From: Sacculina carcini
Taxonomy: Eukaryota; Arthropoda; Thecostraca; Sacculinidae
Direction: 5' to 3'
Assembly (NCBI GenBank): GCA_916048095.2
Contig: OU696572.1
Coordinates: 10,637,376-10,701,375, forward strand
DNA: 64,000 bases
Shown piece after piece: positions 1 to 64,000 of the stretch. The number at the start of each line of letters is the position of its first letter. Position 1 is the first letter of the stretch. Position numbers and translations under genes: made by a program. A model generated the notes under the pieces. It made no database searches and was not told the origin of the DNA. It saw only the letters and a program-made list of their open reading frames with translations.

Positions 1-594
<594 letters not shown>

Positions 595-1119
595 TGCATA
601 CAAAGTTGTATATGTGCGTTTGTGTGTGTGTATGGTGATTTCTAAATTGCAGCACGAAGATGACAAGTTTAGTCAGAATATGGTTGAGAAGTTGAGATAC
701 ACCAGCGGTGACTCAAATTTCTTGTCAACACGCAGGGACAAGGGCGGATTTAGTCTTTGGTGGGATGAGGCTAGGGGGTGACTATAAACGCACGTGTAAT
801 GTGAAGGCTACAATTTATGGTATGTGTACTTTGGTCGTATCAAGGCTCACACATGGTCAACGGAAGCAGTTTAACTCCCCGTATATACGCCATTGCGCGT
901 AACTTCAACAATGGAATATATTATCGGATACACGGGCTTACATAGATTATATGCAAACGTTATTAATGTATACACACACACACACATTCACACATACACA
1001 CATACACACACGGTAATTTTAAATTCACCCAATGCAATATAAAATGGAGTGTTTCTTAAGCTTTTTTTGGGCAGCAGCATATAATTTTGCACAAATCAAG
1101 CCTAAATCAAGTATAGGTA

Positions 1120-1158
<39 letters not shown>

Positions 1159-1614
1159 CTTGTTGTTGACAAGACATGTGTATGTCGCGCGTGGATGTAA
1201 TTGCAATTAATTGATATACACACACACAATTAATTGGCACACATACATACACAATTAATTGATACAATTTATGTTTAACCATTGCTGACTCAGTAACGTT
1301 GTTAGTCTAGGCCGATGGTAGAGAATTATCCTACGAGAAACCGAAAAATTGCAAATTGTCGTTTTTTTACATTGACATTTCAAATTACTTCAGAATACAT
1401 TTTCTGCCTTGGAGCTTTTCTTCATTTAGTCTTGTTCTGATTTGAATGTCAAGACTGGGCTTCATGTATTTTAATTATTAGACAGTAGTGGATTCAGAGT
1501 GCTATCTTAGGGAGAGCTGAAATATATATAAGTGACTAGGTAGCGTGTGAAGGTCATGACTTGGAGTATTTTTCAATGATATATACACACATTTACACAA
1601 ACACAATAATGTTC

Positions 1615-1777
1615 GAATATGCTTTGCTATAATGCTTATATCAACAAACTCTACAGAATTATAATTTTTATTAACCTCTTTTATTGAACCTCTTGGTTAT
1701 GAGGAGTTGATGAAAACATTTCGGTGGGGGGGGGGGGGGGGCTTCAGCCCCTGAGCCCCCCTCTGGATGCGCCAGTG
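1615..1777 (-). mobile_element. MITE family B copy (hAT-like)
   Basis: Shares with the complete copy at 56836-57063 the segments around 'gcttatatcaaca', 'ggttatgaggagttgatg', the run of G, and the end 'gcgccagtg'. It is read here in the opposite orientation. A 16-G tract at about 1726-1741 lies inside it. The other terminus is degraded. Confidence 0.7.
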
Positions 1778-2040
1778 TTATTACAGCATATAATTAATAG
1801 TATATTTCTGTGGTAAAATAGTTTTTTTTTCTACCAACACTTAGCGACCCAATAGCATGCCTTGCCTTTCTTAACTTGGGCTGTGAACGAGGTATTAATA
1901 GTCAATGTACTAATATACGCAAACAGTATTTCATGTTTCTATGTATGTCAATGTGTGGGTGTCTGCGTGTAGTTTGCTAGTTTAGGTAAAAGTGGAACTG
2001 GTGAAAATGGCACAAGGGAAAGAGTATGAAAATTATCTAA

Positions 2041-2102
2041 TCTAACCTAACCTAACCTAACCTAACCTAACCTAACCTAACCTAACCTAACCTAACCTAA
2101 CC
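2041..2102. repeat. Interstitial (CCTAA)n telomere-type array
   Basis: About 12 uninterrupted copies of the pentamer CCTAA (TTAGG on the other strand), the telomere unit known from most arthropods. Ordinary unique sequence flanks both sides, so this is an interstitial array and not a chromosome end. Confidence 0.95.
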
Positions 2103-3122
2103 ATTTTTACCTGTGCTATTTTTATCGTCTCGCGTAATTTGCATATCATTTGGACATTTGGAGTATGGAAATTAGTGGTTTACATTTATGCTATTTATGG
2201 TAATTCTATCCGGTTCTTCACACTATCAATTGGGCAAAATTATGACAGTTATGAAGATTGAAATACAGAAATTGTACAGAAACAAACATTGATGTTGTCT
2301 TTGATCGTTTATTTATTCTGGTTTATTTTTCCATTGCGAAAACTCCACCTGGATATAAAAAAATACATATTCACAGTAAGAAATTCACATTGTATTCTTC
2401 TATGTCTGCAAGCTTGTGTGCACACGCTGTGTCATGCAGTCATGTATGTGTGTGTGTGTGTGTGTGTGTGTACGTGTGTGTGTGTACGGTGAGCTATAGT
2501 GTGTATGCATGTGTGTGTGTGTGTGAGTGTGTGTATGTATGAGTGTATGTATGTGTGTATGCAGTCCCAGTCCTTTGCTTTGAGCCCGTCGACCATACCA
2601 GTATTGAATTGCGTGCGTGCTGTGGAGGTTGTGTGCATATGCTTGCGTGTTTCTTGTGCATTGGTTAATCTGGGTGGTTTTGCCTGCCTGTGTGTGTGTG
2701 TCTGTGTGTTTGTGTGTGTGTATCGTGTTGCCACTCCGTCTGCCGTGTCTTCGTTGTTGCTACATTGTAAGTGTTATCCAATGTTTAAATATATTGTAAT
2801 GTCATCTAACGTAAAACGATTTTCCAGAAGAACTTGTTGACGAAAGAATTGTCTTGTGTTGTTTACGTACACGGCTACGTAACCAATTGTGCGCTAGTTC
2901 CTTCATTTTTGTATTTTTATGTCCGTTTCTTAGCGTTTCTCAGACCTTCTCAGACGTTTTCATGTGGTTCCCTATATTCTCTACTCGATCTTGTCAATGA
3001 ACAACGCAATTCTTCACCAAGTTCATATACATTTTGCCACCGATCGTTTGCTTTCGTTACAAATACATCGTTACATATACATACATACATACCAAGAACT
3101 ACTAAATGTTTGGTAGTTCTTG

Positions 3123-3250
<128 letters not shown>

Positions 3251-3397
3251 GTACACACGTCATTCACCAGGTAATTTTGTCAAATTGGATTCCACAAGCC
3301 ACAATTTGATACTGCTCTTGTGTTCGGGTTGAATCGAGACGAGATGAATCACACAGGTTGATTTGAGCAGCGCTGTACGTGTTTATTGTATTTGTGG

Positions 3398-3933
3398 CAG
3401 TGGCAGCGCCAGGGCGGTCGCCATAGGGGGCTTAAGCTCCCTACAATGTGCTCAGCGTCGCTCAGCACCCCCAAATCTTGACCATATATATTTTGAATAT
3501 TGATCCTCATGTCTGTTTTTTTCGGTTGAGGCTAAATGTGTAAGGATTCAAGAACATAAGATTGAGAACATTTGATTTATCGAATTTCTTCTGGTCCCTC
3601 GCCTCCTGCATAAGCAGCACATTACATTAGAACGCTAAACCTAACCTCAACTAAAATCTATGAAAAATATAGCAACGTTGTTGGGCGTTTTTAAGTGTTT
3701 TTTTATAAATTAGCTCAATTTAATGCTCTTGAATCCTTACACACTTAGCCTAGACCGTTTTTTCCGGAAATGTCCTCTTTTTGGAGACTGTCCGGTCAAT
3801 TGTAACATTTCACCTATACAGAGAGATTATTAGAGGTTATGAAGATGGTCACCGTATGCTCGTCAAGCACCGCATAGTTTTCCTCGGCCCTCCTTTCAGC
3901 GCCCCCAACTGAAAATTCCTGGCGCCGCCACTG
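3398..3933. mobile_element. MITE family A copy (hAT-like) carrying a nested MITE
   Basis: Begins CAGTGGCAGCGCCAGG and ends CCTGGCGCCGCCACTG, an imperfect terminal inverted repeat. The flanking octamers ATTTGTGG and ATGTGTAG agree at 6 of 8 positions, compatible with a decayed 8-bp target duplication of hAT type. A second palindromic element is inserted inside at 3529-3751. Confidence 0.75.
3529..3751. mobile_element. Nested short element with about 28-bp inverted ends
   Basis: The left end AGGCTAAATGTGTAAGGATT and the right end AATCCTTACACACTTAGCCT are inverted copies with one mismatch. The match continues inwards over the adjoining CAAGA(A/G)CA. About 170 bp lies between the arms. It sits inside the family A copy at 3398-3933, so it is the younger insertion. 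No clear target duplication was found. Confidence 0.75.
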
Positions 3934-6140
3934 ATGTGTAGTTATTGCTGAGATTCCGGTGGTGCATACACATGCCAGTGCAACAGTGAACTCAGTCAAT
4001 GCTGCACGCTCTGACTGATCCTTCTTGAGCCGCTGTGATGCGTGACGCTATTAGTGTTGACTTAGTGTCCTCTGTGATTAGTGTAGTCAAAGGCCTTGAA
4101 CATGCAACGTGCGGGTCATGCTAGAATTCACAAAATCACTCCACCTTTGATCGTGAAAATGTGTTGTTTCGGATTAGAGGACAGATCTGGGGGAGGGGGG
4201 CAAATGAAAGTTGTGCGGAATTCTCCTCTGGTGGTGAATCGAGGGGTTGCTAAGTGGGTAATTAAAGTTCGCACAGAAGAGGAAAAATGTGTGTGTTTTT
4301 ATCAATCCGAATTTGTTTATACTTATCTCTAGTGACTTCATCACATTAAATGTGGTGGGACAACTGGATTTATCGGATTTCTCAGCGCTTTGGTGTGGAA
4401 AAAGAAGAGTTGAGTGATTAAGGTGTAGGGAATCAGAGAGAAAATGTTACGAACTACTGGTCTAGATGTGTCGAGGTGGTGTCATTGTTTGAGCAATCTC
4501 TAAGGCTTCCCATGGAATTTTCCATTGTTGCGCTCATGTACACACGCGGTATCCACTGAATGTTTGCGCTTATCAGAGGAACCTTAATATGTAATTGGTC
4601 CCATGGGCCATGGATTTATGACAGCTAATACATTCTTGCATATTTCCCGCGATGGAAGCAGTCTTCAGTGTTTATCGTGAAATACCTGATCCTGGATAAT
4701 TTGCAACATAGCATGGGCGAGCTTGTGTAGTTTTGGATAACTGATAAAAGATTCGACAATTCTGCACACTTCAGCCGGATAATGCAATACTGCAATAATG
4801 CAGACATTCCTTGGTGATGTTTATGTTGTTAGGGAACAAGAAACATGCCGGTAAACTTGAGACGACTCCCGCTCGTGGGATCCTTGATCATGAAGTAAGT
4901 TTAGCAGCCACTGTTCTGAAAACATTTTCAACCGCTATTTCAACAGAGATGCTTAGCGCTGGGTAATGGAGGTTTGCTTTTGAAGCAGTCCAAAATACCA
5001 CCCAGTCGAGGGGTGATTTTTATTCTCATTCATTAGGTCCATCTTGATCCAAATTGTTAATATATTTCAACGCTTGTTTCAATACAATGATTTCTCATTT
5101 TTTATAGAATGTATACACATTCAAGTATGCTGGAAGATTGCATTTGCGTATGTATGTGTATATGTGGGTGTGTTTGTTTTTACTGTTCATGATGATTAGC
5201 TTGCAGTAACTGTCGTGCAAACTACCCCAGCGAGCTTTCACTACGTGCTACCATCTTCAAGAGCTGGTATCGATGTCGATTGTGATTACGGTCGGATTAG
5301 GTTTCGTCCAGTGAACAATGACAGTTGTAGAGAACACTTCTGTGAGGAACACAGAGAACCTCAGGCAGGATAGTGCGATTATTACGAGCAGGCTGCCGAG
5401 CATGTACCCGCGGTGTCAACATAAACTCTTTCATCAGGGTGATCATGTAGATGAAATTTGTGCTGTTTGGGACTTCACACGTAGCAACACTCCGATCAAC
5501 CAATTCCATGTGGAAATTTGTGCGGATTACGATATGTATAGTTTCTCTTCTATACTTTTGTTTTCTTGTTATTTTTCATGTTTATTTTTTGTTATACTTT
5601 TGTCTTTACTATTCGTACACTCGGTTGCGTTCAGCTAAGATGATTATTCAGGAATCATATTATTTAGGAAGAGTTTCACTTGGCATTAGATTATGGAAAT
5701 ATTTCGCTTGGTATCCTTTTTTCCCCATTTCTATAGACGTTCATGATTTCATCAACGATTCGAGGGACCATTCAACGCTGCCGAAGCGCTAACATTGACA
5801 TGCTACTCCTGCGATCTGACTATGAACTCCCAACATTGTTTCTGAAAATTTATTTCAACATCTCGTGCCTGAGACTGCATTCAACCCGTAGTCTTCTAGT
5901 ATTCTGCTATAAGTAGACTTGGCAATTGATGGAGTCATTTTATAAATGTATACTACGCAATTAAATGAAAATGGTTGGTGAAATAGCATCAAATAAGTAA
6001 ATTAAATTAATTTAATCCTTAATTATCCACCAACTTACGGTTTTCACCGCGTTCGTACATACGCATACCCGGTTGTTATAATGTCACCTCAATGTTCGCA
6101 AGTTTTGTGATGACATAGTGGAGTGGATCCGTGTCTGCAG

Positions 6141-7974
6141 GTTCTCAATCGTTCAATGGATCCTCGCTCGACGTTCGACCACCTCACTTCGGTGCAGGCG
6201 CCGCTCATCGCTCATCTACCGCAGTCTCTGACGGCAATGCTGCCGCATCCCGCCGCTCCGGCGACTCACCAGCAGTCTGCGACAACCGTCGGTCAGCCGC
6301 TGCTGTCGGGCACACGTCGCGACTGCGTGCGTTTGCGCGGACTGCCGTTCGAGGCGCAGGTCGAGCATATTCTGCAGTTTCTCGGCGAGCTGGCCAATCT
6401 GATCAAAGTGCAGGGCGTCCACATGGTGATCAACGGACAGGTGTTGTACTACACACACATGACTTCACACTACTCCGTGGTGGTTACTTTGTGGACTCCG
6501 TAGTGTAGTGGTTAGCACACCCGCCTCACAAGCGGGAGATCCGTGGTTCGAAACCCGGCGGAGCAGAATTTCTTGAGCGTATTATATAATACAACAGCCC
6601 CTGTCCACCCAGCAGTAAATGATGGTACCAGATGTCAGTCATGTGTTGTGCCATGCATTCTGGGGAGGTGCCAATCTCTAATACGTCTTCCGTCCTTGTG
6701 GCGCCATAGCGTGGAGAGGATCGGTTCTGCGGTGACAGCGAGCTGCACGGGACACATCTGTGTGTGTTCATAAGCTTCGGATTCTTCCCGTGTAGCAGCT
6801 GTCACTTAGACCTTTAACCTTTAACTACACTTGATTTATTTTATTTATTGATTTACATTTGATCTATTCAATTGTTTTGTTTGTGTGATCGGTTCTGTTG
6901 ATTCGGCGGTGGATCAGCGGTGGAATTTGTGTTTGTTTCTCGACTGTCTCATATCATAGGCTATGAATTTTTAGAAATATCATTTATTTTATTTAGTTAT
7001 GTGTCTAGTTAGTAATTGATTCATTTATTAGTTTATCTATTTATATATTATATTTATTTTATTCATTTATTTGATAATTTTTTATTATTTCATTTAGAAT
7101 TTGTATAGTTGATTGATTGAATGTAGTGTTTCACCCAACTAAGAAAACTAACTTTAAATTTACTTTATTAGTACATAGAATAATGCATTATAAATTTTAA
7201 TAACGGAATTATATAATATGCAATTATAAATAATTGATAATTATATTACTTATAATTTTGAATATAAATGATTATATATGATAAATATATTATAAATATA
7301 TAATTATGTGTAATAAATCGGAATGAATATATAAATTTAAAATTTAAATGTGTGTTTGATTAGTGATGTGTGTGTGTGTGTGTGTCTGTGTGTATTTATG
7401 ACACATTGTAGCTTACCTAATTTGTGTATCATTATGGTCGCTTTTTTGTTTTATCGTGACTAATTGAATTGTAATTTTTCGCGATTGGCATACTCACACA
7501 GGGCGTAGATCCTAGGGGCATGGGGGGTATATATCGTAATTTGTCGGGGGTATATATACCCCCGACAAATTGGCTGAGGGGATGAATATGCAATTATACC
7601 ACCCGATAATTCTGCCGGGTTCAGTTCATTTGGTATATTGTCATCAAAATCAGCATAGCAAAAAATATAATTACACGAAAAATGTCAAAAATTATAAATA
7701 TGTGAAAAAATATACTTTATGCAATATACTTTTCATTGAAGTATGTGCGTTGTAATTGAGTAGGCCGAAAATGGTTGACGGACCCATGTAATTGGCCAAA
7801 TTGAGTCAACTTTGAACACTAATGCATGATGGTTGTCATCCCCCCGAACCTCGAACCAAATCTACGCCTCTGAATCAATATATCCAGACTTGGAGAAATC
7901 CTAACTCAAAAAAGCACATTGTCAGCGCTGTCATGATAAGTAAAGGATAAATCATGTGTTCCACACCTCGGAAA

Positions 7975-8006
<32 letters not shown>

Positions 8007-9840
8007 TGATCGTACACGTGATCTCGGTGATATTCAGGGACAGCCATCGGGCGAGGCGTTCATTCAGATGGTCTCCGACGAAGCCGCTTTCCTAGTGGCC
8101 AAGGAGCGCGACCATCGCTACATGCAGTTCGGCAAGAAGCAGCGCTACATCGAAGTTTTTCAGTGTTCCGGCGACGAGATGAACGTGATGCTGAACGGTG
8201 CGGCCGCTCCGGCAGCCGTCGCAGCCGCCGGACATCAGGGTCTTGTGCTGCCCGCCGGTACGTTGACCGAGCAGCCGTCACCGCATCAGGTGTCTCCGGC
8301 GCTGGCGGCCGCCGCAGCTGCACTGCGCATGCGGCCGTCGTTGGCCGCCGGAGTCTCCGGAGCTTCGGTTGTTCCGATGCAACTGCTGCCGCTGCCGTTG
8401 TCGGCTGGTATGCGTCCGGCAGCGGCTGCTGGCGTGCCCGATCCTTCGCTTGTTCCCTCCTCATCCTTGTCTTCTCAACTGTCTTTGCTCGCCACTGGCG
8501 CGGCGCCAACGGCTGGGCTCGTCCCCGGCGCTCTGCCGCTCGGCTACAGCTGGCCGTCTGTTTGGCAACAGCACCAACAGCGACAGCGTCTCTTGCAACA
8601 GCAGCAGCAACAGCAACACCTGATGATGTTGCGCTACTCGGCCGCCGCTGCCGCAGCCGCTTCAGGCCAACAGCTGGCATCACTGCCTGCCACTCCTTTC
8701 TACGGGGCAGCGGCGGCCGGAGGTGCAGGCGGAATGGTCTCGTTCTCTGAGCTGGCCGATTCCTCGGCGACCGGAGTCGGTGCATCTGATCCGACCAGTG
8801 CCAATGCACTGGCGGCCGCTGCTTATGCCCACCATATGACGGTTCCGTCGTTCACGTCCAGCGCCGGGGCCGTGCACAAGTCGGCTGCGGCCGCGGCGGC
8901 AGCCTCTGATGCGCTGCAGCAACATCTGAGAAGTAGCGGCCAATTGCAAGCCGGTCTGATGCCGGTGCCGTACGGTACCAAGCGCTCGTGGGACCAAGCG
9001 TTCCCGGTGACATCCACTTCGTCGACGGCAGCGGGTAGCACAGGTGGTAGTGACTTGAAGCGATGGGCGTACCCGGCGGCCGCAGCAGCAGCCGCCGCCG
9101 CCGCCGCTCAGCAGCTATACGGAAACACTCTCCAATAATTATGTTGACGCAATTGATGATCATCAATTGTTGTCATCTGTAAATGTAACGGCTGTTGTTA
9201 TTTCAAGCCTCTTGTCAGCCGCTGTCAAATTGCCCATTCCCAGATCATGTCGATAATAACGTTGATGCAAGCTGATGTGAGTGTTTTCCGGTCTTCAAGC
9301 ACGTCCGGTCTTGATTCGTTCGGTGCTTTCAGGGACCCAACGTCCATTCGATAGTGATTCGCGAAGTATGACGTTTCTATTGTCGTATGTCAGGCCAGCC
9401 GGACGAGAAGATTATTTATTCAAAACTCAAGATTATTGTTAGCTGGGCTCGATGAGAATCTACGCCCCACCAGAGCGCAGTTCGCCTCTTGTTTGCTTTG
9501 ACATAAGGCAGGTTGCTAAGCGCCGGTGGATTGAGCGCAAATTGATCACTTTTTGCATCCCTCCTTGTATTCCTTCAACAAATGCTTCCAATTCTTTCTT
9601 TCCTTCCTGCTCATCCGCATGTTGAGTCTGACAGTCGTTTCTGTTCCGTGTTCACGTTCAATGTTCAATGCTTCTGCCGTTTCCAACGTTGTGGTTTTGG
9701 CTGCGATTTGAGAGGTCACAGACGGAGGTGCTCCTCGCTGTGATGAACTGGCAGGCGATGCCGGCTCGCATTTAGATTTCGGGTTGTGCTCGATTTGCAT
9801 TGGTGCCTGTGCTTCGGGATAATATTAACCGTGTCTAATC

Positions 9841-9877
<37 letters not shown>

Positions 9878-9983
9878 AAGACACACGCACGTGCTTTTCC
9901 AGGAACTTGCCGTTCTGAACATGGTTTGACACTAAAATTGAGGCTCGAATATGTGCATGCATCTAAAAACTCGGGTGTTATAC

Positions 9984-10052
<69 letters not shown>

Positions 10053-11349
10053 GATTGGTTGATTGCAAACGCATCGTGGTTCTTGTTGCCGTTGTATTGT
10101 GTTCATTGTTTCTAAACTCGCAAGGTGGTGCCAATGCTTGTCTGTGTATGCTTGCTCGTCATCAAAGCATTTTATCAGCTCGATGTTGAGGTGTCCCGAC
10201 TTGCCACCTTGCTATGTGGGTCGTGTGGCTTTGATGTGTGTATAACTATCTGTGTTCTCTTTGGGAAGCGGTGCTTGTTCTTATTGTATCCGGGAACCAC
10301 TTACAATGAGTGCACGAATGGCACTTGCGCCTTACCGATCAACGAACGACTTCGAATGAATCGATTTGAGCTTCCAGCAGTCTTCAACTTAGCTTCCAAG
10401 TGTACATTCCATCAAGTGATTAGGTCGTACCATGTCCGTACTGCTGTTCACTGATTGCAGTACGGTTTTCAGCGATTTCTGGGCATCTGCTGATTCTATT
10501 TTTGCTACAAATGCATTTAATCCTTGTTCAGAAGTGCCTAAATCGTTGACGCAACATGTACGTGTAGGTTTGCTGCTGCTTTTTTGTCATGGATAATGTG
10601 GACTATTGTAAATTTTGTATCTGCACGAGCGTTTATTTTTACACAATTGTCGTCGAGAAACTTCCATGGTGATCCGATACAGTGGTGGTTCCTAAATCAA
10701 CATGGCGCCGTGCCCCAGATTTTTCCATGGCGTCGCTAGTGCTCATTTATCATGCGTGAAGTATTTTCCCAAGAGGTCTTCTACATTGAGTTATAATGCT
10801 AGAATATATATGCACAAATCATGTGCTCCTGTTGTTCATCGCTTGCTTTTCAAGAGCGTAGTTTTCAGAGCATTGCGGAGGTTTTTGTTGAAACATTATC
10901 ACTTGAACATTCCAATTGCGTACGAGAATTTTCACGTTCAAAGCGTCCTTTATCTGGACCTATAAGTTCATGCACCTTTTGAGAATTCTTGTTGAATGTA
11001 TTCGAATTTGTGTGGATTTTCAGCGTGAGCTAATTTTTCAAATTTAACAGTACCGATTTGCCATAAGTATGGATGTTTTTACTTGTGAAATAATTGAAGA
11101 CCTTCCCGGGGAAGTTTTCACTAATCATATTTACTGCCCATCCACCAAGCGTCCCCTCTTTTTCATCACATTCCGTTCTTCCAATCATTCCAACTGGGAA
11201 GGTCTTGATTGACTGTGACGAGCACTCATTCGGCACCACCTTGAATCAAACAAAATTTTCGCATTCTGTGAAGAGTACCACGTGTGCACGCATGCGTTTG
11301 TTCTCTGTAGGCTTGTTTATATCCGGAGGTTTTTACCATGTTGTGTGTG

Positions 11350-11384
<35 letters not shown>

Positions 11385-14300
11385 ATATTCAAATGGCCAG
11401 TGATGTCTTAATTCTTTTTCATTTGTCGATTGTTCTGGATCCTCTTGTTTTTCAACGTTGTGATCGGTTCTTCCTTGTTGTGGCGGTTTCATCTTTCGCT
11501 TTTCAGTGGGCGCCTTTTGCTATGCGTGTGTGTGTGATTCAATTGGATCTGTTCAATTTGATTTAAATATACCATTCGTTCCGTCCTACCTCTTCTATGG
11601 ATTCTCGGCTGTCAGAAATCGAGTGGACATTACAATCTGGGTATATTTCAGTGCAATATCGCTGGTTCGGGTGCAGATTCCGGTGGTCGGGGTGTTTCAA
11701 CTGGGACGTCACAATAATTTCCAGTGCCGACTCATTCAGACTGCAATTGGAGTGTACAGGGTTGTGGGCGCAGGGCTATTGGGTTATGAACGGTATCTTA
11801 CAAGAGGTTTTTGGCGTACGACACGGTGGTGCGTGGCTGCAAGGTGGTGGGAGCTACTTCTCAACATTGTCACGCGCTCTCTGGTAACTGGTTGCCGACA
11901 GTAGGCTGTTGGGTCCGTGTCATCGCCGGTTGGCGGGTCTCGGGACATGACATGACGTTTGACAGGCGAGATGGCTCAAACCGCACCGTGGTCTTCCGCA
12001 CGGGCAGTTACAATATCATGGCTACAAGGCTTGGGGTAGACTTGCACAATCAGCTCTCAAGTGTGTGTGTGTGTGGGTGTGTGTGTGTGGGTGTGTTTGA
12101 TCTGTCGGTGCAAGAGGAATCGGTACTCGATGAGATGGGCTTACTCGACAGGTACGTGCTACTCCAATGGCATGGCTTTTAATGATCTAGTGTTGTGGTA
12201 GTTATCTAGACAAAGCATGGCTTGTACTATAATATTCCGCATGTCTGAAGTATTCTATGGTATATATTTTTATTGTTTTCTTTATTTATCGGGCACTATT
12301 CCACTCCACTCCTTTTGTTTTTGCTTGCTTGTGTTTGTTTCGGGCGGGTTCGGTTTTGGTTATGCTTTCCTGTTGTGCTCGGAATTCTCTCGCATGCTTG
12401 TCTATTCAACAAATACGCATGTCTATGTCGATTTATTTGTGACATTTCATTCTGTTCTACATGTGTCCGTATCGATAGCCTTAGTTGCATGTCAAACGCA
12501 CCAAGCATACTCCAGCGGAGTTTTCTCATATTCAACCAGCCTTTGTTCGGTGTCGTTGACCGTAGAACGTTTCTATCTTGTGGCTTTTGTTGAAGCTTTT
12601 TGTAGCTGTTTGTTGTTCTTTATAGGAGCACTACATATGCCCTGCTGTCTTTTACTCTTAGCATGATATCATTCATGGCAAAGTTCAGGTCGTTATTGGC
12701 CGCGCTTTGCCAGAGATTTTCTAGACATTTGAACTTGAAATGGTAGAAGTAATGTGTCGTTCAATGTGATGTATCTGTCACACCAACACGCAGAATTAGT
12801 GACGTTATGAACTGGCATCATTATGTTAGCGTCATGTCTCCTGTTGCATTTCCTCAACTATCATCAGATATTGTTTAAATTTCACCAGAAGTGGTAGTAT
12901 AAAAGTGAGTAATATGTGTTCAATGTCTCCAAAACGTAGAAAATTTTAAATTCTTTCAGACTTACGATTATTCCACAAATTTTCATAGTGAGATTTAGCC
13001 TCCACAGTTCATAAGAAAAAGTCGTCTTGCAATACTCTTTTCATTCCCTTCCCACCAAAACTGATTCAAAATCAAGCTCAGATATACGCATCTATTCTAT
13101 TTTATATGACCTTATACAATCCGTATTTCCGAAATTCCATCTTTCATATTTCAAGCTTCTAATGCTGAATTGAGCTCATAGTTTAGCTTTTACGACTACT
13201 TGCATGCACGTGCAACGTGCAATATATGTGTATTCCACTAGGTGGCGGGCTGTTGACGTCAGCGTACAGCATGTACCCGTATACCAGCGCCACCAGCGCT
13301 CCAGCGCCACACGCGCACATGGTTCCGGCCATCGCCGCTGCAGCCGCAGCCGCAGCCGTCGCCAATCCGTGCACAGCGGCGGCGATCGCCGCCGGAGTCG
13401 GCCGGTATTCGCCGGCAGCGGCGTTTGCGTCGCCGGCACCGCCGCCACCGCCGCCTGCGGCCGCCTATCCGGCGAGTTTCTTCTACTGGCAACCGTATCC
13501 GTCGCCGCCCGTCTCTCCCGGCGCCTACTTCGGCGGCATGGCGACGTTGGCTGCTGCCACGTGCCCGCCTCAGGGCATGGTGAGGATGCGTGGACTGCCT
13601 TACTCGTCCACAAAGTTTGACATTCTCAAGTTCTTCGAGAGCTTTGAGGTCAGGGACTGTCCGGTTGCGGTCGTTTCTCGCTATCCTAACACACGCGTCG
13701 TCGAAAGCAGGACTGCCTCGGATAACAACGATGTTTGATCAAAGACTGTTCAACTCGGAAACATGGGTCAGTTAGGTTCAAGGCTCTAATTTTTCACCAC
13801 TAGAAGATATCCCAGGAGTTTCGAGTCGAACGCCCCTCCACACATCATTATCATGCTACCGTGGTCTACAGTGGTCGCATCCTTTTCAAATCAGCAGTCA
13901 GTTCTCGCACTCCTTGGATTCCTGATAGTCATATAAACAAGATGAAAATACAAACGACGCAATGTCTTTTCGCACATTGCTTAAGAACATTTAGCAAAAA
14001 TTAATTTTCCAAGAAAAAATATACAGCATATGTAGAAAATATATTCTCTTAGATTTTTTCACAGGATTTTTCCTCTCGCACTCCTGAGGGACCTGGCCCG
14101 CACCACCTAGTGATGCCAACCTACCCTAGCTGAAGATCGTGTTAAATTTTATCAGACAATAAATTGGGTGCGGCATTCCTGCTTTCGTGCGCATTTCCAC
14201 ATTTAACATTTTCTGCCGATAAAAACCTGATTTCTTCGACTTTCTTCTCTCTACTGAATTGTGCAGTCTCTCTTGTTTTGACTGGTGTGGTTTATGGTTT

Positions 14301-16493
14301 GTATGGTTTCTTTACCGGAAATCAACAGACTTGCCAGGAAATGTATAAACAGCGGTAATAAGTTACTATTATATTTGGTTTGGTGCTAGTTTATGATTTG
14401 TGATAGTGTTGATTACAAGAATGTTTCCAGAGGGACATAATCAGCTTATTTGGATAAATTAGTCTTTGTAGCCTGAAAACGTGAAAATATATTTATTAAG
14501 ATCTATCCAAGTAGAATTTGCGGATTTTGATGATACTGTTTTATCAACAAGTGACAGCAGTGGATTTTTTTATTTTAACTATTAATTACAGGCAAATTCA
14601 GTAACATGGGGGAAGAGTGCAAGCACTATTACCACCCTGCGGTGGTCTCATGTACCCTGGAAGCACCCAAAGGATATAGAGAGAAAGAGAGTTTGAAAAG
14701 TACAGCAGCAAATAAAATTATCAAATGAAAAGGATAAATAAAAGTGTGTATATATAATTGTGCAACAGATTCATTAATATAATATAGCAACGCAAAGATT
14801 GACTAGAAACGTATAATGATAATGAACAAAATCTAAACATGTAAAAATAAAGGAAAAATTTACCAATATGTAAATATATTCGAGTCCCCAATGGAAAACT
14901 CAGGTACAAATGAGACAAAATATAGAAAGGCAGCTTGAAAAAGCACATGAGCTTGGCAAGTTTGTTATGATCGTCTTATCGTGTCTGTTCAATCTTTGGT
15001 GGGCTTGTACTTTTCTCTCGGAGAATCGCTGTATTTTTCTCAAATTCTGTGCCTGTCCATTGGCTGTGGTGGTGATAAAAACATGGTGCTGGTTCTTCTA
15101 GTATGTGCAAGGCATGTGCGTAACATGGTGCTGTTTTCATTCCGCAAATAGCTATGATCTACACGCTTTTACAAACAAATTCTTTCAATCCCAGACACAC
15201 ACACACACCCACACATGTGATTATCAGTTTAAATTACTCACAAAAACTTGTTAATGTTTTATGATTTAATAGCAAGTCAAGTGTGGGATCATTAAGTGTG
15301 TTAAAGCGTGTCATAATTTTGTCGTATATTTACACTGCAAAAAAACACAAAAGCCAATCAAATATTTGATATGTTCCTTATAATCGCTGTCTGCATATTA
15401 TGTCAGATTGGCAGGCTTCACGAAAACCATGCAATAGATAATCAAAAATATAATTATTCAAATATATAATTTTTAACTGAATTTTGCTGTTCTGTGAATA
15501 TTCGTGCTTGTTCTGAGTGAGAATGATTGATCAGACATTGTTCGCATTCTCTCAGATTTTATGATATTTTCAGGTAATTTCGAAATTTCCCTTAATCGAT
15601 GTAATGGTTCTGATAGTTTTGTCAGCGGTTTTATGTTGATATCATGAAAAAAACGAATGAATTTCTCACGTTGATATTGCGCATGTACCTTCTCTCGGAA
15701 TTGAAGAGTTTAGGAGAAATGTAAAGTGTGTGAAATGTGTAAGAAATGTGGCTTGTGAATCCTTGTACGTCAAATTCTATATAAGAGTCAGTTTCCAGGC
15801 TTTATATGCCTACTCCTGTGCATCCAGTAGAATCATCTGTTATCTGTTATCATTCATTCTGAGTCATCAACGTTTCATTGATGTAGGTATATTCTCTTGC
15901 AGTGGCGGCGCTAGGATTTTTCCGATGAGGGCTGAGGGAGTAGGGCTAGGCGAAGGGCTTGTAGCGTTATTGGTTTTCGGTTCCGGTGTAACCAATAACA
16001 CTACAAGTTGGACCCCGACGTGATCTGAACCCGACGTAGTGTGTGGCGGTGTGTGGCAGTGTTTGGACATCTGTGGCGAACTCGTGGTTATTTTAGTTCA
16101 TCAAAACATTCATTATGTTTGGTAGTGTTATTGGATACACCGGAACCGAAAACCAATAACACTACAGACTAAGGAAAATTTGCGTCGGCTTGGCAAAACA
16201 TTTTTTGGGGGTTCAGGGGGCTTGGTACATTTTTCTTTTGGGGGAGGGGTTTAAGCCCCCCATGCCTCCCTTGGCGCCGCCACTGGCTGCTACCATGAGC
16301 AGGGCTAGGTGGTATTTTTACGAAAATCCTCCTCAAAAGTTATTCGTTATTTCAACGTTTTTCTATCCAGGCAGTTCTATTTTATTTTATATTCCCTGCT
16401 CTGTTCTCTTCTGTTCTTTGCTCAGAAAACCTCATCTTGTCACATTTCAGACTAGTTAGCATGTTTATTGTTCGTACCTACGCAAACATACAT

Positions 16494-16562
<69 letters not shown>

Positions 16563-17082
16563 CACACAAAACATTGTACTGTAACAGGCAATGGAAATCG
16601 TTAGGTGACAATGTCTGAGTTTTTATATTTGCCTGTGTTTGTTTTGAAATGTAGGTCTGCATAGGATATTTTTGGAGTGTGCGTTATTGTCGTATTGTTA
16701 CGATTTCCTCAGATCGTTTCCTAAGATTCTCCACAGATGTCCAACACACGTAACTTCGGTGAAAAGAACGAAAACTTAACATTTCCTAATTTGTTTCCGT
16801 CATGTGTTTTGGCTTTTTTCTCATCTCCCTTTCTCATATTTTTGTCTCAACATCTCACAGATCCCAGTACGTTCAGCTCTGGCACCATTAATTCCTCAAT
16901 TTCTGAATTGATATTGCTATTGTGTGCAAGTTTCGTGTATGCTCCACCTGAAGGAAACAATAGCTTTCTTAAATGCACATTTCGTCGGTCACATGCATCA
17001 TTTGAGGACCAGTTCGCATAGTGTTCACGCACATGGATACTTACCATCATACCATTTCACATGTGTGTGTATATATTTGTCT

Positions 17083-17113
<31 letters not shown>

Positions 17114-17289
17114 CGGGTGTTTGTTAGCTTGCTCCTGAGTGTATTCAGATTCAGCAGAACGGCGAAGGCCAGCCGTCAGGCGAGGCTATTGTCTCGTTTG
17201 GCAGTCGCGGTGAGGCCGAACGGGCCATTATGGACAAGAACAAACAGCACATTGGTACCAGGTACATCGAGCTTTTCATGGCATCCTAG
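6141..17289 (+). CDS. ESRP: Epithelial splicing regulatory protein (ESRP/fusilli family), 3' four exons
   Basis: An RNA-binding regulator of alternative splicing acting in the nucleus. Exons read as 6141-6440, 8038-9043, 13242-13648 and 17128-17289, giving 625 codons with continuous phase. Exon one begins VLNR after a 'ctgcag' acceptor and carries an RRM start ([20 protein letters not shown], then GVHMVING). Exon two completes that RRM ([25 protein letters not shown]) and runs into a long Ala/Gln/Ser linker. Exon three has the linker motif [12 protein letters not shown] and a second RRM start ([19 protein letters not shown]). Exon four completes it ([22 protein letters not shown], stop). The family normally has further RRMs in front, so the 5' part must lie before the window. 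The exon-two donor is uncertain: the frame stays open to a TAA at 9136-9138, so that exon may also end the protein. The family call rests on RRM sequence and on the linker motif shared with animal ESRPs. Confidence 0.87.
6494..6790 (+). mobile_element. tRNA-Val-derived SINE
   Basis: The head at 6494-6565 resembles tRNA-Val: A box TAGTGTAGTGG, anticodon loop CTCACAA (anticodon CAC) on the perfect stem CCCGC/GCGGG, and B box GGTTCGAAACC. The acceptor and T stems are mismatched, so it is not a working tRNA. A unique-looking body with CCCCTGTCCACCCAGCAG follows. The 3' limit is approximate. It lies 53 bp past the ESRP exon 6141-6440. Confidence 0.72.
7501..7870 (+). mobile_element. MITE family C, best-preserved copy
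   Basis: Starts GGGCGTAGATCC and ends AAATCTACGCCTC, so its ends are inverted repeats. It has four relatives in the window (41610-42012, about 51110-51274, 53912-54220 and this one), sharing 'gaatatgcaatt', 'ttttcattgaagta', 'aggccgaaa' and 'catccccccgaacctcga'. It contains a perfect 34-bp palindrome at 7538-7571. It lies in the ESRP intron upstream of exon 8038. Confidence 0.78.
9139..13241. other. ESRP intron or alternative 3' UTR, no recognised gene
   Basis: Holds a CA array (9841-9875), an AT array (9979-10050) and GT arrays (11342-11384, 12061-12090). An 84-codon charged open frame on the - strand at 9546-9800 ends in a Lys-rich tail, but I recognise nothing in it and do not call it a gene. 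If the exon ending at the TAA of 9136-9138 is used, the first few hundred bases are 3' UTR. Confidence 0.5.
9979..10050. repeat. (AT)n microsatellite
   Basis: About 35 AT units. Confidence 0.96.
14581..14700 (+). repeat. Dispersed repeat family E copy
   Basis: Shares 'attaattacaggcaa', 'agagtgcaagcactattac', 'accctgcggtgg' and 'ggaagcacccaaag' with copies at 22576-22700, 48832-48900, about 34675-34765 (reverse) and about 47405-47470 (reverse). An (ATT)-rich tract precedes most copies. The class of element is not known to me. Confidence 0.65.
15900..16285. mobile_element. MITE family A copy carrying a nested MITE
   Basis: The ends CAGTGGCGGCGCTAGG and TTGGCGCCGCCACTG are inverted repeats matching the copies at 3398, 44220 and 57243. 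A different inverted-repeat element (15960-16166) is inserted inside. I could not find a matching flanking octamer. It lies in the ESRP intron between exons 13242 and 17128. Confidence 0.75.
15960..16166. mobile_element. Short element with 44-46 bp terminal inverted repeats
   Basis: The arm at 15960-16005 and the arm at 16123-16166 are reverse complements with about two mismatches. Both contain TTATTGGTTTTCGGTTCCGG or its complement. Each arm is itself partly palindromic, because CCAATAACACTA recurs at the inner edge. The spacer is about 115 bp. Confidence 0.82.
16496..16568. repeat. (CA)n microsatellite
   Basis: About 36 CA units, with one CG variant. Confidence 0.95.
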
Positions 17290-18631
17290 AGGTTCTAGAA
17301 GTCCACTAAGATATCGTCCATGTACTTTCCGTCGTCGCTTCTCCACCCACCAAGCAGCTCCAGTTGTCCACGTGGAGTTTTGACGCTCCAATCACTGCGA
17401 GAGGCTCCAAGGATGACAACAGTCGTCCGCCATTGCTGTAATTCATTGATGTAAATACGTTTGTGTTTGAGAGTGTGGTTTGAAGCCTGAATTGTGTGCG
17501 AGTTTGTTGTCTGGGACGCTTTTACCGTTCCCGTCGCAATAGCATCAAGTGTTTCATCAAGTGTTTACATGCTTTGTGTGTGTGTGTGCTTGTGGAAGCG
17601 TTCGAGGCTCGTCAATGTTTTTCTAGTTTATAATCCGTTGACTTTCATTGTGTTTGTTTGTGTGTGTGATCCGATACTTTGTGGTGATTTATTCGGTTAT
17701 ATGCGGGCACTCGAAGCGATTGCTTCGCAAACTTCCCTTCCCCACTCAACAGACTCCATGGTACCGGCAAATCGACAGGTGGTCTGTTCTGTTTCTGTTT
17801 CTGTTTTAGTCATCTGGGCAGTCCAAGAGATGCTCTCATGATGTACACACACACCCGCATAGACAAACACACTTGGACGTATGTGTTGTCCATGATCATA
17901 TTGTTTTAGATCAAAACACTTAGCATGTTTTTCATGACCACTTAGACATTATGTTTTTCATTGAGTCCCTACTTTGGTTCATACGTGTATCATGCTGTGT
18001 TGCTGTGCAATCTTTGATTTTCACGGTTACCCAAAGGCGTTACCAGAATTGCTTTCCGTTTACCATGTTACCATGGTCATGTTACCAGTTGCGTCACCAT
18101 CAAATTTCCACCTTACCACTGTGTTGCTCTCTGATCGCATCTTCCCAGTTGAAGTCATCTTGCATCTTGCATCTTGCCAGTTGGCTCTTCAATCTCGCGT
18201 TGCTCAGCTGAAAGGTTTCCAGCTACAAAACGTGCGTATTGTGAGCTGTTTTCGCTCTCGACGCATCTTGAAGCTTTGCTGGCAAAGCCAACAGCATTTC
18301 ACTTAGTGTTCGCCTGTGCTTTTCAGCCATTCGATCTTCTCCTAAACCCACAGATTTCATTACAGTTATAATCAGCGTTAAGTAAGCGTCTGCATTTAAT
18401 CACTTTCGAACGCATCGAAGCTTCATAGCTTCACACACTTCGTACAGAGTCCATGGAATGCTATGGGCAATCTTGCAATATATGCAACCGTGCAGAACCT
18501 TGCAATTAAACTCAACATCCACGAAAGTCTTCCATTTTCTCGGCTCTGCCGGTACAGCGTGTGTCAGTGTCAATATACCGTTGTTTGTATATGTAATTGA
18601 CCTTTTAATTGCAAATATGTTTGTGCGCGCG

Positions 18632-18635
<4 letters not shown>

Positions 18636-18692
<57 letters not shown>
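18636..18692. repeat. (GT)n microsatellite
   Basis: About 28 uninterrupted GT units. Confidence 0.95.
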
Positions 18693-18696
<4 letters not shown>

Positions 18697-19106
18697 ATGT
18701 TTCAAACTTGCCCTTTGCAAGCCAATGTGTCAATGTGTCAATATCCGCCTAGTGTGTTATGCATGTATATCGTATCGTAGAAGATATCAGTACATAGTGT
18801 GCATTGTACGCTGTACAACTCTACACACGCACACACACACAGACGTCGTGTATGTGTGTGTGTGTGTGTTTGTGGAAGCATTCATTGTGCCTTAAAACTT
18901 CACTACTTTTGTATATATATATATATATATATGTTGAAAATATGATGTCATCGTTCTCAATGTTTTTGTTATATGGCTGAAATGCGTGTCCTGATGTCGT
19001 GTGTATATTCGTTGTCGGCAAAATGTTGTTCATGCCGTTTTCACCACGCGTTTCTATATTTTATTAGCCTGATTGAGCTCTCGTGATTGTCAGTGTAAAT
19101 ATATGA

Positions 19107-19143
<37 letters not shown>

Positions 19144-19273
19144 GAAGCGAGCATATTTTGCCAATCATGTTTGATTGCGTTAGCCGTGCAATTTCATAGT
19201 CTATGTATGTGTGTGTGTGTGTGTGTGTATACAAATTATTTTGCTCTATTAATGAGGATTACCAGGCCTGGCC

Positions 19274-19314
<41 letters not shown>

Positions 19315-19500
19315 CATTACATATTTGTATGCGCTCAATATTTATTTGTGTATACGTGTGTGAGTGTGTGTTCATGTAAATGTGTGTTCCAATCGTGCGA
19401 GGCTCTTTTTGTCGATAATTCTTCGCTAGCACTCACTTTCCACTCACTCGGACTAACTGAGCGAATATTACATTTTTATCACCCATTTTATCTGCGATTC

Positions 19501-19536
<36 letters not shown>

Positions 19537-19999
19537 GTGTGTGTGTGTGTTTGTGTGTGTTTGTGTGTGTATGTGGTCTGCCAAGGGGTACAGGGTGTTC
19601 TTTTATTTAGTGCTGAAATTTTGGATCCGGCGATTTTGGGCGAATTTGCACTGCTTATTTTTATTCCAGCCCCGTGTATTTGCCGTCTGACGCGTCACTT
19701 TCACTCGGGGTGGGCGGAGGGCACCACTGGGAAAATTGGTCAAAGCTGGTTTCGCTGTTATCGTGCTATTTCTGTTGATTTTGCTATCCGACAAATTCCA
19801 GTCGCAACCTTTGGCCTAACGCTCGGCCAACTAGCGACATCTGGTGTCAGTTTTTTGTACTATCACATTAGCTCACTGTTCTCAGGCTTGCTTTGTGTTT
19901 TGGCCAATGTGGAGGACGATTGTTTCTCAGTGCGTGGGTTCCATTTCTAGTTCTCCATGCTATGCTTCCTTGCTCTGGGCGGCTCAATAGGCAGTACTA

Positions 20000-20554
20000 C
20001 AATATTGCCCTATGAACATATTAGCGACAAACGCTTGTATACTCCCATACTCTGCAATAGGGCAATATGCTCACCTCGGCCAGTGTAGTGTCAAAGGCGT
20101 ACCAAGTATGATGAGAGCGACTGCGGCTTGTGGCCAATATGTTCACTTTTCACCATAGCATAATTTCAGTGGTTTTCAACACAACGCACGAGTTTGTTTA
20201 CAATAGATAGCTAGCACGTAACATACTGTGTGGTTATAGGTTAGGTTAGTTTGGTCAGGTTAGTTTGGTCAGGTTAGGTCAAGTTTGGTTAGGTCAGCTT
20301 ACTGAACCTAGCCAATAACCACACACAGTATGTTTGGTGCTAGTCATCTGTTGTATACGAACTCGTGCGTTGTGTTGAGAACCACTGAAATTATGCTATG
20401 GTGAAAAGTGAACATATTGGCCACAAGTCGCAGTCGCTCTCATCATACTTGGTACGCCTTTGATACTACACTGGCCGAGGTGAACATATTGCTCTATTGC
20501 AGAGTATGGGAGTAGTCGGGCATTTGTGGCTAATATGTTCATAGGGCAATATTG
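20000..20554. mobile_element. Foldback DNA element with about 237-bp arms
   Basis: Starts CAATATTGCCCTATGAACAT and ends with the reverse complement of the same sequence. The arms run about 20000-20237 and 20318-20554 and are nearly identical in inverse. The 80-bp centre holds degenerate GGTTAG(TTTGGTCA) repeats. Perfect 5-bp direct repeats TACTA flank it at 19995-19999 and 20555-20559. It has no coding capacity. The superfamily is unknown to me; a 5-bp duplication is not the 8 bp of hAT nor the TA of Tc1/mariner. Confidence 0.92.
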
Positions 20555-21301
20555 TACTAGATCCGCTCAATCGTTTAATCCATGAATGGTGTTAATTTGC
20601 ATAGTTTATTGGTTAAGAAGAGTGTGGGATCACAGGATTTGCCTCACTTTGACTTTGGGCTAGCTTTTTGGTCAGCTGAGTTGGCTGGTGTTCAGCTTTC
20701 GCTGCGCTCAATTAATCAGTCTTTGAATCCAACTATACCCGTTGTAGATGCTTATCCATGAGGGTCCGTACAACTTTGACACTAAATGTTATAGACTGCT
20801 CTTTTTTGGGGGGGCTTAACCTTTTTTTCTCGTTAGCATTGTGTTTATTGTAGAATTTTGCGTTATTTTTCGGTCAGTTTCACTATTGTAGCAATTGTTT
20901 GATGTTTTACGAAATCCCATTCCATATATATCCTGTTTTTTCTTCATTATGATCTTGTTTATGGGCTTGTGTGTTTGTGTAACCTTCGCTAGCAAGTGTG
21001 TGTGTCTGTGTGTGTGTATGTGTGTGTGTGTATGTGTGTGTGTGTGTGTGTGTATGTGTGTGTCTTCGTACTTGAACCAATTTGAGCCAGCGTGTAAGCT
21101 ACCCGAGCACTTGGAGACAATTGATTAAAAATGATTTGCAGTGTGCTGACAAGTGTTATGTCTCATTTTTTGCCGATTTTTATCTCCGAGTCGCAAAAAC
21201 TGCCTCGCACAACCGGATTTCGGCGGATAAAATGTGCCGAGATTCGGTTTGTTTGTATACACACACACACACACACACGCACACACAGAGTTTGAGAACC
21301 T

Positions 21302-21337
<36 letters not shown>

Positions 21338-22575
21338 TTTACAAATTGTCTGTGCAATTGAGTGTGCATTCACCCGTGTTTATTGATTTGCAATACACGC
21401 TTTTGCACAATGCATCAAAAAATTTTGTCGCCAAGAATGAAAATTGATCAAATTAAGTAGTGATTTTTGGATAGCATGAAGGTAATTTAGGAAATTTTTA
21501 TTAGAGTATCAGAAACAAGAACGCGAATACTATTAATAATTAATAGTGACCAGGGTTTTTAGAAGTTTTATTACGCTACATTTTCACCTAAGCGCAGTGG
21601 TGGACTTTTTAATCTTCTTCGACGTACTGAACTGCTTCAAGTTTTGCCGTTTGTTAATCAATTCAGTATTGTTAGTTGGCTAGTTTCCTGTGTGCTGACT
21701 GCGATAACCATGTGTGTGTGATCTGCGGTGTGCCAGCCGCGACCATGTGAGGTTTTACCCATGCAAAATTACACACACACACACACACAAAACTGTATCC
21801 ACTAATGTGTTGAAATACGTAAGAGATAGCGCCGCTTTGCCACATTTGAGCTCAAACAACTAAACAGTCTTAATAATAATGGACACTCACACATTCGTAA
21901 TATTCGCGCACACACAAGTTTGCTTACTGCCATAAAGAAGTTCAAGATATATCACTCGTTTACTCGACAGGGATATCTCAATAAAACCTCACTGAAACAA
22001 TGTTAATATCATTATTGCAATCATTAATCAAAGAAGTGATTGCATTGGCAATATTTTCACCTAATATTTGCGGTAATTTTTTGCTTTCTACTCAATGTTT
22101 GATAGTTATTCTCCTGTTTGCGATGATTAGGCTATTTTTTGGTCATCTGCTGTAAAAATGGCCTCTGTAGTATTTCAACTACTTGTTTGCCAAATGACGA
22201 CCTGTGTTCGCTGATGAGATACCTGGCAATGAAAAGCATGATGGGCGACTGACGCTTCTGCTAGCCCGTTTAGGCCTGGACTCAATCAGGACCGGTGTGC
22301 TTCGGGATCGTACTGCAGCCGGAGCTAGCACTCTCATCTCCAGTGGGTGCCAGGACTGAGCCAAGAGGAAAGAGGCAAGGAAGAGGAAGAGACGGGTCCG
22401 TGGAGTGCAATACTGGTAATACAGCAGCTACCAACGTAATCGACTACCTATTAGAAAGAATAAAGAATATAATAGGTCAACACTATAAAGAAACCAACAC
22501 CTAACGCCTATAAAGAAAGAGAATAGCTCACCACTCGCAGCTAACACAATATATTATTATTATTATTAGTATTAG

Positions 22576-22700
22576 TATTATTAATTACAGGCAAGTCCAG
22601 TAGCATGAGAAGAGTGCAATAACTATTACAACCATGCGGTGGCCCCATGTACCGGAAGCGCCCAAATATTGCAGAGAAAGATTAGTCAAAAAGTTAACAA
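22576..22700 (+). repeat. Dispersed repeat family E copy
   Basis: Matches the copy at 14581-14700 ('ttaattacaggcaagtccag', 'agagtgcaataactattac', 'ggaagcgcccaaat') and is preceded by an (ATT)n tract. Confidence 0.65.
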
Positions 22701-23071
22701 TTCCAGAGAGAAGGGAGTTTGAAAGAAAACTAAAAAAATTAAAATAAATAATCCATCCGATAACACTCCATAATGACACTCCGCCCACACTGATCAATAA
22801 ATAACGAAAACCAACAAAAAATAAGAATAAATATTAATAAATAAGTAAATAAATAGTATAATACAAGTATAAGAAATATACAACAATCAACAAACAAATC
22901 AAAATGTTACAATAAGTAACAGCAACCAAGAATAAATCAAAAGTATGATTCAATAAATAACAACAACTAACAATAAATTCGACTCAATAGAGAACAAATA
23001 TATAAATATGTAATTAAACAACAAACAATATATAAATCAATTGATACGCTATAGTATCAAACCAACAAATA

Positions 23072-23275
23072 GCAATAAATATTAATAAATAAAGAATAAT
23101 TAACAATAAATATAAATAAATAAAGAATAATTAACAATAAATATAAATAAATAAAGAATAATTAACAATAAATATAAATAAATAAAGAATAATTAACAAT
23201 AAATATAAATAAATAAAGAATAATTAACAATAAATATAAATAAATAAAGAATAATTAACAATAAATATAAATAAA
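23072..23275. repeat. 31-bp AT-rich tandem array
   Basis: About six near-identical copies of a 31-bp unit containing CAATAAATATAAATAAATAA followed by AGAATAATTAA. Confidence 0.88.
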
Positions 23276-23495
23276 CACAAAATAGAAAATAAATATGAAT
23301 AAATAAATAACGACCAACAGTCAATTACGCTCTTTCAATAGCATTTCATTGACTTTGGCCTTGAATTTGTTAAGATTGCTCTGCGAGAAAGAGAAATTAT
23401 CCTGCCTCAACGAATTCCAATCACCCACAGTGACCGGGAGAATGAAACGTTGGACTTGCTTTGTACGACAATATATAAGCATGTAAACATGTTGA

Positions 23496-23851
23496 ACAAC
23501 AACAACAACAGCAACAACATATATTTAATATAGCGCACATATTTATACACAGGCGCGAAATAAAACACAACCGACTGGAACATCACAGCGAGCAGGGAGT
23601 AGGCACAAATAGAAAAATGAAAACACGTTTGCAAACTGGAACATGCTAGATGGCCGTCGGCTATCAGATAGCTCATCGCCCTTGAAACAGGTTTTGTTTT
23701 TTTCCTGTTGGATGTCTAGCCACCCTCCTCACTGCAGAACAGTCAGGGGAGCCGGTTTAGTCGCCGACGACTCGACCATGAATCTCGTTCTGCTGGAATT
23801 ACACGATTACCTGTAGCAGGGCGAAGCCTGACCAGACAACGATATATATTA
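23496..23851 (-). mobile_element. Family F retroelement fragment with (TTG)n tail
   Basis: Nearly identical to 37297-37617. Read on the - strand it ends GCGCTATATTAAATATATG followed by (TTG)n, a tail resembling the 3' ends of L2/CR1-type LINEs and their SINEs. The body includes 'gccggtttagtcgccgacga' on the + strand. No open frame is visible. Confidence 0.7.
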
Positions 23852-24853
23852 TTAACGACATAGATATATATTCCGCTAGTGATAAACACGAGATCAAACA
23901 ATAGCTGGTTTCCATGATGCAATGCAATGCCACTTTGTCTTGTAACTGCAAATATGCCAAGCAATATTTCAATGGTCATAACGAGACTTGTGTTTGTGTC
24001 TGTGTGCAAATGTGTGCGTGTGTATGTGTGTGTTTTCATTCTTGTAATAACTGTATATATGTGTGCGTGTGTGTGTGCCAAGCAAATATATTTGTATTCC
24101 GTATATGTTGAAAATGCGCCCTAGCTTGGCATAAAATGCAAGACAGATTGGGAATTCTGCAACCATCGTTTGTCTACATATTCCGCTTGCATTGCATAAG
24201 TTGAGTTCGGTGGTGTTTGTGTTTTCATAGGCTGATTATCATGTTTCTGATATCGGGAGAAACGACCATGTTTATTGAATGAAATTTTCATATTGATTTG
24301 CTAAACTTGTATTTGCATAGTATTTGTTTAGTGAGTGTCCTGTGCAACCGTTACTCATATGGTGGCTGCGATAAACATTAATTCATGATATGTTTTCAAA
24401 TACGCAACTTCAAGCGCACTAGAGCCGGGCTGGCTTTTCCTATTGTGCCTTGCTATTTATATGAAACTATATTTAACTATTTATATTATACGCAAGCATA
24501 CACACCGATTCGCACAACACATACACCATAGTTTTTACACGCACAATCGCACTTACACTTAAGGCTACAGAAAAACATACAAACGTTCATACACACAAGC
24601 TTCACGCACATTCACACAAACTATGCCACACTGCTTACATACACACAAACACGCATATTCTACACTTGCTTGCACTCAGACACGCATACGCCACACTTGT
24701 ATGGACGCACATACACGCATACACCACGAAATACAATGTATTTAGTCATGCAATTTAGATGTTCATTTGTTTCAGGTGTATTTACTGCAGTGTTTCCAAT
24801 AAATTTTGCAACATTATTTCTCTCTTGCGTCTTCTTGAAGCGACACATTCATC

Positions 24854-26342
24854 ATGAATCTTGATCATACATCAAGGATTGTCGACTTCAAGAAACATCA
24901 CGAAGAATCCACACTGACTGTGTTCAAAATTCTCTCCGAATCAGCCGGCGTAAGAAATTCGGCGTGTTTTACATTCAGCATCTGCAATGTTTTGACAATG
25001 TTGCACGCTGGATCCGACGGGGAGACGGCCGAGCAAGTTGCACAAGGAATTTCGTTGGTGGGTGATGTTAATTGCATTCGGGATGGCTACACTAAAGCTT
25101 TGCAATCGCTGCGAAATTCTGAAGGAAATGTGGCGTTTGGGTTGCCACGGAACAACACAAGTTAACAACGTGAGTGCTATGGACCGACTGTATTTACAAG
25201 CACAGACATAACAGGACAGGACTATCGGACACAAGTACAAACAAGCTCACGCACACATGGTCCTACAATACATACACAATGACACGGACAAACATGACAC
25301 ACAGACATACAGACAAACAGGCGCACACAGAGCTGGTAGGGTTGGGAGGTGGCGCGAGACGGAAGTTGTGTCGCACCACAGAAACATAGAACTGAACATA
25401 GCCAATCTGATGTACATACATTAAAACTTTGACCTGCTCAAAGGCTTCTCAGAGATCATGACAGACAAGTTTTTCAGCGTTTCTGCAACGGTGAACTTTG
25501 GAGATGCTCAAAAGACCAGTAACTTGATCAATAGTCAAGTGGCTGAAATCACACGATGTAAAATATAGTATATAGTTGACGCTGGCTCTCTCGATGATAT
25601 GGTGAAGATTATCATTGTCAACGCAGTCTACTTCAAAGGCGAGTGGCAGAAAAAGTTCGAGGCTAGGGCCACTAGAGAAAAGGACTTTTTTGTATCACTC
25701 ACGGAAACAGTGAAGACCCACATGATGATGTGGTGATGATGATGACTCTACGAGAAGCTCGATTTAATTACGCTGACTTTTCGGAGATGTTCTTCAGGGT
25801 CTTGGAGCTACCCTACACTGTAGACCAATAAAGCATGTTGATCATCCTTCCGAATGAAGTGGATGGTCTGGCACTGACGATGTAGAATTTGGCAACCACG
25901 CCGATATCAAGTATTTTGGCAGCGGTATCACCGGTTCTTGTGGACGTGATTCTTCCGAAATTCAGGATTGAGGCTCAATTTGACCTCATCGACGCTATGA
26001 AGTCATTCGGTATCAGAGATGCATTTGTCCATGGATTAGCCGATTTGTCGAAAATATCCGGAAGGCCAGATCTGGTCGTGTCTCAATTCACTCACAAAGT
26101 GTTTGCCGAAGTCAACGAGGAAGGAACTGAGGCAGCTGCAGCAACATGCCTGGGACTTCGATTTTGGGAAGATGATCTTGGGATCTTGGGAAGATCTTGG
26201 GAAGATTGTGTGCCCGTCCCGTCCCGAAAGTTATCAACTTCACGGCGGATCATCCATTTTTCTTGTTCATAGTAGACCGCATCTCTCATATCGTTCTTTT
26301 CTCGGGAAAATACGTTCGTCCTGTTCTCGACTATGGTTTCTA
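24854..26342 (+). pseudogene. Serpin pseudogene
   Basis: A decayed intronless paralogue of the serpin at 27257-28390. It opens MNLDHTSRIVDFKKHHEEST and keeps the helix A-B region (NSACFTFSICNVLTMLHAGS), NAVYFKGEW, the hinge VNEEGTEAAAAT and the C-terminal strand HPFFLFIVDRISHIVLFSGK. It is broken by a 268-bp repeat insertion after 'SEGN' (25130-25397), an in-frame TAG in the segment equivalent to CGKVDRIVDA, a frameshift at a GATGATG run near 25720-25745, TAA and TAG codons near 25830 and 25884, and a short duplication (ATCTTGGGA) that destroys the reactive loop. It cannot make an inhibitor. Confidence 0.95.
25130..25397 (+). mobile_element. Family G repeat inserted in the serpin pseudogene
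   Basis: Begins TGTGGCGTTTGGGTTGCCAC, a small hairpin start, then 'ggaccgactgt' and a CACA-rich body with 'acatgacacacagacatac'. The same order occurs at 33714-34108. Flanking serpin codons join across it (SEGN, then ANLMY; the intact paralogue has ANKMY), which sets the insertion limits to within a few bases. Confidence 0.8.
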
Positions 26343-27256
26343 ATCGGCTGTTCTGTGCTGAGCGTCCCACTTTCAAGTCTCCAATGGAATTGCATCTAAA
26401 CGAAATTGTGCTAACTCGTATGATTCAGTGTGTTATATATAGTCGTAATCAAGATTAATATTACTACGATCGTTGATTGAATATACTTAATAATCGGGTG
26501 TACTGTGCATATTGAGTGTACATCGTACGCAAATACTCGTTGTTAAATGTTCCCTAGCTGTAGATGCATAGCTGTTTGTGAAACACCACCGTTCAATGCA
26601 GAAGTCACAACGTAGAACAGACTCTTAGCCGTTACCTTCCATCCAATAAACTTTGCAAAACCTTGAATTCGGCTCCATTGACTGGCGCGGTGAGAATCAT
26701 TCCAGTACAGCCAGTGTATCTTCTCAAAGCATCAACATGCACATCAGTGTGTATTATGTACGAGTGCGTATCGCGAGCATAAACAAGAAGTTAGACGTAG
26801 ATAGCACGAATTTCTAATTGAAATCGACGGAATCTGGCGAGTTTAATGTAGAAAATGCAATGCAAAGCTTTATTACCGCTTTGCCCGGACAATTTATGAC
26901 TCCAGTCGTGGGATGATTGAAAATAAGCACTGTAGAGTGCAGACGTCGTATTAATAGCGAGAACCCACAAGTTGAGGAAATAATTGTTGACAACTGACTC
27001 TCAATCAGTTCGTGAAGCCATCAAGCTTAGGAACATAAATCCATCACCACTCAATTCTAAGCTAATAGTGAATGTAAAATAGAATATTCTTAAAAACAAG
27101 GCACGCGTAAAATCACAAATCGGCAAAAAGTGACAATGCAATGAAGTGTATGAAACATTCCCCTGAAACTGAAAACAAAAGACGCGATCTGCTGCGAGAA
27201 ACGGCCACGGAAACAGTTCATCTAGTTCATCGGCCCGTTTTGTTCCCCTGAACTCA
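26343..27256. other. Convergent spacer between the two serpin copies
   Basis: No open frame of interest. It contains the 3' flank of the + pseudogene and, in reverse, that of the - gene. A TTTATT at about 26869-26874 reads AATAAA on the - strand and could serve the intact serpin, about 390 bp past its stop. Confidence 0.5.
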
Positions 27257-28390
27257 CTAATCGTCCGCCGGTCGAACGTACTTGCCGGCAAAGAGGACCA
27301 GGTGGGACGAGCGATCGACGATGAAGAAGATGAACGGATGGTCGGCCCGGAAGGTCACCGTGTCTGGCACCAAACAGCAACGCATCATAACTACGGCAGC
27401 AGTGGCCGCGGACGCTTCGGTTCCTTCTTCGTTGACTTCGACAAACGTCTTGTGAATACACTTGGACACAAACAGTTTTTGCTCGGAGGTGATCTTGGAC
27501 AAGTTTGCACGACTACAATCGAAGATGTCTTCAATTCCCAAGGAGCATAGTGATTTGACAAGGTCGAACTGTGCCTCTGCTTTAAACCTCGGCAATACAA
27601 CGTTGACTGATTTTGTTCTCAGCGACTTGAAAATGCTCGACATGGATGCTGCTTCTAGTTTGTACACGGCCTTCGCAAGTCCATCCACCTCATTGGGCAG
27701 AATGATCAGCATGCTGAACTTCCCTCCACTATAGGGTAGCTCCAAGGCTTTGCAGGACATGTCCGGTAAATTGGCATACCTCAGCTCAGCATCATAAGAA
27801 CTCATCATCCAAGCAGTTTTTTGCTCTTTTGGTGAAATAAAGAAGTCCTGTTCCGTCGTCAATTCTTTTTCGAACGGCTTACTCCACATTCCTTTGAAGT
27901 ACAAAGCGTTGACAATCACCATTCTCACATGGTCACCCAGATCACTTGCGTCCACTATTCGGTCGACTTTGCCGCATGTGAGTTTGTCCACTTCACCGTT
28001 GATCAGCTGACTCGCTGCTTGAGCATCTCCAAAGTCCACGCTCACTGGAACACTCAAGAATTTCGTGGCAGCTAATTCGGAAAATTTTGCGAGTACTTCA
28101 AAGCCGACTTGAACATACATCTTGTTGGCTGCTTTCAGAACAATGCTCGTTTCGGACTTCAAATTTTCCAGTACAGATGTATAGCCATCGTAGACACTCT
28201 GTACGTTATCGGTCAAGGAAATTCCTCGTGCAATCTGCTCAGCCGTGGCTCCGTCAGCTCCAGCATGCAGCAGAGCTAAAACATTGCCGATACTAAACGG
28301 AGAGCATGCCGAATTCTCGTCGACCGACTCTGAAAGAACCCTAAACAATTTCACCGTGGACTCCACGTGGTGAGTTGTGAAATGGTCCAT
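27257..28390 (-). CDS. Serpin (serine protease inhibitor), intronless
   Basis: 377 residues, the normal length of a serpin core (about 370-390), in one uninterrupted exon starting MDHFTTHHVESTVKLFRVLS. Family landmarks in order: NSACSPFSIGNVLALLHAGA (helix B), VIVNALYFKGMW (strand 3A), the hinge VNEEGTEASAAT, and HPFIFFIVDRSSHLVLFAGK near the C-terminus. A correct hinge (small residues P12-P9, Thr at P14 and P8) suggests a working suicide-substrate inhibitor. Counting from the hinge puts P1 at Arg in VVMMRCC, which would favour trypsin-like targets, with Cys at P1' and P2'. No signal peptide is seen at the N-terminus, as in intracellular (clade B-like) serpins. It lies tail to tail with its pseudogene and head to head with COPS5. 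Confidence 0.95.
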   Translation of the reverse strand: MDHFTTHHVESTVKLFRVLSESVDENSACSPFSIGNVLALLHAGADGATAEQIARGISLTDNVQSVYDGYTSVLENLKSETSIVLKAANKMYVQVGFEVLAKFSELAATKFLSVPVSVDFGDAQAASQLINGEVDKLTCGKVDRIVDASDLGDHVRMVIVNALYFKGMWSKPFEKELTTEQDFFISPKEQKTAWMMSSYDAELRYANLPDMSCKALELPYSGGKFSMLIILPNEVDGLAKAVYKLEAASMSSIFKSLRTKSVNVVLPRFKAEAQFDLVKSLCSLGIEDIFDCSRANLSKITSEQKLFVSKCIHKTFVEVNEEGTEASAATAAVVMMRCCLVPDTVTFRADHPFIFFIVDRSSHLVLFAGKYVRPADD

Positions 28391-29664
28391 CGCCCAAACG
28401 TTCCGGAGTTAGTTTAACGGCTGGCGCACGAGTGAAGTAAAGATGGCCTTCAAGAACGGTATAGGCTCAACAGGTTAGCTCAAACTGCAGACGCAGAATG
28501 ATTGAAAACAAACACTAAATGAATCAATACACAGAACACCTGTGCACTTTTCCACTGAATAGAACCGGCGCTGTAATATGACAAAACAAAGTATGCAAAT
28601 GACATATGAGTTCCATTCACTTCAAGCCACGCCCTAACAAATGAAACGCCCAAACAGGTGGGCATCATAGAATCAGAACATTTATTACATTTATCTTAAT
28701 TTGTATATATATTTTAGACAATTTCCACACCGCTATGACAGTTGTTACGCAGAAATATCAGTGTACGAACTTTCGTTTCGTATTGTTGGGTATTGTCACT
28801 AGTATAGATTTACTGGAGGTACAGTTTTGTTCAAAATTATGTGGATTAAATTTAAGTTAAGTATGTACTACGGTAATCTAGATTCGTGACAATTCGTAAT
28901 CCGAAATTTACTGACGTACACTTTTGTTTTGTAAAAGAAAATTCCTCTGATCTGTTTATATGTATTAATATGCAAATGCATGGGCTTTTTATGGGTTATG
29001 GGTTTCAGTATTTCCAAGCATCACACCAATGGAATGTGAATGGATGAATTTCGAGTGAATACGTACTGTTGTCCTATACTCTGGATTTATCCTTGCTTTT
29101 GCCCCTCGGTCATCGTTGATTGTGATTATTTTCCAGAATTTTCCTTGTGCTCGGCTTTGGTGTACGACATAAACTCGCCCAGGGCAATTGTGGCTTGGCG
29201 CACTGCTGGTGCTAAAAATTCCGAATTTTCCTAATTCAAAAACAGCTATACAATATAGCTTCGGATGCGTCTTCAGAGGCCACAACCTATGTTTTATTCA
29301 CTAATCATTTGAATTATGAACCGAACGAATAAGTGATAAATGAACAAATTTGAAAATTTCACAAGAATATAATTATCGAGGTGATTATTCCGATTGAATA
29401 TTCATTAATGAAAATTTACTGTTTTGTTCTGCCTAGCTGTTTTTCATATCCGCTTCCATTCATTTTTATTTCCTTGTTACCTGAGGTGGAGCAGGGCGCT
29501 TCTTCACTTCATGTTTTCCTTTTTCGTTTCCCTTTACCTTTCATCTCCTCTCTTTTTCTCATCCTTTACCAAACATCAACTAAACTAACTTTTATATCCG
29601 CATGCTTAGCTACCTAATTCAAATGTGATTCAACAGCATAGTATGTGTGTGTGTGGGTTGCAGT
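28391..29664. promoter_or_regulatory. Divergent intergenic region between serpin and COPS5
   Basis: 1.27 kb between the two divergent start codons, so it must hold both promoters or one bidirectional promoter. It is AT-rich and I see no clear TATA or initiator to mark. A short GT run precedes the COPS5 ATG ('gtgtgtgtgtgggttgcag'), so that ATG may lie just after a splice acceptor, with a non-coding first exon upstream. Confidence 0.4.
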
Positions 29665-38832
<9,168 letters not shown>

Positions 38833-38852
38833 TTGGACTTTTTTTGGCGGCC

Positions 38853-38977
38853 AACCTTGTCTTTTTCTGTCGCCAACCTTGTCTTTTTCTGTTGTCAACC
38901 TTGTCTTTTTCGGTTGTCAACCTTGTCTTTTTCGGCGGCAAACCTTGTCTTTTTCTGTCGACAACCTTGTCTCTTTT
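38853..38977. repeat. 22-bp tandem repeat in the COPS5 3' UTR
   Basis: 5.7 copies of AACCTTGTCTTTTTCTGTCG plus two variable bases, starting 21 bp after the stop codon. The copies differ mainly in the last four bases. Confidence 0.9.
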
Positions 38978-39277
38978 CACTGTTGTGTGTGTGAACGTGA
39001 GTTGCAGCGGCATTTCATTGAACGGCGCTGTGAGGCGGTGTGTTGCCAGGCTTGGCTATTTTACTCGCAAATTTAGTCTGTTTTGTTTTGTGTCATACAC
39101 CTCGCGATATTTAAAACAGCGAAAAGTTTCAATTGAATCCTCATTAAGATGTAGGTAAATTTAATTATATATATGCTTTGGAGATTTGTGCTTAATATAT
39201 ATTTTTTGTGATGTGCTGTCAAATTTCTGTTAAATGCCCTGACTCTGGGATTTTCAAAAGGGAATGTTTTAAAATGA

Positions 39278-39283
39278 AATAAA
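39278..39283 (+). terminator. Candidate polyadenylation signal, COPS5
   Basis: AATAAA, 446 bp past the COPS5 stop. A second AATAAA lies at 39359-39364, followed by GT-rich sequence. Either could be used. Confidence 0.45.
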
Positions 39284-41609
39284 TTGTTTTTTGTGCGGTA
39301 CCCGGTGGTATAACTATATTACACTATGTATGTATGTATGTGTGTGTGTTTTGTACTGAATAAATGTGTGTCAGTGTTTTTTCATTTTTGTTTGTATTTT
39401 GATTGTTGATTTGATGTTTGTGTGGCAATTTAGACTTATCTTTATAATATAAATATTTGTGTAATTTTTATGCGTTATTTCGCCTATTACTTGCCTCAGA
39501 TGGAGATATATTTTTGTGTTTAGATGTTTATTTGTTTTCGAATTAAAAATTAACTATGCTCGAATTAAGAAATAAACTATGAATAGGAATATTTTACTTA
39601 AATTTGTCATCTTGTGGCTAAGTAAGGCTCGGATTTTGCGAAAAATGTGGTCAATTTCAGGATTGTTCTTTAAAAGGTTTGAAGTCAATCTATGAACAAT
39701 ATTCCTGTACGAAATACCAAGACCCTTGTTATAGCGAATTTCGATTATTTTGTGGAATAAAAACTACAACATATTAACTACAACATTACTCAAAAATAAT
39801 AACACGGAAATATAAATATTTGTGTTCTTATTTTTCATTATTTTAATTCTATTGTTTGTATTTACAACGAATAAGTACACGAGCCAGGAAACATAAAGAA
39901 ACAACACGTACAAACATTTGAACAAGTCATTTTTGGGTTGGATGACATTTTCAGATTATTTGTTTGCTCACTATAGAATATTTGATTTGCCTATGTTGTC
40001 CAGTGAATTCGTGGAACACCAAACTTGAACTGACACCTCACAGCTTAGACACAAAATAAGCAGAAAGAAACAGATATGTATTCAGATAATATTCCACCGA
40101 ACGAATCGTGTCCGAAATGTGTCCGGTCTTCGAAATCTTTTTTCTGGACCTCGTTTGTTTAATGAACTTAAAATTCTTGATATTCCATTCTTGATTCCTG
40201 ATATTCATCTTGAAATTCGATCTTCTCTCTCTTACAGGTATTTTTCCACTTTTCTCTGTGCATATCTTCTCGATGTCTCTTCCGATGAATAATTTTACTG
40301 CGTGAATAACTATTTTGATCAATTTATTTACCTGTGATCATTTCCAATTGTTTTTTTATATAATTTATCGCTGTTTATATCTTTGTTTATGCGATATTAT
40401 TTCGTTAATTCTACATTGTGTACACTTTGTGACACAATGTAGACTTATCGTTACAAAGTGTTCTTGTCCATCAAAACAAATGTTGTTTGTCCAAATGAGC
40501 ACTAGGTGGCGCTAGCATAGCCAGGCACATGTGCGCGTGTTTGGCCTGAGGCAGTGCGTGTGTGCATCCCGACCGTCGTCTTGAAAGCAGGTCGCACCTG
40601 TGTGTCTAAGCGTATGTGTATGCGTGCGTGTGTGTGTATGTGCGTGTACCGTTGTGCGTGCGTACGTGTGCGTGTGTGTGTGTATTCAGTCCAGAACGTG
40701 TCTGTGTGCGAGTGCGTTCTGTGAAGACGTTCTGTGGTGCGTTTGTGAATAAGGCAAAATCTATTGCCGGCTTTTTTTTCTGCCGATTTTTTCGTTAATG
40801 CTAGTGATTTGTGTACGACGTGATTAAGCAGACTCGCTTGTCAAACAAGATCTCATTGCGATCCAGAAATGATCGTTTGAATTTAGATCGAAATCTATTA
40901 GTCAGGTTGGTGTTTTACTCAAATGCCTAAATAAAACAAATCATAAGGTCTAACTTTGTCTATTTTTCACCTGGTAAAAGAACAAAAGCAAAACTTGCTG
41001 CAATATTTTTGTCTATATGAATAGATAATTTTTTAACGTCTTGTGCTATTCGAATTCCATTATCATTTCTGCTCCATGAAATGTGCGCTACATTTTCCAG
41101 CGTTGTGCTCGCTATTTTTTTATACTAAAACGATTACTTTTTTATACAAAAAACTCCTTGGTTTTTGTGATGACTTTATGCATTTTTGTATTCAAATCAC
41201 ACCAAGCCATATTTGTTAAAATCAAGAATATAAAAAATACAAATCAATCGCAATGTGATTGTCAGCGTATGAATTTCTGCTCTGACATAACCCAACATTT
41301 TTGGCAATGCCTGTGCTTTCATTATCAAACGCGTTTTGTGTTTTCAATCTTCTTGGGAGAATGTAATTTGGCCAGGCATTGTTAATGTTCGATTTGACCA
41401 ATAAACGCCCTTCCTATTGACAGACAGATTTTTTTGGCTTGAAATGCCACATTCAGCACCGCATACAACAGAATAGCACTATCGTTGAAACATAAACATA
41501 CACGTACACACATACACACACAAACACAGACGTGTAGAATCCTATTTGTTGATGTTTTTACTGGCTTGCATTGCACTCTGCGTGTTTGTCATGCAATAAC
41601 AATAACCAT

Positions 41610-42012
41610 AGGCGCAGATGATTGAGGGTTCAGCCGCAGGGGCGGTTGTTTGTGTCGAGGTTTGGGGGGGGGGGGGGGGGAATGACAGCCATCAAGTGTT
41701 CAAAGTTGACTCAGATGGTTAATTGCATGGAACACTCAACCATTTTCGGCCTATTCAATTGCAACACACACACACATACCTCAATGAAAGATGTATTGTA
41801 TGTTACACTCTTGCACACACGCTTGCATACACACACACACACACACACAGACATGTGGTGAATTTTGTGAATTTTTTGATATGCTGAATTATGAACTTTT
41901 TTTGCTGTGCTGACTTTGATGACAATATGAATGACAATATGAACGGAACTCAGCAGAATTTTCGGGAGGTATAATTGCACATATTCATGCCCCCAGCCAA
42001 TTTGTCAGCGGT
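41610..42012 (-). mobile_element. MITE family C copy with internal CA arrays
   Basis: In reverse orientation it shares 'ggcgcagatga', 'gtcgaggtttggggg', 'atgacagccatcaa', 'ttcggcctattcaattgcaa' and 'gaattttcgggaggtataat' with 7501-7870. A (CA)n stretch (41826-41848) and a 16-G run lie inside. Confidence 0.72.
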
Positions 42013-42297
42013 ATGTTTTAAATAGGGCAAACCAAGCAATAAAGCCGAATATTTTGCTGAATATATGTGAAATACTTCTTCAAGTCAGCATAACAGATAT
42101 AGTTTATATAGGTGTTGTCTGTAGTTATGTACATAATATACGTTTCATATTTATCATTTCGTTATATGTAACATAGACATCGATATGTGCAAACATTACA
42201 TAGACACAAACATATATACATACACACATACACACACAGAGACACGCACAGGGACACATACACATGACACACACACACACACACACACATATGCAGA

Positions 42298-42300
42298 CTT

Positions 42301-42398
<98 letters not shown>
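42298..42398. repeat. (CA)n microsatellite
   Basis: About 48 CA units, followed by three copies of a 25-bp unit ending CGCACAGAGATACGAACACA. Confidence 0.95.
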
Positions 42399-42399
<1 letters not shown>

Positions 42400-42599
42400 T
42401 ACGCACAGAGATACGAACACATATACGCACAGAGATACGAACACATATACGCACAGAGATACATACACATGACACACACACACACACATGCAGACACGCA
42501 CGTACAAATATATTTACAGCAATGACAATAGCATTGTGTGTACAAATCAACAGGGTGAGAATGTCTGAAAATTCGACAAAATATTGTCGGATACAAACA

Positions 42600-43130
42600 T
42601 GACATGACAAAACATGACATGACAAAACATGAAATGACAAGACATGACATGACTAACATGGCATGACAAACATGACATGACAAACATGACATGACAAAAC
42701 ATGACATGACAAACATGAAATGACAAAACATGACATGACAAAACATGACATGACAAAACATGGCATGACAAACATGGCATGACAAACATGGCATGACAAA
42801 ACATGGCATGACAAAACATGGCATGACAAACATGGCATGACAAACATGGCATGACTAACATGGCGTGACAAACATGAAATGACAAAACATGACATGACAA
42901 AACATGGCATGACAAACATGAAATGACAAAACATGACATGACAAAACATGGCATGACTAACATGGCATGTAAAACATGACATGACAAAACATGGCATGAC
43001 TAACATGGCATGACAAACATGGCATGACAAACATGACATGACAAAACATGGCATGACAAAACATGACATGACAAAACATGACACATCATGGTACAAAATG
43101 ACAGAACAGGACAAAACATAACAAAAACAT
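42600..43130. repeat. ACATGACATGACAAA minisatellite
   Basis: About 37 units of 14-15 bp (ACATGACATGACAA with G/A and AA/AAA variants), 530 bp in all, grading into degenerate copies up to 43280. Confidence 0.95.
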
Positions 43131-43477
43131 GGCTAAACGTGAGAAAATATGATAAAAACATAGCTAAACATGACAAAACATGAGTAAAACACGGCTGAAC
43201 ATGTCAAAACATGAAAAAGCATGGCTATACATGACAAACATGGGAAAATATAGGAACCATGGATAAACATGACAAAACATGAGAATTTGTGTATGTATGT
43301 CTGTGTGTGTGTGTGTATGTGTGTCTGTACGTGTGTATGTATACGTGTTTGTTTGAGAACAAAAAGCGACAGTATGTGTGTGTGTGTGTTTGCGTGTATG
43401 TAATTACTTGCATCAGCACATAACATTAGAGGTGGTGTGAACAACTATACAAAGCCCAAAACACCGGATATGCGATA

Positions 43478-43478
43478 G

Positions 43479-43533
<55 letters not shown>
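43478..43533. repeat. (CA)n microsatellite
   Basis: About 27 CA units. A CATA-rich array follows at 43678-43872. Confidence 0.93.
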
Positions 43534-43536
<3 letters not shown>

Positions 43537-44219
43537 ATAGGGAAATGTTGATGAATTCGTACTAAACTCAACACTATCATATCTTGTTTGTAAGACGTAT
43601 CTGGTTCAAATCGTACGGTGTGAACTTTATTAAACAAAAATTATTTTGCAAAAAAATCGAAATTGTCGCATTTCGTACACACTTACACACACCTGCATAC
43701 ATACATACACACCCATACATACATACATACACACATACTCACCTACATACACACACATACACACGCACACACATACACACGTACACACACATACACACAC
43801 ACACGCACGCATACACACACATATGGATATATATATACACACTCACATACATACACACACATACACACAGACATTCATATTGAGCACCAATAGTCGACAA
43901 GTTTCTCTGATTAAGGTTGTTATTATACCTGTTTGTTTCCATAGATTCGGTCCTTTTTATTGAATTTATTTCTCATCGGTCGATCAGCCTTGTTTCTATC
44001 AACAACAACAACATCAACAACAACATGTATTTTATATAGCGCCAAATATAAAATGGTGCGATGACAGGATGAGATAAAAAATAATATAGTATGTATGTTT
44101 ATAAAATAAGTGAAACAAATGTCAGAATAGCTAAGAGCATGACAGACAAAATTGAACAGGCGTATATACAAAAGAAAAACACGAAACCATCCATACCTTG
44201 TTTAGTTATTGCTTGAAGC

Positions 44220-44385
44220 CAGTGGCGGCGCCAGGAATTTTCCTATGGAGGGTTAAGGAGTAAGATGCGGCGGCTTTGGCGAATCATGATGAACTACACT
44301 CAAATGTCCATGACCAGGATATTGGGGGGGGGGGGTCTCAGGGGGCTTCAGCTCCTCCAAGCCCCTGTACTTGACGCCGCCTCTG
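44220..44385. mobile_element. MITE family A copy
   Basis: Starts CAGTGGCGGCGCCAGGAATT and ends TGACGCCGCCTCTG. The flanks GCTTGAAG and GCTTCAAG agree at 7 of 8 positions, if the last G is counted as flank. It contains a 14-G run. Confidence 0.72.
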
Positions 44386-44726
44386 CTTCAAGTTAAACTG
44401 CTTCAATCTCTTTTGTGTCAATACGCTCCAATGTCATTAACTGGCCATTGATGTTGCTTTTTACGTCCCAACTTTAAACCAGTCAATATTGCAACAACAG
44501 CAATATTGACTGAATATTGCGAATGTTTGTGTCTGTGTGTTTGTGTATGTGTGTATGTGTGTGTGGGTGTGTGTTTGTTTGTGTGTGTATGTGTCTGTTT
44601 ATGTGTGTGTGTGTTTGTTTGTGTTTGTGTGTTTGTTTGTGTGTGTTTTCTGAATATTACCGTGTATGCCTATTTGCTATTCATTATACTTTTTCCATGA
44701 GTTTATATGCTATGTCTATTGTGTGT

Positions 44727-44935
44727 TACTTAGGGGGCTGGGCGTTTATATTTAGAGTTTTCTAGGGCATAGGGCAGGCCTTCCAAAATACAAGCTGAGC
44801 TTTCCCTGATTGCGCCCAAAAATCCTCACCATAAACATTCCCAGAGTAGCTTGTCATGTTTTGCCAAGCTCCAGCCTCATCTTCTTCCCTAGCCCGCCTT
44901 AGCCAACTAACCGGGAAATTCCTGGCGCCGCCACT
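44727..44935. mobile_element. MITE family A fragment
   Basis: The right end GGAAATTCCTGGCGCCGCCA then CTG is well kept. The left end is uncertain. Confidence 0.55.
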
Positions 44936-45164
44936 GGTGTGGTTTAATCTAGCTCAACTTTTTCTCTCTCACTCCCTTCATTGACTTAAACTATGCTGGT
45001 ATGTTTTAATGTATTCATCATGTATTGACTGCTCTAAGAGGCCCTTGACGCAAGGCGTATTACAAAACTTAATGCGTATATATGTGTGTATGTGTACATA
45101 TGTGTGTATTTCCGCTGGGCAGCACACAAACACACACAGGGGCACAGTCAGCTTCGTGTTGATC

Positions 45165-48100
45165 ATGTTCTCCACGTCATGGTCTGGTCGTAGCTGGCGT
45201 CGATGGTGGCTTATTGCACGCGCTCGACCGCGCAGCTTGCGCTGGCTGACGACAGGTGTCGCCACAGTCGTCAGCTGTTGTCTACTACTGTTGTCGCAGC
45301 TGCCGACGTCGTCGCGCCGGTCTGGTCATCGGCAGCTGGCGGCGGCCTTCTGGGGCAGCTCAGCCGATGATGGTCAGTGGGAGGATAGAGTGGCGGCTTG
45401 CGAGAACGAGGCGCCGTTGTATCGCGCCACGGCTGACGTGGTCGTTGAGGAGATTTTGCCTCAGCTCAACTTCAATGTGAGTCCCACACACACACGCACA
45501 CACACACAGATAATGCTTATGCAATTGTTAGATAGGGATAATTGTATATTTTGGGGTCATTCAGGCAAGAGGGGTCATGTGAAATATCTGGAAAGTACTG
45601 GATGTTTGAGAGATGTTAAGAAGTATAGTTTCCCATATACAGGTGTGTGTTGATGTCTGGAATCAGTTAGGGGAGGAGATTGTACGAGCTAAAAACGTAG
45701 GAAAATTTAGAGAAAGACTGGATAGTGTATGAAATACTGGAATTTCAGGGAAGATAGGTTAGAGGGTGGGTTGGAGACAGGACAGTACGAGCACAGCTCA
45801 TCTCCTGTGCTAAACAAATAGCTGAGTACACACACACACACACATGAGCGTTGCTAATGGTGCAATCGGGAACGTTATATTAAACAGGACTGTTAATGAG
45901 CGAACATGTACAATTGGAAATGAGATAAAATTTTGGTATTAAAATTACCCAAACACAACAGACACCAGCAATTAATTAATTAACTTGTGTTTTCGGCTTT
46001 CACTCTGACCACTCTGTTCTGTAGATCATCTCTTCTCGTTTTTACTCTGTTCCGTATATTCTCTCTTTCTTCTCTGTTTTTACTGTGATCTCTCTTTTGT
46101 TGATCCTCTCATCTCTTATTTCTCTGATTTTCTTTTTCTCCTTTTGTTTGACCGTCACAATTCTTTTTTCGATGTGATATGCTTGTTGATCTGGGAATAT
46201 GTTCTTCGGCACAGGCGAGCTGGCCGGCGCTGAAGACATTCTGGACCAGCGACATGGAAGAGCGCTACCGGAGAATCGCCAACAATCCCGTACATCCTCT
46301 CAAGGTGAGCTAAATGCTACAGAAATGCTACAGAAAAATATCTATCTTGACCTCTTAGTGACAATCTTGGCTATGAGGAGTTGATGGAAACATTTTGGGG
46401 GCTTAACCCCCTTGAGCCCTCCCTCTGGATCCGCCACTGGTCACTGACATATAGCAAGTGGTAGAAAAACATTCCAACACAAAGCCAAAGAGAAAGCATG
46501 TTGGTCCGACGATATTCCGGCGTTCTTACAGCCAAATGAGGACTGCAAGTGCTACGAACCAAGCTGTGTGTTTATAGCAACAATCAAGAACGATGAGAAT
46601 GATGATGTCAATCAAGAACGATGAGAATTAAGAATCAAGAACGATGAGAGAAATTTCCATTGCAACCAGTCTCTTTAATACTTAATGGCAAACACTTGAT
46701 AATATCACTATATAATAATAATATAATTATAAATAATTACGTAATAAAAGAATAATATATAATTACGTATTACTTGAATAGAACTTCGAGAAAAATTTTA
46801 CCTCGTTAGGGAATCGAACCAAGATCACCTGTTCACAAAGCGTGTGTATCAGCTCTTCGATTATGAGGCGGACAGAAAAACATGTTTCCGCCCGGGCTCG
46901 AACCGGGGACCTTCCGCGTGTTAGGCGGACGTGATAACCACTACACTACGGAAACCTGATCACAATGTGCTTTGTTATGCTGGTGTATGTCCAGTGTGAC
47001 ACGATTAGCGGTGGAACTCGATTCATGCTCATTTTGAGTGTTGGTGTTTTAAAATACGAATATAACTCCAAATTGTGGATTTAGAGATGTCAACATTAAT
47101 TTATTCTGTTAGTGCCCATTAATCCCGTCTGAAAATATTCATATATTTTCCCTACCCATCTTTTGACTTTTTTTAGTTGTACAAAACAGTTTGACTTTTT
47201 TTAGTTGACATATTGGTGGAATTTCTGTAACGTCATTTACTTGTTTATTCATTTTTATCATTTAATATTTTGCTCATTATTTTTTTATAATTTATTTGAG
47301 AGTTTTGATGTGATATCTGCATTTTGCTATTTATTTCTTCCTTTATTAGCTCTCATCTTCCTGAGTTAACTCTTATTTCTAACACTATCTTTTTCAATCT
47401 CTCTCTCTCTATACATCTTTTGGGCACTTCCGTTGCATGAGGTCACTGCAGGATGGTAATAGTGGATGTCAAGATTCAAAACACAGATTACAACAGCTCT
47501 CAAACTTTGTCACACTATTTTTCCCAACATTTTGTCAAAATTCAATGAATATGTATTGTGTTGGTTTTACATATTCATCCGATTTCGTGGAGAAATTTTT
47601 GCGCACGCACAAACACACACGCACACACACACACTAACACACAGACACATACTAGAACGAATCTCACTACACAAAATTACACAAATAAATACACAAGTAA
47701 TTACTTATTAATCAATTATTAATATCAATTATTAATTAAATATTAAATATTTAGGTAATAATCATTGCTAATCAGCGTTGTTAATATAGCATATAATTAT
47801 CATGAAATATTTGTTAAGCTTGTGGAAAATTCAAGGCGTAGTGCGGGTACTGAAGAATTGCTTCTTTGTTTACGTTACAGTTCATGAGGACGCATCAATG
47901 TGAATTTTGTACTTCAGTTAAATATGTGCTTGCGTTTTTTTAGCGTGTTTTATTTTTATTTCTGAGAGAATATCATTTGGAAGCATGCAAAAATTAACAG
48001 GCAATATAATATGACATTCACACAAGTAATCGTGCATTCAGAAATCAGACAGCCAATTTTTACTTGGTTGACATTAACGAAAATGTCATTTGTGAATATC

Positions 48101-48207
48101 ATTCATGGTTATAACTGATCATGTACATGTACAAATTTACATGTACTTTGATAGCTAGCTTGCCTACATAATCGATTTCAGGTCTGCTGACGAAATTGAC
48201 GACAAAC

Positions 48208-48286
<79 letters not shown>

Positions 48287-49037
48287 TTGTTTTGAGAAAA
48301 TTCAGCTGGTGTGTAGTGTGTACTATACACACACACACTCAAACACACACACACACGCACGCACACACACACACACACACACACCAACTGTAAACACAGA
48401 ACTAAATTACAGTGCTCTCAAAACAACCGTGAAATTTAGGCGTCAAAAAACATCTCGCCATGGCAGTAAATCTACTAAGCCTCCTACCTCAACGATGTAC
48501 CATGTGGCATTACCTACTTCAATCATTTATTGTATATATTTCATGTACGTATACATGAAATGGAGGACAGCAGAAATAATACAAGATAATTGTGCGATAT
48601 TTTTTCTGCCCATATAAAAAGATTAGGATGATTTTTCATAAGTCAAAATTACAAAATTAACATAATACAAATTAATATAAATATATAATACCAAATAGCC
48701 TCGCCCTGCTAAGTAAATATCTTTTAAGCTGGAAAAATACCTAGCCTGTACAGAAAAAAATCTTATTAATATTTATCACCGTATAATTGAATAGACATTA
48801 CCAGTATTATTATTATCATTATAATTGTTATTAATTACAGACAAGCCCAGTTACATGGGAAGTGTGCAAGCAGTATTACCACCCTACAGTGGTACAGACT
48901 CTCTTTTACATTACTTTACATTATATTAAGACATTTATATTGCGCTTTTCACCTGAGGGTCTTAAAAGCGCTCACACATGCACACACACACTTGCACACA
49001 CTCCAGTACAAGAGTCATACACATGCACAAGAGTCAG

Positions 49038-49094
<57 letters not shown>

Positions 49095-52000
49095 CTCATA
49101 CACTCACTTGTAGCACTCTCAAACACTATGAATTTGCTGAACTAGCTGAACGCTCAAAGGTGAGCACATCAAAACAACGTTGAGTGAGGCCATTTTTACC
49201 TGTCATTCACAACTGAGACAATATTGTGATGGAAAAACTGTGTCTGTGTGTGTGTGTGTATGTGTATATATGAGTGTGTATATGAGTGTGTGTGTCTGTG
49301 TGTGTATTTGTATATATGAGTGTGTATGTGTGTGCGTGTCTTTGTATGTGTATATATATGTGTGTGTGTGTGTGTTTGTGTGTGTATATATGTGTCTTTG
49401 TATATGTGTGTACGTGTGTGTGTGTGTGTGTCTTTGTGTATATGTGTGTGTATGTGTGTGTGTATGTGTGTGTGTGTATGTATGTGCGCGCGTGTGTGTG
49501 TACGCGTATACTTGAGAGAAATCATAAACAATGTCTCAAAATAGCCTGCTGATCAATAGCCGATTGTTGAGTGTTGATGTGTCCTCATGAACACTGCACC
49601 GTAAACGTAGAAGTAATTCTTCAGTAACCGCACTGCACACTGAATTTTCCACAAGCTTAACAATTAGTTTATTACAAGTAAGTGCTGTATAATAGTTATT
49701 CACACTGATTATTACTTAAACATTCAATATAAGGATATTTATTAATAGTAATAATTGATTAATGAGTTATTATTACTAAATTAATATTTATTTATTTATA
49801 TTAAATTATTTATAATTATTTATAGTGTTAGAAAAAAGAAGTAAGTCAGGAAGATGAGAGCTACTAGAGGAAGAAATAAATATCAAAATGCAGATATGAA
49901 AACTCTTAATAATAAGAAAGATACCGATACTAATAATGAACGAATTAATAGATTGAACTAAATAAAATAAATAAATATTAATGAGCGAAATATTAAAATG
50001 AATTAACAAATATATGAAGTTATCAAATTTCGACCAATATGTACATGTCAGTATGTACAACTCAAATAAATGCCAAAAGAGAAGCGGAAAAAATATGAAT
50101 ATTTTCAGACGGAATTTATGGGCACTAACAGAATGAATAAATCTTGACATCTCTAAATCCACAATTTGGAATTAGATTCGTATTTTAAAACACCAACACT
50201 CAAAATGAGCATGAATCGAGTTCCACCGCTAATGTGTCAAACTGGACATTAACAGGCATAACAAAGCAGCATTGGTAAGGTTTCCGTAGTGTAGTGGTTA
50301 TCACGTCCGCCTAACACGCGGAAGGTCCCCGGTTCGAGCCCGGGCGGAAACATATTTTTCTGTCCGAAGGTATGAGTAATCTGCGGTTTGATTCCTTGAC
50401 GGAGTAATACTTTTCCTGAAGTAATGCCAGAGTATATTATTATTAATAATATATACATTAGTATTTTATTCTATTAATAAGCAATGTATAAGATTATTAC
50501 AAGTAGTTGTATGTCAATATGGGTACAGGCCAATATTGAAGCGTAGAAAACGTGTTTTAATTCGATCAAAATAATTTGCTCTGCGTATAGTTTTGATTGG
50601 AATTTTTTTTACAAGCGTTTCAAGAAAGACGTGTTATCTGAAGGAAATAGTCACTTTTTAATGTTAGGACACGTATCATTTTTCATATTCAATTTCGCAT
50701 CCATCGAATATTAACATAGACTAAATATCATGTATATAATGTTGACTCTTATGATAAACACGATCGATAAACACGATCGGTCAAGTCAAGTCTTTTATTC
50801 ATTCGAAACAGCGGCTTATATATGCAGAGTAAAATAAGCGGTCAATAATCCGTGTACATAAATAGCTTTATTTCTAGGCTGGAAATTCCAATGTGTGACA
50901 TTATCTTGCATACGCATATGTGTTTGTTTGTCTGTGTGTATGCGTGAATCCCACGGTGTGCTAAATTTGCAGATGAATGAAACGGTATGTACGTGTGTGG
51001 TGTGCGTGTATTTTTGACATAATTGTGAGTAATGAAGTGCTATATGAGTTATGCTACAATAACATGACATTCAAACAAATAATCGTCTATAAATTGTGGC
51101 TCGGTGTATGTATGCAATTTTATGCAATATACTTTTCGCTGATATATGTGTGTTGTAATTTGAATAGGCCGAACATTATTTAGAGTACATGAAATCGATA
51201 AACTGAGACACATTTGAACACTAATGCATGATGATGGCTGTCATCCCCCCGAGCCTCGACACAAATCTACACCCCTGCTAAATTCCTATCAAATACCCAC
51301 AGGTATACTGTGTATGTGCATGTGTTTGTATGTACATTTGTGTGTGTGTCATGTATGAGCCAGATAATGGTCGTTCCACACAGTCACAATGACCCTGGAT
51401 GGGGCTGGACGTTCGAGGCATATTTCAGGTCGCGCACCAAACTCGTACTGGACTCGATCGTGGCCATGATGCCTCAAATGCCGCTCATGCGTTTCATGTG
51501 GACCGAGATCAGCTTTCTGCACATCTGGTGGCAACAGTAAGGCTTTAAAGCCACGTTTCCTTGACGCATACCATGATCGAATCCGGGGCACGGCACCATG
51601 TTGAAATATGCAGACTTTGTTTTCTATTTTTACACCCGAAAGCCCGTTACTGTTTTATGTTGCCATAAACAGCTTCTACGACAAGAGAACCAGAACAGTG
51701 AGGATTTCGCACTTACGAAGGCTGGTGTTCTGGTCGGATTTAAGTACGGTTAGGCTTTCATGGTTGCGAGGTGTGGCAGAAATAATTAGTGCCCACTGTT
51801 TGCTTTAAAATAGGTGGTGTTGTGCGTTTAAAGCCTAATTTCTATTGTTTACGTCAAGTGTGAATGCTGACCTGTTTTTTTGGTCTAGAGCTAGCGAAAT
51901 CGATCGACAAACGATGAAAAAATTGATAGCTTCGGGTCGACTGGAGGTCACGACCGGAGGATGGGTGATGACTGACGAAGCGATCACCACAATCCGATCC

Positions 52001-52836
52001 ATGATCACTCAACTGGTTGAAGGTCAGTTTGAGTCAAAGGTCAATGGCCCACAGGTTTTCAGACTTTATAATATATGCCCGTACCAATAGCGAGCAGCAG
52101 TTGCAAACATTTTCTATACCTGATAAAAATGACATTTGATTGGCTTACTTATATTCATCAACGTCTTTACAAATAAGAGATTATTGATTTGTGAAGAAAC
52201 ATGTTAAACAGCCCAATATTTTCTTCTGGATGGCTGTTTTGTATATCAAATATCTGCCCTTGGAGCAGGACTGCATGGCTACCACACACACACACATACA
52301 TACAGGCGTATATATGCGTGTCACACAGGTCACTTATGGTTGAGGCACACTTTGAACGTGAGCGTAACGTCGGCATGGGCAGTGGACGTGTTCGGACACA
52401 GCTCCACCATGCCTTTTGTTCTCAAACTGGCTGATATTAATCAGGCGGTAATTCTGGTGAGTGACTCGCAACCACCACACCGTATATTTGATATTGCACT
52501 CAGCTCACTGTAATCTCCTCAACACAACACTCCTGCACAATCATTGATGATCCATGATTCTGTTGCATTGCAATGAATGTTTGATTGAACACCAACGGTA
52601 GATTATGCCACCAACAATTTCCTAATGACCAATTTATTAACAAGCAAGTAATGTGCTCAAAGATGCTTGTAATATAGATATAATTGATGTATTATTAGAA
52701 CAGATTATGCATGAATTAACGTAAGGTCTAACTGTAATTCGTACAGTCCCACTTAAATCATACAGGAAGGAATCAACAATATAGAATAACAAGTTTAAAA
52801 ATTAATATTATAAATAGGTATGTGCTTGTTTGTGTT

Positions 52837-52905
<69 letters not shown>

Positions 52906-55386
52906 GTGGGGTACGTGTAAGTGTACACCTGGTAGCACTTGAGCGTGTGTACACCCTCACCTAGCCAGCTGTCCTATTGTTTTCACACTTGTATTGAGTG
53001 ACTGTCGAACCCCAGCTCACGTGAATGAACTTATTACTTGAATTACACGCAAATATGAATAGCGTAAATAAAAGCAAATATCGGAGCATACTCAAGCAAA
53101 ATTTCTTAATAATGAAAATAGTTTGCTGTTTTTCACTCCGAAAAATTATTAGAAACCTTAAAATGACGAAAACAAATTTCAGAGATAATTTGCCCTTTTT
53201 GAAATGTCACAACTTCTCAGCCAATATTTTTCCGCATTGTCAATATTCTATACTTATACAACACTTTCCGCATAAATCTAATGCAATATAATATTTATAC
53301 TTATATTCAGCAATTATAATATTTATATATTGTATAAATATAATATATTATTTTGCAATATTTTCCGCATTTTAAAACGAGCGATTGGATCGAATTTGCG
53401 TGTGTGTATGTGTGTGTGTGTGTATTGCTGTGATGGCGGGTTCATTAGCGCACTCCGTACGTGTGGAAGGAGTATTTGGCCGCCAAACAGGCGGGAGATT
53501 TTCATTGGAGACAGCAATGGGACTCGCAAGGACAACACGACCTTCTGACACACCACCATCCCTACTTCATGTTAGTCATACGCACCCACTAACACGTCAC
53601 ATCCCAGAGGAAATGTTGATATAATTCAATAATTAACGGTTCCATAACATGGGTCAGGACGAGTGGTTCTTAGCCTGTGGGGTATTGCTAATAAGTAGAG
53701 TTGCTAAGTGGGAAGCTAAAGGTCGGACAGAACAGGACAAATGTGTGTTTTATCAATTCAAATTCGTTTTTTTGTTTCTAATGATTTCTTAACAATTACT
53801 TTGATGTAACAACTGAATTTATTGAATTTATCAGCGTTGTTGTGTGGAAAATGAATACTAAGAATGGCTCATTAAGAAGTGGGGAATCAGAGAAATAAGG
53901 TTAAGAACACTGGTGTAGATTCTGGGGGTCTGGGGGTAAATGGACCCCCAACAAATTGGCTGGGGGATGAATATGCAATTGTTATCCCAGATAATTCTTC
54001 TTAGTCTAGTTCATACTGAGCCAAAAAAGTAGCAATACACGACAAATGTGTAATATGCAATCTACTATTCATTGGGATATATATTTTCTAATTGAATATA
54101 CACAAAACGCTTGAAGGCTCCACACTGCGTGTCAATATGCTAACCAACTGAGCTAACCAACTGAGCTAACTTTTAACACTAATGCTGCCATCCCCCGAGC
54201 CTCGACACAAATCTACGCCCTTGTCTTATAATAATAACTTAAATAATAGGTGGATTAATAGGTTAGCAGGTTGAATTAATAGCTTAGCAGGTTAAATTAA
54301 TAGGTTGTCTTGTAATGGCAGCCGGGTGTGCTGGTTTATGAATATTCCGTCGGTAGATGGCGGGGCATTCGTGCACATGATTACTGTTATGTTTTCGTCT
54401 GCATTGTTTACATCATGCATTGCGCTTGTGTGTTTACCTTTGTCACTGTGCGTGTCACCGCTAGCTATGTTGTGTCACGTGTTTTAACTGTACATTTCTA
54501 TGTCGCCTCTGCAGTTTATTCCCTGGATTCTATCATGATGTGCCTCACCATTGTTGGAGTTGCGCACTTGTAAAGGTGGAATCATGACCGACACGAATGT
54601 CCCAATGTTGCGGTATGGTAGCATTGGCTTCTGTGCAATACAGGGAGTCACCTTCTATGGGTGCACGATCGCTTGGGCTTATCCACCTATATCAGTGATT
54701 CCCAATCTTTTCGTGATCAAGTACTGCTTGGGGTCCTGTAAAGTCGCCGCGCCCCATCTAGTTCCAGAGAAACTTAGTTCGATCAGATATCGCTTTATTT
54801 GCTTAATTGTACATGCAGAACACATAAATCAACTGAAAAACACGACTGTATCTGCTTCTTCTCCACAAGCTGGTTAATGAGGGACATTATCTTGCTCACA
54901 ACACATCGGAAATCATACCTTGGTGCCATTTTTCATGACTCCGAAAGTCCTCGTGTACCATTAGTGGGAGGTCCTCGTGTACCAATAGTGGTACGGGCAC
55001 AGCCGTAGCACCAACCCCGTACCCCCCGGCCGAGGGGGCCCCGAATGATGAGGGGCCCCTTTGCTTCACGTATTATGTGATTATGTCTAATAAATACATT
55101 CATTATTTGGTGATTTATTTATAATGCGGGCCCCAAGTGTTGCCTTCGGGGGGGGGGGGGGGCATAATTCCTCGCAACGGCTCTGGGTACGGGTACCACA
55201 TATCGCACCTATCAGTTATCAGCTATCGCTTGAAGTTAATTTGTTGTCAAAATATAAACAATATAATCGTAAATAAATCGACACGCTGTTTTCGGCCAAT
55301 ACTAATAATCTGTTATTCCAGTAATCCTTGCTTCTTCATCGATGTTGAATGAATACGTACTCACAAACTTGTATGTCTGTTTGTGC

Positions 55387-55454
<68 letters not shown>

Positions 55455-58400
55455 CAGGTACACAACGAGTGCGGCGTGTAGTCCATTCGGTCAGTCCAGC
55501 CAAATGTGCTTCAATTTCGACTTTGCCCGCGATTGGTCCGACCCAGTACCTTGGTATAATCAATTCACCCATATTACCGATGAAAATATCCAGGTACACA
55601 TCCCCTAGACACTCACGCACACAAACACGCACACACACACACACGAACATACACTGCCGAATATTAAGTTACTAGTTTCCAGTGACATAACCATTTACCA
55701 ATTGAACGTCGATAGTTACCATATTCAGTCACAATAGTTGGTTACCAAAATAATTTACCACATCCTGTTACTATAGCCGGTTGTTTTTAAGTGTTACCAT
55801 CACTTATTATCATCACTGGTCAATTTTCAACCATCATTACCAGCTACCATTTGCGGTTACCATTACCAGACAACATTACCAAAAACAACAATTACTGGCT
55901 GAATTAATTTTGGGGGATTGAATATTGGGGGCGATCAGTCATGTACATGCATCATTATGCAACCGTCTTAATGCGATAATGCTTATATCAACAAATTCTA
56001 CTGATACAATATTTTTCTTGACCTCTTTTATTGAACTTCTTGGTTATGAGGAGTTGATGGAAACATTTTGGGGAGGGGATTTAACCCCCTGTACCCTCCT
56101 CTGAATCCGCCAGTGCGTATTACCTCTGGTTACCATTACCAGCTACCATGATCACCTATGGATACCAGCTGTGGAGAATAATCAGTAATAATAATAACAA
56201 AAAATACCAATAATAACAATAATAATAATAATACTAATACTTCTTGATGTGGTGGTGGTTGGGGTAGGAGCGTGCCGAGATGCTGGTGGGCGCGGCCGGA
56301 CGCACCGCCTCGCTGCTGCCTCACAATGTGGCGCTGATGATGCTCGGCGCCGATTTTCAGTTCAAGCACGCGTTCGAGTGGCGCGAACAGTACGGCAACT
56401 ACACACGACTGATGCGCTACATCAATGAGCGCACCCAACAGCTGGGCGCCAGCATCCAGTTTGCCACACCGGCCGAATATTTTGCCGAGGTGCGGCGACG
56501 AAGCGGCGACGGCGCCGTGTCCGTCCAAGAAGCCGTTCACTCCCGTCCGTCAGTCGCCGCTGCGTCCAACACCGTCCGTCGGCTGCCGACGCTGATCGGC
56601 GACTTTCACGTCTACTCGGACGTATTCGACGGCCGGCCCAAGTACTGGTCGGGCTTCTACACGAGCGGGCCGCAGTGGAAGCGCGCGGCGCGCCAGGCCG
56701 AGGCGCAGCTACACGCCGTCGAGATGCTGCTGGCCTGGACGTCCAGCGAGCAGCGCGCCATGACGTCGTCGCGGACGACCAACACACACGACACGTCAAC
56801 AACGTCCACGCGGCAAGAGGTGCGTATTTACCGTGCACTGGCGGATCCAAAGGGGGACTCAAGGGGCTGAAGCCCCCCCTTATCTTTCCATCAACTCCTC
56901 ATAACCAAGGGGCTCCATAAAAGAGGTCAAGAAAGAGTACTTTTTTCGGTAGAAGTTGTTGATATAAGCATTATCGCAAATACGTTGCATAATGATGCAT
57001 GCACATGACTGGTCGCCCCCAAAATTCAGCCCCTCTCAAAATTGTACTCTGGATCCGCCACTGTTTCTGTGTTATTTGTTTCCCTCGGGTATATTTTCGG
57101 GCATTCATATGTGTTTGTTTGAATAAGCAATAGATCAATTGCGGGAATGCTAGAATGGGGGTAGCACATCTTGTGAGTTGTCCAATGAAGACACTCGACG
57201 TATTTCGTGAATCTATGATTATTCCAGGAAGTGCAGTCGAATCAGTGGCGGTACCAAGGGTGGGCTCGGAATGGCTGAGGCCATCCCTCCCTCCCCCTTA
57301 AAACGTGTCAAGTGCCCTGAGCCCCCCAAAAATCCTGACTATGAAAATTCGAGCGTAGTTCCTTATGTTTCGCCAATCCCCTGAATTTTTTCTTTAGCCC
57401 CCTCTCCCTCAGCCCACACCGGAAGCATCCTGGCGCCGCCACTGAGTAGAATGGACTAGAATTTGCAATAATGGGCCTAGTAAGCGTGTGGCAGTTGGTC
57501 TGTCTGAGTCACCGACTGGCCGCATGAACGATGGTTCAGTGGTGGCCTCACTAACAGTTCGGCTGGCTGGCTCACAGATCGAGTCGTTGCAGCGAGCAAT
57601 CGACCAGGTGACCACTGCTAGGCGACTGATTGCGCTGTTCAACCATCACGACGCCATCACCGGCACGAGCAGTGACTCTGTGATGTCCGACTTCATGGCC
57701 AAGTTGACAGAGGCGTCACGACTGCTGGACGCTGCCGTCAACACGGTCTTTGCCGCTCAACTGCTGCAGTTGAGTCGATCAAACGTCGGCGACGGCGTGG
57801 AGAGCGCTTACAGTCGGCTAGACTCAGTGTCGGACGCTAGGCCGGGCGTCTGGAGTCAGCCGGCGTCTGTACAGGTGCATCCGGGTCGTGCGCGGCGGCT
57901 GGTGGTCTTTAACGCGCTGCCAACACTCGCTCACCGCACCGTCGAGCTGCTGAGCGTTGGCGGACGTGGCTTGACGCTGCTCGACGCCGCCGGATGCACG
58001 GTGCCGCTGGTAGTGTGGCCTGCCGGTCGGCGGCTGCCGGGTGTTGTGCGCGTGCGTTTTCGTCTGCGACTGCCGCCGTTGACGCTGAGTTTTTTCACAT
58101 TGGCTGCGCTGGCCTCAAACTCGACCACACGTCGGCCGTCCTCATCATTATCGACGACATCGGCGGCAGCGGCGGTGGGTGCAAATGAGTTGACGTCGGC
58201 CTCCTCAGGGGCGGCGACCGTCGTAGAAGATCCCTTGAACAACATATCGGAACGGTTGGTGTTTCGGCCGTCGCTGTCGGCCCATGTCGACGACAAAAGC
58301 GACGACAATGGCGAAAAGTATATCGGTGTCAGCAACCGGCGACTGACGGTGCTGGTGGAGCGACAGTCGGGCTTGCCAGCGTTCGTGGTGGACAGACGCA

Positions 58401-59842
58401 GCGGACAACGGCATCGTCTGGCCGTCAGTTTTGCTGCCTATGCGACTGTACGTCGTGACAACGGAAAGTACTTGTTCACACCGGCCCACAGCCAGCCGGA
58501 AAAGATCGCATGCGACGCCGACTCTCTACTCCAGTCGACAAGTCGTCTGGCGCACTCGATTCGTGTTGACTGCGGTTCCATATCGCTGGTAGTCGAATTG
58601 GATCAGGAGGAGGAAGGATCAGACGGGCCGCAAGATCAGGAGGCACAAGCTCAGTGGACACGACACGACAGCTTGGCCTCTGCCAGTGCTGTCAGGTTGT
58701 GGGTAGATGTGAGGCTGACGAGGCTGGACGAAGATCAGGACGTGGTGATGTTGATTGAGAGTGATGTCTCGGTGCGACGTTGCGCCAGCGTCTCAGCGGT
58801 CACGGGTGGCGTTGAGCCCGACAGCTGTGGCTTCTTCACCGACGCCAACAGTCACCAGATGGTTCGACGGCGGTATGTGGCCGACGCCGGTGTGGCGGGC
58901 AATACCTACCCGGTGACAAGTCAGGCGAGCCTGCAGGGGATGTCTAGCCGGCAGCAACGACATACGTCAGCGCCCGGGCGACGTCGAGTAAGCGGCGGCG
59001 TCGGCGGTGATGGTATCGACACGCTCAGCAGGCTGACAGTGCTGATGGACCGGTCTCGCGGAGTCGCTCACATGCGCGACGGACAACTGACTCTCACACT
59101 AGACCGACGCTCGTCTGCTGACGACGGACGCGGCATCGGACAGCCGCTGCGATCCTCGCAGCGCACCCATTCCGAGTTTCTCGTGTTCTTGCAGCAACAA
59201 CAGACTGCAGCACAACAGCTCCTTGACAACGGTGGCGGCGGTGCTCACAAAATCAAACCACAAAGAGATCAACAGCGTGCTGTGCGTTTGTTCGCCGTCA
59301 GCCAGCTGGAGCAGCAGCTGTCACGGCAGCTGCAGCAGCCGCCGCTGGTGCGACTGTCGCGCGACCAGCTGCTGGGTGTGACGGCCGCCCAGCTGCCGCC
59401 GCCGCCGCCTCCGCGCAGCCGTCGGCTCGTACTCGGACAGCTGCCGTGCGACTGGCAGCTGCTGCAGTGGCGGCCGCTGCTCGACCAGCTGTTGGATCCG
59501 TCAGCGACACCGACGTCCGGCGTCGAGGACTTGTTCCTGCTGAGCGTGTGGCGACAAGCGGTTGATTGCAGCTTCCTTCCGCTCGGCGCAGGCCAGGATA
59601 GCAAGGACAGCGCGCTGTGTCGTCGGCGCGTTAAGGAAGCGGCGACGCTGGCGCCATCTTTATCTGTATCGGCGCTGGTGCCGGCCAGCTTGAGCGGCGC
59701 GCAGCGGCGGTGGCGTCATCAGATGACGTCACTTGCGCAGCTGGCGCCCTCTGTCGACGAGGTGGCCACTGTGGTTGCGGTCGGTACGCCGCCGCCGCCG
59801 CCGCCGCCGCCGCCGCTGCAGAGCCACCAACACACAACGTAG
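45165..59842 (+). CDS. MAN2A: Golgi alpha-mannosidase II-type glycosidase (GH38), complete
   Basis: A class II alpha-mannosidase that trims mannose from N-glycans in the Golgi. Nine exons join in phase: 45165-45476, 46215-46304, 51364-51536, 51889-52022, 52329-52456, 53449-53570, 55458-55593, 56268-56819 and 57485-59842, for 1334 residues. The N-terminus is a type II anchor: a basic tail, then a membrane span at residues 27-46 (WLTTGVATVVSCCLLLLSQL). VVPHSHNDPGW supplies zinc ligands His142 and Asp144. WAVDVFGHSS carries the nucleophile Asp256. HHDAITGT (His603-604) supplies the last zinc ligand. C-terminal blocks GFFTDANSHQMVRRRY and DGQLTLTLDRRSSADDGRGI fit Golgi rather than lysosomal enzymes. 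It is about 200 residues longer than usual because of Ser/Ala and Gln-rich inserts and ends in a run of nine prolines. The last exon might instead start at 57579. Confidence 0.95.
45520..45840 (+). mobile_element. LINE 3'-end relic with (AC)n tail
   Basis: Contains KKYSFPY, then after one frameshift VDVWNQLGEEIVRAKNVGKF and RERLDSV, stop. This is the characteristic C-terminus of CR1/jockey-like reverse transcriptase ORFs. About 110 bp of 3' UTR follows and ends directly in a (AC)n run (45827-45844). It lies in mannosidase intron 1. Confidence 0.8.
46372..46441 (-). mobile_element. MITE family B fragment
   Basis: 'tatgaggagttgatggaaac', 'gggggcttaacccc' and the end 'ctggatccgccactg' match other family B copies. 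It starts 68 bp after mannosidase exon 2. Confidence 0.7.
46862..47155 (-). repeat. Inverted duplication arm containing tRNA-Val
   Basis: The tRNA plus about 200 bp of its 5' flank and about 20 bp of its 3' flank is a reverse-complement match to 50085-50378. Shared sequence includes 'caccgctaat', 'tgttttaaaatacgaat' and 'aatttgtggatttagagatg'-type blocks. Similarity is high but not perfect. Confidence 0.85.
46883..46955 (-). tRNA. tRNA-Val (anticodon AAC)
   Basis: 73 nt with all stems paired: acceptor GTTTCCG/CGGAAAC with discriminator A, D arm GTGTAGTGGTTATCAC, anticodon stem TCCGC/GCGGA around loop CTAACAC (anticodon AAC), T stem CCCGG/CCGGG with TTCGAGC loop. The A box TAGTGTAGTGG and B box GGTTCGAGCC are intact. 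CCA is not encoded, as expected in eukaryotes. It lies in mannosidase intron 2 on the opposite strand. A second, degraded tRNA-like segment with B box GGTTCGATTCC follows at 46797-46862 (-). Confidence 0.95.
47405..47470 (-). repeat. Dispersed repeat family E fragment
   Basis: The reverse complement reads 'ccactattaccatcctgc', 'ggaagtgcccaaaagat' and 'agagagag', matching 14620-14690. Confidence 0.55.
48208..48281. repeat. (AT)n microsatellite
   Basis: About 36 AT units. Confidence 0.96.
48832..48900 (+). repeat. Dispersed repeat family E fragment
   Basis: 'ttaattacagacaagcccag', 'catgggaagtgtgcaagcag' and 'tattaccaccctacagtgg' match the other copies. An (ATT)-rich tract precedes it. Confidence 0.62.
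48905..48985 (-). mobile_element. LINE/SINE 3'-tail module
   Basis: On the - strand: stem GCGCTTTT/AAAAGCGC (48942-48971), then CGCAATATAAATGTC and a (TGTAA)n-like tail (48906-48925). Same design as 33183-33249. A (GT)n tract lies on its 5' side (49040-49096 in + coordinates). Confidence 0.75.
49040..49096. repeat. (CA)n microsatellite
   Basis: About 28 CA units with one AAA interruption. Confidence 0.93.
49240..49505. repeat. (GT)n/(GTAT)n array
   Basis: Imperfect GTGT, GTAT and GTCTTTGT units over about 265 bp in mannosidase intron 2. Confidence 0.9.
50085..50378 (+). repeat. Inverted duplication arm containing tRNA-Val
   Basis: Partner of 46862-47155. The two arms are 2.9 kb apart in opposite orientation. 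Confidence 0.85.
50280..50352 (+). tRNA. tRNA-Val (anticodon AAC)
   Basis: Identical over its 73 nt to the reverse-strand gene at 46883-46955: 7-bp acceptor stem GTTTCCG/CGGAAAC, loop CTAACAC, T arm CCCGG TTCGAGC CCGGG. It lies in mannosidase intron 2, in the same sense as the host gene. A degraded tRNA-like segment (B box GGTTTGATTCC) follows at about 50375-50420. Confidence 0.95.
51110..51274 (+). mobile_element. MITE family C fragment
   Basis: 'atgcaatatacttttc', 'tgttgtaatttgaatagg', 'aacactaatgcatgatg', 'catccccccgagcctcga' and 'aaatctacacc' match the right half of 7501-7870. It ends 89 bp before mannosidase exon 3. Confidence 0.7.
52836..52905. repeat. (GT)n microsatellite
   Basis: Two GT runs separated by GAGGGT, in mannosidase intron 5. 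Confidence 0.9.
53912..54220 (+). mobile_element. MITE family C copy
   Basis: Starts GGTGTAGATTCTGGGGG and ends AAATCTACGCCC, with 'acaaattggctgggggatga' and 'catcccccgagcctcgac' inside, as in 7501-7870. The middle is diverged and contains a local duplication (ACCAACTGAGCTA twice). Confidence 0.72.
54998..55185. mobile_element. MITE family D copy (hAT) with perfect 8-bp duplication
   Basis: Starts CACAGCCGTAGCACC and ends TCGCAACGGCTCTG. It is flanked by perfect direct repeats GGTACGGG (54990-54997 and 55186-55193). The body contains 'ggggcccctttgcttcacgt' and a 16-G run, as in 61714-61885. An 8-bp duplication and CAGAG-type ends fit the hAT superfamily. Confidence 0.92.
55390..55452. repeat. 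(GT)n before mannosidase exon 7
   Basis: About 31 GT units ending 5 bp before the exon 7 start (55458). Confidence 0.96.
55900..56117 (-). mobile_element. MITE family B copy
   Basis: Contains 'ggggcgatcagtcatgtaca', 'gcatcattatgcaac', 'taatgcttatatcaacaaat', 'gaggagttgatggaaacatt' and the end 'gaatccgccagtg'. It is an almost full-length reverse copy of 56836-57063. Confidence 0.8.
56836..57063 (+). mobile_element. MITE family B, most complete copy (hAT-like)
   Basis: Starts CACTGGCGGATCC and ends GGATCCGCCACTG. The flanks TTACCGTG and TTTCTGTG agree at 6 of 8 positions. It begins 16 bp after the donor GT of mannosidase exon 8 (56820-56821). Confidence 0.8.
57243..57444. mobile_element. MITE family A copy (hAT-like) with 8-bp duplication
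   Basis: Starts CAGTGGCGGTACCAAGG and ends CCTGGCGCCGCCACTG. The flanking octamers AGTCGAAT (57235-57242) and AGTAGAAT (57445-57452) differ at one position. It ends 40 bp before mannosidase exon 9. Confidence 0.88.
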
Positions 59843-59914
59843 CGTGTCGTCTACGCTGTATAGTTTCTGCAATATCTGGGATTTCACAAGGGCCGTGAAC
59901 TAGTCTGGTATTGG

Positions 59915-59949
<35 letters not shown>

Positions 59950-60717
59950 TTTCATATTGTTGTTGTGAGTTTATTCTGAGTTTAGAGATTCACAGGAAAT
60001 GGTACAAGACACAAGACACGACTAATCTGGGATTAAAAGTATAAAAGCACGCCAGAACATTAAGCTCAATCAAAGATGTCACTATTTTCCTCAGATTTTG
60101 GCACAAATGTTTTCCTTTCGGGTTTTTATAAAAACTGTCCTTTTTCCAACAAAACTGCGCAAAAATTATTTGGCTTACACAAACAGCATTGCTTCCACAA
60201 AACAAAAACTGTGTGTGTCTCAGTAGACTAGGTTCCATGCTGATATGGCTTTAATGTTGGGCATGACCACCTGAGGTTGTTACATATATTTTAATAATGA
60301 ATATTGTACATTGTTGTATACACAGATTAAAATAACACAATTGATTGTCCTGTGATGAAATGCGCATTTATTATTTTGTTAAAATGCATGTTGAAATTCA
60401 AATTGATTGATAATATTTACAGGCATTTATTTGCAAGCCTTGAGAGCAATGTGTTTGTATGTATTTGTGTATGTATGTAAGCTTGTTTATGTAATAACTT
60501 GTATTGTGCAGCTCAAGTACATTGTGTTCATATTGGTTGCATTGTCTTTGAGAGAATTATGTGATATATTTTCTTTTGAGCACGATTAAGCACGGGCGAT
60601 TATCGGAGCCTGCAGGAATTTGAGTATGTAAAGTGTACTTTGACAAATAGGAACAATTGATACTTAATTATTAACTCACCATAATCACAGGGCGAAATCC
60701 AGCACTCCGCCAATGAA

Positions 60718-60795
60718 ATCTATGCTCCGGTGAGGTTTGAACTCGCGACTTTCCTCGCTATAGGCACGTATTCTACCACTGCACCACTAAGCCGA
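60718..60795 (-). repeat. tRNA-like relic
   Basis: On the - strand an A-box-like TGGTGCAGTGG and a B-box-like GAGTTCAAACC lie 31 nt apart, as in a tRNA. The anticodon and acceptor stems do not pair, so it is a pseudo-tRNA or SINE head. Confidence 0.5.
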
Positions 60796-61214
60796 TGAAA
60801 CGCTTTCCTTTAGTCATGGATATATTTCACTCAAACACATTTGAGCCAACACAGACACACACACAAACACATACATACATACAAACACATACATGATCGC
60901 CGAACAATAAAATCAACGACTGCAAAGCTCAATTCAGCTAAACAACAAAGCGACACTTGTGTATAAATATAAAAACATACCTACACACAAGCGAACGTAG
61001 ATTCGTGCAATAAATACACACAACACAGTCAAATAAGATAGCTCAGGTAAAACTGTGATGAGATCAATTCATTTGCGTTGATTAGCTGGCGACAGCGGCT
61101 CACTAAACCTGCCGCTTTATGTTCCCAAGTGTGACACGGTCCCGGTAGTAAAATAACACAGAAAAACGCCCACAATATAGCACATGACACACAGTGTGTA
61201 GCGCTGTCTATATA

Positions 61215-61318
<104 letters not shown>

Positions 61319-61604
61319 GGGAGGTTGTGATTCATTTAAGAAACGACAAAATGCACAGTTGTTCCATAGTTGACAGACAGAAACATCAAGGCGCAGTACC
61401 GACAGGCTCGTCCATTTGAGAACACAAACCACCAGACACGACCTTCTCCAGATAAGGTGCTGGGGCCCATCCTTTTACGCCGGAAGCTGCATACACACAA
61501 ACATACACTTATTGGAGAGAGAGAGAGAGAGCAGAGAGAACAAGCATACAGAAAAAAGTAGCAGACACAGTAGAAGAGAGAAAGGGAAAAACATGGAGAA
61601 GACA

Positions 61605-61683
61605 GACCAGAGAATCAGATAGAACAGAGAATCAGATAGAACAGAGAATCAGATAGAACAGAGAATCAGATAGAACAGAGAAT
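61605..61683. repeat. 17-bp tandem repeat
   Basis: Four to five copies of AGAACAGAGAATCAGAT. A single related stretch (GAATCAGA, GAACAGAG) reappears at 61901-61917 beyond the family D element. Confidence 0.88.
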
Positions 61684-61713
61684 AAAAAAGATCAGAAAGC
61701 AGAGTATCTGAGG

Positions 61714-61885
61714 CAGAGCCGTAGCAACCGCCCCCCGTACCCCCCGGCCGGGGGGCCCCCGAATGTTGAGGGGCCCCTTTGCTTCACGTATTATATGATT
61801 ATATCTAATAAATTCATTCAATATTCACAATGGGGGCCAAAAGTGTTGTCTTCGGGGGGGCCCATAATTCCTCGCAACGGCTCTG
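61714..61885. mobile_element. MITE family D copy (hAT) with perfect 8-bp duplication
   Basis: Starts CAGAGCCGTAGCAACC and ends TCGCAACGGCTCTG. It is flanked by perfect direct repeats ATCTGAGG (61706-61713 and 61886-61893). 172 bp, non-coding. Its relative is at 54998-55185. Confidence 0.94.
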
Positions 61886-62006
61886 ATCTGAGGGAGAGGA
61901 GAATCAGACGGAACAGAGTATCCAAGAGACAGATTATGAGAGGAAGGGAAAGAGAAGATAAAGAGCCGCGAATGTGTAAGGGCAGAGGCGCGGAAGAGGC
62001 ACTCAC

Positions 62007-63131
62007 CCAGCACTCGCACGTACCACCAGCCGGCAGAGCCGACGGCCAGTAGTTCGACGGTGCTGCCCTCTGTCAGGCATAACTCGCACTCGTCCACCGC
62101 CTGGTAGTCGGCCAATGCAATGTAGCGACTTGTGCGCTTGTGACGCTACACACGCGCATACACACACACACACACACACAAACACGCATAATCATACAAT
62201 TTGTTTATTTGTGTGTGTGTGTGTGTGTATTTATTTTGTTATATGCCATAAGATATATAAATTGAATGTTACATTGCTCTGAATATTACATTGAATATTA
62301 AATTGCACAGAATAGCCAAGTATGTTGTTGAAGTGCAATAAGGCAAACTGAAACACACGACACACACACACACACACACACATAAAACCACACATACACA
62401 AGCACATACACACACACATACAAACACATACATAGACACACATACACACGGCACAAACACACACAAACCCACACACATACATACACACACACACATACAT
62501 ACACACCGACACACTAAAACACACATACATACACGCAAACACACACACACACATACACACGACACACACTCAAATACACATATATGCACGCAAACACACA
62601 CACATAAACACAAACAAACACACACACAGACACACATACATAGACACAAAGACGCACACACACACATATATACACACAAAGACACACACACACACACACA
62701 CACATACATAAACACACTCAAACACACACACACACACACACACATACACACACACACACACATACACACACTCAAACACACACACACACATACACACGAC
62801 ACACACTCAAACACACACACACACACACACACACACGACACACACTCAAACACACACACACACACACACTCAAACACACACACACACACAGACACATACA
62901 CACACACCGACCTCGTTGAAGTTGGCGCTGAGCGAGGTCTCCTCGTCGGAGGTGCAGTCGGAAGAGTAGACGTCCTCGACGCTGTTACTGTGGCCGCCAA
63001 TGCTACTGGTGTCAGTGGAGGCGGTCGGCGAGACAAGGCCATTGTGCCGGAGTCGCTCAGCAGAGCGTTCTGTAGTGACACCTCTGCCGCCGCCGGCCGG
63101 TGTGTCATGAGCTCTCGTGTACGTCACATGC
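62007..63131 (-). CDS. SH3-domain protein, two internal exons (partial gene)
   Basis: Two - strand exons that keep one frame. The first, 63131-62912, follows a 'gcgcag' acceptor and encodes a Ser/Thr- and acid-rich stretch (SPTASTDTSSIGGHSNSVED, SSDCTSDEETSLSANFNE). The second, 62145-62007, encodes RYIALADYQAVDECELCLTE, then VELLAVGSAGWWYVRVLG, and ends at a strong GTGAGT donor. ALADY and the WW pair are the SH3 hallmarks of the RT loop and the binding groove. The end of the domain (Pro and Tyr of the last strands) must be on a further exon to the left that I did not find. An acidic linker followed by such an SH3 occurs in some Dbl-family Rho exchange factors, but this is only a guess. Exon 1 and the upstream part lie beyond the window or were not recognised. 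Confidence 0.68.
62340..62905. repeat. CACACA/CACAT/ACTCAAACAC array
   Basis: 565 bp of CA-rich imperfect repeat with recurring CGACACACACTCAAACACAC units, filling the intron between the two SH3-gene exons. Confidence 0.92.
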
Positions 63132-63138
63132 CTGCGCT

Positions 63139-63188
<50 letters not shown>

Positions 63189-63199
63189 TATATTGCATG

Positions 63200-63255
63200 A
63201 TTTTAAGACATTTATATCGCGTCTTTCACTCGAAGGCCTCAGAAGCGCTCACACA
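63200..63255 (-). mobile_element. LINE/SINE 3'-tail module, degraded
   Basis: 'aagacatttatatcgcg', 'cactcgaaggcctcagaagc' and 'gcgctcacacac' align with 48930-48980. The stem is mismatched. Confidence 0.62.
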
Positions 63256-63304
63256 CATACGCACGCATATAAGCTTAAACACACAAGCATATATCAATAC
63301 AAAC

Positions 63305-63306
<2 letters not shown>

Positions 63307-63362
<56 letters not shown>
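63307..63362. repeat. (AT)n microsatellite
   Basis: About 28 AT units. Confidence 0.96.
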
Positions 63363-63369
<7 letters not shown>

Positions 63370-64000
63370 GCAATTTATATACAGCATACAGACGCACAAA
63401 TGCAGATATGAATAGGAATGCATCAAACCAGACTACGAATATCATGAAAAAGCATAAAAATAACATCAACGTTATGGTCAGAAGAAATTAGAATAATTGT
63501 AGGATCAAATAATCTTAGAATAATCAAGGCAAAGCAAATATCATGAACACATAAGATTTATATATAAACAGACGCATACACACACATACGTACGTATAAG
63601 GTCATACGCAACCCAGTATAAATCAGTAATATATACATAAGAGAACTACAATATAAAAACACAATAACACATATATAAAAAACACAAAACATCAATATAA
63701 ATATATAAGAAAACCATAGTGCAAAGCCACAACAAATATATATATATGAAAACCCCAATACAAAACTGGTAAAAGCGTAAAGATTAAACTCAGTTATTTT
63801 ATTAGAAATCATTTATTGTATCAGAAATTATGTGTTTAACCTATGCATTATATTTTCCTGAAAAACGTAATTTTTCTTAATCATCTTAAAGGAGTCGTAT
63901 GAATATTGAATAAAAAAGTTTTGTTATTACGTCGTTTGTATTTAGATATTTTCGTATAGTTATCAAGAATTAAGGAGGTGTCAGAACTGACTGCTGACTC

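Follow-up and report, generated by a model that had tools for sequence, protein, structure and literature searches.

A likely Mutator-type foldback MITE with 8 bp target duplications in the genome of Sacculina carcini

The closest published parallel that we found to the element described here is Tm1, a Mutator/Foldback family of root-knot nematodes with a Phantom-type MULE transposase (PMC3169594). As it is described there, Tm1 has unlike short end motifs outside foldback-like inverted arms, a coding copy with a MULE transposase, MITE-like copies that form the largest group (typically <0.5 kb in Tm1), and one copy whose two ends are alike and which lacks a duplication; in each of these points the element from Sacculina carcini resembles it (PMC3169594). 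The two differ in the target duplication, which in that account is mostly 9 bp (8–10 bp) for Tm1 and is 8 bp in the Sacculina element, in the end motifs, CGGTTAA and CCTACCC in Tm1 and GGGAGTAC and GGATCTAG here, and in the arms, which hold 14 bp tandem repeats in Tm1 and other repeats in the Sacculina element (PMC3169594). Set beside such cases by description, the Sacculina element would stand for a further MULE family in which the two ends are unlike and foldback MITEs occur.

MULEs are reported to have long TIRs and target duplications of 8–10 or 8–11 bp (PMC5225508, PMC6446971). For animal MULEs, the cited accounts give 8–10 bp duplications and TIRs of 18–613 bp for the Phantom elements (PMC6446971), and duplications of 8 or 9 bp for Muta1 (PMC5225508). 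The size of the duplication, the length of the TIRs and the MULE domain are shared with these Phantom and Muta elements, a likeness at the level of MULEs (PMC6446971, PMC5225508). Foldback-type inverted arms are also described from Drosophila. Galileo has such arms, but is assigned to the P superfamily (PMC4168063), and Tetris, which is called apparently non-autonomous, has inverted arms as well, in which tandem repeats of about 220 bp are described (PMC4079207).

The element is situated in a 64,000 bp stretch of the Sacculina carcini genome (C3:10637376–10701375), which we refer to as the window and whose positions are used below. It is real and well defined, a small and non-coding piece of mobile DNA of an ordinary type, not a new class. 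Very probably, in our view, it belongs to a Mutator-like (MULE) transposon family, of which it is a non-autonomous foldback MITE.

Ends and architecture of the element

The inverted arms are found at positions 19995–20232 and 20322–20559. Compared without gaps they comprise 238 nt each, are 92% complementary and are spaced by 89 nt, and a gapped alignment of the window copy gives 91.1% over 248 columns. In the arm alignment the long (sub)terminal inverted repeats extend over 19995–20240 (left arm, plus strand) and 20312–20559 (right arm, minus strand). In the 1.2 kb analysed the longest perfect inverted word has 48 nt; after mononucleotide shuffling (20 replicates) it has 9–18 nt. Between the arms lies a loop of TTAGG-like repeats (20233–20321, plus strand, with limits taken from the ungapped arms), repeats that the original prediction had also noted. 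Folding as RNA yields −441 kcal/mol for the window copy and −483.5 kcal/mol for the consensus of the copies, values that do no more than restate the inverted repeat. The original suggestion that the transcript may be a source of small RNAs draws on this hairpin.

The ends of the element were set by comparison with 39 other copies from the same genome. In these copies end A is GG(G/C)AGTACTACAATATTGCCC, reading GGGAGTACTACAATATTGCCC across copies, and end B reads GGATCTAGTACAATATTGCCC. The termini are therefore not alike, GGGAGTAC-TACAATATTG versus GGATCTAG-TACAATATTG, and inside them are the inverted arms of about 245 bp; the inverted repeats of MULEs are commonly longer than 100 bp. By this comparison the complete copy in the window, a presumed Mutator-type element of 575 bp, has its true limits at 19990 and 20564 (plus strand). 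Its A end, GGCAGTACTACAATATTGCCC, takes up positions 19990–20010 on the plus strand, and its first bases differ from those of the B end, which occupies 20544–20564 and reads GGATCTAGTACAATATTGCCC on the minus strand.

In the window TACTA flanks CAATATTG on either side. The original prediction saw in these bases a perfect 5 bp target duplication, and a family producing such duplications would account for what is present in the window itself. In the other copies, however, the five bases beside CAATATTG belong to the element: on the right side all 39 copies have TACTA or TAGTA, and on the left side 33 do, the remaining six showing small changes or alignment shifts. Beyond them the 39 copies have the fixed outer ends GGGAGTAC.. 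or GGATCTAGTAC.., and the flanks outside these longer ends repeat over 8 bp. The apparent 5 bp duplication resulted from setting each boundary 10 bp too far in, and it is rejected. The comparison with other genome copies, which had been proposed as a check, assigns these bases to the element, and we attach practically no probability to a family that makes a 5 bp duplication.

Target duplication and copies in the genome

The genome searched is a 264 Mb assembly of 43 contigs. A 30-mer of end A matches it at 351 places and a 30-mer of end B at 338 places, each with at most two mismatches; a reversed-pattern control gave no match. Forty copies were compared, namely the window copy and 39 copies fetched with their flanks. 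A first look had given 547 candidates, of which these 40 were scored, and the sample favours copies resembling the one in the window. Two pairs, L010/L011 and L031/L039, have common flanks, and hence their members are not independent. The end types in this sample are A/B in 36 copies, A/A in three and B/B in one.

The insertion of the element duplicates 8 bp of the target. In the window the 8 bp flanks are GCTCAATA on the left (19982–19989) and GCTCAATC on the right (20565–20572), equal at seven of the eight bases. When the flanks of the 36 A/B copies were compared in a fixed register, at least seven of eight bases were equal in 20 copies and all eight in 13. When the left boundary is allowed to move by one base, these numbers are 24 and 17. 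In the control, where flanks were re-paired in the fixed register, the mean was 0.64 copies and the maximum 4 in 1000 trials. A clear 8 bp duplication is absent in 12 of the 36 A/B copies, and the four like-ended copies have no good one. The copy L012 is situated inside a related element; AATATGTT is now found on both sides of it, but 12 extra bases adjoin its end B, so that the duplication is not clean, and it was scored as 6/8 in the count.

The like-ended copies, four of the 40 and each lacking a good 8 bp duplication, are what speaks for a different origin of the feature, namely a segmental inversion or a hairpin caused by a replication error instead of an insertion. Against this stand the hundreds of dispersed end matches and the 36 A/B copies, 24 of them with a duplication. 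For the window copy, which has an A and a B end and a 7/8 duplication, such an origin is refuted, and for the feature as a whole we regard it as extremely unlikely. The element is a complete foldback insertion with many copies, which agrees with the original description; its 5 bp duplication is the part that did not stand.

The core is turned relative to the ends in four further copies, two of them at loci with common flanks. An exchange between inverted arms or between copies would be expected to give like-ended copies and turned cores, and it has accordingly to be considered whether the foldback arms act as recombination points that rearrange the genome. We regard this as a tentative possibility and as rather doubtful. 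The like-ended copy on C8 has another reading, as it could be part of a larger composite element. At this place (C8:1614000–1614900, comprising L098 and L018) an A/A foldback comes after a short B end that is joined to other sequence, and CTTATAAC is present at both outer sides of the composite.

The consensus of the 40 copies has 566 bp. From it 32 copies diverge by 3.0–6.9%, the window copy by 5.8%, and the remaining eight, which have a turned core or like ends, by 8.7–13%. Between the two arms, identity is 96.4% in the consensus (247 columns) versus the 91.1% of the window copy. The suggestion that the insertion is fairly young draws little support from a copy that is 5.8% away from the consensus and whose arms differ by about 9%, compared with about 4% in the consensus.

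Long relatives, the MULE domain and other transposases

For the pairing of A and B ends, exact end matches on C1–C9 only were used, that is 84 of the 351 A matches and 95 of the 338 B matches. On these contigs 51 facing A/B pairs are shorter than 700 bp, with 49 of them at 490–640 bp, and 10 facing pairs are longer, including one of 6.86 kb on C2 and one of 6.25 kb on C7. Short stretches read inside these two long pairs consist of the arm and then of sequence that is not present in the MITE. On C2 the interior read repeats the sequence beyond the arm in the element that hosts L012. A search with this interior led to long relatives at C2, C7, C8, C21, C22, C37, and C1. A search with the B-side arm of C7 gave, among the 40 scored of 452 candidates, matches of at least 96% at C2, C7, C21, C36, and C37 and of 90–91% at C9. 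Near C22 no B-side match was found among these 40, and the C22 relative may therefore be truncated.

Long elements with the same two ends and with 8 bp duplications are present at C2, C7, and C21 and measure 6.2–6.9 kb. At C21 (about 2689722–2696175) both ends were read: the A and B ends enclose about 6.45 kb, and the element is flanked by CAATTATA on either side. The flanking sequence is TTTGCTGG at the C2 relative and CTTCCAAC at the C7 relative, in each case left and right alike. In all three elements the 8 bp duplication is exact, and its size is within the 8–11 bp of MULEs. The two sides of each of these elements match by 82–84% some 260–370 bp from the ends. Between the inner arms of MITE copies and the B-side arm of the long element the match is about 80%.

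A MULE domain (PF10551) is situated between the A and B ends of the C21 element, at C21:2692188–2692514. In both C21 and C22 the distance from the A end inward to the domain is about 3.7 kb, and the direction is the same. From the C22 domain 109 aa were read, which match PF10551 with an E value of 4.9e-10; the C21 domain is 97% identical to it and is known by its position and this identity. One element, that of C21, thus combines the two ends with a transposase domain. For the long relatives on C2 and C7, which have both ends, the genome listings of MULE domains contain no entry, and these relatives probably lack or have lost the MULE gene. By chance about 0.0013 MULE domains are expected per 6.5 kb span if the 52 MULE places of the genome, which are partly clustered, are taken as evenly spread.

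Because C21 shows the same two ends around a MULE domain, the MITE is probably moved by a MULE transposase of the same genome, as judged from these sequence comparisons. This transposase would bind the shared ends and arms in trans, and the short hairpin element would be cut out and pasted elsewhere with an 8 bp stagger. The MITE probably arose from a long element in that the coding interior was lost and a short TTAGG-like loop remained between two arms. A single assembly that contains the long relatives as well as the short copies in their hundreds offers material on the origin of MITEs from long elements. The earlier statement that the element matches no family that could be named rested on the 5 bp duplication, which would suggest an unknown superfamily. 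Once the ends are placed correctly, the duplication measures 8 bp, and a MULE domain is present in a relative that has both of them; the classification is corrected to this extent.

In a relative of 395 bp, L088, end A and a short end B occur with a single arm, and the duplication ACAATGAT is exact. It looks like a deletion product of a long element, given that the final bases of its interior agree with the interior of the long relatives. From L088 and the C8 composite L098 we considered that the arms could be an inverted copy of one end only; this was discarded, the long relatives carrying inverted repeats on both sides. A search for A or B ends that diverge straight after the end gave two places in the first round, both MITE copies, and 21 places in the second, of which 14 were fetched and five were in loci already covered. 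Among the loci read, a B end without arm is found only in L088 and L098, L092 keeps about 70 bp of the arm, and the others are whole or damaged copies.

A MULE at C1:5220325 was rejected as partner, since the nearby A end is that of an ordinary MITE, which is flanked by a duplication of its own, TTTGAGCT. This MULE is near a MITE by coincidence, and nearness alone therefore proves little. MULE-domain matches recur at C8:7407895–7437903 with a spacing of about 6.5 kb; four are 87% identical to the C22 domain, and each of these has one stop. Downstream of a long relative, frames for Gag, protease, and reverse transcriptase were seen (L087:7333–9999). An early suspicion that they are part of the long element was given up.

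The duplication of 8 bp also brings other superfamilies into consideration. First, the element could be a Merlin-type MITE that is moved by the Merlin transposase of the same genome. Merlin elements are described with terminal GG, duplications of 8–9 bp and TIRs of 24–462 bp (PMC8101967), and in its terminal GG, its 8 bp duplication and the length of its TIRs the Sacculina element resembles them (PMC8101967). Merlin domains are present at nine places in the genome. At the six Merlin loci whose ends were examined the ends begin with GG and the flanks are equal at 8/8 (three loci) or 7/8 bases (three loci). The Merlin loci, however, have ends that read GGTCCTTACG or GGTGCTTACG. In 1.5 kb on each side of the nine loci, with up to five errors allowed, no A or B end was found, so that at none of the nine is a Merlin transposase (DDE_Tnp_IS1595) combined with the ends of the MITE. 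At C21 it is a MULE domain that the two ends enclose, and a Merlin origin appears very improbable.

Second, hAT and P elements are both capable of 8 bp duplications, and P-type domains are present at 30 places in the genome. Similarity to the MITE was found neither at 20 of these places with 1.5 kb on each side nor at eight places with about 4 kb on each side, seven of which are among the 20, so that 21 of the 30 places were covered. At the P loci examined in this way (20 narrow, eight wide) no P transposase stands in a copy with the same ends. The inverted repeats at the wide loci contain CAACGCCACC in five of the eight cases, in three of them at the first base. The duplication motif that is typical of hAT-like elements, nTnnnnAn, fits only three of 27 hand-listed duplications. 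An assignment to hAT or P is to our mind just as improbable as one to Merlin, and a MULE family is preferred.

Other features of the window

Besides the element, the window contains several other repeats. A MITE-like element of about 205 bp is found at 15960–16166; its 45 bp arms are 95% alike, and each arm is itself nearly palindromic. At 2037–2102 there is an interstitial TTAGG repeat, CTAAC ×13, which resembles the loop of the foldback element. A long CA array occupies positions 1–594, an array of a 21 bp unit (TCTCTCTTTTCTCTTTATTTA) positions 35294–35978, and an array of a 15 bp unit (AAACATGACATGACA) positions 42595–43083. The regions 46869–47388 and 49822–50366 form an inverted duplication (80% over 556 columns) with a tRNA-Val (AAC) gene in each arm. 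Frames near the foldback element match a serpin, a GH38 mannosidase and a JAB domain.
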